Source: Haloarcula nitratireducens
GTDB lineage: Archaea; Halobacteriota; Halobacteria; Halobacteriales; Haloarculaceae
DNA: 49,634 bases
Assembly: GCF_019599505.1 (NCBI RefSeq)
Contig: NZ_RKLT01000023.1
Coordinates: forward strand, 1 to 49,634
Direction: 5' to 3'
The notes below the pieces were generated by a model that saw only the letters and a list, made by a program, of their open reading frames with translations, did no database searches and was not told the origin of the DNA. This document shows, in pieces, positions 1-49,634 of the stretch; within the stretch, counting starts at the first letter, position 1; each line of letters opens with the position of its first letter. Made by a program: the position numbers and the translations under genes.

Positions 1-575
1 CGGCGTTCGCACTGGCGGACGTCGTTCGTGAAGAAAGCCGGCAGGCTATCGAGGCGCTGCACGCGATGGGCATCGAGGTGGCGATGCTCACCGGTGACAG
101 CGAGGACGTCGCGAAGGCCGTCTCCGAGGAACTCGGTATCGACCAGTACTTCTCGGAGGTGCTCCCGGAGGAGAAGGACACAAAGGTCGAACAGATCCAG
201 TCCGAGGGGAAGCTGGTCGCGATGGTCGGTGACGGCGTCAACGACGCCCCCGCACTCACCAGAGCTGACGTGGGTATCGCCATCGGCTCGGGGACTGACG
301 TAGCCATCGAGTCGGGCGATATCATCCTCGTCGACAACAATCCCCTGGATGTCGTCCGTCTCATCAAGCTCTCGAAGGCGAGTTACCGGAAAATGCAGGA
401 GAACCTCGTCTGGGCGACTGGCTACAACGTGTTCGCGCTGCCCCTTGCCGCGGGAATCCTCGCACCCATCGGCATCCTTCTGTCGCCAGCGGTCGGTGCG
501 GTGTTCATGTCTCTGTCGACGATTATTGTCGCCATTAACGCTCGGCGACTCAAGGGAGTCGATCTCTCCGCATGA
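1..575 (+). CDS. Heavy-metal (copper-type) P-type ATPase, C-terminal part
   Basis: The reading frame is open from base 3, so the gene begins upstream of the window; about 190 C-terminal residues are present. It carries the end of the P domain, with MLTGD near base 84 and the hinge motif GDGVNDAP near base 229, followed by the last two membrane helices. The membrane motifs YNVFALP and MSLST resemble those of CopB-type P1B ATPases, which export copper or silver ions using ATP. The phosphorylation site and the N-terminal metal-binding region lie outside the window, so metal specificity is inferred only from the last helices. Its stop codon overlaps the ATG of the broken gene that follows. The family assignment is firm; the metal is less sure. 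Confidence 0.93.
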
Positions 576-725
576 CGACGCTGATCCTCGGAGGCTACGG
601 GTCAGTCGGCTACGATAGCGAAAGAGCTGGCCACTGCGCTTGACGACCCAAGCGGAATGGTCATCGAAGGTCACGACGGGAGAAGATTACCACCGTCGCT
701 CCTGAGTCAAAGATCACGTCACTAG
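572..725 (+). pseudogene. Broken NAD(P)-binding Rossmann protein, N-terminal fragment
   Basis: An ATG overlaps the stop of the ATPase gene and opens a typical Rossmann start, [13 protein letters not shown]. The frame then stops within 11 codons. A frame shift just after the GSVG codons restores a plausible continuation (IAKELATALDDPSGMVIEG) that runs to a TAG at 723. The glycine pattern fits a saccharopine dehydrogenase-like or epimerase-like dinucleotide-binding domain. The rest of the gene is missing, so this looks like decay by frameshift and deletion. The precise family cannot be told from so few residues. Confidence 0.55.
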
Positions 726-1122
726 CGTAGCGTTTGATCAATCGGTCAGCGTCGCGAAGCGGTGGCCCGAGTTGGCGACTGAACGGACAGATGGCAGCGG
801 CGTCTTCTTCACCAAGGACGATGTGGAGACGGCCCTGACCATCGAACTGGGGAAAGAGCCGCATCGTCAAACAGTCAAACGGGTCTGGGAGAAGCTGATC
901 GAGATCGGCGGTGACGACCTTATCGAGAAGACCCGATAGGTCGGCCGGGACCAGACCCAGACCGAGTTGCTCGCGATGGGCATCGAGACTGCCGAGAGCT
1001 TAGTCGAGCGACGCTACGTTGGGCTGGGTCTTCTAGAGAGTAGTGACCGAAAGGCAACCACAGGTGGCGTCACGCCCGTTGTGTGGAGTCTTCGGGGTAA
1101 CCCTGTGACGAGCCCGCTCTAA
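706..1122 (+). pseudogene. Unrecognised ORF interrupted by an in-frame stop
   Basis: Frame 1 is open from 706 to 936 and from 940 to the TAA at 1120-1122, separated only by a TAG at 937-939. Both halves have ordinary haloarchaeal composition, for example VFFTKDDVETALTIELGKE before the stop and TELLAMGIETAESLVERR after it. A single change from CAG to TAG would explain the break. The region is rich in predicted helix and could belong to a small DNA-binding or plasmid protein, but I do not recognise a family. No good start codon is visible, so the 5' end is probably lost as well. Confidence 0.5.
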
Positions 1123-1211
1123 AGAGAGAATCGACAGAGAACCGGCGTCGATGGACGCGGTGGCACGTGCCCTGCTGCCGCTGGCGTTGCTGTTCGGTAG
1201 CTGCAGAAATC

Positions 1212-1256
1212 GGGAGCGACCAGTCTGAATCTCTGGTTCACAACGGGTGTGACGGA
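1212..1256 (+). repeat. Imperfect direct repeat, copy 1
   Basis: About 45 bases are shared with 2187-2231. The best part is CACAACGGGTGTGACGG, identical in both copies, preceded by GGAGCGACCAG and a less conserved middle. The two copies flank the VapBC pair and sit in otherwise non-coding DNA. Bases 1123-1384 show nothing else that I can support. Confidence 0.6.
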
Positions 1257-1384
1257 CCGCCCGAGCAAAGAACGCCATTGAGCAGAGACCCTAAGAACCA
1301 CTCGGTACAACTGCTAACTCTTCTTGCGATTGTCGTACAGTAGGACGGTTTCAGACGCCGCACTACCACCATAGCGTGTCGCGG

Positions 1385-1813
1385 TTACTGTTCAAACGGA
1401 TTATCGGGGGTTGTGAGACGAGTGATCGCAGCGACACTGTCAAATCCGTCGTCGAAACTGTAGAGATAGTCAATCTCCTCTCGTTGCATCGCTGCGGCGA
1501 TAATTGCATCGGTCAAGGAGAGTGACTCGTATCGCCGGAACAACGAGCGGCCGGCGTCGAAGTCAGCCTTCGGCGTCTGCCGCAGTGAGAATCCACTGCT
1601 CTCGATAAGTGCATCGAGCGTGTCGGTAGCCACATCGTGTCCACCCCTCGCCTGAAGGTAATTGAGTGTCTCTTCGAGTACATCGCTCAGGACGTACGCC
1701 GTTGGGAGTGTACCCTGGTCGATAGCTTGTACGATCGCTGCTCCACGCTCGTGATTTTGATCGCGCGTGAGGCGGGCTGCGATGAGAATATTCGCATCGA
1801 CGACGACGGCCAT
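1385..1813 (-). CDS. vapC: VapC-like PIN-domain ribonuclease toxin
   Basis: This 142-residue protein is the usual length of a VapC toxin, a metal-dependent ribonuclease that is held inactive by its VapB partner. It starts MAVVVDANILIAA, where Asp6 is the first acidic metal ligand of the PIN fold. A conserved acidic pair occurs in LEETLNYL, and the later acidic positions fall in LTDAIIAAAM and YSFDDGFD. The start codon overlaps the last base of the upstream antitoxin gene (TGATG arrangement), so the two are co-translated. The target RNA cannot be read from sequence. The assignment to the PIN family is strong. Confidence 0.9.
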   Translation of the reverse strand: MAVVVDANILIAARLTRDQNHERGAAIVQAIDQGTLPTAYVLSDVLEETLNYLQARGGHDVATDTLDALIESSGFSLRQTPKADFDAGRSLFRRYESLSLTDAIIAAAMQREEIDYLYSFDDGFDSVAAITRLTTPDNPFEQ

Positions 1814-2061
1814 CAGTAGTCGCCCGCAATAAGGTCGTGATCGTCGGCAGCGTCAGTCGATTCGCCGATATCGACTGGCTCAAGTTCCGAAAACGCACCA
1901 TACTGTTGCTTCACGAGTTTGACTGAGAGTTGCCCGTCTTCGTCGACGTGCCACCGTAGTTTGTCGCCAGCTTCGACACCCGCCTCTCGTCGGATTGCTG
2001 CTGGGACTGTCACCGAGTAGCTCTCGTTCACCGTCGTTTCGTCTTCGACCTCGTGAGACAT
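1813..2061 (-). CDS. vapB: VapB-like AbrB/MazE-fold antitoxin
   Basis: The protein has 82 residues. Residues 10-50 contain a swapped-hairpin AbrB-type DNA-binding domain, with the signature SYSVTVPAAIRREAGVEAGD followed by an RWHVDEDG strand. The acidic C-terminal tail is the part that normally wraps the toxin. I chose the ATG at 2061 because it gives the standard length and lies just downstream of an A/T-rich stretch (AAAATAATTTG on the coding strand is near 2090). A longer upstream frame exists but has atypical composition. The pair is expected to repress its own promoter. Confidence 0.88.
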   Translation of the reverse strand: MSHEVEDETTVNESYSVTVPAAIRREAGVEAGDKLRWHVDEDGQLSVKLVKQQYGAFSELEPVDIGESTDAADDHDLIAGDY

Positions 2062-2186
2062 AGACGCGACTTCGGCGTGGTCACAAAAATAATTTGCCCC
2101 CAAATTTGTCTGCTGTATCGGCACAGAGTGCAGCAACCGAGAGTGACCCCTTCTTGCAGGAGTGGAGTGAGTGTTCGTCACACGAA

Positions 2187-2231
2187 CGGAGCGACCAGGC
2201 CCGAACTCCTCTTCACAACGGGTGTGACGGG
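2187..2231 (+). repeat. Imperfect direct repeat, copy 2
   Basis: This is the second copy of the element at 1212-1256, including the identical CACAACGGGTGTGACGG core. It lies upstream of the antitoxin gene. The function is unknown; the two copies could be left over from an insertion or recombination event that brought in the toxin-antitoxin pair. Confidence 0.6.
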
Positions 2232-2374
2232 CTTCCAAGTCCGGCCCGCCTCTGGGAGAGATATTCGGAGCTACTGGCTCTGTTACGATCTATGAGTTCG
2301 ATACCCTTCCTGCTGAAACAGCCGTTCAGTAGATGTGCGTAGTAGGAGACAGGAGCTCACGAATAGGGTTTCGG

Positions 2375-2500
2375 AAAAAGGGGTGCTACAAGACACCACG
2401 GGAGGCGACTTTTAACGAACGTGCAGCGAAACTCGATTGTCCGCGCTCGACCGTCTCATACAGGCTTCGCAAAGCCGAAGCGGTACGCGTCGAATCATGT
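2375..2500 (+). pseudogene. HTH-10 (bacterio-opsin activator type) regulator remnant
   Basis: A short stretch encodes TPREATFNERAAKLDCPRS followed by TVSYRLRKAEA. This closely matches the C-terminal HTH-10 domain of haloarchaeal Bat-like regulators, which usually reads as an alanine-rich helix, then a turn with CPRSTVSYRLRRAE. There is no upstream sensor domain and no credible start, and the downstream frame drifts into unrelated sequence. It is therefore a C-terminal fragment of a lost regulator. The remainder of 2232-2615 shows no other gene. Confidence 0.6.
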
Positions 2501-2615
2501 ATTCGACGATATGGTATGAGTGATCTCTCGTCCAATACTGTCCTTACTCCGACCTGTACGTCGTTCCCAGGTCGCTTCAAAGTCGTGATATTCTCCACCT
2601 AGGTGGAGGAAGATG

Positions 2616-3176
2616 TCAATCGGCGGTTGCCGTCACCAGGAATGTTTCTGGTCGCACCGCCTCAAACTCGACTGTGAACCCGTGCTGACGTAGCGCGCTT
2701 GACGTCTCAGCGGCGGAAAACCGCTCGTCGACGGGTGGGCCGTGGCTCCCATTTCCAGAAGCTGCCCAGTCAACGATAACGAACGTCCCCTGTGGCTTGA
2801 GCACGCGTGTGATTTCGCTCAACGCCTGCTCGCTCGCGAACTCGTGGTAGGTCATCGTCGAGAATACAGTATCGAGGCTATCGGTCTCGAGCGGGAGGCC
2901 GTCGACGCCACTCGTCACTAGGTCGACGTTCTCGGGGACACCCTTCTCCCGGTAGTAGTCGTGCATCGCTTCTTGGATGTCGACAGCATACACATGGTCG
3001 ACAGCCGGTGCGACGTCGTCGGTGTAGAACCCGGTCCCGCTCCCGAGGTCCGCGACCGTTTCGTCACCGTCGGGTGACAGGGCCCAGCAGAGCTCTTCCG
3101 CTGAGAGAAACTGGTACCGTCGCTGTGCGTCTTCGAGTTTGTCAGCACGGTCGGCGTCGAACGTATGATGCCCCAT
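2616..3176 (-). CDS. Class I SAM-dependent methyltransferase
   Basis: The product has 186 residues when started at MGHHTFDADRADKLED; a longer upstream frame overlaps the DUF302 gene and is of poor composition, so it was rejected. Motif I is VADLGSGTGFYTDD near residues 43-56, followed by VYAVDIQEAM, which ends with the acidic residue that binds the ribose of SAM. The later strand FSTMTYHEF and the segment LKPQGTFVIVDW complete a Methyltransf_11 fold. The gene begins one base after the stop of the DUF302 gene, so the two are one operon. The substrate is not visible; a small thiol or metalloid is only a guess from the sulfur context. Confidence 0.85.
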   Translation of the reverse strand: MGHHTFDADRADKLEDAQRRYQFLSAEELCWALSPDGDETVADLGSGTGFYTDDVAPAVDHVYAVDIQEAMHDYYREKGVPENVDLVTSGVDGLPLETDSLDTVFSTMTYHEFASEQALSEITRVLKPQGTFVIVDWAASGNGSHGPPVDERFSAAETSSALRQHGFTVEFEAVRPETFLVTATAD

Positions 3177-3177
3177 C

Positions 3178-3618
3178 TTAGAGGTTCTCGAAGGCTTCGT
3201 CGACGAGTTCGCCGGTGTCGGCGACGATGTCAGCCATCTCCTCGTTGTCGGGCGCCATCCCGACCAGGCGCGCGATACGCATGATGGAGACGTGGTAGAC
3301 GAGCTGCTTGTCGGATTCCTCTTCCCAGATGACGACGTTGCAGGCCATGAGAGCACCGAGCTTGTTGTCGGTCGCATCAAGGGCGCGGTCGGCGACCTCG
3401 GGGTTGCACGCGCCAAGCACGTAGTAGGGGTCGCGGCCCGCATCGATCTTCTCATTAAGCATTTCCGAGGGAGAGAACTCGACAGGGACGCCGAAGCCGG
3501 CGTCGGTGAACACGTCGCGGACGTGTTCGATGGCGTCTTCGTGGCTCATTTCGAGGGTTGCCTGTTTTTCGCCGATGTCCTCAGGATTGATCTGGCTCGG
3601 ATCGATTGGGAGCGCCAT
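3178..3618 (-). CDS. DUF302 domain protein
   Basis: The 146-residue product matches the DUF302 family: an N-terminal strand with EKQATLEMSHEDAIEHVRD, the central segment YYVLGACNPEVADRAL and a late strand ACNVVIWEE. Two cysteines (in GACNP and MACNV) are typical of this family, which is often found beside sulfur oxidation and heavy-metal genes. The biochemical role is not established. It is transcribed away from the CoA-disulfide reductase-like gene and shares the intergenic region with it. The proximity suggests a role in handling reduced sulfur, but this is inference. Confidence 0.85.
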   Translation of the reverse strand: MALPIDPSQINPEDIGEKQATLEMSHEDAIEHVRDVFTDAGFGVPVEFSPSEMLNEKIDAGRDPYYVLGACNPEVADRALDATDNKLGALMACNVVIWEEESDKQLVYHVSIMRIARLVGMAPDNEEMADIVADTGELVDEAFENL

Positions 3619-3648
3619 TCATGTACTATATTGGGTCTAAAGAACAAA

Positions 3649-3675
3649 GCTCTTCGGATACTCTTCCGAAAGAGC
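3649..3675. promoter_or_regulatory. Inverted repeat in the divergent promoter region
   Basis: GCTCTTCGGA at 3649-3658 pairs with TCCGAAAGAGC at 3665-3675, leaving a six-base loop and one extra A. It lies 31-57 bases upstream of the DUF302 start, where an archaeal TATA box and BRE would be expected. It could be an operator or a hairpin; the sequence cannot distinguish these. Confidence 0.5.
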
Positions 3676-3824
3676 GCAGTATCTGTCAATTGAACTGCTT
3701 CAGACCGCTCTAGTGAAAAGGGTATCTTTGGACTGCATTTGAACCTCAAGTTTCCATGGCCGAATACTTGACCGAGATCCACTCCGGATAAGGTCTCTTC
3801 GAGCCGCATAGCCGAGCTTTGTAA

Positions 3825-3875
3825 TATTGTGGATTTCGCGAAATACTTTTCGCATCGTCGCACCAATCTCAAGAC
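3825..3875 (+). promoter_or_regulatory. Promoter of the flavoprotein operon with TATTGTG motif
   Basis: TATTGTGG at 3825-3832 is followed by GCGAAATACTTTTCGC, whose centre resembles a haloarchaeal TATA element. It is placed about 30 bases before the ATG at 3876, which suits a nearly leaderless transcript. The TATTGTG word recurs before other genes of the sulfur island (near 6554, 7464, 11832 and 15784). The promoter reading is an inference from spacing and composition. Confidence 0.5.
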
Positions 3876-5228
3876 ATGAGCGACACGTTTGTGGTCGTCG
3901 GCGGTGACGCTGCGGGGATGAGCGCCGCGAGCAAGGCCAAGCGCGAAGACCCAGAGATGGACGTGGTCGTCTTCGAGAAGGGCGAGTGGGTGTCCTACGC
4001 GGCCTGCGGAATGCCCTACTACGTCAAAGGCGAGGTCGAGGACCTGAACGACTTGGTCACCGTGACGCCCGAGGAGTTCCGCGACGAGCGCGATATCGAT
4101 CTCCGGACCGGCCACGAAGTCATCGGCATCGACCCCGGGGCCGAAACCGTCACCGTCAGCGGTGATGGCAAGACGTTCGAACAGCCCTACGACCACCTCC
4201 TCATCGCGACGGGCGCAAGCGCTATCGAACCACCGTTTGACGGACTCGGCCTCGACGGCGTGTTCACCATTCATGCCATGGACGAGGCCGACGCTATTGA
4301 GAACTACGTCGCTGCACACTCACCCGACTCCGCAGCTATCGTCGGCGGCGGGTACGTCGGCATCGAGATGGTCGAGGCGCTGTCGGCACACGGCATCGAC
4401 GTCCACCTCTACGAGATGCTGCCACACGTCCTCCAGCCGTTCGGTGAGGCGGTGGCAGAAGCCGTCGAGGATCATCTCCGGGAGCAGGGAGTCCAGTTGC
4501 ATCTTGCCACCGCCGTCTCGGGCTTCACGGGTGCCGAGCGGGTTGAACGTGTTACCCTTGATGACGAATCCCATCCCGCCGATATTGCCATCGTCGGCGT
4601 CGGTGTCGAATCGAACACCGACCTCGCGGCAGACGCCGGCATCGAGCTGGGTGAAACCGGGGCAATCGCGACCGACGAGTACGGCCGAACGAACTACGAA
4701 ACTATCTACGCTGCGGGCGACTGCGCGGAGGCACGCCACGTCGTAACCGGCAACTCGGACCACGTGCCGCTGGCGCTGACGGCTAATCGCGCCGGCCGAG
4801 CCATCGGCCAGACCGTCGCCGGCAACCCGGAACAGGTCGGAGAGATTGCCGGGACGGCCATCGTCAAGGCGTTCGACCTGGGTGCCGCCCGGACCGGAAT
4901 CGTCGACGAGGAGCAGGCTCGAGAGGCTGGTTTTGACCCCGTCTCGATGACGATATCGGCACCGACGCGGGCCCACTACTATCCCGGTGCTTCCGAACTC
5001 ACGGTCACGCTGCTGGCCGACCGGGACTCCGGTCGGTTGCTGGGTGGGAGCGTGGTCGGTCAGGAAGGCGCGAAGCGCATCGACACGGTCGCGACGGCAC
5101 TCACAGCCGGTATGACGGTGACCGAGCTCCGGAACGCAGACCTAGCGTACGCGCCGCCGTTCAGCCCCGTTTGGGACCCGATTCTCACGGCGGCGAAAGT
5201 CCTCGAGGGAGAGGTAGCGGACGAATGA
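3876..5228 (+). CDS. CoA-disulfide reductase-like FAD/NAD(P)H oxidoreductase
   Basis: The 450-residue protein has the layout of the single-cysteine pyridine nucleotide-disulfide reductases (CoA-disulfide reductase, NADH-dependent persulfide reductase, NADH oxidase). Residues 4-15 form the FAD motif VVVGGDAAGMSAA. Cys44 in SYAACGMPYY is the redox cysteine. GGGYVGIEMVEAL near residue 156 is the NAD(P)H motif, and YAAGDCAEA is the second FAD contact. The C-terminal dimerisation domain ends with YAPPFSPVWDP. In this family the enzyme reduces CoA disulfides or CoA persulfides. The sulfur-rich neighbours favour a persulfide or polysulfide substrate. Its stop overlaps the start of the M20 hydrolase. 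Confidence 0.9.
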   Translation: MSDTFVVVGGDAAGMSAASKAKREDPEMDVVVFEKGEWVSYAACGMPYYVKGEVEDLNDLVTVTPEEFRDERDIDLRTGHEVIGIDPGAETVTVSGDGKTFEQPYDHLLIATGASAIEPPFDGLGLDGVFTIHAMDEADAIENYVAAHSPDSAAIVGGGYVGIEMVEALSAHGIDVHLYEMLPHVLQPFGEAVAEAVEDHLREQGVQLHLATAVSGFTGAERVERVTLDDESHPADIAIVGVGVESNTDLAADAGIELGETGAIATDEYGRTNYETIYAAGDCAEARHVVTGNSDHVPLALTANRAGRAIGQTVAGNPEQVGEIAGTAIVKAFDLGAARTGIVDEEQAREAGFDPVSMTISAPTRAHYYPGASELTVTLLADRDSGRLLGGSVVGQEGAKRIDTVATALTAGMTVTELRNADLAYAPPFSPVWDPILTAAKVLEGEVADE

Positions 5229-6475
5229 GCGACACGACTCTTCCCGAGTACGTCCGAGCACACCGCGAGGATCTGGTCGCGCTCACCCTCGATCTCCTTG
5301 GGATTGATACGTCGAACCCGCCCGGCGACACGCGTGAGATCGTCTCCGAGATCGAGCAGTTCCTCGACCCGCTTCCGTACGACGTCGAGCGTCTCGTAGC
5401 CGATCCGGCGAAACCGAACCTCCTCGTACGGGTCCCCGGCCAGACGGACCATACGCTGCTGTACAACGGACATCTTGACACGGTGCCGTTCGATGCCGAC
5501 GCGTGGACATACGACCCACTCGGCGAACACGTCAATGACCGGGTGTACGGCCGTGGCGCGACCGACATGAAGGGGGCCGTGGCGTCGATGCTGTTCGCGA
5601 TTCAGGCCTTTGCAGCCACTGATGCTGTTCCACCCGTCGATCTGTTGTTCGCCTTCGTCAGCGACGAAGAGGTGGGTGGTGACGCCGGTCTCCCATCGCT
5701 GCTGGAGGACGGACGACTCGATGCGGACGCGTGCGTGATCGGCGAACCGACCTGCGAGGCAGGCCGGCACTCAGTGACGGTCGCCGATCGGGGGAGCATC
5801 TGGTTGACGCTCGAAGCGAGCGGTGAGGGGGCCCACGGCTCACGGCCACCACTCGGCGTGAATGCAATCGACCGACTGTACGAGGCGGTCGAGACCATGC
5901 GTGAACGGTTCGGTTCCAAGCGACTCGAGATTGCCGCTGACGTAGTCCCGATCATCGAGGAATCGATCGAGTATTACGCGTCGTCGATGGGCGAGGACGT
6001 CGCTCGTGAGCTGTTCTGGTACCCCTCGATCAATCTCGGCGTCCTCGAAGGTGGCGACGCCATCAATAGCGTCCCGCAGTCTGCCCGCGCCGAGGTCGAC
6101 GTGCGGTTGGCAGCTGGTATCCACACTCCCGACGTGCTCGCGGAGATTCGCGACTGCGTTGCCGACTGTGAGGGGATCACGATTGCGGACGTATCTTGGA
6201 GTGTCGGCACCGCCGAGGTGCCCGACAGCCCGCTCGTCGAGGCCGTCGCGTCGACGGCAGCGGCTGTCACAGGTACCCGGGTTTACCGCCGGAGTGCTAC
6301 AGGCGGTGGTGATGCGAAGAAACTCCGGAACGCGGGCATCCCAACCATCGAATTCGCGCTCGGAACCGACACCGTGCATGCACCCGACGAGTACGTCCCT
6401 GTCGACCTACTCGTCGAGAATGCAATCGTCTACACACAGCTTCCATCCGCGTGGCGGTCCCAGATCAAGCAGTAG
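5225..6475 (+). CDS. M20 family zinc hydrolase (ArgE/DapE/carboxypeptidase type)
   Basis: Starting at MSDTTLPEYV gives 416 residues, the usual length. The two-metal centre is visible: GHLDTVP (His83, Asp85), GRGATDMKG (Asp114, the bridging ligand), SDEEVGGD (catalytic Glu148 and ligand Glu149) and IGEPT. The lid/dimerisation domain begins at the segment with GEGAHGSRPP. Such enzymes hydrolyse N-acyl amino acids or small peptides in the cytoplasm. The start overlaps the stop of the CoA-disulfide reductase-like gene by four bases (ATGA), so the pair is translationally coupled. This is an unusual partner for a disulfide reductase and suggests a thiol-containing amide or dipeptide as substrate, which is inference. 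A longer upstream start was rejected because it overlaps the flavoprotein gene by over 50 bases. Confidence 0.88.
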   Translation: MSDTTLPEYVRAHREDLVALTLDLLGIDTSNPPGDTREIVSEIEQFLDPLPYDVERLVADPAKPNLLVRVPGQTDHTLLYNGHLDTVPFDADAWTYDPLGEHVNDRVYGRGATDMKGAVASMLFAIQAFAATDAVPPVDLLFAFVSDEEVGGDAGLPSLLEDGRLDADACVIGEPTCEAGRHSVTVADRGSIWLTLEASGEGAHGSRPPLGVNAIDRLYEAVETMRERFGSKRLEIAADVVPIIEESIEYYASSMGEDVARELFWYPSINLGVLEGGDAINSVPQSARAEVDVRLAAGIHTPDVLAEIRDCVADCEGITIADVSWSVGTAEVPDSPLVEAVASTAAAVTGTRVYRRSATGGGDAKKLRNAGIPTIEFALGTDTVHAPDEYVPVDLLVENAIVYTQLPSAWRSQIKQ

Positions 6476-6571
6476 CGACCCGGCGACACGATATATCTGC
6501 CGTCAGAACGTCTCAAGTGCCAGTCTGTTCGTCGGGAAAGACTTAGGTAACTGTATTGTGTAATTGTGGAT

Positions 6572-6787
6572 ATGATGAACAATATTAGTGCGACGGACAG
6601 GCGAACTCGGACTGTCGTCGGGTTCGCGGTTGGGCTCCTCGGCCTGGTGACACTCGGCGGGCTCCTGGAACTCGGGGCGATGTTCGGCGCAGCGCTGTCC
6701 CTGGCGGGCCTCATCCTCGTCGGCACTGGGCTCGTTCGAGTGGGTCCCCTGTACCGTCCGTCGAGTATCGATACGTCCTGCCCCTGA
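6572..6787 (+). CDS. DUF2892 (YgaP-type) inner membrane protein
   Basis: The small protein of about 71 residues has an N-terminal stretch ATDRRTRTVVGFAVGLLGL and a second hydrophobic segment AALSLAGLILVGTGLV, giving two membrane helices. This is the pattern of the DUF2892 domain, which in bacteria is often fused to rhodanese domains (YgaP). Candidate starts are GTG 6566, ATG 6572 and ATG 6575; the ATGs fit family length best. Two TATTGTG/AATTGTGG words lie immediately upstream (6554-6569). It is followed by a methyltransferase gene five bases later. A role in membrane-associated sulfane sulfur metabolism is inferred from context. Confidence 0.72.
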   Translation: MMNNISATDRRTRTVVGFAVGLLGLVTLGGLLELGAMFGAALSLAGLILVGTGLVRVGPLYRPSSIDTSCP

Positions 6788-6792
6788 TAGCG

Positions 6793-7386
6793 ATGGAGCG
6801 GTTCCAGAACACCGGCCAGCCAGACTGGGGCTGGTGGAGCAAGCTCTGGCCGACGCCCGGTGCGACACTCCGGAAGCTCGGTATCGGGGCTGGCGAATCG
6901 GTCGCTGAAGTGGGATGTGGAAGCGGGTACTTCGCGTTGCCGGCCGCCCGCATCATCGAGCCGGGATCGGTGTACGCGCTGGACCTCGACGAGGACCTAC
7001 TCGCCGAACTCAATCGACTCGCAGACCAACAAAATATCGAGAACGTCGTCCCGATTCACGGCGACGCTCGAAACCTGTCCGCGGTACTCCCCGAACGTGT
7101 CGATACACTGGTCGTGGCAAACACGTTCCACGGCATCGACGACCAGGCGGGGTTTGTCCAGAACGCTTTCGACGCAGTCGAACCTGACGGGAGTCTCGTG
7201 ATCATCAACTGGCACGAGCGACCGCGCGAAACAACGACTGTCGAGGGTGAGCCCCGTGGGCCCCCGACGAAACTTCGAATGACGCCCGGAGAGACCGAAG
7301 ATACCGTGCGCTCGTCGTCGGCGTTCGTGTTCAATCGGCATGTCGATCTGCCGCCGTATCACTACGGGCTCGTGTTCGAGCGATAA
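6793..7386 (+). CDS. Class I SAM-dependent methyltransferase
   Basis: The 197-residue protein has motif I SVAEVGCGSGYFALPAA near residues 36-52, an acidic motif II in VYALDLDEDLL, and motif III in GDARNLSAVLPERVD. The segment FDAVEPDGSLVIINWHERP is typical of the Methyltransf_11/31 group. It follows the DUF2892 gene closely. Several haloarchaeal sulfur clusters carry such enzymes, but the acceptor is not visible. It differs clearly from the methyltransferase at 2616-3176, so it is not a recent duplicate. Confidence 0.85.
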   Translation: MERFQNTGQPDWGWWSKLWPTPGATLRKLGIGAGESVAEVGCGSGYFALPAARIIEPGSVYALDLDEDLLAELNRLADQQNIENVVPIHGDARNLSAVLPERVDTLVVANTFHGIDDQAGFVQNAFDAVEPDGSLVIINWHERPRETTTVEGEPRGPPTKLRMTPGETEDTVRSSSAFVFNRHVDLPPYHYGLVFER

Positions 7387-7463
7387 GTTCTCCCGCTTTC
7401 CTGTGAGTCTCCGGCTGCCACACTGACTACCGTATGCACGGATTTTCAGAATCTTGGAATCAC

Positions 7464-7472
7464 CGCACAATA
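7464..7472. promoter_or_regulatory. CGCACAATA motif upstream of tusA
   Basis: CGCACAATA, the reverse complement of TATTGTGCG, lies 41 bases before the tusA start. It is one member of the motif set shared by the sulfur island. The 126-base gap 7387-7512 contains no gene. Confidence 0.4.
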
Positions 7473-7512
7473 CTAATACAATTCACTTCCAACTACCACC
7501 TGTGAGGCATCT

Positions 7513-7749
7513 ATGACTGACATCGAACCTGACGAAACCGTCGATGCCAGAGGCGCAGCCTGCCCTGGTCCATTGATGGACCTCATCGGAAAGATTCGGA
7601 GTGCCGAATCCGGCGACGTAATCCGGCTCCTGAGCGACAACAACCAGTCGCTTACCGACGTTTCCGAGTGGGCCGAGGAAGCCGGCAACGAACTGCTCGC
7701 CGTCGAAGAGTTCGACGACTACAACGCGTTCTACGTGGAGAAAGCGTGA
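7513..7749 (+). CDS. TusA-family sulfur carrier protein
   Basis: This 78-residue protein has the TusA fold signature: VDARGAACPGPLMDL near the N terminus with Cys17 in the CPGP motif, which carries persulfide sulfur, and a C-terminal strand ending YNAFYVEKA. TusA proteins relay sulfane sulfur between rhodanese, DsrE and other enzymes. It overlaps the next gene by four bases (GTGA), so it is coupled to the SQR-like flavoprotein. That arrangement implies that the sulfur released by the flavoprotein is passed to this carrier. It differs from the second TusA at 11552, which has CPMP. Confidence 0.92.
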   Translation: MTDIEPDETVDARGAACPGPLMDLIGKIRSAESGDVIRLLSDNNQSLTDVSEWAEEAGNELLAVEEFDDYNAFYVEKA

Positions 7750-8891
7750 CCGAGCACGTCGTCATCGTCGGCGGCGGGACCGGTGGAACTGTCCTCGCGA
7801 ACGACCTCGCCGACCGGCTCGAACCCGAACTTGGCACCGGCGACGCCCACATCACGCTGGTCAACGATGATCCCGATCACGTCTACAAGCCGGTCTGGCT
7901 GTACGTGCCGTTCGGTCAGCGCGAACCGGGCGACGGCAGACGCCCGCTCGACGGCCTCGTCGACGATGCGGTCGACCTGAAGATCGACCGCGTGTCCGAC
8001 ATCGACACCGAGTCCCAGCGGCTCCAGTTCCACGGTAGCGCCCCGTCAGTCGACTACGATTACCTCGTGTTGGCGACCGGGTCGACGCTGGAGCGCGACC
8101 AAATTCCCGGACTCAGGGAGGGCGGTCATAACTACTACAGCGAGTCGGGCGCGACCGCCCTGCGCGACGAACTGCTGGAGTTCACCGAGGGCGACCTCGT
8201 GTTGAGTGTCATCGGGACTCCCCACATGTGTCCGGCGGCACCACTGGAGTTCGTCTTCATGGCTGACGACTGGCTCCGCGAGCGGGGCTTGCAGGAGGAC
8301 GTCGATATCACCTACACGTATCCCATCCAGCGCGTCCACGGCAACCCCCACATCGCCGAGTGGGCCCGCCCGATCATGGAGGAACGCGGCATCCAGGTAG
8401 AGACGTTCTTCAACGCCGAAGAGGTCGACTCCGAGGCGGAGACTATCACGTCGATGGAGGGAACCGAACTCGACTACGACCTCCTCGTGACGATCCCGCC
8501 CCACGGCGGCGTCAACCTGATCGAGGAGGCGGGGCTCGGTGACGACGGCTGGGTCGACGTCGATAAGCACACGCTGGAAGCCGAGGCCGCCGAGAACGTC
8601 TACGCGCTCGGGGACACCGCCGACACCGGTGTCCCGAAGGCGGGCAGCGTCGCCCACTACCAGGCCGGCGTCGTCGGGCAGCGCCTCGCCAGCGAGATTC
8701 GGGACCGCCCGGCGACGGCGACCTACGACGGGAAGACCCTGTGCTTCATCGAGACGGGGATGGATGCGGCGTCGTTCGTCGAGTTCGACTACGAGAATCC
8801 GCCGTCGCCGGTACCGTCCTCGGAGAAGCTCCACTGGTCGAAGCTGGCGTACAACGAGTCCTACTGGCTGACTGCACGAGGGCTACTCTGA
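7746..8891 (+). CDS. Sulfide:quinone reductase-like flavoprotein
   Basis: With the GTG start at 7746 the product has 381 residues (MTEHVVIVGGGTGGTVLAND). The N terminus is an FAD-binding Rossmann motif; YLVLATGSTLERDQIPG is the internal ATG motif and NVYALGDTAD the second FAD contact. A conserved cysteine, Cys162, occurs in PHMCPAAPLE, the position used in the SQR/flavocytochrome c sulfide dehydrogenase group, and another is in TLCFIETG. This supports oxidation of sulfide to persulfide or polysulfide at the membrane, passing electrons to quinone. It is coupled to tusA upstream and to the DUF1641 gene two bases downstream. An upstream in-frame start within tusA was rejected as non-native sequence. 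Confidence 0.88.
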   Translation: MTEHVVIVGGGTGGTVLANDLADRLEPELGTGDAHITLVNDDPDHVYKPVWLYVPFGQREPGDGRRPLDGLVDDAVDLKIDRVSDIDTESQRLQFHGSAPSVDYDYLVLATGSTLERDQIPGLREGGHNYYSESGATALRDELLEFTEGDLVLSVIGTPHMCPAAPLEFVFMADDWLRERGLQEDVDITYTYPIQRVHGNPHIAEWARPIMEERGIQVETFFNAEEVDSEAETITSMEGTELDYDLLVTIPPHGGVNLIEEAGLGDDGWVDVDKHTLEAEAAENVYALGDTADTGVPKAGSVAHYQAGVVGQRLASEIRDRPATATYDGKTLCFIETGMDAASFVEFDYENPPSPVPSSEKLHWSKLAYNESYWLTARGLL

Positions 8892-8893
8892 TC

Positions 8894-9520
8894 ATGTCGG
8901 AACAGCAAGATACTGAGCAGTCCGAGCTGGAGGCGGCGATTGAACAGAACCCCGAGGCGGTTGCCGAGTTCGTGGACCGCCTCGGCGCCGTCAACGAGCT
9001 ACTGGACGTGCTCTCGCTGGGTGAGAGCGCGCTCGACGACGAGATGGTCCGCGAGCTCTCGGCCACGGGGTCGACGCTCGCGGAGTCTGCCGACGGGCTG
9101 GCGACCGACGAGACGGTGGCGCTAGCCGAGACAGTTGGAGAGAACGGCGACGACCTGCGTGAGGCACTCGATACGTTGCTCGCGCTCCAGCGGAGCGGCA
9201 CGCTCGACGAACTGGCCGAGCTCGCGGAGGTCGGCTCACTGGCGACCGCGGCGCTCGACGACGAGATGGTCAGGTCACTAGCCGGTACCGGCGCCGCGCT
9301 GGGCGAGGTCGCACAGACGGCTTCCGACGGCGACACTCGTGACGGCATCGAGACGCTGCTAAAGGGTGTCGGTGAAGCGGAACGCGAACCGCCCGAGCAG
9401 GTCGGGGCCGTCGGCCTGCTTCGCGGATTACGTGATCCGGATGTCCAGTACGGACTGGGCTACCTGCTGGCGGTTGCAAGCGCAATCGGCCGTGAGTATG
9501 CCGACGGGGAATCACACTAG
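8894..9520 (+). CDS. DUF1641 domain protein
   Basis: The protein has 208 acidic, helical residues starting MSEQQDTEQSELEAAIEQN. Two internal copies of a similar segment can be read: ALDDEMVRELSATGSTLAES and ALDDEMVRSLAGTGAALGEV, so it is a tandem repeat of a helical unit. The C-terminal RDPDVQYGLGYLLAVASAIGR matches DUF1641. DUF1641 proteins are commonly encoded beside SQR-like flavoproteins and are thought to act with them. It starts two bases after the flavoprotein stop. No cofactor motif is visible. The function is inferred from context. Confidence 0.85.
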   Translation: MSEQQDTEQSELEAAIEQNPEAVAEFVDRLGAVNELLDVLSLGESALDDEMVRELSATGSTLAESADGLATDETVALAETVGENGDDLREALDTLLALQRSGTLDELAELAEVGSLATAALDDEMVRSLAGTGAALGEVAQTASDGDTRDGIETLLKGVGEAEREPPEQVGAVGLLRGLRDPDVQYGLGYLLAVASAIGREYADGESH

Positions 9521-9585
9521 CGGGCGGCTTCCGATTCACTTCACTCTCTCACTCAATGCCGTCGAGGGATTAACCGCGCCGGTCT

Positions 9586-9595
9586 GTATTGCACG
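9586..9595. promoter_or_regulatory. GTATTGCACG motif upstream of thioredoxin
   Basis: GTATTGCACG lies 44 bases before the thioredoxin ATG and resembles the TATTGTGCGA set. An A/T-rich ACTATTAACTAT follows at about 9607-9618 and could be the TATA element. Support is positional only. Confidence 0.35.
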
Positions 9596-9638
9596 CTTAG
9601 CCCAAGACTATTAACTATCCGACGCGTAGAGTCTGGTA

Positions 9639-9977
9639 ATGGCAACACAGACAACGGAGATGGACAGCGTGGTTTCGCTCGGTGGTGACGAAATCGAGAC
9701 GGTCGTCGAAAACAGTAGCGTCGCGCTCGTGGAATTCTACACAGAGTGGTGCGGCACCTGCAAACGAATGGAGCCGGTTCTCGAAGCACTCGCGGAAGAC
9801 ACTGACGCGACGATCCTGACGATCGACATCGAATCGAATCTCGAAACGGCGATCGAATTCGGTGCTCAGAGCGCGCCCACGTTCGTCTTGTTCGTCGATG
9901 GGCAACCGGTGAAACAACTTCGAGGCGGCCAGAACGAACAGACACTCCGCGACCTGATCGCCCAGTATCGCGACTAA
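9639..9977 (+). CDS. Thioredoxin-like protein (WCGTC)
   Basis: The protein has 112 residues with the active site EWCGTCKRMEP (Cys38 and Cys41). The cis-proline loop is SAPTFVLF. The middle residues GT, rather than the GP of classical thioredoxin, may alter its redox potential. It is cytoplasmic, lacking a signal peptide. It lies between the SQR/DUF1641 genes and a cysteine desulfurase-like gene 15 bases downstream, so it probably reduces protein disulfides or persulfides in this pathway. Confidence 0.92.
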   Translation: MATQTTEMDSVVSLGGDEIETVVENSSVALVEFYTEWCGTCKRMEPVLEALAEDTDATILTIDIESNLETAIEFGAQSAPTFVLFVDGQPVKQLRGGQNEQTLRDLIAQYRD

Positions 9978-9992
9978 CTCACCGGAAACGAC

Positions 9993-11111
9993 ATGAATCC
10001 CAGAGAACTTCGCGCCGACACGCCTGCCCTGCACGAAGATGTCTACCTGAATTTCGGTGCTCATGGGCCGAGCCCACGATACGTCGTCGAAGCCGCCGAC
10101 GAATTCGTACGGTCACACGAGTACGAAACGAGTACTCGAAACGACCCCTACGAGGTAGCGTTCGACGCATACGACCGAGTGCGGGAGCGCGTCGCCAGTT
10201 TCGTCGGTGCGAACGACGACGAGATCGCGCTCACGGAGAGCACGACCGCGGGCATCAACGCCGTCGCGAACGCTATCGACTGGGAGCCCAACGATACCGT
10301 TGTTCGGACAGACCTCGAGCACCCGGCCGGGACGCTCCCATGGCAACGCCTGAAACGGGAGGGCGTCGACGTTCGCGTCGTCGAGACCGAAGAGGGTCGC
10401 GTTGATCTCGACGCCTTCGCTGAGGCCGTCGACGACGCGCGCCTGGCGTGTTTCAGTGCGGTGACGTGGACGCACGGCACCCGGTTACCCGTCCCTGACC
10501 TCGTCGATATCGCCCACGAGGCTAACGCGTTCGCCCTCGTCGATGCTGTGCAGGTGCCGGGACAGCTTCCGATAAACGTCGGCGAATGGGGTGCGGACGC
10601 CGTCGCGGCTGCTGGCCACAAGTGGCTATTAGGGCTGTGGGGTGGCGGCTTCCTCTACGTCGACCGCCAAGCCGCTGACTCCCTTCTGCCCACTACAGTT
10701 GGCTACCGAAGCGTCGAAACGCCGACTGCAGACCCCTACGAGTTTGCGCCCGGCGCCCGACGGTTCGAGATTGGGTCGTCTAACCCGGCACCACACGTTG
10801 CCTTGGCTGAGGCCATCGAGGCAATCGACGAGGTCGGAGTCGACCGTATCGCTGACCGGATCCAGGAATTGGCTGGCCAGCTGGCCAATGGCATCCCCGA
10901 CGATCGACTTCTCAGTCCGATAAACCCCGAGTCGGGACTCGTGACCATCGACGTGGACGACCCCGAAGCGACGGTCGACCGACTCGCGTCAGAGGGAATC
11001 GTCGTTCGTGCCTTGCCGACGCCGAACGCCGTCCGCGCGTCGGTCCACGCGGTCAACACTCGCGCTGAGGTCGATAGGCTGCTGGACGCCCTCGAACCGG
11101 AGTGGACCTGA
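9993..11111 (+). CDS. Class V aminotransferase, cysteine desulfurase-like
   Basis: The 372-residue protein has the PLP fold of class V aminotransferases. The N terminus YLNFGAHGPSPRYVVEAA matches the substrate-binding loop, LTESTTAGINAVANAI is the phosphate-binding region, and the Schiff-base lysine is Lys210 in AGHKWLLGLWGGG. Relatives include cysteine desulfurases, isopenicillin N epimerases and selenocysteine lyases. There is no obvious flexible loop with a catalytic cysteine like that of IscS, since cysteine is nearly absent (only LACFSAV). This makes classic desulfuration uncertain. It follows the thioredoxin gene by 15 bases and probably shares its transcript. Confidence 0.82.
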   Translation: MNPRELRADTPALHEDVYLNFGAHGPSPRYVVEAADEFVRSHEYETSTRNDPYEVAFDAYDRVRERVASFVGANDDEIALTESTTAGINAVANAIDWEPNDTVVRTDLEHPAGTLPWQRLKREGVDVRVVETEEGRVDLDAFAEAVDDARLACFSAVTWTHGTRLPVPDLVDIAHEANAFALVDAVQVPGQLPINVGEWGADAVAAAGHKWLLGLWGGGFLYVDRQAADSLLPTTVGYRSVETPTADPYEFAPGARRFEIGSSNPAPHVALAEAIEAIDEVGVDRIADRIQELAGQLANGIPDDRLLSPINPESGLVTIDVDDPEATVDRLASEGIVVRALPTPNAVRASVHAVNTRAEVDRLLDALEPEWT

Positions 11112-11238
11112 CGCAATCATCGTTCTCCGCGGGAACCCGCAACGACAGTTTCTCACGGTCTACTTGTTGAAACCGGACAGCGCTGCTGAAGTGGTGGTCA
11201 GCGGGATACTGCACACGGGGGAGAAACGGCGGTCTGCT

Positions 11239-11460
11239 TCAGTCGACATGCACGCGACCGCTTTCATCGACGACGACGTCGTGACCGCGATACGTGAAGC
11301 GAATCTCGATGTCAGATATCGTCGAATCCTTAATCAGCGTTTCTAGTGCATCCGAATCGACAACCTCTGCTAGTGGCGGTTCGAGTGTGACCGGCTCACT
11401 GCCCTCTTCCTCCGCGACGGCGTCAACAATCCGGGAGACCGGGTTTTTGAGTTTGGTCAT
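11239..11460 (-). CDS. HalOD1 output-domain protein
   Basis: The 73-residue product starts MTKLKNPVSRIVDAVAEEEG and contains EPPLAEVVDSDALETLI followed by IEIRFTYRGHDVVVDESG. This is the HalOD1 (halobacterial output) domain, a haloarchaea-specific module of unknown activity often coupled to signalling. It is the last gene of a minus-strand group led by a TusA gene. The intervening DsrE gene is almost entirely deleted, so the domain now lies close to tusA. Confidence 0.82.
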   Translation of the reverse strand: MTKLKNPVSRIVDAVAEEEGSEPVTLEPPLAEVVDSDALETLIKDSTISDIEIRFTYRGHDVVVDESGRVHVD

Positions 11461-11466
11461 CGGAAA

Positions 11467-11549
11467 TTAGACGAGGAGCTGTATATCGGCGTCAGCCATG
11501 TCCTGGTGGGCGTGTCGTCAGCCGACGCGTCGGGTGTGTCCGTGCTCAT
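11467..11549 (-). pseudogene. DsrE-family gene reduced to its two ends
   Basis: Reading the minus strand from 11549 gives the start MSTDTPDASADDTPTR, which resembles the acidic N terminus of haloarchaeal DsrE/DsrF/DrsH-like proteins. In another frame, bases 11499-11467 give MADADIQLLV and then a stop; this is how I remember those proteins ending. Only about 50 bases separate these ends, whereas the family normally has about 150-200 residues. The whole catalytic core is therefore absent. It sits three bases after the tusA stop, where a DsrE gene would be expected. The identification rests on recall of short termini. Confidence 0.5.
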
Positions 11550-11551
11550 CG

Positions 11552-11797
11552 TCACTCCGTCTTGCGGACGTAGTGTTTGTACACGTCGTCGCCCTCAGTT
11601 TGGTCGACGAGTTCAACGCCCTCGGTACCGTCGGCCCAGCCGTCGATGTCGCTCATGCTTCCAGGGTCGGTCGCTAGCACTTCGAGGACTTCTCCCTCAG
11701 CGAGATCGTCGATGGCGGTTTTCGTCTTCACCACTGGCATGGGACACGATACCCCTTTCACTTCGAGCGTCTCCGTAATGTCGAATTCAGCACTCAT
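11552..11797 (-). CDS. TusA-family sulfur carrier protein
   Basis: The 81-residue protein starts MSAEFDITETLEVKGVSCPMP; Cys18 in the CPMP motif is the persulfide-bearing residue and is followed by VVKTKTAIDDLAEGEVLEV. The C-terminal strand DDVYKHYVRKTE completes the TusA fold. It leads a minus-strand group divergent from the rhodanese/persulfide dioxygenase-like gene. A TCGCACAATA motif and an A/T-rich element lie in its promoter region. It would normally pass sulfur to the neighbouring DsrE protein, which here is deleted. Confidence 0.92.
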   Translation of the reverse strand: MSAEFDITETLEVKGVSCPMPVVKTKTAIDDLAEGEVLEVLATDPGSMSDIDGWADGTEGVELVDQTEGDDVYKHYVRKTE

Positions 11798-11831
11798 TGG
11801 TTATCTGCTCCGAAAGTCTGTATTGGAGCTA

Positions 11832-11868
11832 TCGCACAATACCACCTAGCCAAGTAAAATATTGTCGA
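11832..11868. promoter_or_regulatory. tusA promoter with two TATTGT words
   Basis: On the minus strand the order is TATTGTCGA-like DNA at 11860-11868 (on the plus strand), AAATATTTTAC as a possible TATA element near 11855-11862, and TATTGTGCGA at 11841-11832. The last overlaps the expected transcription start, which would suit a repressor site. Confidence 0.45.
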
Positions 11869-11975
11869 TTCTTGTGGATGACGATAACTACTGTGGGCCC
11901 GCATTAAGGCGTCGGAACATTCTCAGGCCCTAAAAGACGTTTTAATCGAGTTGATACGCGTTCTCCCGCTAGCAG

Positions 11976-12044
11976 TATTGTCCATAATAGGAATTACTAT
12001 GCAAATCCTTTTGTGCGTCCACCCAGTAGAAACGACTGTACAAC
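11976..12044 (+). promoter_or_regulatory. Promoter region of the rhodanese/MBL operon
   Basis: TATTGTCC at 11976-11983 is followed by A/T-rich DNA (ATAATAGGAATTACTATGCAAAT) up to the ATG at 12045. It resembles the other sulfur-island promoters in composition and in the TATTGT word, but lacks the GCGA half. The assignment is tentative. Confidence 0.35.
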
Positions 12045-13238
12045 ATGAACGCCGACGACTTCCCGACTCCGGACGTCGACGTCGAATCCGTCGACCCGGA
12101 ATCGCTCAAGGACCGTATCGACGCCGGTGAGGACGTCACACTCCTCGACGCGCGCATGCAATCGGACTACGAGGAGTGGCGGATCGACGGCGAGAACGTC
12201 ACGTCGATCAACGTCCCCTATTTCGAGTTCCTCGACGACGACATCGACGACGCCGTCCTCGACCAGATCCCCGACGACCGCGAGGTGACCGTCCTCTGCG
12301 CGAAGGGCGGCGCCAGCGAGTACGTCGCGGGCACGCTCGCGGAGCGCGGGTACGACGTCGACCACCTCGAAGAAGGAATGAATGGCTGGGCGAGCATCTA
12401 CGAGGCCGTCGAAGTCGAACGCTACGACGGCGCCGGTACGCTGTTGCAGTACCAGCGGCCGTCCTCGGGCTGTCTCGGCTACCTCCTCTACGACGACGAC
12501 GAAGCCGCGATCATCGACCCGTTGCGGGCGTTCACCGACCGCTACCTCGAGGACGCCGACGACCTCGGTGTCGACCTGCAGTATGCGCTGGACACTCACA
12601 TCCACGCAGACCATATTTCGGGCGTGCGCGATCTCGACGCGGAGGGTGTCGAGGGCGTCATCCCCGAGGCAGCCGTCGACCGCGGCGTCACCTACGCGGA
12701 CGAACTGACCATGGCCGAGGACGGCGACACCTTCGACATCGGCGACGCCACCATCGAGGCCGTCTACACGCCCGGCCACACGACCGGGATGACCTCGTAT
12801 CTCGTCGACGACAGCCTGCTCGCGACCGGCGACGGGCTGTTCGTCGAGAGCGTCGCCCGCCCCGACCTCGAAGAGGGCGACGAGGGTGCGCCAGATGCCG
12901 CGCGCATGCTCTACGAGTCCCTCCAGGAACGCGTGCTCGCGCTGCCTGATGACACGCTCGTCGGTGGCGCGCACTTCAGCGACGCCGCCGAGCCCGCCGC
13001 AGACGGTACCTACACGGCTCCCATCGGCGAGCTCGTCGAGGAGATGGGCGCACTCACGATGGACGAAGACGCGTTCGTAGACCTGATCCTCTCGGACATG
13101 CCGCCGCGACCGGCCAACTACGAGGACATCATCGCGACGAACCTCGGGCAGAACGCCGTCGACGACGAGAAAGCGTTCATCCTGGAACTCGGGCCGAACA
13201 ACTGTGCCGCCAGCCAGAACTCGCTCGCGGGTGACTAA
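12045..13238 (+). CDS. Rhodanese and metallo-beta-lactamase fusion, persulfide dioxygenase-like
   Basis: The 397-residue protein joins two domains. Residues 15-125 form a rhodanese domain, with LLDARMQSDYEEW and the active-site loop VLCAKGGASEY (Cys85). Residues 135-390 form a metallo-beta-lactamase domain with THIHADHISG (His185, His187, Asp189, His190) and YTPGHTTGMTS. The GHTTG arrangement fits the ETHE1-type persulfide dioxygenase group, which oxidises glutathione- or CoA-type persulfides to sulfite in the cytoplasm. Here the rhodanese domain precedes the MBL domain. It begins an operon with the YeeE/YedE genes, so uptake and oxidation of sulfane sulfur are probably linked. Hydrolase activity on thioesters is a less likely alternative. 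Confidence 0.88.
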   Translation: MNADDFPTPDVDVESVDPESLKDRIDAGEDVTLLDARMQSDYEEWRIDGENVTSINVPYFEFLDDDIDDAVLDQIPDDREVTVLCAKGGASEYVAGTLAERGYDVDHLEEGMNGWASIYEAVEVERYDGAGTLLQYQRPSSGCLGYLLYDDDEAAIIDPLRAFTDRYLEDADDLGVDLQYALDTHIHADHISGVRDLDAEGVEGVIPEAAVDRGVTYADELTMAEDGDTFDIGDATIEAVYTPGHTTGMTSYLVDDSLLATGDGLFVESVARPDLEEGDEGAPDAARMLYESLQERVLALPDDTLVGGAHFSDAAEPAADGTYTAPIGELVEEMGALTMDEDAFVDLILSDMPPRPANYEDIIATNLGQNAVDDEKAFILELGPNNCAASQNSLAGD

Positions 13239-13246
13239 CGACGCCG

Positions 13247-13804
13247 ATGGTCACTGACCCTGTACTGCTCCAGGCGGTTGCCGACCTCTTCCCCAACGGG
13301 ATCAGCCGGTACGCCGTCGGCGGCCTGCTCGTCGGCCTCGGGACCGTCCTGATCTACATCGGAACGGGGATCCCAGCCGGGGCGAGTACGTTCCTGGAGT
13401 CGACGCTGTCGTACGTCTCTGGCCAGTCCCGGTTCCAGCAGTACGTCGGCTCGCGTGACTGGCGGCTCGTGTTCACGGCCGGCATCATCCTGGGCGGCCT
13501 AGCGTTCGCGGCGACGTTCCAGTCCGGTCTGGTCACAAGCTCGCTGTACGAACCCGGTACGACCGGCCAGCTGTACGAGGTCGCCGGCGTGACACTCTGG
13601 ATGACCGACGTCCAGCCGTGGCGGCTGTTCATTGGTGGCATCCTAGTCGGCATCGGAACCCGGATCGGCAAGGGCTGTACGTCCGGACACGGCGTCTGTG
13701 GCGTCGGCTCGGCGTCGAAGACGTCGCTGGTCGGCGTACTGACGTTCCTGACCGTGGCGATCGGGACCGCACAGGTCGTCGCCGCGTTGGGGGTGAGCCC
13801 ATGA
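13247..13804 (+). CDS. YeeE/YedE sulfur transporter, first half
   Basis: The 185-residue membrane protein has several hydrophobic segments and the conserved IGTRIGKGCTSGHGVCGVGS motif near its C terminus, with two cysteines. This is the YeeE/YedE (DUF395, TsuA-like) family, which imports thiosulfate or related sulfur compounds across the membrane. The gene begins eight bases after the rhodanese/MBL gene. The second half is encoded separately from 13872. The ATGA at its end, which would normally couple the two halves, is disrupted by a short G/C-rich insertion. Confidence 0.88.
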   Translation: MVTDPVLLQAVADLFPNGISRYAVGGLLVGLGTVLIYIGTGIPAGASTFLESTLSYVSGQSRFQQYVGSRDWRLVFTAGIILGGLAFAATFQSGLVTSSLYEPGTTGQLYEVAGVTLWMTDVQPWRLFIGGILVGIGTRIGKGCTSGHGVCGVGSASKTSLVGVLTFLTVAIGTAQVVAALGVSP

Positions 13805-13874
13805 GCTGCGAGACGCAAGCGGAGCGAGGGTCTCGAAACGCGCGAACGGGAGCGACCGGAGGGAGCGACACGTG
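13801..13874. repeat. Short G/C-rich insertion with hairpin between the transporter halves
   Basis: An ATGAGC at 13801 overlaps the end of the first transporter gene and is followed by about 65 bases, then a GTGAGC at 13872 that opens the second gene. The inserted DNA contains CGAGAC and GTCTCG as a stem, plus repeated GAGCG/GGGAGCG words. It looks like a small repetitive insertion that duplicated the start hexamer. Translated from 13801 it gives only a 24-codon ORF of low complexity. Confidence 0.55.
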
Positions 13875-14333
13875 AGCGAGGACCGGCATCCGCTGTTCAA
13901 GCCGTTGATCTTCGTCGGCGGCCTGATCTTTGGGTTCGGACTCGGGTTCAGCCACATGGCGCGGCCGGAGGTAGTGCTGAACTTCCTCCAGTTCGACGAC
14001 CTCGGACTCCCGTTCGTCATGTTCGGGGCCGCAATCGTCTCCGGGATCGCGTTCGCCCTGCTACCCCGGATTCGGGACGCCGCGCCCCTCACGAGCGACC
14101 CCTACGAGCGGCGCCTGAAGCCGTTCGACCGGAACGTCCTCGTCGGCGGCGCCGTCTTCGGCGTCGGCTGGGGACTCTCCGGCATCTGCCCGGGCGCGGC
14201 CTACGCCAGCCTCGGCGTCGGCAACGTCACCATCCTCTGGGCGCTCGCCGGCATGTTCCTCGGTGCGTACGCGCAGGGCTACTGGCGGAGTCGGAGTCAG
14301 GCGCAGGACACCGCTGCGACGGGTGCAGACTAA
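13872..14333 (+). CDS. YeeE/YedE sulfur transporter, second half
   Basis: The GTG start gives 153 residues, MSEDRHPLFKPLIFVGGLIF, with about four membrane segments. The conserved motif GWGLSGICPGAAYASLG matches the second cysteine-containing core of YeeE/YedE proteins. With the preceding gene it would form the complete two-domain transporter. It is followed by a PiT-family permease nine bases after the stop. A GTG instead of ATG start may reduce its expression relative to the first half. Confidence 0.86.
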   Translation: MSEDRHPLFKPLIFVGGLIFGFGLGFSHMARPEVVLNFLQFDDLGLPFVMFGAAIVSGIAFALLPRIRDAAPLTSDPYERRLKPFDRNVLVGGAVFGVGWGLSGICPGAAYASLGVGNVTILWALAGMFLGAYAQGYWRSRSQAQDTAATGAD

Positions 14334-14342
14334 CCCATTTCT

Positions 14343-15518
14343 ATGGACTTCCCTCTCATCGCCCTCTTCATCGGTGCTGCACTCGCGAGCCTGTTTATGG
14401 CGTGGGTCATCGGCGCCGGGTCGAGCGGCGCGACGCCGTATGCCCCTGCTGTCGGCGCAAACGCTATCGTGACGATGCGCGCCGCCTTTCTAGTCGGCAT
14501 TTTCGGCTTCGCCGGTGCCGTTACTCAGGGCGGCAACGTCTCGGAAGCCATCGGTAGCGGCCTCGTCGGCGGCATCAGCCTGCCCATTGCCGGTGTTATC
14601 CTCGTGCTCGTGTTGGGAGCAGGGTTGATGGCGATCGGCATCACGACCGGCTATCCGATCGCGACCGCGTTCACCGTAACGGGTGCCGTCATCGGTGTCG
14701 GGCTTGCACTCGGTGGGACGCCGATCTGGTCGAAGTACCAGCAGATCGCCGCAGTGTGGGTGTTGACACCCTTCGTCGGCGGCGGCATCGCATTCACCAT
14801 CGCGAGTCTCCTCCCACGTCCAGATATTCCCGAACGGTACAGTATTCCCGTCCTCGCCGGCCTCGTCGGGGCCGTTCTTATGAACGTCCGGTTCAGCTTC
14901 CTGGGTGAAGGGAACGCGTCGGGGACTGTCCGTGGTCTTGGACAGCGCGTGCTGGCAGTTGAGGGGCTCGCCTCAACGGTCGGCATTACCGGCCTCATGG
15001 CGCTGGCCGTCGCGGCGGTCGTCTGGTGGGACGTTAGTCGCGACGAACGCGGTGGCCTGCGACGCGTGCTGCTCGCACTCGGGTCGCTTGTCGCGTTCTC
15101 CGCGGGCGGGAGTCAGGTCGGACTTGCCGTCGGGCCGCTGCTGCCGCTGCTTAACGAGATGGGGATGGTTTCGACGTTCGCCGTACTCGTCGGTGGCGGC
15201 CTCGGAATGCTCGTTGGCTCATGGACGGGTGCGCCGCGGATGATTAAGTCGCTCGCCCAGGACTACTCGTCGCTTGGCCCTCGGCGCTCCATCTCGGCGC
15301 TTGTCCCGTCGTTCCTGATTGCACAGCTGGCAGTCCTGCTGGGAGTCCCGGTTTCGTTCAACGAGATCGTCGTCAGCGCCATCATCGGAAGCGGCGCGGC
15401 GGTCGGCGGTCGTGAGGCGGTGGATGCACGAAAAATTCTCGTGACGCTCGGAGCGTGGGCAGGTTCGTTCGTCCTGTCGTTCGCGCTCGCGTACGCCGCT
15501 GCGTTCTTCCTACTATGA
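14343..15518 (+). CDS. PiT-family anion permease, possibly CysP-like sulfate transporter
   Basis: The 391-residue protein has about ten hydrophobic segments and the two-fold duplication of the inorganic phosphate transporter (PHO4) family: GANAIVTMRAAFLVGIFGFAG near the start, and NEIVVSAIIGSGAAVGG in the second half. Family members carry phosphate, while CysP proteins of the same fold carry sulfate or thiosulfate. The canonical GANDVAN motif reads GANAIVT here, a difference that fits an altered substrate. Its place after the YeeE/YedE genes favours a sulfur oxyanion. The substrate is inferred. Confidence 0.85.
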   Translation: MDFPLIALFIGAALASLFMAWVIGAGSSGATPYAPAVGANAIVTMRAAFLVGIFGFAGAVTQGGNVSEAIGSGLVGGISLPIAGVILVLVLGAGLMAIGITTGYPIATAFTVTGAVIGVGLALGGTPIWSKYQQIAAVWVLTPFVGGGIAFTIASLLPRPDIPERYSIPVLAGLVGAVLMNVRFSFLGEGNASGTVRGLGQRVLAVEGLASTVGITGLMALAVAAVVWWDVSRDERGGLRRVLLALGSLVAFSAGGSQVGLAVGPLLPLLNEMGMVSTFAVLVGGGLGMLVGSWTGAPRMIKSLAQDYSSLGPRRSISALVPSFLIAQLAVLLGVPVSFNEIVVSAIIGSGAAVGGREAVDARKILVTLGAWAGSFVLSFALAYAAAFFLL

Positions 15519-15842
15519 TCCAGAGATGAGTCAGATGAATTATTTAATGGGTGAGACAACTGAACTCGGTCAACAGAATCCGCAAGCATCTCGGGCAGTT
15601 CTTGCTGCATGTCCTGTTCGTATGCACGACCGGACAGATCGGATTCGAACGAACTGTCGTCTTCTACGGATGGGAGCTTGACCGATTCGCTCGAATGTGA
15701 CCATATTCTCTGTAAACATCCTTGGGGCGAGAGGTAGTTACTCACGGGTTGTTCCTATTTCACGTATCGTAATTCCTCGCGAAATTGTGCGAACTGTGCA
15801 AAAGTCTTTTAACGGCACAATCCCTACGTAGAATCGATAACG
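15519..15842. promoter_or_regulatory. 324-base gap with promoter of the TrmB-like regulator
   Basis: Bases 15519-15740 contain short frames on both strands that I do not trust. The last 60 bases form a promoter-like arrangement: ATTGTGCGA at 15784-15792 and GCACAAT at 15815-15821 flank AAAAGTCTTTTAA, a probable TATA element. The two words are inverted copies of each other, so a dimeric regulator could bind across the promoter. As this is the regulator's own promoter, autoregulation is plausible. Confidence 0.5.
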
Positions 15843-16247
15843 ATGCCAGATTCGATGTCTGAACAGCTCCGTCAGGACATGGAATGTGAGGGGCTACTCG
15901 AGTGTTTCCATGGTCTCAAAGAGCTCGATAAGACATGCTACCGAGCACTCGTCGAGGTTGAGGAACCGCTAACCGTCGATGAAATCGCTGATGCTGTCGA
16001 CCGTGAGCGTTCCACTGCGTATCGGGCCGTCCAGCGGCTGCTGCAGACCGGCTTTATCGAGAAAGACCAGATCAACTACGATCAGGGCGGCTACTACCAC
16101 GTCTACTCGCCGACGGATTCTTCCAAGATCGCCGCTGACATGCAGCGCTTGCTCAACGACTGGTACGCAAAGATGGGGCAACTCATTCAGGAATTCGAGA
16201 CCAAATACGAACAGTCCGAGACTGCAGTACCGGCCGCCGAAAGTTAA
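15843..16247 (+). CDS. TrmB-like winged-helix transcriptional regulator
   Basis: The 134-residue protein has a winged HTH at residues 28-80: LDKTCYRALVEVEEPLTVDE, then the recognition helix in ERSTAYRAVQRLLQTGFIEK and a wing with DQGGYYHVYS. A C-terminal helix with ALLNDWY-like sequence probably dimerises. Cys19 and Cys35 could sense thiol status. No sugar-binding domain is present, so it is the short TrmB type common in haloarchaea. Its position between transporter and thioredoxin genes makes it a candidate controller of the sulfur island, perhaps through the TATTGTGCGA motif. The regulon is inferred. Confidence 0.82.
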   Translation: MPDSMSEQLRQDMECEGLLECFHGLKELDKTCYRALVEVEEPLTVDEIADAVDRERSTAYRAVQRLLQTGFIEKDQINYDQGGYYHVYSPTDSSKIAADMQRLLNDWYAKMGQLIQEFETKYEQSETAVPAAES

Positions 16248-16345
16248 CTTACCTACTTCTTTCTGTGTCGGGGCCCGATATTCTCGACAGTGAACTGAAC
16301 TTCGCGTAAGGCTGAGTTACGACTGATATTTCGCACTGGAAGTCG

Positions 16346-16378
16346 GTATTGTTTAGTATTGTATATATTAACCAATAC
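16346..16378. promoter_or_regulatory. Thioredoxin promoter with GTATTG repeats
   Basis: GTATTG occurs at 16346-16351 and 16356-16361, and its inverse CAATAC at 16373-16378. TATATATTA between them (16362-16370) is a likely TATA element. The ATG is 33 bases further on. The repeats resemble the left half of the sulfur-island motif. Confidence 0.45.
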
Positions 16379-16410
16379 TCTTAATTAGCGCTGGCACATA
16401 CGTACTGGTG

Positions 16411-16770
16411 ATGGCAACTGACACTGCATCTGACACTGGCACCGCGGCCGCGAACGAACCCATCTACGTCGACGACCAGTCCCAGCTTGACGACGTCGTC
16501 GCAGAGCAGGACGTCGTCCTCACAGATTTCTACGCCGACTGGTGTGGCCCCTGCCAGATGCTCGAACCTATCGTCGAGACGCTGGCTGCCGAGACCGACG
16601 CGACCGTCGCCAAAATCGACGTCGACGCCAATCAGCAACTCGCTGCTGCCTACGGCGTTCGAGGCGTTCCAACACTCGTCCTATTCGCCGACGGTGAACA
16701 GGTCGAGGAAGTCGTCGGTCTCAAGGGTGAAGACGAACTCCGAGCACTCATCGAGTCCTACACTAAATAA
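16411..16770 (+). CDS. trxA: Thioredoxin
   Basis: From the ATG at 16411 the product has 119 residues; an overlapping GTG three bases earlier is possible. The active site is the classical WCGPC (Cys45 and Cys48) in FYADWCGPCQMLEP, and the cis-proline loop is RGVPTLVLF. It reduces protein disulfides in the cytoplasm using electrons from thioredoxin reductase. The reductase gene starts directly at the next base after the stop codon, so the two form one functional operon. It has an acidic 16-residue N-terminal extension typical of haloarchaeal thioredoxins. Confidence 0.95.
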   Translation: MATDTASDTGTAAANEPIYVDDQSQLDDVVAEQDVVLTDFYADWCGPCQMLEPIVETLAAETDATVAKIDVDANQQLAAAYGVRGVPTLVLFADGEQVEEVVGLKGEDELRALIESYTK

Positions 16771-17796
16771 ATGACTGAGGACGTCCACGACCTCGTCATC
16801 GCTGGCTCAGGCGTTGCTGGCCTCTCGGCAGCGGTCTACGCTGCGCGCGCCGACCTCCACCCCCTTGTCCTCGAGGGCGACGAACCGGGCGGCCAGCTCA
16901 CACTGACGACCGACGTTGAGAACTATCTCGGCTTCCCCGATGGCGTCGGCGGCATGGATTTCATCCAGCGCGGGAAGGAGCAAGCCGAGCAGTTCGGCGC
17001 ACAGTTCCAACACGGCCGCATCGAGGATGCGGTCCTAGACGAGCAGCCGCTGGAGCTGTCGCTGTCGAACGGCGATACGATCTACACACGGTCGCTGATC
17101 GCGGCGACCGGCGCGAGCGCACGCTGGGTCGGAGCGGAGAACGAAGACGAACTGATGGGCCACGGACTGTCGACGTGTGCGACCTGTGACGGGGCGTTCC
17201 ACCGCGGTGATGACGTCCTCGTTGTCGGTGGTGGCGACAGTGCAATGGAAGAGGCATTGTTCCTCGTGAAATTTGCCGACTCCGTGACAATCGTCCACCG
17301 CCGCGAGGAGCTATCTGCGTCCGAGATTATGGCCGACCGCGCCCGCGAACACGACGACATCCACTTCCGCTGGAACACAGAACTCGAGACCATTCACGGC
17401 TCCCAAGAGACTGGCGTCACCGGCGCCACACTCGTTTCCCACTCAGACGGATACCCCAGAGAGCAGGCCGAGTCCGGCATCGACGTCGAACGAGAGACCG
17501 TCGACGTCAGCGGCGTGTTCTACGCCGTCGGTCACACGCCGAACACGCAGTTCCTTGACGGCACCGGCGTCGAACAGGACGAGAGTGGCTACCTCTTCAC
17601 ACAAACCGACGGCGCTGGTCGACCCACAGCCCGGACAGCAGTCGAGGGGGTGTTCGCTGCTGGCGATGTCGCTGACCCCCGCTATCGGCAGGCGATCACA
17701 TCCGCCGGCACCGGAAGTATGGCTGCGCTCGATGCCGAAGCATTCCTTGAGACACTTCAAGACCCAGACGAACCGACGTCGACCATGACAGCGTGA
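16771..17796 (+). CDS. trxB: Thioredoxin reductase
   Basis: The 341-residue flavoprotein has an FAD motif LVIAGSGVAGLSAAVYAARA at the N terminus, the redox pair CATC at residues 136-139 in LSTCATCDGAF, an NADPH motif VVGGGDSAMEEALFL and the FAD contact VFAAGDVADPRYRQ. It uses NAD(P)H to reduce thioredoxin. The ATG follows the thioredoxin stop without a gap. The usual GGxP-type end is replaced by a short acidic tail. No feature suggests inactivation. Confidence 0.95.
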   Translation: MTEDVHDLVIAGSGVAGLSAAVYAARADLHPLVLEGDEPGGQLTLTTDVENYLGFPDGVGGMDFIQRGKEQAEQFGAQFQHGRIEDAVLDEQPLELSLSNGDTIYTRSLIAATGASARWVGAENEDELMGHGLSTCATCDGAFHRGDDVLVVGGGDSAMEEALFLVKFADSVTIVHRREELSASEIMADRAREHDDIHFRWNTELETIHGSQETGVTGATLVSHSDGYPREQAESGIDVERETVDVSGVFYAVGHTPNTQFLDGTGVEQDESGYLFTQTDGAGRPTARTAVEGVFAAGDVADPRYRQAITSAGTGSMAALDAEAFLETLQDPDEPTSTMTA

Positions 17797-17900
17797 CTTT
17801 TCTCGGCCGCTCAAGTTTACCTCTTCATTCACGACTGCCGTGGCTCGTGGTTTTGTTGCCGCTGCTCTTTTGGTGCCTTCTGCCTTCCGATGCACTGTAG
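17793..17900 (+). CDS. Possible small membrane peptide
   Basis: A GTG overlapping the trxB stop opens 35 codons, with one strongly hydrophobic segment (LPWLVVLLPLLFWCLLPS) near the C terminus. The coupling to trxB and the single helix are the only support. No family is recognised, and it could be chance. The remaining gap to 18289 contains the hairpin listed separately and a run rich in A/T, but no convincing gene. Confidence 0.25.
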   Translation: MTFLGRSSLPLHSRLPWLVVLLPLLFWCLLPSDAL

Positions 17901-18105
17901 TGGTACTACCTTGATCACGACCAACCCTCTATTCGATTACTGACCATCTTTCCAATGAGTTATCCGGTCTACTCGATACACGATTTCGGTCGACGACTGA
18001 CTAAATCCATCATTTCCTATAATAATTCATAGAAGTACAGCGAGTCTCGAACATTTTGCTTCGTGATCGCGGCTCATCCTGAATGTATATTGTCCAGAGC
18101 GTGCA

Positions 18106-18128
18106 ATTCTATCGCGAAGAGATAGAAT
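18106..18128. other. Perfect 8-bp stem hairpin in the gap after trxB
   Basis: ATTCTATC at 18106-18113 pairs exactly with GATAGAAT at 18121-18128 around a seven-base loop. It lies 310 bases after trxB and 162 bases before the rhodanese gene. No run of T follows directly. It may be an operator or RNA hairpin; function unknown. Confidence 0.4.
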
Positions 18129-18289
18129 GGAAGTCGGCACCAAGACCGATCTCTGTGTATATAAGGAAATAAAAAAGCAGTTATACCTTCGAGAGCGGTA
18201 GTGGTATACGAGACAACGGTCTCTAATTGATAACCGGTTTTGCTCCAGATGAGCACTACTAAATGGGTTCGCCGACCTAGGAAACACGT

Positions 18290-19183
18290 ATGAGTACCAA
18301 CGACTACGCGAGCGATGCACTCGTCTCGGCGGAGTGGGTCGACGATCACCTCGATGAGTTTGGTCGCGACGACCCCGAGTACCGACTCGTTGAGGCGGAC
18401 ATCGACTACGACGAGTCGTACGCGGAGGGACACATCCCGAACGCCGTTGGGTTCCGATGGGGGACGCACCTTCAAGATTCGATCCAGCGGGACATTCTGA
18501 AGCGCGACGCGTTCGAGGACATCATGGGAGAGGCAGGAATCACCGAGGACTCGACCGTTGTGCTCTATGGCGACGAGTCGAACCAGTGGGCCGCATACAC
18601 CTACTGGCAGTTCAAGTATTACGGCCACGACGACGTCCACCTGTTGAACGGCGGCCGCGCCTACTGGGAGGACAACGACTATGAGATGACGACCGAGGAG
18701 CCCGACTTCCCCGAACGGGAGTACGACGCCGGCGGCCCGTTCGACGGGATCCGGATCTACCGCGAGGGAGTCGAGGATGCGGCCGAGATAGGCGTGCCGC
18801 TAGTGGACGTTCGGAGCGAGGAGGAGTACCGCGGCGAGAAGATCGCTCCTGAGGGGAGTCCCGAGACTGCACAGCGAGCCGGTCACATCCCTGGGGCAGA
18901 GAACATCACGTGGAGCGAGAATCTCGCCGAGGATGGCCGGTTCAAGACGCGCGAGGAGTTAGAAGGGATGTACGACGAGTACGGTGTCACCGACGACAGC
19001 GGCGTTATCACGTACTGTCGTATCGGCGAGCGCTCGTCGATCACGTGGTTCACCCTCCACGAATTGCTGGGGTACGATGACGTCCGGAACTACGACGGCT
19101 CGTGGACCGAGTGGGGCAACCTCATCCGCTCGCCCGTCGAAGTGGAGACGGACGACCCCGCGACTCGCGCAAACGAAGGATAG
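18290..19183 (+). CDS. Tandem-rhodanese sulfurtransferase
   Basis: The 297-residue protein has two rhodanese domains. The first (residues 8-135) lacks the catalytic cysteine, with the loop reading LYGDESNQWAA. The second (residues 155-285) has VDVRSEEEYRG and the active-site loop TYCRIGERSS with Cys243. This is the layout of thiosulfate or 3-mercaptopyruvate sulfurtransferases, which move sulfane sulfur to cyanide, thioredoxin or carriers such as TusA. The CRIGERSS loop is typical of the archaeal and bacterial thiosulfate type. It stands alone with its own promoter at the end of the sulfur island. Confidence 0.92.
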   Translation: MSTNDYASDALVSAEWVDDHLDEFGRDDPEYRLVEADIDYDESYAEGHIPNAVGFRWGTHLQDSIQRDILKRDAFEDIMGEAGITEDSTVVLYGDESNQWAAYTYWQFKYYGHDDVHLLNGGRAYWEDNDYEMTTEEPDFPEREYDAGGPFDGIRIYREGVEDAAEIGVPLVDVRSEEEYRGEKIAPEGSPETAQRAGHIPGAENITWSENLAEDGRFKTREELEGMYDEYGVTDDSGVITYCRIGERSSITWFTLHELLGYDDVRNYDGSWTEWGNLIRSPVEVETDDPATRANEG

Positions 19184-19415
19184 GCCAACCGCTGTCCACC
19201 CTCGATTTTCGGTCGTATTCGACACTCAATACGGGGAGACGAGCATAGAACGAACCACGTAGCTCACCGTCGTCGTGCCGCTGAGATCAGAGAGCGTTAG
19301 TCCGGACAGCCGTCGTCGACGATTGGAGTCCGGAATCCTCGGCGACGCTAGTGCGAATAGGCACTATCCGTCGACTACTGGTAGAGTGTCTGTGAGAGCG
19401 ACCCCACTTAGGGAA

Positions 19416-19703
19416 TCAGACGTTCTGTGTCTCCGGACCGGCCAGAATAGAGCGTAAAATCAGTAACATTCCAAACGAGACGAGCACTGCTTGAACGACG
19501 GCCGCTGAAAACAACGATGTCCCCAGCATCCTGTAGACGAGACCTTCGCAGATAGCGCCAACGCCGATGAAAATGAACCCAACCGCCACATAGAACATCG
19601 GGGAGCTATCACTCCGCTGGTACGCATAGAAGGCCAGATATGCAACTGAAAGACTCAGTAACAGCGTAATCAGTTTAACGGCAATGATTGGCAGACTAAT
19701 CAT
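19416..19703 (-). CDS. DUF7521-like small membrane protein
   Basis: The 95-residue protein is mostly hydrophobic, with three likely helices (IIAVKLITLLLSLSVAYLAF, FYVAVGFIFIGVGAICEGL and AVLVSFGMLLILRSIL). The layout resembles haloarchaeal DUF7521 proteins, which often follow a small HTH gene. Its start overlaps the stop of the upstream HTH gene (ATGA), so the pair is co-translated. A second pair of the same design is at 42977-43682. The function is unknown; a membrane partner of the regulator is a possibility. The preceding region 19184-19415 shows no gene. Confidence 0.72.
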   Translation of the reverse strand: MISLPIIAVKLITLLLSLSVAYLAFYAYQRSDSSPMFYVAVGFIFIGVGAICEGLVYRMLGTSLFSAAVVQAVLVSFGMLLILRSILAGPETQNV

Positions 19704-20059
19704 GTGCTTTCTCGGAAATTTTCCCAGAGAGCGGTGAAGTTGTCCGCAAGTTCATCACGCGTTTCGACGGATAAGTCGAGGTCCCCCTCCGAGATCGATA
19801 CATGGAATGCGTCAATCGTCGTTTCGAATAGCTGCTTGTGTTCGCCACCGGAACCGACCGTCGAATGGACCGTAACGAGGTCGTGTTCTCGTAACGTAGA
19901 GAGCCGACGGTAAATCGTCGCCAGTGACGCATCACATACGTCGCTGAGGTCTTTGGCCGTCCGTGGCTCCTCGTCGGCCGCAAGCAAAATCATTCGCGAG
20001 TAGTCGTCCGCAAAAACTTGCAGGAGAGCCGCAGGCGAATCGTTCTCTCCACGCTCCAT
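19700..20059 (-). CDS. ArsR-like winged-helix regulator
   Basis: The 119-residue product has a winged HTH at residues 10-75: DDYSRMILLAADEEPRTAKD, then DASLATIYRRLSTLREHDLV as recognition helix, and a wing with HSTVGSGGEHKQLF. The C-terminal part is acidic and helical. It belongs to the haloarchaeal HTH family usually paired with a DUF7521 membrane protein. It is divergently oriented to the small membrane protein gene at 20226, so the shared 166-base region may contain its operator. Confidence 0.82.
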   Translation of the reverse strand: MERGENDSPAALLQVFADDYSRMILLAADEEPRTAKDLSDVCDASLATIYRRLSTLREHDLVTVHSTVGSGGEHKQLFETTIDAFHVSISEGDLDLSVETRDELADNFTALWENFREST

Positions 20060-20225
20060 ATGTTCGCTTATCGCGTCACGTGTAAAGAAGCGGTGGTTCT
20101 CCCACTAATGGCGCGGGGGAGTACAGCATACCGATATCGGAGGCTGTGACTGCGGCAGAGGCTTTTCTACGAACGAGCAAACAGCCGGTTTGCTTTACGT
20201 TCTCCAGCGCAAAGCAGGGAGACGA

Positions 20226-20669
20226 ATGAACTCACCTTCGAGGCGACACCTCAAGGCGGCGGCCGTTAGCGCGGGCTCATTCGTACTCTTTGGCGTCGTG
20301 ACTGGCTTACTTCCGAATCCAATCTATGTTCGGATGATCCCACGGACTACACTTGATTATCTATTTCTCGCACTCACAGCCGGATTCCTGGGCTTCTATA
20401 CGCTCCAGCGAACAACCAGGAAGTCCAGGGATGGGAAGACTGCAACGGCGAGCGCCGCCCTTGGCTTTCTGGCATTTGGCTGCCCGATCTGCAATGCGTT
20501 CCTGCTTGCCCTGTTTAGCAGCTCTGCGCTCATGACGTATTTCAACCCCCTCCGGCCCCTGCTGGGCGTCGTGAGTGTCATACTCTTTGCCGGACTCCTC
20601 TACGTCCGCTCGCAGCGCACCTGCACTTCCTGTGATGTCACGTCGCAGCAATCGAAAACGCACCAATAA
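20226..20669 (+). CDS. Membrane protein with CPIC motif
   Basis: The 147-residue protein has about four hydrophobic segments. The third is preceded by LAFGCPICNAFLLALFSSSAL, where the pair CPIC may bind metal or undergo thiol exchange; two more cysteines (CTSC) lie in the C-terminal tail. I started it at MNSPSRRHLKAAAV because the upstream frame is poor. A family name is not certain. It lies beside CcdA and DsbA genes, so a role in disulfide or metal handling at the membrane is likely but inferred. Confidence 0.65.
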   Translation: MNSPSRRHLKAAAVSAGSFVLFGVVTGLLPNPIYVRMIPRTTLDYLFLALTAGFLGFYTLQRTTRKSRDGKTATASAALGFLAFGCPICNAFLLALFSSSALMTYFNPLRPLLGVVSVILFAGLLYVRSQRTCTSCDVTSQQSKTHQ

Positions 20670-20679
20670 CGCCTAGACT

Positions 20680-20940
20680 ATGTCAGACGCGTCCAGAGAT
20701 TCGACCGACGAGACGAACTCGACGAGCCGATGGCCGCTCCTCGGACTCGGCGGCGCAGTAAGTCTCTGTTGTCTCTTTACTGCACCGGCAGCGACTACTG
20801 CTGTCGGAAGTACGATTGCCGGTGGGACAACAGCAGCGCTTGGTGGCGGGTTCATACGCATCCTCGTATCAGCAGTCACGGTCGCCGGTATTGGACTCGC
20901 TCTCCGCTTGTTGACTGACTCACAGTCCTGTGAGACGTAG
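20680..20940 (+). CDS. Small cysteine-containing membrane protein
   Basis: The 86-residue protein has two hydrophobic segments, LGLGGAVSLCCLFTAPAATT and GGGFIRILVSAVTVAGIGLAL. The vicinal pair CC in the first helix recalls the MerT-type mercury transport proteins, but the length and the rest differ. It follows the CPIC protein by ten bases and is probably co-transcribed. The glycine-rich middle (GGTTAALGGGF) may form a turn. Substrate unknown. Confidence 0.6.
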   Translation: MSDASRDSTDETNSTSRWPLLGLGGAVSLCCLFTAPAATTAVGSTIAGGTTAALGGGFIRILVSAVTVAGIGLALRLLTDSQSCET

Positions 20941-20971
20941 CGCTGAATGGAGCTTGAAGAGTCGTAGCGTA

Positions 20972-21904
20972 TCAGCCCACGAATCCGCTTGCTGGGAGAT
21001 GCCTGAAAGAGCGAAGCGAGTACCAGGTCACGTATATCCCGATTATCACAAAGGCGGTACTTCCCACGAGACGTGCTGGGCGACCATACTGCCCGAGTGA
21101 GACGGTGTTGCCAGTAACGCGAGCGGCAACGCTGACACCGAGAACGAGCGTTCCCATGCCGGCCGCAAAGGCGCCGAACACAGCGAGCCCCTCGACGAAT
21201 CCTGCCGTAGTAAACGACGTGAGAACCATCCCCAGAAAGACAGGGAGGTTACACGCCAGACTTCCGATCCCGTAGACGATACCGAAGCCGACGAACGCGG
21301 GAATTGTCGTGGCCCCTCGCTCAGGTAACCGAGCCGACCGTATCGGTGAGATATCGTAGTAATACATGATGCCCACGCCGATCAAGAGTGGGCCCACGAG
21401 GAGCTCCATCGAAACCAAATACGGCTTGATCCAGTGGCCGATACCGAGGACGACCGCGCCAATTAGCAGATAGACGGCAATCACGCCGAGTGTCACGAAC
21501 CCGCCGACGCGAAGCCCGTCACGAACTGCTCGTTGTCCGAGCGCCAGTAGCATGAGAACGGTGCCGATGACGACAACTGCGACCGGGGGCAAGTAGCTCC
21601 CTGTTCCCAGTTTCGCAAGGGGGACGATTAGCTTGTAGCCGGGGAGCAAGACACGGATACCAGCCACCGCCATGTAAAATAGTGGAATCGCCCCAACGAG
21701 AAACACGACGATGCCGTGAACGAGGACTACTGTCCGAAGCGGTCCACGTTCTACATCTTCTGTCTGGTCGGTCTGGCTCGAATCGTGCGTATAGAAATAC
21801 GAGAGGTACGCTGGGAGGAGGCCGACGCTACACGGCGCGAAGAACATCAATACGCCTGCAGCATATGCGGCTGCGAGCAACGATGGCGACGAAAACAGTG
21901 CCAT
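20972..21904 (-). CDS. CcdA-type thiol transporter (DsbD core family)
   Basis: The 310-residue protein has about eight hydrophobic segments. The key cysteines are Cys25 in FFAPCSVGLLPAYLSYF and the one in IGSLACNLPVFLGMVL, matching the reductant-shuttling pair of CcdA/DsbD. These proteins carry electrons from cytoplasmic thioredoxin across the membrane to keep external thiols reduced. Its length exceeds the usual 200-240 residues because of extra loops. It is convergent with the small cysteine membrane proteins and upstream-adjacent to a DsbA gene on the same strand. Confidence 0.9.
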   Translation of the reverse strand: MALFSSPSLLAAAYAAGVLMFFAPCSVGLLPAYLSYFYTHDSSQTDQTEDVERGPLRTVVLVHGIVVFLVGAIPLFYMAVAGIRVLLPGYKLIVPLAKLGTGSYLPPVAVVVIGTVLMLLALGQRAVRDGLRVGGFVTLGVIAVYLLIGAVVLGIGHWIKPYLVSMELLVGPLLIGVGIMYYYDISPIRSARLPERGATTIPAFVGFGIVYGIGSLACNLPVFLGMVLTSFTTAGFVEGLAVFGAFAAGMGTLVLGVSVAARVTGNTVSLGQYGRPARLVGSTAFVIIGIYVTWYSLRSFRHLPASGFVG

Positions 21905-22136
21905 CAGTTACGCCTCCCCGCCGACTGGTGGAACGATACAGTACCACAGGAGAGTAATGTCAAGGAATCTCCAACCCGAACTTAGCATCCGGGTTGCGTA
22001 GTTCGGGAACGAACTCAAACTGAGGCCGACGTTGGTCACCGTGGTCCCTCCGATAAACAAGAGTGCCCGCGGTGTAGTTGTGAGTAGATGAGTGCTGTAA
22101 TGAGTTGTTCACTGTCGGATGACAGTCGCAAGCCGG

Positions 22137-22874
22137 TCATGCGTTTTTCGCCCGTGTGATCGCCGCGTCGAATCGGCTGTACGGCTGTGCGCCGACGAGT
22201 TTTCCCGCCGCATCGGCGTCCCGGTTATACAAGATGAAGACCGGCGTGCCGCGAATGCCTAACCTCACTGCCTGATTCATCTCCTCGTTTATCCTCGTCT
22301 CGATATCACTTCGGCTCTCGTTCAGACACGATTCGACAGCGCTCGCATCGACACCGTCGACATCCCTCGTAATATCGAGGAGATTCGCCTTCGATGCCCA
22401 GCCTTCGTTTTCCGACCCCTGTTTATCAAACAGTGTCGAATGCCATCGCCAGTATGCTTTCGGGGAATCGTTTCGCACTTGCCGCCAGACACAGCGGTCC
22501 ATCACCGCAGCGGTCATCGATGCTTCTCCGATGTATGGATATTCGAGGAACACGACCCGGACAGTCCCGGCTTGAACGTAGTTCCTGATGATTTTCGGAA
22601 ACGCGTTCTGTTCAAATTGGCGACAGAACGGGCACTGGTAATCCGTCCAATAGTAGATGTCGACCGGCGCATCGAGAGCGCCCATAATTGGATGACCCCC
22701 AAGCTCGATCCCGAAGCCAGTCGTGGCAGAGCTAGCGTGAAACTGGGCCGTCACCGATGTCGTCTGCTCTGACTCAAGCGTGGACGCACCATAGACAATT
22801 CCGCCACCTGCGATAATCGTGCCGACACCGCCAAAAATAGCCCGACGCCGCGTTACTGAGTCAGGGAGTTCCAT
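22137..22874 (-). CDS. Exported DsbA-like thiol oxidoreductase
   Basis: The 245-residue protein begins with a twin-arginine-like region TRRRAIFGGVGTIIAGGGIVYG, which would export or anchor it. The thioredoxin-fold active site is CPFC at residues 81-84 in YYWTDYQCPFCRQFEQ. The cis-proline loop is RGTPVFILYNRD. This is the DsbA/thioredoxin_4 family, which forms or reshuffles disulfides outside the cytoplasm. Additional cysteines lie in DRCVWRQ and ESCLNES. Together with the CcdA gene it forms an envelope redox system. The gap 21905-22136 has no gene. Confidence 0.9.
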   Translation of the reverse strand: MELPDSVTRRRAIFGGVGTIIAGGGIVYGASTLESEQTTSVTAQFHASSATTGFGIELGGHPIMGALDAPVDIYYWTDYQCPFCRQFEQNAFPKIIRNYVQAGTVRVVFLEYPYIGEASMTAAVMDRCVWRQVRNDSPKAYWRWHSTLFDKQGSENEGWASKANLLDITRDVDGVDASAVESCLNESRSDIETRINEEMNQAVRLGIRGTPVFILYNRDADAAGKLVGAQPYSRFDAAITRAKNA

Positions 22875-22982
22875 ATTACAACCTCGGCGGCTTTCTTATA
22901 AGTTGGAACTGACGATTTGCCGAACCTGCAAAAAGCCTCCCTCTGCGGTATCCTACTCTAAGTTGGTCGATACTGCTATGGG

Positions 22983-23879
22983 TCAATCAGACCGCTTAAC
23001 CACGAGAACCGGAACGTCAACGGTCCGAAGTACGGTAGACGCAACACTGCCGAGAAGTTGGCGTTTGAGATTCGACCGGCCGTGTGACCCCATTACGACG
23101 AAATCGATTTCGTTTTCCTCGACGTACTCACGGACACCGGCAGCCGCCCCCTTGAACGACGCGGTCCGTTCGACGGCAGTCTCAACAGTCAAATTGGGGG
23201 TAGATTCCTCAATATTGCTTGCAACGCTGTCCACGGCGTCTTGTCCTCTCGCGTCGAGCCGTTCGAGGAATTCTTCTTCGAGACCCCCCGCGTTGAACGG
23301 GCCTGCTGCTGCCTGAATATCCACGACGTTCAACACGTGCACGTCAGAACCGTAGCGCTGCGCGATGGCTGTTCCGTAGGGAACCGCTGCTTGAGCGTTT
23401 TCACTACCGTCTGTCGTGATGAGAACTCGTGAGTGATCTGTCTCCCTCTCGCCTTCGTTGTCGTCGCCCGAGATGACGAGCACGGGGACGTCACTTCGAT
23501 GGAGGATCCGTTCGGTAACACCGCCCAAGAGACGCCGACCGAGCCCGGTCAATCCCCGTCTTCCGACGACGATCAAGTCCGCGTCCTGCTCGTCTGCGAA
23601 CTCGCTGATTCGGACAGCGGGCTTTCCTTCGAGCAGTTTCGTGGTAACGGTCTGGTCGAATTCTGACGCCAGCCCCTCGATCTCCGTAAGGGTCATCTCT
23701 CCACGTTCGTGCAGCTGAGTTTTCTCAGCAGACGTTTTAGTGAGCCGAACTGCTCTCTGTGGGACAACATAGAGGACGGTGACGGTCGCGTCGAAGGCCC
23801 GAGCGAGTTTGAGTCCACGTCGTGCTGCTTGCCTCGCTTCGTCACTTCCATCCACAGCGATTACGATATGGTCATACAT
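22983..23879 (-). CDS. Tandem universal stress protein (UspA)
   Basis: From MYDHIVIAVDGSDEARQAAR the product has 298 residues with two Usp domains. Each domain has the nucleotide-binding GxxGxxxx(S/T) region: GRRGLTGLGRRLLGGVTERI in the first and GSHGRSNLKRQLLGSVASTV in the second, ending in VPVLVI and VPVLVV strands. Usp proteins bind ATP and accumulate under stress. The longer upstream frame starts 30 residues earlier with unrelated sequence, so I chose the internal ATG. It is monocistronic. Confidence 0.92.
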   Translation of the reverse strand: MYDHIVIAVDGSDEARQAARRGLKLARAFDATVTVLYVVPQRAVRLTKTSAEKTQLHERGEMTLTEIEGLASEFDQTVTTKLLEGKPAVRISEFADEQDADLIVVGRRGLTGLGRRLLGGVTERILHRSDVPVLVISGDDNEGERETDHSRVLITTDGSENAQAAVPYGTAIAQRYGSDVHVLNVVDIQAAAGPFNAGGLEEEFLERLDARGQDAVDSVASNIEESTPNLTVETAVERTASFKGAAAGVREYVEENEIDFVVMGSHGRSNLKRQLLGSVASTVLRTVDVPVLVVKRSD

Positions 23880-24165
23880 CTTGGATGAAATTTCGGAGGC
23901 TACGTCCTTCATCGTTTGGCAGAGTGACCACGACCACACGAACGAAGCGCGGTAGAGGAGCCGAGCCACTGTCCACAGTACCCGAGTTACTATGAATCAC
24001 CCCGTCGATTATTGAGACATGACAGACCGCATTCTCTCGACGTGGTGCGTGCCTTCATTTTATGCGAAGGGAGAGTAACAGTCCCTTCAGCAGGTGTGCG
24101 GATCGCTCAAACGGCTCTTTGATTGACCCAGAGATATATTCAGGTATACCGGTTATCTATTGGAC

Positions 24166-24702
24166 ATGAACCGTCGTCAATTCCTCATCGCAGGGGGTGG
24201 GACTGTCGTAGCGTTGGCGGGCGGCACAGCGGTCGCAGATGCAACAAGAGCAGATATTCTCGCTGATACCGAACTGACTCGAGGAGAGGGAGAAGCCATA
24301 ACAATAGCAAAAACGATTAGCCGTGAGTCAGTAGAGTATCTGGAATCGACGAATACTGTCGAAGAGAACGGCCATACTCAACCATTCAATAAGTGGGCAC
24401 GGAGAGAGTGTGCGGGGATCGGGGCAAACGAAATCGTCCCAGTTGTCGATGACCGTCTCGAAACGACAGTAGCGGGTGTTGGTTCAGGAGTCCGGTATCT
24501 GATTTTCGGCCCCGTCATTACTGGTGACCATACTGTTACCCGAAATAGAGACGGCTCGATAGGTAGCGAACCGAACGTAACGCTCGAACAACTCACTTCG
24601 GTGGCACCTCGGACAATAACAGTCACTGTCACCCTCGCCGGACAACAGCTCACAACGGAGTTTCCTGTCGGGGTAGGGCATAGCGAGGTATCTATCGACT
24701 GA
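24166..24702 (+). CDS. Secreted protein with twin-arginine signal, unknown function
   Basis: The 178-residue product starts MNRRQFLIAGGGTVVALAGG, a clear twin-arginine signal peptide. The mature part has conserved-looking stretches (ETTVAGVGSGVRYLIFGPVI and PRTITVTVTLAGQQL) suggestive of beta strands. No catalytic motif or family is recognised. A TTG six bases earlier is a poorer start. An A/T-rich AGATATATTCAGG about 30 bases upstream could be the promoter. The 286 bases before it (23880-24165) show no gene. Confidence 0.7.
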   Translation: MNRRQFLIAGGGTVVALAGGTAVADATRADILADTELTRGEGEAITIAKTISRESVEYLESTNTVEENGHTQPFNKWARRECAGIGANEIVPVVDDRLETTVAGVGSGVRYLIFGPVITGDHTVTRNRDGSIGSEPNVTLEQLTSVAPRTITVTVTLAGQQLTTEFPVGVGHSEVSID

Positions 24703-24754
24703 TTACAAGTAGTGGAGATCTCCTCTGTACCAATCATCTGCGTTTTACGCGCAT

Positions 24755-24861
24755 CTATTCCTGAGGCGTCTCAGCATGGCCGTGTTTAGTTAAGCGTGAA
24801 AAGTGAGGCGGACGGATTTCTTGGTGCCTATGCCAGAAATCAGCCGCCTCAGCGGGAATAG
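24755..24861. repeat. Nested inverted repeats, possible IS5-type remnant
   Basis: CTATTCCTGAGGCG at 24755-24768 is inverted at CGCCTCAGCGGGAATAG (24845-24861), and inside it TGAGGCGG at 24804-24811 is inverted at CCGCCTCA (24844-24851), with ATTTCTTGG and CCAGAAAT also pairing. An ATG at 24830 reads MPEISRLSGNRDW, which resembles the N termini of some haloarchaeal IS5-family transposases. It may be an abortive element or scar; the resemblance is from memory. Confidence 0.4.
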
Positions 24862-24872
24862 AGACTGGCGAT

Positions 24873-25007
24873 TTACAGGCGATCGGTAGTTTCGATTGTC
24901 AGTGTATGTTCAGTCGCATCTTGGTGACGTTCCGCTTTCGATTCCGCTGCGGTTCGTGTTGGATGGGAACCGATCTGTCCACACTCTTCACAGGTAACCT
25001 CGTACAT
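24873..25007 (-). CDS. Small zinc-finger-like protein
   Basis: The 44-residue product from the ATG at 25007 reads MYEVTCEECGQIGSHPTRTA, then EAERHQ-like helix and HTLTIE. Cys6 and Cys9 with His28 and His34 form a plausible zinc site. Such small zinc-finger proteins are common in haloarchaea, mostly of unknown role. A longer form beginning MNFCGEY at 25028 is possible. The first residues overlap A/T-rich DNA, which may be its promoter. Confidence 0.6.
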   Translation of the reverse strand: MYEVTCEECGQIGSHPTRTAAESKAERHQDATEHTLTIETTDRL

Positions 25008-25184
25008 GTACTCTCCACAGAAGTTCATGATTATTAATAATTCATAAATTACCAGCGTAGGGCCGTCCTTGAGGACTGGTAACGAATCACAAATAGGCGT
25101 AGACACTATCTTCGGATTGTAGCGACTGTCTGAAAGTGTCGCATACGGTGAATATTCTTTATCTAGTAACACACTTAGCTAGCT

Positions 25185-25379
25185 ATGCCAGAGATTACCA
25201 CAGTGGCAGGGGGTGAGCGCCCGAGTACCGAAGAGAGGAAGATAGCATATCGGTCGGGAATGTACGACGACCGATACACGTTCGAGTCTCGAGACGCGCG
25301 GGATATGCGGCTCATGACAACGCTCTATCCAGCGTATCCGTTCGAGCAGTATCAGTTCGGAGACGTGACACGGTGTTAG
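25185..25379 (+). CDS. Small hypothetical protein
   Basis: A 64-residue frame begins MPEITTVAGGERPSTEERKI shortly after an A/T-rich stretch (TTCTTTATCTAG) that could be a promoter. It is basic to neutral, with a Tyr-rich end (LYPAYPFEQYQFGDVTRC). No family is recognised. It ends just before an IS200/IS605-like hairpin, so it might be a passenger or a relic of that element. Confidence 0.4.
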   Translation: MPEITTVAGGERPSTEERKIAYRSGMYDDRYTFESRDARDMRLMTTLYPAYPFEQYQFGDVTRC

Positions 25380-25380
25380 C

Positions 25381-25415
25381 GGAAGCCCACCCCTTCAGGG
25401 GTGGGAGGGAGTCAA
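25381..25415 (+). mobile_element. IS200/IS605-type right-end hairpin, solo
   Basis: The sequence GGAAGCCCACCCC, loop TTCA, GGGGTGGGAGGG forms a stem of eight G/C pairs (25386-25393 with 25398-25405). The AGCGGAAGCCC...GGGAGG(A/G) context is typical of the right end of haloarchaeal tnpB-carrying elements. No tnpB lies upstream here, so this is a solo end or deletion scar. The hairpin may also match the 3' end of the guide RNA of such elements. Confidence 0.55.
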
Positions 25416-25518
25416 ACGGTGATGCCGACCCACCATTCTGTAGTGAGAAGAACCTATGAAAGCACAACGACTAGCGGTTTCAATATCACTGCTGAACTGG
25501 AAGTAGATACGAACGACA

Positions 25519-26442
25519 ATGACCGAGAACCGTTCGGCGACGGATATTTTTGGTCTGCTCGCTGACGACACACGGATTGACATCCTGCGTGCTGTTGCTG
25601 TGTCGCAATACGAAGGTGAACAGGTTGGGGCAGGGGCTGCTGAACTCGCGTTTTCTGAAATCTACGATCACGTCGACGTGGAGAACACATCGAAACTGTC
25701 GTACCACCTTGGCGAACTCACGGGGGCCTATCTGCGGAAAAGCGACGATGGATACTCGCTCTCGCACGCTGGTGAACGGATTGTTCGGTTTATTCTGTCG
25801 GGGAACTACGAGCAACCGGAGTCATTTGGTCCTGAGCCGGTTGCTGGAACGTGCGTCTACTGTGGCGAGGAAGCGTTGGAAGCGGAGCGCTCGCATCAAT
25901 TTTTCCGGATTGACTGTACGGCCTGTGACCAACAGGTCATGGGACAACCAATCACGCCCGCACAAGTTAGGACGCGGGACAGCGAATCGCTCGTACAGAG
26001 TGTGAAGGTACGTAGTGCGGAGGTTGCCAAGCAGATTCGACAGGATATGTGTCCGGAGTGTGGGGCGCAGCTGGCTGCCGACATAGTTGCGGTCCCCGAC
26101 AGTCCGTTACCTGCTGCAGATTCGTTCGTGGTGACGAGTACCTGCAACGCGTGTCTCCGAGAGTACAACAGCCCGTTGACCTACAGTGTTGTTTACCATC
26201 CGGCGTCAATTGCCTTCCACTGGGATCGTGGCATCGACGTGACGACACGCGGTCTCTGGGAATTCCATGAGTACGTCTACGAGGGCCAGTGGACATCCGA
26301 ACAGACAGCGTCTGATCCTGACGAATACGAGGTAGTGTTGCGTCACGGGGATGATGCAGTTCGACTTTATCTCGATTCGACTGCGACAGTGGTACAGACA
26401 GAACGCGTGCGAGGCGAGAGTGGTGAATTTCGACCTTCTTGA
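25519..26442 (+). CDS. Winged-helix regulator with zinc ribbons (DUF7351-like)
   Basis: The 307-residue protein begins with an ArsR-like HTH, IFGLLADDTRIDILRAVAV followed by KLSYHLGELTGAYLRKSDDG. Two CxxC pairs follow in CVYCGEEAL and CTACDQQ, and another two in CPECGAQL and CNACLREY, giving two probable zinc ribbons in the middle. The C-terminal part, beginning near PLTYSVVYHP, resembles the effector region of haloarchaeal DUF7351-type regulators. The gene is monocistronic. The ligand and target are unknown. Confidence 0.8.
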   Translation: MTENRSATDIFGLLADDTRIDILRAVAVSQYEGEQVGAGAAELAFSEIYDHVDVENTSKLSYHLGELTGAYLRKSDDGYSLSHAGERIVRFILSGNYEQPESFGPEPVAGTCVYCGEEALEAERSHQFFRIDCTACDQQVMGQPITPAQVRTRDSESLVQSVKVRSAEVAKQIRQDMCPECGAQLAADIVAVPDSPLPAADSFVVTSTCNACLREYNSPLTYSVVYHPASIAFHWDRGIDVTTRGLWEFHEYVYEGQWTSEQTASDPDEYEVVLRHGDDAVRLYLDSTATVVQTERVRGESGEFRPS

Positions 26443-26641
26443 TAGAATTCTTACGAAATCAGTGTTGAGTAGACGGTAGTGCTAATCGGGTCGTTCTCTG
26501 CGTATCGGTGGTAGAACTATGTTATACTGGTTTGCTACTCAACGCAGATTTTGAAGCAGATCCGATAAGATATCAAATTTCCAATATTATTATTGGAGTT
26601 GAGGGCCTGACCCATACTCGCAGCTATCGGAGGCCCAACAC

Positions 26642-27343
26642 ATGCAATCGAACGATTCCCACGACTCAACAGGCCAGCAGCATCGAACACATGGTGAGAA
26701 TACCGACCACCAGCAGTCAGTACAGCGCCGCCCAAAATCGACCGACGAGATCGCCGACGCATATGCAGATGTCGCTGACAAACTTGCCCGGTGGCAACGA
26801 CTTGACCAGCTTTTCGCCGGGCGTTATCGTCGTCGCCGGTTCGAGGACGCGAACGGCCGCGTCCTCGACGTCGCCTGTGGCACCGGGCGGAACTTCCGCT
26901 ATCTCGAGGCGGCGAGCGAAGTCGTCGGCATCGACATCAGTGAGAAGATGCTCGCTCACGCCCGGAAAGAGCTCGGCAGACTCGAAATGGACGGCACTGT
27001 CCAGCAGATGGACGCCCAGACACTCGATTTCCCTGCTGATAGCTTCGACACTGTCATCTCGTCGTTTTCCACGTGCACATTCCCGGACCCGATCGCCGCG
27101 CTTCACGAAATGGAGCGAGTCTGTGCCCCCGACGGCGAGATCCTGTTGCTCGAACACAGGCGCAGCGACCTTAGGCCACTCGCCTGGCTGCAAGACTGGC
27201 GCGCCGAGGCTCATTACCAGAAGAACGGCTGTCGGTTGAACCACGACCCGCTGACGACCGTCGAACAGGCGGGGCTCTCAATTGAGCACGTCTCGACTGC
27301 GTTCTGTGGTCTCATCACCACCATCGACGCCACTCCACGGTGA
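26642..27343 (+). CDS. Class I SAM-dependent methyltransferase (UbiE-like)
   Basis: The 233-residue protein has a polar N-terminal tail of about 30 residues, then motif I VLDVACGTGRNFRYL, motif II EVVGIDISEKML, and the motif MDAQTLDFPADSFDTVISSF typical of Methyltransf_11 enzymes related to UbiE. The post-motif segment CAPDGEILLLEH is conserved. It is followed seven bases after its stop by a secreted serine hydrolase gene on the same strand. The substrate is not visible. Region 26443-26641 holds A/T-rich DNA only. Confidence 0.85.
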   Translation: MQSNDSHDSTGQQHRTHGENTDHQQSVQRRPKSTDEIADAYADVADKLARWQRLDQLFAGRYRRRRFEDANGRVLDVACGTGRNFRYLEAASEVVGIDISEKMLAHARKELGRLEMDGTVQQMDAQTLDFPADSFDTVISSFSTCTFPDPIAALHEMERVCAPDGEILLLEHRRSDLRPLAWLQDWRAEAHYQKNGCRLNHDPLTTVEQAGLSIEHVSTAFCGLITTIDATPR

Positions 27344-27350
27344 CCACCTG

Positions 27351-29051
27351 ATGACGAGACAACGCCTCTCCACGACGAACGACAGCTCCGATAGACCTAC
27401 GAGACGAGCATTTCTCGCTGGTCTCAGCAGTCTCGGACTCTTGGGCTGTAGAACTGCGGTCAACCGAACGAGCGCCAAGACCGACCCTCAGAGCGCTGGG
27501 TCACAGCCAGGCGAAAGTCCGTTCACGGACTCGGATGAACTCGAAGCGTTCGTCGACGATGTGATGGCCGAACGGGTCGGAACGACGACGCCTGGAGCTA
27601 CTGTCGCCATCATCTCGGGAGACACACCTGTCCTCACTAAAGGATATGGCACTGCTGACGTCGATGCGGGTGTCCCAGTCCAAGCCGACGAGACGGTATT
27701 CCGAGTTGGGTCGGTCGGCAAGCTCCTGACTTACACAGCCGTTATGCAGGGCGTCGAACAGGGCGTACTTGACCTCGACACCGATGTCAACTCGTATCTC
27801 AGCGACTCCGCTGTCACAGTGCCGGATACGTACGACGACCCCGTGACGCTCCGGCATCTCGGGACCCATACCGCCGGCTTCGAATCCACGCTTGACCCCG
27901 AGATCGTCGCTGATCCAACCGCTCTCGATTCCTTGGAGACGGTACTCATCGACCAACAGCGCTCGCGCATCCGTCCGCCCGGCGAACTCGTCGGGTACTC
28001 AAATTACGGCGCAGGGCTCGCTGGCCACATCGTTGCCGAAGCTCATGATACAACGTTCGAGAAACACGTGCAATCGGAACTCCTCGATCCGCTCGGGATG
28101 GCCCACAGTACGTTCGCTCAGCCCGTCCCGGCCGACCAACCTGGTGATCTCGCTGCACCACATATTCGCGACGGTGAGTCGTTTCAGGTAGCTGATGACG
28201 TGTACATCAATATGCGTCCTGCGGGCTCGCTGAGTGCGACGGCTACGGATATGGCCGCGTTCATGCGTACACACCTCGGTGACGGTGCAATCGGCGAGAC
28301 GCGGATTTTCGACGTGGAAACCGCCAAGACGATGCACAGTCGCCACCACGTCCGTCACCCAGCAGTCACGAATTGGCGATATGGATTCCACGAGTACGGC
28401 AATCCGGATGCTAATCTTATCGGTCACTCGGGTGCGACGGTGAACTTCACGAGTTATCTCTTGCTCGCCCCGGACCACGATGTCGGTATCTTCGTTGCCT
28501 ACAACAGTAATCCGAATGAGGGGCCGAAAGCGGTCGTCGATGAAATCGTCGCGGAATACGAGCTCCAGCACGCGCCAACTATGCCGACACCGACTTCGAA
28601 ATCGGGTGGTCAGGAGCGCGCTGAAATCGTTGCCGGTGAGTACAGCCGCACGTCTCTCCCGCAGAGTGGACCACTCCAAGTCGTCGATTTACTCGCACAC
28701 CTGACCGTCGAACCCGCAGTCAACGGTGGGTTGCGGACAACAACTCTCGAGGGTGATGCTCGGGAGTGGGTCGAGACCGACCCGTACGTGTATCGGGAAA
28801 AGAGCGGTCACGATGTCCTCGCTTTTGAGGTCACAGATGGCGAGGTTGACGTACTGAATATGAGCAGCGAACCCACTGGCGTCTACCGGCCGGTGCCGTT
28901 CCACGAACGCCAGCTCGTTACTGGCAGTGTCCTCGGGATGGCAGTCTCTGGGTTCGGGCTCTCACTTGCCGACTGGGGCGGCCACAGCGTTTGGCAGCAA
29001 TGGAAGCAGTATCGTACCAACGACGGACCTGACACGGAGGACTTCGAATGA
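27351..29051 (+). CDS. Exported beta-lactamase-fold serine hydrolase (class C type)
   Basis: The 566-residue protein starts with a twin-arginine lipoprotein signal (RPTRRAFLAGLSSLGLLGC, Cys33 as lipidation site). The beta-lactamase/penicillin-binding fold is shown by SVGK (Ser121, Lys124), YSNYG (Tyr216, Asn218) and HSG at His359. These correspond to the SxxK, YxN and HxG motifs. The C-terminal 150 residues are an extra domain with a predicted membrane segment (LGMAVSGFGLSLADWGGH). Such enzymes hydrolyse esters or D-amino acid peptides outside the cell. The stop overlaps the next gene by four bases. An upstream ATG within the methyltransferase gene was rejected. Confidence 0.88.
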   Translation: MTRQRLSTTNDSSDRPTRRAFLAGLSSLGLLGCRTAVNRTSAKTDPQSAGSQPGESPFTDSDELEAFVDDVMAERVGTTTPGATVAIISGDTPVLTKGYGTADVDAGVPVQADETVFRVGSVGKLLTYTAVMQGVEQGVLDLDTDVNSYLSDSAVTVPDTYDDPVTLRHLGTHTAGFESTLDPEIVADPTALDSLETVLIDQQRSRIRPPGELVGYSNYGAGLAGHIVAEAHDTTFEKHVQSELLDPLGMAHSTFAQPVPADQPGDLAAPHIRDGESFQVADDVYINMRPAGSLSATATDMAAFMRTHLGDGAIGETRIFDVETAKTMHSRHHVRHPAVTNWRYGFHEYGNPDANLIGHSGATVNFTSYLLLAPDHDVGIFVAYNSNPNEGPKAVVDEIVAEYELQHAPTMPTPTSKSGGQERAEIVAGEYSRTSLPQSGPLQVVDLLAHLTVEPAVNGGLRTTTLEGDAREWVETDPYVYREKSGHDVLAFEVTDGEVDVLNMSSEPTGVYRPVPFHERQLVTGSVLGMAVSGFGLSLADWGGHSVWQQWKQYRTNDGPDTEDFE

Positions 29052-29455
29052 GTGACCAGCACGTCTCACAGCAAGGAACTGGACAACAGCACGAACGGAA
29101 CGATCGTAGCGGGTTCGTCTATAACGTCAAACGTCGGTTGACGAGTCTCCCGTGGCTTGCCCGTGCAGCGGGCGCCGGCTTGAGCAGTGTCTCCATCGGG
29201 TTCGTCGGGCTCTTCCTGTTCGTACTGGAGACCGGCGGCGATCTCACGCTCATCGCGCGACCAGTCCCGATGCAGGTGGCGTTAGCACTCCCAGCTGTGA
29301 TTGCGTTTCTCACTGCTGTGACGACGGTTGGGGCAGGACTTGCGTGGTGGAACAACTACTGGTCGCTACGTGCCCGGATCCACCAAACAATCTTGGCGCT
29401 TCTGGGACTTGGGTTTTGCTGGCAACTCGCTACGCTCGGATTCCTCCCGCCGTAA
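29048..29455 (+). CDS. Small membrane protein coupled to the serine hydrolase
   Basis: The 135-residue protein has a polar 35-residue N terminus and three hydrophobic segments (LSSVSIGFVGLFLFVLETGG, VALALPAVIAFLTAVTTVGA and LALLGLGFCWQLATLGF). Its ATG overlaps the hydrolase stop (ATGA), so it is translated with it. It resembles the membrane part of beta-lactamase-fold proteins that is sometimes fused to the hydrolase. A longer start overlapping in another frame was rejected. The function is unknown. Confidence 0.7.
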   Translation: MSDQHVSQQGTGQQHERNDRSGFVYNVKRRLTSLPWLARAAGAGLSSVSIGFVGLFLFVLETGGDLTLIARPVPMQVALALPAVIAFLTAVTTVGAGLAWWNNYWSLRARIHQTILALLGLGFCWQLATLGFLPP

Positions 29456-29505
29456 GTCGAACCGATACCCAATTAATCAAACAGGCACCGAACGATACGC
29501 ACTCT

Positions 29506-30585
29506 ATGGACGCCCTTCAGAGGAACGGCGCGACAACGATACTATCGGGCCACGCCGACTGGATCGACGCCGAGTTGCTTTCAACCCTGTCGGAGTACCC
29601 ACTCGACTCGATCAACACAGAATACCCGCACTTCGCGCGATCGGTTGATGGGCCCGACGACATGGTTCAGCCAAGTGAGGCCCACCCAGTCTTCTACGGG
29701 AGTTTCGACTGGCACTCCGCCGTTCACAACCACTGGTGTCTCGTTCGACAACTCCGTCTCTTCGAGGACCATCCCGAAGCGTCCGCTATCGTCTCGCTGC
29801 TAGAAGACCGGTTCACTCGCGAGAAGATAGTGCAGGAAGCCACGTATTTCGAGGACAACGCGTCCTTCGAGAAGCCGTATGGCTGGGCTTGGTTCCTGCG
29901 CTTCGTTGCAGAGTTGCACCTCTGGGATGAGGATCGCGCAGCAGCATGGCGAGAGATGTTCGAACCCCTTGAACGGCAGATTGTCGAACTCTTCGAACGC
30001 GAGTTCCTCACGCAGGAGCGGCCGTTTCGGGTCGGCACCCACACCAATTCCGCCTTCGCGCTCGCATTTGCCCTCGACTATGCACGGGTCGTTGCTGACG
30101 ACGCTCTTGAGAGAGCCATCGTCGAGACATCACGCGAATTTTTTCTCGACGACGAGGACTATCCTGTCGAGTACGAACCGCTCGGATGGGACTTCGTCTC
30201 ACCGGCACTCACTGAGGCGGACTTAATGCGGCGGGTACTCGACCGCGAAGCATTCCAGCAGTGGTTTGAAACGTTTAGTCCCGCGATTACTGATTCACCG
30301 TACGATTCCCTCTTGCAACCGATTGACGTTGATGCGGATGGCGACGACGGCCTCGAACTCCACTTTGTGGGGCTGAATCTTTCGAAGGCGTGGTCGATGG
30401 CGGGTATTGCTAGTGCACTCGATGACCAGCCGACCGCTGAAGCGCTTGAGCAAGCGGCACAGCGCCATATCGAGCAGAGTGTGGAGCCGGCATTCACCGA
30501 CGACTACGCGGGCGCACACTGGCTCTCATCGTTCGTTCTGTACGTGCTGACCAGAAACGAGGGTGGAATCGCACCCAACCAGTGA
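29506..30585 (+). CDS. DUF2891 family protein
   Basis: Starting at MDALQRNGATTILSGHADWI the product has 359 residues, the usual size for DUF2891. Diagnostic stretches are NTEYPHFARSVDGPDD, PVFYGSFDWHSAVHNHWCLV, EKPYGWAWFLRF and THTNSAFALAFALDYAR. The many conserved aromatic and His residues suggest an (alpha/alpha) barrel enzyme, but no activity is established for the family. It follows the membrane gene by 50 bases and may belong to the same operon. The much longer ORF starting at 29152 overlaps the membrane gene in another frame and was rejected. Confidence 0.85.
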   Translation: MDALQRNGATTILSGHADWIDAELLSTLSEYPLDSINTEYPHFARSVDGPDDMVQPSEAHPVFYGSFDWHSAVHNHWCLVRQLRLFEDHPEASAIVSLLEDRFTREKIVQEATYFEDNASFEKPYGWAWFLRFVAELHLWDEDRAAAWREMFEPLERQIVELFEREFLTQERPFRVGTHTNSAFALAFALDYARVVADDALERAIVETSREFFLDDEDYPVEYEPLGWDFVSPALTEADLMRRVLDREAFQQWFETFSPAITDSPYDSLLQPIDVDADGDDGLELHFVGLNLSKAWSMAGIASALDDQPTAEALEQAAQRHIEQSVEPAFTDDYAGAHWLSSFVLYVLTRNEGGIAPNQ

Positions 30586-30634
30586 AAGAGAGCAGAACGG
30601 CAGTAGTCACGCCATCTCGACGAACGCTGGCTCG

Positions 30635-31147
30635 CTATCGGTTTTGCTGGAGGAACGACTCGAATTCCGCCGAGATCACGCCCGGTGCTTCGCCGGGGCC
30701 GCTGTGGCTGATCCCGTCGAATTCGACGAGACGGCTGTATGGCAGCGCCTCGTGAACGTCGCGGGCGCTCTCACGAAGGAAGTCCGGCCCGTTCGTGCCT
30801 GTCATCACGAGCACGGGCGCGGGGACATCGAGCATAGCAGGTAGCTGGTACTGTTCGACGGCACGGTTCATTCGGACGACCTCTTCGGCGAGCTTCACAC
30901 AGTCCGGCCAGACCGGCCACTCTGCTAACCACGCATCGAGATCATCGATGCCGTCGGGGTGGAGGACCTGCTCAATGTAGCGCGCAACTCATCGAAGAGA
31001 CAGTGGCGACAACGTGGCCACCGCTTTCCGAGTGGCGTACATAGAATCGGTCTCATCTGCTGTCACGTGGCTCTCTTCCGTGGTTGATGTCAGCCATGCT
31101 TGGGACCCCGGCGGCACGATCTCCGGCGCTTGCTCTGGTTCACCCAT
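30635..31147 (-). pseudogene. Alpha/beta hydrolase remnant
   Basis: Reading the minus strand, an ATG at 31147 opens MGEPEQAPEIVPPGS and reaches an in-frame TGA near 30990. The frame then continues as an alpha/beta hydrolase C terminus, with VLVMTGTNGPDFLRESA, YSRLVEFDGISHSG (the likely catalytic histidine) and the last helix. The nucleophile elbow and core are missing. This is a truncated and broken gene; the front part may be unrelated to the hydrolase. Confidence 0.65.
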
Positions 31148-31161
31148 ATCAGCACCTCACT

Positions 31162-31190
31162 GAATCATTGAGTCATTGAATCAGTGATTC
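31162..31190. repeat. Satellite of the 8-bp phased GANTC repeat
   Basis: GAATC at 31162, GAGTC at 31170, GAATC at 31178 and GATTC at 31186 are spaced exactly eight bases apart, with consensus TGANTCAN. It is the same pattern as the repeats around the ParA gene 15 kb away. It borders the degenerate module at 31192-31350. Confidence 0.7.
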
Positions 31191-31191
31191 T

Positions 31192-31350
31192 AGTATCTGT
31201 CGACCGCAGCAGCAATACCGTAGAGGATGTCCTCAGCTGGCGAGAGTGTCAGCAGCCGACTCGGGTCGCAATCTGTGGCTTGCTAAGGCTACAGCTGGCT
31301 AACCAACTCGACGGGAGAATCTCGATGTGTGTTGGTTAGCTACGCGGCGA
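31192..31350 (-). repeat. Degenerate module, copy A
   Basis: On the minus strand this reads RLLTLSPAEDILYGIAAAVDR before being cut off by the repeat cluster. Upstream of it GCTAACCAAC (31298-31307) and its inverse GTTGGTTAGC (31331-31340) are separated by 23 bases. Related copies lie at 34990-35300 and 38610-38800. The protein family is not recognised. Bases 31351-31461 contain nothing further. Confidence 0.55.
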
Positions 31351-31461
31351 GACTCTGGGATAAGTTGTACCGGAGATCGCCGTTCGATCCGTCAGATCCG
31401 TGATTTCCCCGAATACTGGCGTCGCCTCGTTCATGTTCAGAGGCGGCTTTCGCCTTGCTCA

Positions 31462-33099
31462 CTAGGCTTCGGCAATAGATTCAATCCCACTAATTTCGAA
31501 CCGTGCACCGCCAGCGTCGGTTTCGGTGATAGAGATGTTCCAGCCGTGAGCCGCGACGATCTCGGCAACGATAGCGAGCCCGAACCCAGTGCCGCCCGAC
31601 TGTGTAGTAAATCCTGGCTCAAACACGTGCTCGCGGTCTGGAGACGGGATGCCAGGGCCATTGTCTTCAACATAGAAGCCGTGATCATCGAGGCTGCCGA
31701 CCGTGATTGCAACGTCTGTACCTGCGTGGTCGATCGCGTTTCGAAACAGGTTTTCGAACAGTCGCTGCAATCGCTTCCGATCTCCCGCGAATGTGACGTC
31801 GGCTGCGATAGTGAGGTCGGCTTCCGCTGTCGCAACCATTGCCCAGCTGTCTGCTGTGATGGTCGAGAGGGTGATTTTCTCTGTCTCGTCGACTGGTTGG
31901 CCGTGCCGAGCGAGCGATAACACCTCGTCGATGAGAGTGTCCATGCGGACAAGAGCCTGGTGAACAGCCGACAGATCCTCGTCTTCGCTGTCGAGTGTCT
32001 CGCGGGCGAGTTCGAGCCGCCCCTGAGCGACGGTGAGTGGATTGCGCAGATCGTGACTCACCATACTCGCAAACTGCTCCAGTCGCTGGTTCTGGCGCTC
32101 CAGCTCCGTCCGATAGCGTTCCCGTTCAGTCACGTCGGTAAAGACGATTGTCCGCCCGAGGCCGGCTTTCGCGGTACTGAATGGACTCTGTGTGACGTGA
32201 AAATACCGGGTCTGGTTGTTCTGTTCGAGTTTCAAGATCGGCTCGGCACGCTGCAGACACGCAGCGACCGATGGGAGGACCGTCCGAAGGTGTTGTCCGC
32301 GTGCAGTATCCAACGCGGGAAAGAGGTCGTGTGCAGCCTGGTTCGTATCACGAACCCGCTCTTGCTGGTCGAGAGCGATGATTGGCGTATCCCGTTCTGC
32401 CGCGAGGCGAACCGCTTCGAAGCGATCCAAGTGTACAAAGGCCACACCAAGGGCGAATACGGCGACACCGAGCGGTTCGTACGTCATATCGATGAGATAG
32501 GGCGTGGCGTACCCGACGATGTCAAAGACGACGGGGAGCCCGGTAAGGCCGACGAGCACGCCGAGCGGTCGTGTATCGTAATCGACGGCGGTGAACAGTT
32601 CGAGCAGCATAAAGAAGCCGACGAACGCCAGCGCATAGGACAGGCCCATCGCGGGCCAGTGGAGTGGCCCGGTATGAACGGAGAGATGCGGGAACGGGGT
32701 CGAGATGATCGTGGTCGTGAAATACTCGTGATGGAGTGGATTGGTGATCTTGACCGCGACAACCATGATGAAGACGACGAAGGCCAGCCGTCGGTACGGT
32801 GAGTTGTGATGGTAGCCACGCCCGGTATAGGCAGAACAGAAGTAGAGCCAGGCGCCAACTGCGGCGAATCCTAGAACGAGACCGACCACGTAGCTGCCGA
32901 GTTTGAGAGCGATCGTTGGTGCGATGAGAAAGCCCACCTGGGCAGCCGCCCATCCCCCACTCGTGCCGACAAGCGTCAGTAAACCCCAGCGAGTATCACG
33001 GTCTCGCACGCGCCGTAGTCGCGGCAGACTGAGGAAACAGCCGAGCGCAGCGGCGGCGAAGGTGAAAATATAGAGTCCGTAGAGTAGATTCGTTGCCAA
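31462..33099 (-). CDS. Sensor histidine kinase with 7TM N-terminal domain and PAS
   Basis: The 545-residue protein has seven N-terminal hydrophobic segments of the histidine-kinase 7TM type, ending near residue 220. A PAS domain follows with DTPIIALDQQERVRDTNQAA, then FTDVTERERYRTELERQ. The HisKA dimerisation domain has the phosphoacceptor His349 in MVSHDLRNPLTVAQG, and the ATPase domain has NLFRNAIDHAG (N box), VEDNGPGIP (G1) and GGTGFGLAIVAEI (G2). It senses an unknown signal at the membrane and phosphorylates a response regulator, none of which is encoded nearby. A complete gene with no sign of damage. Confidence 0.93.
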   Translation of the reverse strand: MATNLLYGLYIFTFAAAALGCFLSLPRLRRVRDRDTRWGLLTLVGTSGGWAAAQVGFLIAPTIALKLGSYVVGLVLGFAAVGAWLYFCSAYTGRGYHHNSPYRRLAFVVFIMVVAVKITNPLHHEYFTTTIISTPFPHLSVHTGPLHWPAMGLSYALAFVGFFMLLELFTAVDYDTRPLGVLVGLTGLPVVFDIVGYATPYLIDMTYEPLGVAVFALGVAFVHLDRFEAVRLAAERDTPIIALDQQERVRDTNQAAHDLFPALDTARGQHLRTVLPSVAACLQRAEPILKLEQNNQTRYFHVTQSPFSTAKAGLGRTIVFTDVTERERYRTELERQNQRLEQFASMVSHDLRNPLTVAQGRLELARETLDSEDEDLSAVHQALVRMDTLIDEVLSLARHGQPVDETEKITLSTITADSWAMVATAEADLTIAADVTFAGDRKRLQRLFENLFRNAIDHAGTDVAITVGSLDDHGFYVEDNGPGIPSPDREHVFEPGFTTQSGGTGFGLAIVAEIVAAHGWNISITETDAGGARFEISGIESIAEA

Positions 33100-33226
33100 G
33101 CTAACTCACCGACTCTCTCTAAAATTTGCTGCGTAATAGTCTTGCAGATATTGCTGTCCGACGGTCGCCTCGATGTGTCTGCTGGTTGCACAAGAGAGGC
33201 ACGAGAGTATTCAGAGGGTGTGTCGA

Positions 33227-33607
33227 CTACTTGGTGTCCGGCCGTGGCCCAGCAACAGGTATCGCAGGTGGACCGGTGCCGACGAAGCTAATGACGATTA
33301 CCCAGTCTTCGGTGGTCGGGTTCACCACTCGTCGGATTGTTTGCGGTGGCACGTACACGAAGTCACCCGCATCAAGTGCAACTGAGTCATCGCCCGCTGG
33401 TCCGTACTCCAGTCTTGCGTGTCCTGCCACCACGTAGCCGTAGACGTGCCGGTCGCTATTGTGGTGCCACCCGGTCGTCATCCCACCGGCGACTCGCGAC
33501 TGCACCACGATGGTATCCTCGGTCTCGAAAATCGTGTGCCGTGAGACATCGGCCGTCTCATCCGATTTTTCTAAACTGGCTTGGGTTCTGACCGTCACGT
33601 CGTTCAT
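33227..33607 (-). CDS. Cupin domain protein
   Basis: From MNDVTVRTQASLEKSDETAD the product has 126 residues of single-domain cupin type. The first motif is seen in GWHHNSDRHVYGYVVAGHARLEYG and the second in LDAGDFVYVPPQTIRRVVNP. The histidines in HHNSDRH can bind a metal. Cupins of this size act as isomerases, dioxygenases or sugar-binding regulators. No partner gene is obvious. The upstream start at 33649 adds 14 residues of poor composition and was rejected. Confidence 0.82.
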   Translation of the reverse strand: MNDVTVRTQASLEKSDETADVSRHTIFETEDTIVVQSRVAGGMTTGWHHNSDRHVYGYVVAGHARLEYGPAGDDSVALDAGDFVYVPPQTIRRVVNPTTEDWVIVISFVGTGPPAIPVAGPRPDTK

Positions 33608-33809
33608 AGTAGTGTCCCCTCTTACCGAGGCGCGGTACGGCAATAGCATCGCTGTTCAGGGAATTCCCACTAACTGCGCGTAATCTCTGCAACGCCGTCA
33701 ACGAGACGAACGTGTCTCTTGCCATGTCGCCATAGCCGATCATGCAAGATTCAGAGGGGAGCATCAACACTCGTCGATTCAAGCAGCGAGAAATGGTCGC
33801 GTCGCCACG

Positions 33810-34883
33810 TCAGGCTCCGCCGACCTCCTCTGGAGGACCGAATGGCCCGAGAATACCGTAATCGATCCGAAGTGCCTCGACCATCGTCTCCGCATGGCTC
33901 GCCATGAATACCTCGGCGCCTCGGAGCCGTCCTGCCCACGTTTCGAGTGTTGCCGCCGCGGCGTGTTCGGTCAGAGCGTCCAGATACGCGTCAAAGAGCA
34001 CCCACGGGTTGTCAGTCCCAACTTCCTGAGCGACAGATTGGAAGTTCACCGACTCGATCGCTGCCTCCGCGTTAGCTTTCAGATCGGTGACGAACTCGAG
34101 CTGGGTTCGAACGTCTGCCCGTGTCCCCGGCTCCGCGAGGTGCCCCGCGACGAGCGTTTCGAAATCGTAGCGTAACGCGGTCTCGTGAGCCTGAATGAAG
34201 CCTTGAATGTTCTGCGAGACGGCGAGGGCTTTGAAAGGAATCCAGCCAGGGAAGATCACGTCGACTAACATCAAGACCGCCTGGTCGGGCGCGTATATGA
34301 AGAGGTTGTCCGGCGTGTGGTTCGGGCCCCGGTAATCGAGTTCGAGTTCCCCACCGCCGACCTCGAGGTTGTAACTCCCAGCGAATGTTTTCGTCGGTGC
34401 CGGTCGATTGGGGTCGTCGAACTGCGAGAGCAACTGTTCGGTCATCTCGTGAGCGATGATTTCCACCTCGTCGTCGAATAAGCTCGCGCCCCCGATGTGG
34501 TCGGCATGGTAATGGCTATAGACGAGGTGGGTGATCGGTTGGTTAGTAACTTCCTCGATGGCTGCAAAGAGACTTGTAACGAGTGACGGCGGTGCATCCA
34601 CGACAACGACACCCTCGTTGGTGACGAGAAACATATTTTGGTACGTGCCATTGGTCAGAAAGTACAGCCCATCGCCGAGGTCTTCGAGGACGTATGGTTG
34701 CTGTTGGGACGATTCGGTGCCAGTATCCGATTCCTGCATTGCAGCGGACAATGGATGGGCCGTCGCAGTATCCAGGCTCCAGAGGCCGAGTACGCCTGCC
34801 GAGCCTGCGAGCCACTCCCGTCGGTTCAGTCGGAATCGTGGTTCCTCCCGTGTTGCGGTTTCGTCCGGGTTTTGTGAAGGCAT
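33810..34883 (-). CDS. Exported MBL-fold metallo-hydrolase
   Basis: The 357-residue protein has a twin-arginine signal (RLNRREWLAGSAGVLGLWSL). The metallo-beta-lactamase motif is SHYHADHIGG near residue 134, with further ligands in GPNHTPDNLF and AGHLAEPG. These correspond to the zinc site of the MBL fold. The later part (about residues 240-350) is helical. Such exported MBL proteins hydrolyse lactams, esters or quorum-type lactones, but the sequence does not tell which. It is monocistronic. A T-rich region upstream may be its promoter. Confidence 0.85.
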   Translation of the reverse strand: MPSQNPDETATREEPRFRLNRREWLAGSAGVLGLWSLDTATAHPLSAAMQESDTGTESSQQQPYVLEDLGDGLYFLTNGTYQNMFLVTNEGVVVVDAPPSLVTSLFAAIEEVTNQPITHLVYSHYHADHIGGASLFDDEVEIIAHEMTEQLLSQFDDPNRPAPTKTFAGSYNLEVGGGELELDYRGPNHTPDNLFIYAPDQAVLMLVDVIFPGWIPFKALAVSQNIQGFIQAHETALRYDFETLVAGHLAEPGTRADVRTQLEFVTDLKANAEAAIESVNFQSVAQEVGTDNPWVLFDAYLDALTEHAAAATLETWAGRLRGAEVFMASHAETMVEALRIDYGILGPFGPPEEVGGA

Positions 34884-34989
34884 CAGTTAGACTCCTGCAC
34901 CACGGGCCCCGCTGCTGGGAGCACTGAGTGCGCTACTTTGTAGGTGTATCGCTGACTTTGTTATGAGCTAGCATGAAACATTGCTACGG

Positions 34990-35300
34990 AGATTACTAGC
35001 TTGTGCTGGCCGGCAATACCGGATTACTCAGTCCCATCTGGCGAAGAGACTTCTTGATAGCCTCCATCAGTTTGGTTGATATTATAGATAACACGTAAGG
35101 GTGGCTGCTAAAAGCTTCTATAAGAATTTCGACCGCGATTGCAGTCGCACCCACACCGCAGAAGATGTCTTCCGCCGGCGAAGATGTGATTAGCCGACCC
35201 GGGCCACCGGTTGTAGAAGGCTCTCTCAGGGAACTACTGGTTCACCAGCACGACAACAGTGCAGGAGCGGTTAGCGACGCGGCGAGTCCTCTGGGAGCAG
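34990..35300 (-). repeat. Degenerate module, copy B
   Basis: The minus strand encodes RLITSSPAEDIFCGVGATAI, then a long helical-looking stretch ending LRQMGLSNPVLPAS. The motif matches copies A and C but is longer. A degenerate right arm of the inverted repeat (AGCGGTTAGC at 35266-35275, followed by the shared ACGCGGCGAG) lies at its front; the left arm is not preserved. Bases 34884-34989 and 35301-35442 show no gene. Confidence 0.5.
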
Positions 35301-35442
35301 TCACCGATCTCTGAGAGTCATCCGACGTAGCGTGGGTCCAGCACTTCCCCAGTAGTGTCGGTGTTCCTAATCTGTATTTTCGTCTCGCGACTGGGTACCA
35401 ATCGGCAAGGAGGGTTTTGACTGTTGAATCCATATTGAGGCT

Positions 35443-36294
35443 ATGAGCGAGTCCATTCTCGTACTTGGAGCCACGGGGACACAAGGCGGCGCAGTGGCCG
35501 ACCAGCTGCTGGACGAGGACGTTACAGTGTACGCACTCACGCGCGATGCCGAGAGTGACGCGGCTCAGTCTCTTGAAGAGCGCGGTGCAGACGTTGTCGA
35601 AGGCAATCTCGACGAGCCTGAGACGCTCGAAGCAGCTATGGACGAGGTTGCGGGCGTGTTCTGTGTCACCAATTTCTGGGAACATGGGTATGAAACCGAG
35701 GTCCAACATGGGAAAAACGCAGTCGATGCCGCCGTCGCGTCAGAGATTGATCACTTTGTGTTCAGCTCTGTCGGTGGGGCTGAGCGCGATACGGGAATCT
35801 CTCATTTCGATTCCAAGTGGGAGATCGAACAGTACCTCAACGAGGCTGACCTGGACGCGACCATCGTCCGACCGGTGTTCTTCATGCAGAATCTGGAGGG
35901 CAATCGTGAGGAGGTCATGGACGGAACAATTACACTCGCGATGGAGCGACACGTCCCGCTACAAATGCTCGACGTCGACGACCTCGGGACGTTCGTTGCC
36001 CAGATTTTCGCCAACCCTGACCGGTACATCGGTGAAGAGTTCGAACTGGCGAGCGACGAGCTCACGCTGACCGCGACTGCCATCCGAATGGCGGACGTGA
36101 CTGGCGTCGACGTCACTGCCAACCATGTCTCACCGGCCGACCTGGCGGAGATGATGGACCAAGGCGGCGAAGAGTATCGTGTGATGTTCGAGTGGTTCAA
36201 CGAGCATGGATACGAGTCGCCGATCGACAAGCTCCAAGCCGAACACGGGCTTACATTCTCTCGGTTAACAGAGTATCTCGAACGAACTGGCTGA
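35443..36294 (+). CDS. NmrA-like NAD(P)-binding protein
   Basis: The 283-residue protein begins with the NmrA/atypical SDR motif ILVLGATGTQGGAVADQLLD. Other typical segments are EGNLDEPETLEAAMDEVAGV, HFVFSSVGGAERDTGI and ATIVRPVFFMQNL. The family binds NAD(P) but often lacks the Tyr-Lys catalytic pair and can act as redox sensor or reductase. The active-site Tyr-x-x-x-Lys is not seen in the usual form (the FDSKWEIEQYL segment takes its place). It is monocistronic; the neighbouring oxidoreductase starts 234 bases downstream. Confidence 0.88.
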   Translation: MSESILVLGATGTQGGAVADQLLDEDVTVYALTRDAESDAAQSLEERGADVVEGNLDEPETLEAAMDEVAGVFCVTNFWEHGYETEVQHGKNAVDAAVASEIDHFVFSSVGGAERDTGISHFDSKWEIEQYLNEADLDATIVRPVFFMQNLEGNREEVMDGTITLAMERHVPLQMLDVDDLGTFVAQIFANPDRYIGEEFELASDELTLTATAIRMADVTGVDVTANHVSPADLAEMMDQGGEEYRVMFEWFNEHGYESPIDKLQAEHGLTFSRLTEYLERTG

Positions 36295-36528
36295 ACACAG
36301 TAGCTGCGGACCGTCTCCGCTGGTCAGGTCAATTGGAGAGGGTCTCCCGAGGCGACGATTGTCCAACCAATACGAGACGAGATTTAGCTACTCAACACGA
36401 GGCAGAAGTCGCTGCTGTGTCGAGTAGCGCTGTATTGAACGGGGGAATCGGCCCAGCGACGACCAGCGTCGGCAAGTTCTGCGTGTCAGAAAGAAGTTAT
36501 ATAAAAAGAGTACAATTGGCTTATTTGA

Positions 36529-37950
36529 ATGTCATCAGGGGAATCACAAATGGAGGGTGACCTCGGTAACGACATTGTCGATTTTGCACAGACGATTCGA
36601 GGGGAAATCATTTCACAGGACGACGACCGCTATTCCGAAGCGCGGACGGTCTGGAACGGACTTATCGATAAACATCCACAGCTCATCGTTCAGTGTCGGG
36701 GGGCTGCTGATGTCGGAAATGGAATCCAATTTGCCGACGAGCACGACCTGCCACTCTCGATTCGTGGCGGTGCTCACCATCAGACCGGCAGTGCGATAGT
36801 TGAGGATGGGCTCGTACTCGATCTCTCGGAAATGGCCCATGTTCGCGTCGATCCTACCGAGCGGGTCGCACAGGTTGGACCGGGGTGCAGAGCCCGCGAC
36901 GTGCTCATCGAGGCGCAACATTTTGGTCTCGCACCACCGACCGGGAGCGCAGGCGACGTCGGTATTCCGGGGTCGACACTCAGTGGGGGCATCGGCTGGA
37001 TGCGCCGGAAACACGGGCTTGGTATCGATGCGCTGCGATCGGTTGACGTCGTTACGCCCAGCGGCGAACTCGTCACAGCCAGTGCAGACGAAAACGCCGA
37101 TCTGTTCTGGGCCGTCCGTGGTGGTGGTGGGAATTTCGGTATCGTCACGAATTTCGAATTCGAGTTGTACGAAGTCGGCCCGATCGTCGCTGGGCTGGGT
37201 GTGTTCTATCCGGGCACACAGTCGAAGGCTGTGTTGCAGGCCTATCGTGCGGCAGCGGCAGCTGCACCCGACGAGGTGACGACGCTTGCCTTGCGAAGCC
37301 ACGTGCCCGATCTGCCGCCGATGCCCGCGGACCTTGTCGGCGAGGAAGCTGTTGCAGTGCTGGGTTGCTATATCGGCGATCCCGAGGATGGCATGGACGC
37401 GCTCCAGCCGTTCCGTGACCTCGCAGCCGAGCCGCTGCTGGACATGAGTGAGCCGATGCCGTATTTGATGCTCCACCAGCTCGGGTCGATGATGTTCCCG
37501 GAGGGCCGAAACTACTGTCACCGATCGTGTTTCGTCGACGAACTCTCGGACGAGATGATCGATGCGATGCTCGAGGAGGCGGAGACGGCACCGTCGCCCC
37601 TCTCCGGTGTCGGGATCTGGCAGATGGGTGGGGCGATCAGTGAGCCGGCCAGTGACGCGACCGCGTATCCACACCGTGATGCACAGTACATGGTCACAGT
37701 CGAGTCAAACTGGGAGGAAGGCGACGACACGGCGAACATCACGTGGGCGCGGGACAGTGACGATCGGTTCCGGCGTCTGGGTGGGTACGGTGCCTATGGT
37801 GGGTTCACCGGTGTCAGCACGCGCGAGACTGAAGATGTGACCGACCGTGTGTACGGTGACAATATCGAGCGACTCGCTCGGGTCAAGGCCCAATATGACA
37901 CGGCGAATGCGCTCACGAAGAACGTGAACGTCACGCCTGCTGACGACTAG
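36529..37950 (+). CDS. FAD-binding oxidoreductase (PCMH and BBE domains)
   Basis: The 473-residue protein has an FAD-binding PCMH domain at residues 45-215: LPLSIRGGAHHQTGSAIVEDG, in which His83 is the usual site of covalent FAD attachment, and GDVGIPGSTLSGGIGWMRRK. The second attachment cysteine of the BBE group is not present. The C-terminal berberine-bridge segment ends with YGDNIERLARVKAQYDTANA. Such enzymes oxidise alcohols, sugars or alkaloid-like substrates. It stands alone with an A/T-rich promoter about 30 bases upstream. The gap 37951-38168 has no gene. Confidence 0.9.
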   Translation: MSSGESQMEGDLGNDIVDFAQTIRGEIISQDDDRYSEARTVWNGLIDKHPQLIVQCRGAADVGNGIQFADEHDLPLSIRGGAHHQTGSAIVEDGLVLDLSEMAHVRVDPTERVAQVGPGCRARDVLIEAQHFGLAPPTGSAGDVGIPGSTLSGGIGWMRRKHGLGIDALRSVDVVTPSGELVTASADENADLFWAVRGGGGNFGIVTNFEFELYEVGPIVAGLGVFYPGTQSKAVLQAYRAAAAAAPDEVTTLALRSHVPDLPPMPADLVGEEAVAVLGCYIGDPEDGMDALQPFRDLAAEPLLDMSEPMPYLMLHQLGSMMFPEGRNYCHRSCFVDELSDEMIDAMLEEAETAPSPLSGVGIWQMGGAISEPASDATAYPHRDAQYMVTVESNWEEGDDTANITWARDSDDRFRRLGGYGAYGGFTGVSTRETEDVTDRVYGDNIERLARVKAQYDTANALTKNVNVTPADD

Positions 37951-38168
37951 CGTCTTCGACGGCCCGTTGTTGGCTTCTCACGTTCATCTGGAAGCTTTGT
38001 GCGGAACTCGGGCTCACCTGTCCGACGTGCGTCTGTGAAGCGTGAGTGTGTTTTGAGATGAGACGAGACAGATCCATTGTTTTCCGCTGAACACTATCAC
38101 CACCTCATCTAGAGTGATAAACACGCATTTGCCTCCGGAACGAGAGGCCGCCGTTCAGTCCTGCACCT

Positions 38169-38516
38169 TCACGCTGTCAGCGCCAAGAGCACGACACGCA
38201 GATTCCAGCTAGTGACAACCCCACCGAGTACTGCGAGCCCAAGCGGAATCCCCATCGAATAGGGCCGTGGCACAAGCCTCCAGCAGACATAGAAACCCCC
38301 AAAGGCAGCAATTTTGAGCGCGCCCATTGCGCCAAGCACTGAGTATTGGAAGAACAGTCGAGGAATTGGATTTGTTTCAACGACGCCCCCGACACGAAGC
38401 CCGACGCCAGTGGTGATTAGGTCACCTACCCCAAAGAGCAAAATGGCAAGTGCCCATATAGAGGCGGCACTGGAGTCACGTCCAGAGTTTCGTTGGATGG
38501 CGGCATTCCAATCCAT
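38169..38516 (-). CDS. DUF5658-like membrane protein
   Basis: Starting at MDWNAAIQRNSGRDSS the product has 115 residues; an upstream ATG would add six. Three to four hydrophobic segments are present, with the pattern GDLITTGVGLRVGGVVETNP that recalls haloarchaeal DUF5658 proteins. No catalytic motif is seen. It is monocistronic. Function unknown. Confidence 0.65.
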   Translation of the reverse strand: MDWNAAIQRNSGRDSSAASIWALAILLFGVGDLITTGVGLRVGGVVETNPIPRLFFQYSVLGAMGALKIAAFGGFYVCWRLVPRPYSMGIPLGLAVLGGVVTSWNLRVVLLALTA

Positions 38517-38609
38517 ACCCCCATGTAGCGTCACGATGTGCTTTGTTACGTTTTTGTTATCAGCTATATGAGGACACTAACCAGTATATGACCTATCGCT
38601 CTATGGGTC

Positions 38610-38800
38610 TCTATTTGGGGAGTATTACGTCGATAACAGGATTACTCAGGCGTTTCTCAACCGCAGCTGCACCGCAGAAGATTTCTTCCGTCAGTGAGGG
38701 TGCCAGTAGTAGAGTCAGATCGAGTACACCGATACTCGCAGGCGACTATAGCTAACCAACATGAGTTGGAAGGTCGCTGCTGTGTTGGTTAGCAGTGGTG
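38610..38800 (-). repeat. Degenerate module, copy C
   Basis: The minus strand encodes APSLTEEIFCGAAAVEKRLSN, matching copy B with an internal deletion. The inverted repeat GCTAACCAAC (38751-38760) and GTTGGTTAGC (38784-38793) is perfect and has the same 23-base spacer as copy A. This precise spacing argues that the repeat is functional or of common origin. Bases 38535-38609 are A/T-rich and empty. Confidence 0.55.
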
Positions 38801-38870
38801 AGGTTTCTGTAGCTACGTTGGTCCCAAGAGCAGCCACTCGGGCGCTGGCAAGGCGTGTAGTCTGATAGAT

Positions 38871-38930
38871 TGACATCCTCCTCCGCGTAAACGCGGAGGA
38901 ATCCCGAGCGGCGGGAGTTTCAGGTCTGCA
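38871..38930 (-). mobile_element. IS200/IS605-type right end, inverted orientation
   Basis: GACATCCTCCTCCGCG, loop TAAA, CGCGGAGGAATCCCGAGCGG reads on the minus strand as the typical 3' end of haloarchaeal tnpB elements, with a strong G/C stem and the terminal GATGTC. It has no intact transposase attached. Bases 38935-39160 resemble the decayed C-terminal tail of such a tnpB on the minus strand, but are too degraded to define. Confidence 0.6.
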
Positions 38931-39169
38931 ACCAGGGACGCCACCACTTCACGGGAGTCCGCGTCTAACCCAGTCGTCGTGGTCGGTGGCTGTCTGGCGG
39001 TGCCAACCCGCCGGTACTCCTATCCTTCATCGTCTTCGGACTCTTCGTGTTATTTTTGCCACGGAGAGTCCGGCAGACTTCAACGGACTCAGAGGTATCT
39101 TTGAGGCTTTGCTCAACCGACAGGCACGAAAGACAAACCCTTCGAGGATTCGTGTTCACCGCGTCGGCG

Positions 39170-39300
39170 TTTCGGATACTGTCGTCCGAGAGACGAAGTC
39201 TCTCGTGATCACGAAAATCTGTGATTTTCGAACGACCTCGTTATCGTAGGCGGGCTGGCCGCCTCCGAAGGTCGTTCGGAATCCGCTCCGTTCCGACCTG
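39170..39300. repeat. Palindrome-rich segment
   Basis: GAGAGACGAAGTCTCTC near 39190 and CGAAAATCTGTGATTTTCG near 39212 are adjacent inverted repeats, and GGCGGGCTGGCCGCC near 39253 is another. Such palindrome clusters are common at IS200/IS605 left ends in haloarchaea. No gene lies here. The rest of 39300-39474 is featureless. Confidence 0.4.
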
Positions 39301-39474
39301 ACCTTGCCCCCTGCTACAAAGTGGCACTACTTGGACATTGTGGATTGGAAACTCTGTAGTGCTATCGAGCGGTGGATTGTCTCGAGTAGTGTCAGATTCA
39401 TTCTGCGGCTAAAGACGCAGGTATTCTCTTTGATTCTGTATAAATAGGACGCCGCGTGGTGAAGATTCATCGAA

Positions 39475-39945
39475 ATGCTAGAGTACAAAGGCGACCTGTA
39501 CGGCACGCACGTCGCCCAGGTGGATGCGCGTGGCACGACCAAAGAGTGTGCTGAATGTGGTGTGGAGACAGACAAGCCATTATGGGTGCGGGAACACAGC
39601 TGTCCGAGTTGCGGGTTCACGCCAGATAGGGACGCGAATGCGTCGTACAACGTTCTTTCCCGCGGTCTTCAGAAGTTAGGTCTGGGACAGACCGAATTGA
39701 CGCCCGTGGAGACTGCGACCGCTGTGGGATTTGAGAAGTACTTTGCTAAGATCCACGTCTTCAAACGTGAATACGACACACTAGATAGAGATACAATCGA
39801 TACGGGAATTGATATCGACGGCTCGTATAGCGGAATGCAGACAGCACTCTTTGACATGCTTGACGATGCTTGCCGACTCTGCTACTGGTCAACGGAGGAC
39901 GATCTAGTTGAGTGTGTCGAGTCCCTCGTAAGCGGCCAGAAGTAG
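39475..39945 (+). pseudogene. TnpB C-terminal fragment with foreign tail
   Basis: The 156-residue frame begins MLEYKGDLYGTHVAQVDARG and carries the TnpB zinc ribbon (CAECGVETDK and CPSCGFTPD) with the last RuvC acidic motif DRDANASYNVLSRG. Full haloarchaeal TnpB proteins have about 400 residues, so the N-terminal two-thirds is missing. After VETATAV the sequence leaves the TnpB family and runs for about 75 unrelated acidic residues (EKYFAKIHVFKREYDTLDRD onward). A deletion has therefore joined TnpB to another gene's end. It cannot be active. Confidence 0.8.
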
Positions 39946-40084
39946 CGGACGTACGCTCAGTTGCGTTTCTCGAACTATCGGTAGGAAGCTCTGTCCTCAT
40001 CGAATGAGTACGACGGAGTAGCTCACAGCGGAAGTCTACTGACAAGCCCACCGGGAAGAACGTATTCTAATAGTACACTTCATC

Positions 40085-40113
40085 GACTCACTGGATCAAT
40101 GATTCAGTGATTC
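40085..40113. repeat. Second satellite of the 8-bp phased GANTC repeat
   Basis: GACTC at 40085, GGATC at 40093, GATTC at 40101 and GATTC at 40109 keep an exact 8-base phase. It lies in the gap between the TnpB fragment and the AI-2E transporter gene. Nothing else is recognised in 39946-40237. Confidence 0.65.
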
Positions 40114-40237
40114 ACTCCACTGCGGATTCAATAGTCTTCCATCAGTTTGTCAGCATTGTGCGTTGATAGATTGAAATGTGGCCCCACAAGCGGATTCAGG
40201 CATCGGTTCAGCGCGCCAGAGTAGCGATAATGCCTGC

Positions 40238-41338
40238 TCACCGAAAGTCGCTGAGTCGTAACTGGTCTTGATGGAGCCCATCGGGGTCGTCGGCCCCAAG
40301 GAGGCGTGGCAGTGCCGTATTAGCAAACGTGAGTACAATGACGAGCAGTATCGGCGCGAAAAAGAGTCCGTAAAACCCCAGCACCACCGGACCAAGCGTA
40401 TAGGCCAGCATCAATAGTCCGACGTGTGTTTGCTCACCGCTCAGCAGCGGCCGCAAGACCAGATCCGGTATCGTGTCGACTACGACTACCGCTACGAGAA
40501 GTAGGCCGACAGTATAGACAAGCAGTGACGATTGCCCATCGAGGACCGCCGGAAGAGCGGTGATCCCAGTCACCGGTAGATAGATGATTTTCATCCCGAC
40601 GACCGGGACGAGGCTTGCGATGCCGGTTAACGCCCCAGTCAGTGCCGGATACGGAACCTGGACGGAGGTCGGGACCAGCGCATTGTAGCCTGAAAACGCG
40701 GCAATCGCAATGAGTGCGATGGCTACGACATTGAGGAGGTTACCGAACAGAACTGCTTCCAGCTCCGCATCAGCGGCTTCGAGGTACTCGCGAATAATGG
40801 CCCCATCGTCGAATCGCACCAACCACTCGCGGATACGCTGCCCATCTACGAGAAGATAATACGTGACGATAGTCGTCACGAAGAGGTTGAGAAAGAGGTT
40901 CGAGACGACGGACGTAAGCAGTGTGGCGTGGGTGCTGAGAAATTCGATTAGTGGTGAGAGTTGTCCGGATTGATACGCCTCATAGAGCCCGTGAACAGTT
41001 AAATCCGGAATTGAATCCATATCTCCAAGCCATTCAATGTGTGTGGCGGCGACGTCGATCAGTGCATACTGTTCGACAAAACGTTGGGACTGAACGATGA
41101 GTAAGACAACGGCATACGTCACTAACAGCAGGAGGGGCAGAGCAAGCGAGACAATGACGATGACTGCACGCACTCGCGCGGGGAGGCGGAATCGCCGTAA
41201 GAAGTGGTGATAGCGCCGGGTCGAGTAATAGAGAAAAACAGATAGTGTTAGTGGGGCAATAAATTGGTACGCAAGTGCGCCAAGGAGGGCGGTTACAAGA
41301 AGTCCAAACAGGGCGACAACGAATCGCTTTTCGTCCAT
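40238..41338 (-). CDS. AI-2E family transporter (UPF0118)
   Basis: From MDEKRFVVALFG the product has 366 residues with about eight hydrophobic segments. The family signatures are the N-terminal LSVFLYYSTRRYHHFLRR, the central amphipathic region and the C-terminal GALTGIASLVPVVGMKIIYL, matching the P-x-x-G region of AI-2E/PerM proteins. These are exporters or sodium/proton antiporters; the AI-2 name is inherited from the first member. No partner gene is nearby. An upstream in-frame ATG six residues earlier is less likely. Confidence 0.88.
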   Translation of the reverse strand: MDEKRFVVALFGLLVTALLGALAYQFIAPLTLSVFLYYSTRRYHHFLRRFRLPARVRAVIVIVSLALPLLLLVTYAVVLLIVQSQRFVEQYALIDVAATHIEWLGDMDSIPDLTVHGLYEAYQSGQLSPLIEFLSTHATLLTSVVSNLFLNLFVTTIVTYYLLVDGQRIREWLVRFDDGAIIREYLEAADAELEAVLFGNLLNVVAIALIAIAAFSGYNALVPTSVQVPYPALTGALTGIASLVPVVGMKIIYLPVTGITALPAVLDGQSSLLVYTVGLLLVAVVVVDTIPDLVLRPLLSGEQTHVGLLMLAYTLGPVVLGFYGLFFAPILLVIVLTFANTALPRLLGADDPDGLHQDQLRLSDFR

Positions 41339-41744
41339 AGCTGGGTATATTAGCACTCAAAATATAAACCTGTGGACAGAACGGTAACTCTATATTTTAT
41401 ATAGTCATATTTGGGCGAGAGTCGTCCTCCACGATCCGGAACGAGCGACTGACATCCCCCGTGGCGAGATAAAAGCTAACAAGCGGTCCAGTCGCTCGAT
41501 TCACGACGGAATTTGGGTCGCATAGAGAGCCTATAATTCGGTGGGGCTCTCAACGCTGGCCAACTGGTGTCCAGTAGTTGAGACTGGCGCTCTCAATGCA
41601 TACGCTCTGGGCGATACAGTATTATCCCAATCTAACATCATTTGTCAATATCGGGCGTTCTGCATGAACTGGAATGAATTTGTGCCTAACCTGTGGCCGA
41701 TTTCGGCAATCGACTAAGTCAGTTCCCCGGTCAGTACGATCTGT
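41339..41744. other. 406-base gap with one hairpin
   Basis: No gene is seen. CTCAAC and GTTGAG at about 41550-41583 enclose CTGG and CCAG, giving a two-part hairpin. The first 60 bases (TATATTTTATATAGTCATAT) probably contain the promoter of the transporter on the minus strand. The remainder is unremarkable. Confidence 0.4.
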
Positions 41745-42908
41745 ATGTCATCGGGCATCTCTCGGAAAGCGTTTCTTCGCGCAAGTGGAGTCGCACTTGC
41801 TGCGACTATCGCAGGGTGCAATAGCATAACTGACAACAGCGGACCGAACACCGATACACAGACTTCTCCTGAGGCCTCTCCGCAATCCGAACAACAGAAT
41901 GACGACTCTCCGACGTTCGGTAATTTCTACGTCGGCAACGCAGGCACAAGCAGTAGTACGGTCATCGACGGACGTGCTGAAGTCGTATATACACGGCCCG
42001 ATACGGCCACCGACAAGTCACCCGTTGTAATGGTGCCCGGCCTTGGGTTGTCACCGTACATTTACCGGACGACACCTGACGGTCGACGCGGTTGGGTGGA
42101 GTACTTTGCCGAAGCTGGCCATCCAGTGTATGTATTCAACCCGCCTCGAAACGTCGATTCAGGTGGCTTAGACACTGCTGCCCTCCAGAACTCTGACTCT
42201 GCATCACTCTCTCGATGGTCTATCGATCGAGCATGGCCGACATGGGGGTTCGGACCTGAAGTCAGTGACCCGTACGATGACGTTCGATATCCGGTCGAGT
42301 CGGTCGACCAACTCATTGCGTCATTCCCCGCATACGTCAGCACCAGTGGCGGAGGTGGCGGTAGGCAAGGTGGAGGCCAGACGGGCGGACGTGGCGGCAA
42401 CCAAAACTCCACATCTGCGGATTCCACTGAGGCAGCAACTGGAACTCAGCCAGGGACGACTACCGGAGGTGGCGGTGGGAGTCAGTTCGCATCACCTCAG
42501 GAGACTGCCGCCCTAGAGGCGCTTCTCAACCGTGTTGGTCCGGCAGTGCTGCTCGTTCACTCAGCGGGCGGTAGTTCCGGATTCACGGTTGCACAAGCTA
42601 TGCCGGATCTCGTTGAACGGATCGTCGCAGTTGAGCCGGTCGGTGCGCCGACTGACCCGCAAACTGTGGCGGAGATGGGTGGTGATGCACCGTTCATGGG
42701 CGTGTATGGCGATTATGTCGACGAGCGTGGGCAGACTGGTCGCAAGGAAGCGACCCAGACAACTGCAGAGCTCGCAGGAGAGACAAGTCCCGCATCGACG
42801 CTGCTTAGCCTTCCGGACGAAGGGATATCCGGAAATACACATCTCATGATGCAAGACGACAATAACGGTGAAATCGCTGATCGGATTATCTCCTGGATTA
42901 GTGACTGA
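41745..42908 (+). CDS. Exported alpha/beta hydrolase with glycine-rich insertion
   Basis: The 387-residue protein has an N-terminal lipoprotein-like signal ending ATIAGC, then a low-complexity linker rich in Gln, Ser and Asp. The hydrolase core begins VVMVPGLGLSPYIY; the nucleophile elbow is in VLLVHSAGGSSG and the likely histidine in GNTHLMM. Between the cap and the elbow is a run of about 45 Gly-, Gln- and Thr-rich residues (GGGGGRQGGGQTGGRGG and later GGGGGSQ), which is not part of the usual fold. It belongs to a family of secreted esterase-like proteins. The substrate is unknown. Confidence 0.8.
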   Translation: MSSGISRKAFLRASGVALAATIAGCNSITDNSGPNTDTQTSPEASPQSEQQNDDSPTFGNFYVGNAGTSSSTVIDGRAEVVYTRPDTATDKSPVVMVPGLGLSPYIYRTTPDGRRGWVEYFAEAGHPVYVFNPPRNVDSGGLDTAALQNSDSASLSRWSIDRAWPTWGFGPEVSDPYDDVRYPVESVDQLIASFPAYVSTSGGGGGRQGGGQTGGRGGNQNSTSADSTEAATGTQPGTTTGGGGGSQFASPQETAALEALLNRVGPAVLLVHSAGGSSGFTVAQAMPDLVERIVAVEPVGAPTDPQTVAEMGGDAPFMGVYGDYVDERGQTGRKEATQTTAELAGETSPASTLLSLPDEGISGNTHLMMQDDNNGEIADRIISWISD

Positions 42909-42976
42909 TTTGAGGCCGTAGTATCGTTCGGCCCGAGACAGAATGTATTTGCACCGACCAAATGAATACTCGATAG

Positions 42977-43267
42977 ATGCGGCAGTTGCTCTGGTGGCTC
43001 ATTGGTGGGTCTCGTGGAGGCCGAAATCGGCTTCGTATCCTCCGCGCACTCAACGACCAGCCACGAAACACCAATCAATTGTCGAATGACCTAGGTTTGA
43101 ACTACAAAACAGTGCAGCACCATCTCGAAGTCCTCGAGGAGAGCAATATTGTGACCACGGAGGGTGACAATTACGGGCAGATGTACTTCCTCTCAGACAG
43201 AATGATGAACAACCTCGACATCATGGAAGACGTGGTGGAACAGGCCGGAGTTGATGATGATTCGTAA
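42977..43267 (+). CDS. ArsR-like winged-helix regulator
   Basis: The 96-residue protein has a compact winged HTH: RGGRNRLRILRALNDQPRNT, NQLSNDLGLNYKTVQHHLEV as the helix-turn-helix, and a wing with GDNYGQMYFLSD. The stop is overlapped by the start of a membrane protein gene. This is the same design as the HTH/DUF7521 pair at 19416-20059, though the sequences differ. It probably controls its own operon. Confidence 0.8.
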   Translation: MRQLLWWLIGGSRGGRNRLRILRALNDQPRNTNQLSNDLGLNYKTVQHHLEVLEESNIVTTEGDNYGQMYFLSDRMMNNLDIMEDVVEQAGVDDDS

Positions 43268-43682
43268 CTGGATCAAGGGTCCACTTGGAACGACAGTAGC
43301 GAGTGCGACCGCCGCGAGTGGTATCGCACTCTTAGTCGCACTATTCACATCAGTTCCGTCCCATGGCCCTCCGTCGAGGGCGCTGTCCTCCCAGGTTGAA
43401 CTGCTCATTCGGATGGAGGTTTTCTTTACCACCCTGAACCTCGTGTTACTGGTGGCACTCGCAGTCATCTACGTGCAGCTTTATCGCGATCTTCCGAACA
43501 AGTACACAGCAAGCCTGCTTGTGCTAAGCCTCGCGCTGCTCCTATACGCGGGTACGTCAAATCCAGTAGTACACAACGTCTTCGGCTTCCGCCCTCGCCC
43601 AAATATCGGCGCCTTCGTGTTTCTCCCGGACTTCTTCATCGGACTTGCTATCCTAGTTCTCCTCTATCAGAGCCAGACCTGA
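43254..43682 (+). CDS. Small membrane protein paired with HTH regulator
   Basis: The protein has about 142 residues with four hydrophobic segments (ATAASGIALLVALFTSVPS, LNLVLLVALAVIYVQLY, ASLLVLSLALLLYAGTSNPV and LPDFFIGLAILVLLYQ). ATG 43254 or 43257 is favoured over the TTG at 43251; all overlap the regulator gene. The layout resembles DUF7521 proteins. The function is unknown. Confidence 0.65.
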   Translation: MMIRNWIKGPLGTTVASATAASGIALLVALFTSVPSHGPPSRALSSQVELLIRMEVFFTTLNLVLLVALAVIYVQLYRDLPNKYTASLLVLSLALLLYAGTSNPVVHNVFGFRPRPNIGAFVFLPDFFIGLAILVLLYQSQT

Positions 43683-43692
43683 GTTCGAATCA

Positions 43693-45519
43693 ATTTTTCA
43701 GAGGTCTGAGGTGGCTTTCATAGACTGATTTCGTTCACCGATTAGACGGACTCTTTAGCCTCTCCAGCTATCTCCTGATGTGGGTGTGACGCGTGAGTCA
43801 CGCCGGACTGTCTTCCGTCGAATTGCTCGCCAACCGACTATCAAGTGGTCCGTCTATACTTCAAACCCGCTGTATGACCGCGCTTCACTTGCCGGATTAG
43901 AGTCGGATATTCGCGCCGTCGCAGGAGCTTGGTTCGATCACGTCCACCACGAGTCAGTTGAGAAGTTCGTTTGCTCACTTCCGCTAGCGTATTTTCAGTT
44001 CAACGTACACGACCGCTACGTGGGACCAACTCGCTACGAGATTGACACACTATTTCGGTTATTCGTCCTGAAGGAACTCCACGGATGGGAGCACCAGACC
44101 GCACTCTGCGAGTACCTCGAAAGCCATCTCGAACTCTGTGAATGTCTTGGGCTGGGTGCCGTTCCCGACCAATCGACACTCTGGCGCAGTGGCACACGCG
44201 CTTCAACGATGAGCTTCGCGAGACGGTCCAGAAAGCGGCTCGAACGATTCTCATCAAAGCGCAGAACGCCGACGTCACCGTCCCCCGCGAACCGGAGCAG
44301 ATCCTCCCGGCTCGTTGCGATGACGTGGACGAATCGGTTCCAGACGACCGAGCCATTCTGGACAACGCCGATAGAGTCACCGAGCACGTCAGCCGTGTCG
44401 TGTTCCCTGCGTTCTCGCTCAATCGTGGCGAGGGCTGTGAGGTCCACGAGCACGCTTTTTGGGACCTACAGACGTATCTCGGACTGCGCGAGCGGCTGGC
44501 TGCAAACGAGGGTGCTCGCAGTTTCGTCCACGAGTCAACGCGGGAGCGGACACCACTCGGACACGCCCACCGCGACCACATTCGTGATCTCTCTATCGAG
44601 CAGATTCGAGCGATGTACCGGCAGGCGATTCGACGACTCATTGATGAGGTCGCAGAGACGGAGAAGTTCTTCCGGGCAGGGATCGTCGCTATCGACATCA
44701 CCGAGGCTGCTCCCTTCACCGGCGACCGGACCGGCCACGAGGACGAGATCATCGGGACGAAAGAACAGACCGACGAGTACGCCTATCAGTGGGCGACCGT
44801 CTAGCTGGTCGGGAACGCTGTCCCACTCGTCCTCGATGCCCGCCCGGTACGGAAAGGCGAGTCACGACTAGAAATCGTCGAGGACTTGCTGAATTCGGCT
44901 GAAGAGCTCGTTCACGTCGATAACGTACTGATGGACCGGGAGTTCGATAGCCAGCACGTCCTGGAGATGATTAGTCAGCGCGGGCACTCCTACGTCGTTC
45001 CGAAGCGGATGCAGACCAGCGAGAAAGCCCAGGCCAAGCGATTGCTCCAGCGCGATCAAGGCCGATATGAAACTGACCGGAAGCTCCACCTCGGCAAGAA
45101 CGAGTGGCACGAGACGAGGCTGATCTACCGACGGAAAGAGGACTCCGAGCACGACGATCACCGGCAGTATTCGGTGTTCATGACGAATCGGGGGAGCGGA
45201 CACCTTACGGAGTACGGCTACAGGTGGGAGATCGAGAGTGGGTACAGGTCGATCAAACGGTTCATGGCGGCGACAACGTCGAAGAATTTTGGGCTGCGAT
45301 TCTTCTACTTCGCGTTTGCGTGTCTGCTGTACTCGATCTGGCGAGCTGTCGATCTCCTCGTCCAAGCCGAATTGACTGGCGAGTATGAGCACTCACCGGT
45401 GATTACAGCGGACAACACGCTGACGCTGCTGAAGAAGGAAACTGGAATCGGGTAGAGAGACACTCTGTCTGGGTTAGCGCGCCGTCTGAGTGGCTACACT
45501 ATTGGACGTCTGAAAAATC
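43693..45519 (+). mobile_element. Decayed DDE insertion sequence with terminal inverted repeats
   Basis: ATTTTTCAGAGGTC at 43693-43706 matches, in inverted orientation, GACGTCTGAAAAAT at 45506-45519 in 13 of 14 positions. These repeats flank the broken transposase and define an element of about 1.83 kb. I see no convincing target duplication directly outside the repeats. The element must need trans-acting transposase, if it moves at all. Confidence 0.7.
43780..45455 (+). pseudogene. IS4-like transposase broken by a frameshift and a stop
   Basis: The first frame (43780 to about 44185) reads PTIKWSVYTSNPLYD and LFVLKELHGWEHQTALCEYL, ending at PDQSTLWR. A one-base shift near 44185 moves into the frame that continues WHTRFNDELRETVQKAA. 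That frame is interrupted by a TAG at 44802-44804 and then resumes LVGNAVPLVLDARPVRKGES. Catalytic acids of the DDE site can be read in VAIDITEA, VLMDREFDSQ and YRWEIESGYRSIKR. Fully joined it would have about 555 residues. The overall family is IS4-like; a subgroup name cannot be assigned from memory. Confidence 0.82.
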
Positions 45520-45772
45520 TGCCTATACGGTTGGAGATTTGATAATAATGGCCGCTTGGAGAGTGATCTGGAGCAGTTTCCGCTGACTGAACCGGTCAAA
45601 TTCGCGCATCACAGGCCCGCTAAACCCACTATAGTCTCAACTTCACAACTGGTGTCTCGAATCTATTGTGGAATAGGGTTTACAGCACCTCTCCTCAAAA
45701 GTTACCACGTTCCCTCTCTGCATCACTGGTATCCTATACCGCTTTCTCTCGGAGTCACTGAATCATTGATTA
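45520..45772. repeat. Gap after the IS with phased GANTC repeats at its end
   Basis: Bases 45520-45750 contain no gene. GAGTC at 45752, GAATC at 45760 and GATTA at 45768 continue the 8-base phase seen elsewhere and overlap the stop codon of the par partner gene. The repeats therefore bracket the par operon on both sides. Confidence 0.6.
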
Positions 45773-46179
45773 CTCGCTTCGTTGGCCAGTTCTCGGATTT
45801 TCTCCTTTGTCTCCTCGCGATGTTCCTCGAACGCGACCTCGAAAATTCCCCGGTAGAAGTGCTTGTTCTTTTCGAGGGTAAGGTCCTCGCGTTTCAGCTG
45901 TTTTTTCAGGCGAGTGAACGTAACTTCGATATCTTCGCTTTGTTCTGGTTCGACGTATATCGTCGCTGAGTCCCAGTCCTCGCGAATGTTGAGCTCCTCA
46001 GTGTCGTCACCTTCGTCCGACGACGCAGTCTCGTCCGGTGACGACTGCTCTTCAGATGCTGACGTCGCTTCCGACGTTTCTGTGGTCTCGGTAGCTTCGG
46101 TCGCTTCATCTGTATCCGCTGGCGCGTCGTTATCTTCGTCAACTGGATTGTCGAACCGCTCGTCCATTCCTCGTGGCAT
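45763..46179 (-). CDS. Acidic partner protein of the ParA operon
   Basis: The 138-residue protein starts MPRGMDERFDNPVDEDNDAP one base after the ParA stop. Residues 10-65 are a very acidic, Thr/Glu/Ser-rich disordered region. Residues 70-138 are more ordered, with SATIYVEPEQSEDIEVTFTR followed by basic and amphipathic helices (KKQLKREDLTLEKNKHFYRG). It lacks the ParB nuclease-like and HTH motifs. Its position suits a centromere-binding adaptor, which would use the ordered basic C-terminal half. The role is inferred from context. Confidence 0.7.
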   Translation of the reverse strand: MPRGMDERFDNPVDEDNDAPADTDEATEATETTETSEATSASEEQSSPDETASSDEGDDTEELNIREDWDSATIYVEPEQSEDIEVTFTRLKKQLKREDLTLEKNKHFYRGIFEVAFEEHREETKEKIRELANEASNQ

Positions 46180-46180
46180 A

Positions 46181-47092
46181 TTAGGCCTCCACCTCTGCTT
46201 TGTCGAATGCACGTTTCATCGTCCCAGCAATTTCTAGGAACACGTCCCGTTCGACTTGCTGGTCGTTCGAATCCTCCCATTCAAAGATGTCACAGCCGTT
46301 GTCCCAAGCTCGCTGTATCGCTACTCGCATTGGGAGTTCGAAGATCGGTGCCATCGATGCGAATGACTCGTCGAACGCCTTCAGGAACTTCTGTGACTGA
46401 CCGTCGTCCCGGTACATGTTCGCCAAGAGGCCGACGATAGCGATCTCGACCTGTTGATTATCCTCTATCGACTCGAGTTGGTCCCAGAGGTCGTCAAGTG
46501 CATCTCGTGAGGTCGCTTGTGTTTGAGCCGCGAGGAAGACGTTCTGGGCGGCGATAAACGCGGCGTCTGTAAGTACCGACAGGTCTGGCGGGCAATCGAT
46601 GAGGATGTAGTCGTAGGTATAGCCCTCCTCGACTAGCTCATCAAGCGCGACTTTCAGCGAGAGACGAGCACTCGCATCATCCATCCAGTCACGGGCGAGT
46701 CCCATGTCTTTGTGACTCGGAACGATATCGAAGTTCAGGTGGTCGTACTCGTCGGCGTCGACCACGATTTCGGAAAGCGCTGTATCGTGCGTGCGTGGGT
46801 TGTCGACAAGTACGTCCAGGAGGTTCCCATCGTCAGTGGTGAGCGTATTTGGGAGCTCGTTTTTTGGATTCGATGCATCGTTCTCGTCTCCGGGACCGAG
46901 CCCGAGACCCTTCGTCAGGTCAGCTTGCGGGTCCAGATCGATTGCCAGCACGTCGTGGCCGCGAGCTGCCAGTGCTGCTGCGCTATTGATTGTTGCAGTT
47001 GTTTTCCCGGTGCCACCTTTCTGGTTCCCGAACGCGACCGTGGGAATTCCAGTTGACGGAAAGACTCCCCAGCCACGCGGTGTCTCAGACAT
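46181..47092 (-). CDS. parA: ParA-family partition ATPase
   Basis: The 303-residue protein has the deviant Walker A motif FGNQKGGTGKTTATINSAAA (residues 21-40) with the signature lysine Lys25, Walker A' DLDPQADLTKGLGLG, and Walker B YDYILIDCPPDLSVLTDAA. It is the ParA/Soj type that binds ATP and DNA nonspecifically and moves plasmids apart. There is no N-terminal HTH extension, so it is the small type, where the partner protein usually provides repression. Phased GANTC repeats lie between the likely TATA element and the start codon. Confidence 0.94.
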   Translation of the reverse strand: MSETPRGWGVFPSTGIPTVAFGNQKGGTGKTTATINSAAALAARGHDVLAIDLDPQADLTKGLGLGPGDENDASNPKNELPNTLTTDDGNLLDVLVDNPRTHDTALSEIVVDADEYDHLNFDIVPSHKDMGLARDWMDDASARLSLKVALDELVEEGYTYDYILIDCPPDLSVLTDAAFIAAQNVFLAAQTQATSRDALDDLWDQLESIEDNQQVEIAIVGLLANMYRDDGQSQKFLKAFDESFASMAPIFELPMRVAIQRAWDNGCDIFEWEDSNDQQVERDVFLEIAGTMKRAFDKAEVEA

Positions 47093-47808
47093 AGTCCAAT
47101 CATTGAATCACTGACTCATAAATTTACGGCAGACATTTGGCTATCCGATATTTGTGTGGAAATCCCCTATTCGCCCTGTAGCGGAGCGCTATCGCGAAAC
47201 CATGTCCGATTATGAGTGGATCTTGAAGAGCATCAGTGAATCAATAACTCACTGACTCTTGGATCTTATTCCACCGTTATTCACTTTTGGCTCCTCAACA
47301 ATACCGTTCTAGCACCCGTGCAACAGGGGAAAATGACTCATTTAGGTTTTGGAGCAAAGCTCGATAGATCTTTGAATTGATGATGTAGGGATTCATTGAC
47401 TCCGATATAGAAGCTGCGTGGACTCCCCTACTCTGCGACTCTGGTATTCATGGAATCTATGACTCATCGAATCAGTAACTATTGAAAGCATTGATAGAAT
47501 AATCAATAGCTCACGAATTCACTGATCCTTGGGATCTATGATTCCTTGACTCAGTGGTTTAAGACTTCATGTATTCTTGTATTCGCGAATTCAATAACGT
47601 CTTGATTTCTACTAACCCTGATCTGCTGTTCGAGCCTACTCCAGGCTCGATGGGGGCTTGATTCACGAATTTCAGTATCATCGCTGCCCCTTCAAGTAAC
47701 ACTCATTGATTCACAGATTCATTGAGTACGTTGCTCTATAATTCAAAGCTGGGAAATCCAGTTGCGCTGTCGTCTGTCGCTAAGCAAGAGGAGTCGACCT
47801 GAGGCGGT
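47093..47808. repeat. Non-coding A/T-rich region with phased GANTC repeats
   Basis: No gene is seen in 716 bases. GANTC-type words in exact 8-base phase begin at 47097, 47105 and 47113 (the ParA promoter), at 47238, 47246 and 47254, at 47390 and 47398, at 47453, 47461 and 47469, at 47524, 47532, 47540 and 47548, and at 47700, 47708 and 47716. The consensus is close to TGANTCAN, itself nearly palindromic. The A/T richness and the position next to parA suggest a centromere and perhaps an origin. No replication initiator gene is in the window. Confidence 0.75.
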
Positions 47809-49122
47809 TTACGCGATGTCGGGGTCGAAGGCGGCGGCGAGCTTATCATGCATATATTGTCGCCGCAGCTTCCGGGCTCGTGCTTCTGAGAGGTAGTTCT
47901 GTAAAACGACGTCGGCGCTGGCACTCCCCTGTTCGGCTGCAATTTCATCGAGACTACCGAGAACGACGTCAAGTGACGCAGAATATGCATCGTACCAGAA
48001 TCGTCGCCCCATTTTTGGCGTAGGTGAGACACCTTCGATCTCGTTAGGTAGTCCAGCCCGACTAGCGAGATTTGTGAACCGATTCCAGACTGTCCATCGA
48101 GAGATGTGGCCGTTCGAGGCGTGTGGTGACGGGAATAGGTAGCCATCCCAGTCGTCGCGGTCAGCTAATGTAGCAAGGCGTTCTTCGAGGACGTCCTGTC
48201 CATAGAGCAGCGAGACCTCTCCAGGACCGTTTTTTCTTGCTTCGAAGTCGATATATGGAACTGTCTCAGTCGGGACATCGAGGTTAAATTGACGAGTGTG
48301 GAGGCTGGCAACCTCATTTGGCCGAAGTCCCCAAGCGCATAAGGCGAGGACGAGAAGACGCTCTTCCTGTTCAGTCGCTGTTTGGTAGAGTGCTCGGACA
48401 TGGGTAGTATCGAGACATGGCGTATCAGCATCATCAGACGAGCCCTGTGACCAGTCAAATTCGTCATCAAGGCCATCTGCAGGGTTGATAGCGGCCCATT
48501 TCCGTCGAACGAGATGAGCATACCAGTTTGAGACAGCTGAGTGAATCCGACGCTTGGTTTGTCCGCCATCAAGCGTTGCGTGCAGCCGGTCGAATGCCCC
48601 CCAACAGGCATCAACCGCTCTGTAGGCTGGTGTGTCGCTATCGCGTGCTATCGGTGTTATGAGGTCGTCTGATTCGTTCTCAGCCTGATAGGCGCAAACG
48701 TATCGGTTGAGTCGATATTGGAGTGTCTTGATCGACGATTCTGCGAGCCCCTTGCGCTCCCGGCGAGAGGTGAGGAAGGATTCGAGTGCTTCGATAGTCC
48801 GCTCGTGGTCTGTTGCCCACTCATACGCTGTTTCTTCAGCCTGTAACGCTAAATCCTCACGCCAGAACTCCGCGAACGTGCGGTCATGATGCTCCCGCAG
48901 AGCATAGAGGAGTGGACGAAGCTCGTGCTCACGAAGCCATTTGTATGTCGGTTTTTCACGCTCTGGGTCGAGGTCATCGGCTGTCATTAGTGGAGCGACG
49001 ACGGCCCAGTATGCTTCGACGAGCTCCTCGCGGTTGAGCAGCGTCCAGGAGACATCATCGACACTTTCCCACTCGCGGTCGGAATCTGTGGATGTGACGT
49101 CGCTCACAGTGTCGTACTCCAC
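47809..49122 (-). CDS. Tyrosine recombinase/integrase
   Basis: The 437-residue protein has an N-terminal SAM-like DNA-binding region (residues 95-200) with LAESSIKTLQYRLNRYVCAY. The catalytic domain has the first arginine in ALCAWGLRPNEVASLHTRQF. Near the C terminus GRRFWYDAYSASL occupies the place of the HxxR box, with Lys at the usual His position, and the probable nucleophile tyrosine is in VVLQNYLSEARARKL. The weak box II is a peculiarity of some haloarchaeal integrase-like proteins. Such enzymes integrate elements or resolve plasmid multimers. Its position beyond the par region suggests multimer resolution. No attachment site is identified. Confidence 0.85.
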   Translation of the reverse strand: MEYDTVSDVTSTDSDREWESVDDVSWTLLNREELVEAYWAVVAPLMTADDLDPEREKPTYKWLREHELRPLLYALREHHDRTFAEFWREDLALQAEETAYEWATDHERTIEALESFLTSRRERKGLAESSIKTLQYRLNRYVCAYQAENESDDLITPIARDSDTPAYRAVDACWGAFDRLHATLDGGQTKRRIHSAVSNWYAHLVRRKWAAINPADGLDDEFDWSQGSSDDADTPCLDTTHVRALYQTATEQEERLLVLALCAWGLRPNEVASLHTRQFNLDVPTETVPYIDFEARKNGPGEVSLLYGQDVLEERLATLADRDDWDGYLFPSPHASNGHISRWTVWNRFTNLASRAGLPNEIEGVSPTPKMGRRFWYDAYSASLDVVLGSLDEIAAEQGSASADVVLQNYLSEARARKLRRQYMHDKLAAAFDPDIA

Positions 49123-49420
49123 GATATCGATTGTTCACTGCTGTGAGCAGGAAGGAGGGGCCTCGCTGAGTGAGGCTGTGGTTCTGTACCTGGCATATTC
49201 GGATAGTAGCGTGTTTCTCCCAGATTAGATATAGGTTTTGGGGACTAACAGACTGGTGGAGTCTGTGAGAACACCAATAAAATATACTTCAAACTATTTC
49301 GGTATTACAAACCGTATATTGCTATACTAAATCGAGGCTAACATGCTCGATAGGATCCGAGTGTGGCTCACATTGTACACACGAAAACGACTAAGTGCGT
49401 TGGCTCGCATTGTACACATC
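49123..49420. promoter_or_regulatory. Promoter region with 18-bp direct repeats
   Basis: TGGCTCACATTGTACACA at 49364-49381 and TGGCTCGCATTGTACACA at 49401-49418 differ by one base and are 37 bases apart. The second ends two bases before the ATG at 49421. They probably are operator copies for the downstream antitoxin-like protein. The rest of the gap is A/T-rich and holds no gene. Confidence 0.65.
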
Positions 49421-49634
49421 ATGAGTACAGATAAGAAGCGCGTGCAGTTTCGGGCCCCCAACCGGCTCATTGACCGGGCCGACGCGCTAGCCGTAGTCCT
49501 CGGGGAAGACCGGACAGACGTACTCGTGACCGCGCTTCGGGAGTACCTCCAAGACGCCGCTCACGACGACGCACTCACCCAAGAGATTGCCGCCGCCTAT
49601 TACGACGACGAGATTTCCTTCGAGCAACTCAAAG
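49421..49634 (+). CDS. Ribbon-helix-helix/UPF0175-like antitoxin, partial
   Basis: The gene runs off the window end after 71 codons. It starts MSTDKKRVQFRAPNRLIDRA, with a ribbon strand followed by helix LAVVLGEDRTDVLVTALREY, typical of ribbon-helix-helix DNA-binding antitoxins. The visible end YYDDEISFEQLK is the start of the UPF0175 motif, which often precedes a PIN toxin gene. A toxin gene is therefore expected just outside the window. The direct repeats upstream fit autoregulation. Confidence 0.75.
   Translation, partial: MSTDKKRVQFRAPNRLIDRADALAVVLGEDRTDVLVTALREYLQDAAHDDALTQEIAAAYYDDEISFEQLK

Follow-up and report, generated by a model that had tools for sequence, protein, structure and literature searches.

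A phased array of 8-bp repeats lies upstream of parA in a contig of Haloarcula nitratireducens and recurs, with a conserved unit and the same gene order, at loci of one class of ParA and its small partner protein across haloarchaea. Comparison of these loci makes it probable that the array is the binding target of the partner, a putative member of the DUF8160 family, and that it serves as both plasmid centromere and parA operator.

Results

A phased array next to a partition cassette

We analyzed 49,634 nucleotides of H. nitratireducens DNA (assembly GCF_019599505.1, contig NZ_RKLT01000023.1, positions 1–49,634, forward strand), and refer to this whole stretch as the window. The parA gene (46181–47092, minus strand) encodes a Walker-type partition ATPase of 303 residues with the KGGTGKT motif, a class that we call class A. 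The protein matched Pfam AAA_31 over residues 18–217 of 303 (2.4e-34), CbiA, and the PHROG 164 ParA-like partition protein family (3.7e-41); Pfam listed no domain ahead of AAA_31, as in ParA proteins without an N-terminal DNA-binding domain. Both cassette genes read away from the array, with the partner gene (45763–46167, minus strand) directly after parA. The 134-residue product of the partner gene begins with an acidic tail, and its C-terminal domain is strongly conserved. A small partner directly after parA, the order of a ParABS cassette, is given by the coordinates in the window and by the annotated neighbors in 11 related loci (L001–L011). The array is flanked on its far side by a tyrosine-recombinase-like gene (47809–49122, minus strand), a frequent neighbor with relatives on 115 plasmids and a weak match to Pfam Phage_integrase, below the cut-off.

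The 716 bases at 47093–47808 contain 18 exact GANTC words, compared with a mean of 5.1 and a maximum of 14 in 2,000 dinucleotide shuffles, and six GANTC pairs exactly 8 bp apart, compared with a mean of 0.04 and a maximum of 1. The self-match at lag 8 was 0.369 against an expected 0.255 (z = 7.0), a value matched by none of the 2,000 shuffles, and lags 16 and 24 were likewise above expectation. These counts bear out the claim of an earlier note on this DNA that an 8-bp phased GANTC array stands beside parA. Chance or base composition as the origin of the array is ruled out by the shuffles and by the absence of the unit from 600 bp inside parA at every locus. A repeat search of 45400–47830 listed a single palindrome, 16 nt long and with arms that overlap; the remaining entries were pairs far apart.

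Some details of the earlier description needed revision. It had counted at least six clusters in 8-base steps; five are exact (47105/47113; 47390/47398; 47453/47461/47469; 47540/47548; 47708/47716), whereas the words of the sixth, 47238/47254, stand two steps apart. In the four-unit run that it had read at 47524, 47532, 47540 and 47548, the last two are exact GANTC words, while 47524 is GATCC and 47532 is GGATC, with one mismatch each. The unit is best described as TGANTCA plus one free base, and the pattern continues beyond the 716 bases in which it was first noticed.

On the minus strand, the upstream array consists of a promoter-proximal two-unit block (47104–47118), placed at –26 and –18 relative to the parA start and overlapping the end of a TATA-like TTTATGA; a three-unit block (47237–47259); a two-unit block (47389–47403); a block in which three exact GANTC words follow one another every 8 bp (47453–47474); a block of four words, two exact and two with one mismatch each (47524–47553); and a distal two-unit block (47707–47722). 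The promoter-proximal block is the proposed operator. A two-unit downstream box on the same strand (45751–45765) begins on the stop codon of the partner gene, and two secondary four-unit arrays, with at most one mismatch per unit and no strand assigned, occupy intergenic gaps at 31161–31191 and 40084–40114. When 200-base windows over the 49.6 kb were ranked by their lag-8 value, the first seven listed started at 47201–47501 and the next three at 45601–45701, around the end of the partner gene. GANTC pairs separated by three bases numbered 13 in the whole window against 2.1 expected, with six in the upstream array, three in one short array at 31162–31190, one at the end of the partner gene (45752) and three elsewhere.

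The array accompanies class A ParA across haloarchaea

A tblastn search found ParA relatives of 74–88% identity on 23 plasmids, plus one of 39%. Chained 8-bp GANTC words were present upstream of parA in all 11 class A loci L001–L011, studied with flanks of up to 4 kb, and also before parA in L013 and L014, for which the upstream DNA is partial. Searching 13 class A plasmids in full (~3.07 Mb), we found 72 three-unit arrays, 62 of them within ~1.5 kb of parA; the reversed pattern, used as a control in this search, gave no three-unit array, and none was found in whole-record searches of five records without class A ParA. Two of those five (L015 and L017) keep a relative of the partner with two chained GANTC words right after it; they have no ParA match and no three-unit array, which counts against our preferred reading.

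At the level of genomes, class A ParA (E ≤ 1e-60) was found in 53 of 391 Halobacteria genomes, at 54 loci, and an exact four-unit array in 48. The array was present in 40 of the 53 genomes with class A ParA against 8 of the 338 without (Fisher p = 3e-35), the overlap (40 of the 48 array genomes) being scored by genome. Because the ParA searches began with a loose first look and then scored no more than six candidates in each genome, the absence of ParA from a given genome is not certain. The earlier note had named equal density of the pattern across unrelated haloarchaeal DNA as one of the results that would refute its reading; the distribution over haloarchaeal genomes is far from equal, but the pattern does turn up in viral contigs that lack this cassette. 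Of the eight array genomes without a detected class A ParA, one was inspected: in G320 (locus L114, G320:C1, 2085–2270), where no class A ParA was found, a 3.6-Mb contig carries nine chained 8-bp units, apparently a genuine array that lacks this ParA.

Upstream of parA at the 54 loci and in the window, lag 8 was the strongest of the lags 5–40 at 53 of 55 loci and among the top three at all 55 (54 of 54 when the window is excluded), the z values of individual loci resting on base composition.

Repeats beside a plasmid gene could also be replication iterons or part of an origin. The array region of the window is poorer in G+C than the window itself (43 vs. 58%), as an origin might be, and orc1/cdc6 is annotated nearby in two of the 11 class A loci. 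The other nine lack an annotated orc1/cdc6 in the stretch examined, however, and the haloarchaeal origin boxes described in PMC3528665, inverted repeats that terminate in G-strings and accompany orc genes, are unlike the array. Judged by annotation in the class A stretches, the adjacent gene expected of a haloarchaeal orc1/cdc6 origin is thus too rare for such an origin, and we consider a replication role very improbable.

A second cassette class has a different period

A second group of cassettes, class B, has a ParA with AGGVGKT, a different small acidic partner, an array before parA and sometimes a homologous recombinase alongside. Class B ParA was found in 223 of the 391 genomes, and the period was examined at 30 loci from that search: the top lag was 13, 26 or 39 at 27 of them and another value at three, and lag 8 was never on top. 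Across the class B loci L118–L147, L018, L022, L036, L041, L047 and L051, most of those tested have a 13-bp phased array upstream. The 13-bp motif varies among class B subgroups. Six loci with other ParA classes showed neither the 8-bp nor the 13-bp period, and at least two of them have partners annotated as PF26492, which weighs against our preferred reading.

These comparisons bear on which protein reads the array. As a frequent neighbor, the recombinase could use it as a recombination or accessory site in resolving plasmid multimers, and an extra array of 14 units on NZ_CP119793, at the 3′ end of another recombinase, would fit such a role. The similarity of the recombinases does not follow the period, however: recombinases 72% identical to that of the window (L018, L036 and L041) adjoin 13-bp arrays, while those of 50–52% (L001, L003 and L004) and 78% identity (L002 and L008) adjoin 8-bp arrays. 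Moreover, among the 11 class A loci studied with up to 4 kb of flanking DNA, only 7 contain a full-length relative, and all 11 contain the array. As class B loci beside a homologous recombinase have the 13-bp period, the array period goes with the class of ParA and partner. For this reason, we rejected the recombination site as the main reading; it is retained at low weight, as a very unlikely one, because of the extra array on NZ_CP119793, and the recombinase-like gene is probably not the source of the reader.

The arrays of NZ_CP119793, a class A plasmid, also count against our preferred reading. Only three of its ten three-unit arrays are at parA, and six belong to two copies of the extra array, in which the 14 units form four blocks ~120–125 bp apart (L148, covering 305000–309000, at 1426–1818; L149 at 1478–1870). 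The adjoining recombinase is of the tyrosine type and has no significant BLAST similarity to that of the window.

The units might alternatively be read by a host or third protein, the tie to class A ParA reflecting linkage only. TGANTCA arrays in contigs without a class A cassette are what such a reader would leave. Against this, all 54 class A loci have 8 bp among their three strongest lags, and it is on top at none of the 30 class B loci and none of the six loci with other ParA classes; we give this explanation hardly any weight. Between the two products of the cassette, the partner is the better candidate for the reader, because the Pfam scan showed no domain of ParA beyond the ATPase.

Anatomy and conservation of the array

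Over 53 distinct upstream regions, the unit was conserved as T (0.82), G (0.97), A (0.99), N, T (0.96), C (0.94) and A (0.87), followed by a free base. These regions contain 5–22 chained units (mean 14.7), reaching up to 600 bp upstream, and the longest contiguous run per locus is two to six units, with three in the window (at most one mismatch per unit). Where successive units fall in different blocks, the gap between them is most often 114 bp, a value observed 30 times. One feature is invariant: all 53 distinct upstream regions have a block that begins at –26 relative to the parA start and overlaps the end of the TATA-like TTTATGA. At the other end of the cassette, 45 of 55 loci have a second array, two to four units long, that begins on the stop codon of the partner gene. 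At least two units lie near that stop codon at 47 of the 55; of the other eight loci, seven share a different gene end.

We compared substitutions within and around the units in 553 sequence pairs from 47 loci. The proportion of differing positions was 0.129 in the unit cores, 0.385 at the free positions of the unit and 0.256 in the rest and the flanks; the pairs, of 72–95% identity, are not independent, and alignment slips by 8 bases would favor conserved cores. Between the window and a relative whose ParA is 96% identical, the 716 upstream bases are 57% identical in a gapped alignment, yet both retain the 8-bp period.

A separate element, GTCTG[AC]C, sits upstream of the TATA-like box. It occupies 47128–47134 in the window and is shared by the two classes: 46 of 55 class A loci have it at –42 relative to parA, and 16 of 25 class B loci have it between –41 and –45.

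The same pattern outside the cassette

TGANTCA arrays also occur in viral DNA. We found 33 stretches of viral contigs with three perfect units, and no class A ParA, partner or recombinase in the DNA examined around them. In the three tailed-phage contigs that were scanned (L167, L169 and L180), arrays of three to five units precede tail, head and packaging genes or separate them, and may be scattered operators. As the viral contigs have arrays without class A ParA, the pattern by itself is no proof of partition.

The phage arrays would also suit a role in gene regulation only. The array would then be a large operator at which the partner, or else ParA, shuts down the par operon and possibly genes farther away, and partition would use a different site. 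The block at the parA promoter in every distinct upstream region (53 of 53) and the secondary arrays in other intergenic gaps are in line with this. Yet a mean of 14.7 units over up to 600 bp, with a further box after the operon, seems excessive for one promoter, and in plasmid pSM19035 as described in PMC9499535, arrays of one type both overlap promoters and serve as the centromere. We therefore regard an operator without a partition role as unlikely, and favor the array as candidate centromere and operator together.

Family and predicted fold of the partner

The partner has 365 homologues, and the 120 listed are labeled PF26492 (DUF8160); our Pfam scan did not list PF26492 for the partner of the window, nor for P0001, a protein bearing that label. 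An alignment of 44 partner sequences confirmed a strongly conserved C-terminal domain. An AlphaFold model built with 44 close relatives had a mean pLDDT of 51.4, while an AF2 model of the C-terminal 80 residues, with more distant relatives added, reached 85.8. The model contains a short helix at residues 61–64 and longer helices at 74–92, 100–114 and 117–133.

In a ribbon-helix-helix chain, a strand lies just before the first long helix and pairs only in the dimer. The helix order of the model is compatible with such a chain; DSSP assigned no strand, and the stretch where the strand would lie is unstructured. A comparison of the partner profile with haloarchaeal ribbon-helix-helix proteins gave a probability of 5.7% in local and 0.1% in global mode, the local comparison placing the stretch before the helices of the partner on the ribbon-helix-helix strand. 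Searches of the model returned no Foldseek match in the PDB with E ≤ 0.001, five weak matches in a viral structure library, none with E ≤ 0.001, and none with VIA-align, which had a single chain to compare. Profile searches of PDB sequences gave either no match or four weak ones (best E 0.28), with no omega relative listed. The partner may have a ribbon-helix-helix-like fold: the helix order speaks for it, and the missing strand and the lack of significant matches speak against it.

A stretch resembling the partner was also found apart from the array. In L016, from a Halobacterium salinarum plasmid, positions 4001–4222 are unannotated and 84% identical to residues 54–128 of a 138-residue reading of the partner; the stretch lies near a different ParA, and the surrounding DNA examined has no chained 8-bp GANTC words.

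Discussion

Our interpretation is that dimers of the partner would occupy successive TGANTCA units 8 bp apart. As steps of 8 bp place neighbors about three quarters of a helical turn apart, the dimers could wrap the DNA and form a helical track along it. The resulting complex would be the centromere: like a parS site, it would let the ParA ATPase move the plasmid. Before the parA start, the units that reach over the end of the TATA-like box would act as operator, with the partner repressing its own operon: haloarchaeal transcripts often start near the start codon, so a protein on the –26 block would be expected to block transcription. The case for partition is built on the position of the array, its tie to the ParA class and the amount of array. 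The earlier note had linked the array to partition from position; that link has now gained comparative support from the 54 of 54 loci, the 62 of 72 arrays and the different period of the other class.

In the spacing of its units, the array resembles the sites of MetJ, a metabolic repressor that binds as a small dimer to tandem 8-bp near-palindromic met boxes, with few units and no ParA. The array has the same kind of tandem units, but many of them, and a ParA beside them. Among the haloarchaeal cassettes, those of class B share the order of array, parA and small acidic partner and differ in the 13-bp period, with a motif that varies among subgroups, in the ParA and in the partner.

In partition, the closest counterpart is the delta/omega system of pSM19035, which, as presented in PMC9499535, likewise combines a ParA ATPase, a small partner, contiguous repeats shorter than a helical turn over the promoter of the ParA gene and several sites per plasmid. 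There, a small dimer binds each 7-bp repeat, the arrays overlap the promoters of partition genes, and at least four contiguous repeats are required for the activation of ParA (PMC9499535). By analogy, the track of partner dimers may both catch ParA and shut the par promoter. As the longest run in the window is three units, under the four of pSM19035, several blocks may have to act jointly. The systems differ in that pSM19035 is bacterial and its heptads, WATCACW, occur in either direction, while the unit here is an 8-bp near-palindrome (PMC9499535). A ribbon-helix-helix partner, as in pSM19035-like systems, is only putative for the cassette described here. Given the sub-helical-turn repeats and small partner described beside parA in pSM19035 (PMC9499535), the earlier designation of the array as a new centromere type was too strong. 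We regard it as a variant of the short contiguous repeats known from pSM19035, not previously described in the open-licence literature searched; that search found no description of these haloarchaeal arrays, which is no proof that none is in print.

Two archaeal systems covered in PMC5120986 offer further parallels. AspA-ParB-ParA of the Sulfolobus plasmid pNOB8 is also an archaeal plasmid partition system with its site upstream of the operon and a protein covering DNA over a distance; it uses one 23-bp palindrome, a winged helix-turn-helix protein and three genes, in contrast to the many 8-bp units and two genes here (PMC5120986). SegAB resembles the class A cassette in its ParA-like ATPase, its small DNA-binding partner (predicted in our case) and its sites upstream of the cassette, but has two imperfect palindromic sites instead of a phased array (PMC5120986).

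The appearance of centromeres on archaeal chromosomes and plasmids was named an open question in a 2016 review (PMC5120986). The present candidate is precise and widespread, comes with a named partner protein and unit, and can be tested in laboratory haloarchaea, with class B and its different period as a built-in control. A broader conjecture, which we hold only tentatively, is that the class of partner fixes the pitch of the centromere at 8 or 13 bp, neither a whole helical turn, with cassettes exchangeable beside one kind of recombinase and scattered arrays serving as extra centromere sites; the geometry of the protein helix might then sort plasmids into compatibility groups. If the partner class does set the pitch, the cassettes would provide a clean system for studying how helix spacing determines partition complexes and plasmid incompatibility. 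The centromeres of archaeal plasmids are still poorly known, and the array is probably the handle by which these plasmids are passed to both daughter cells.
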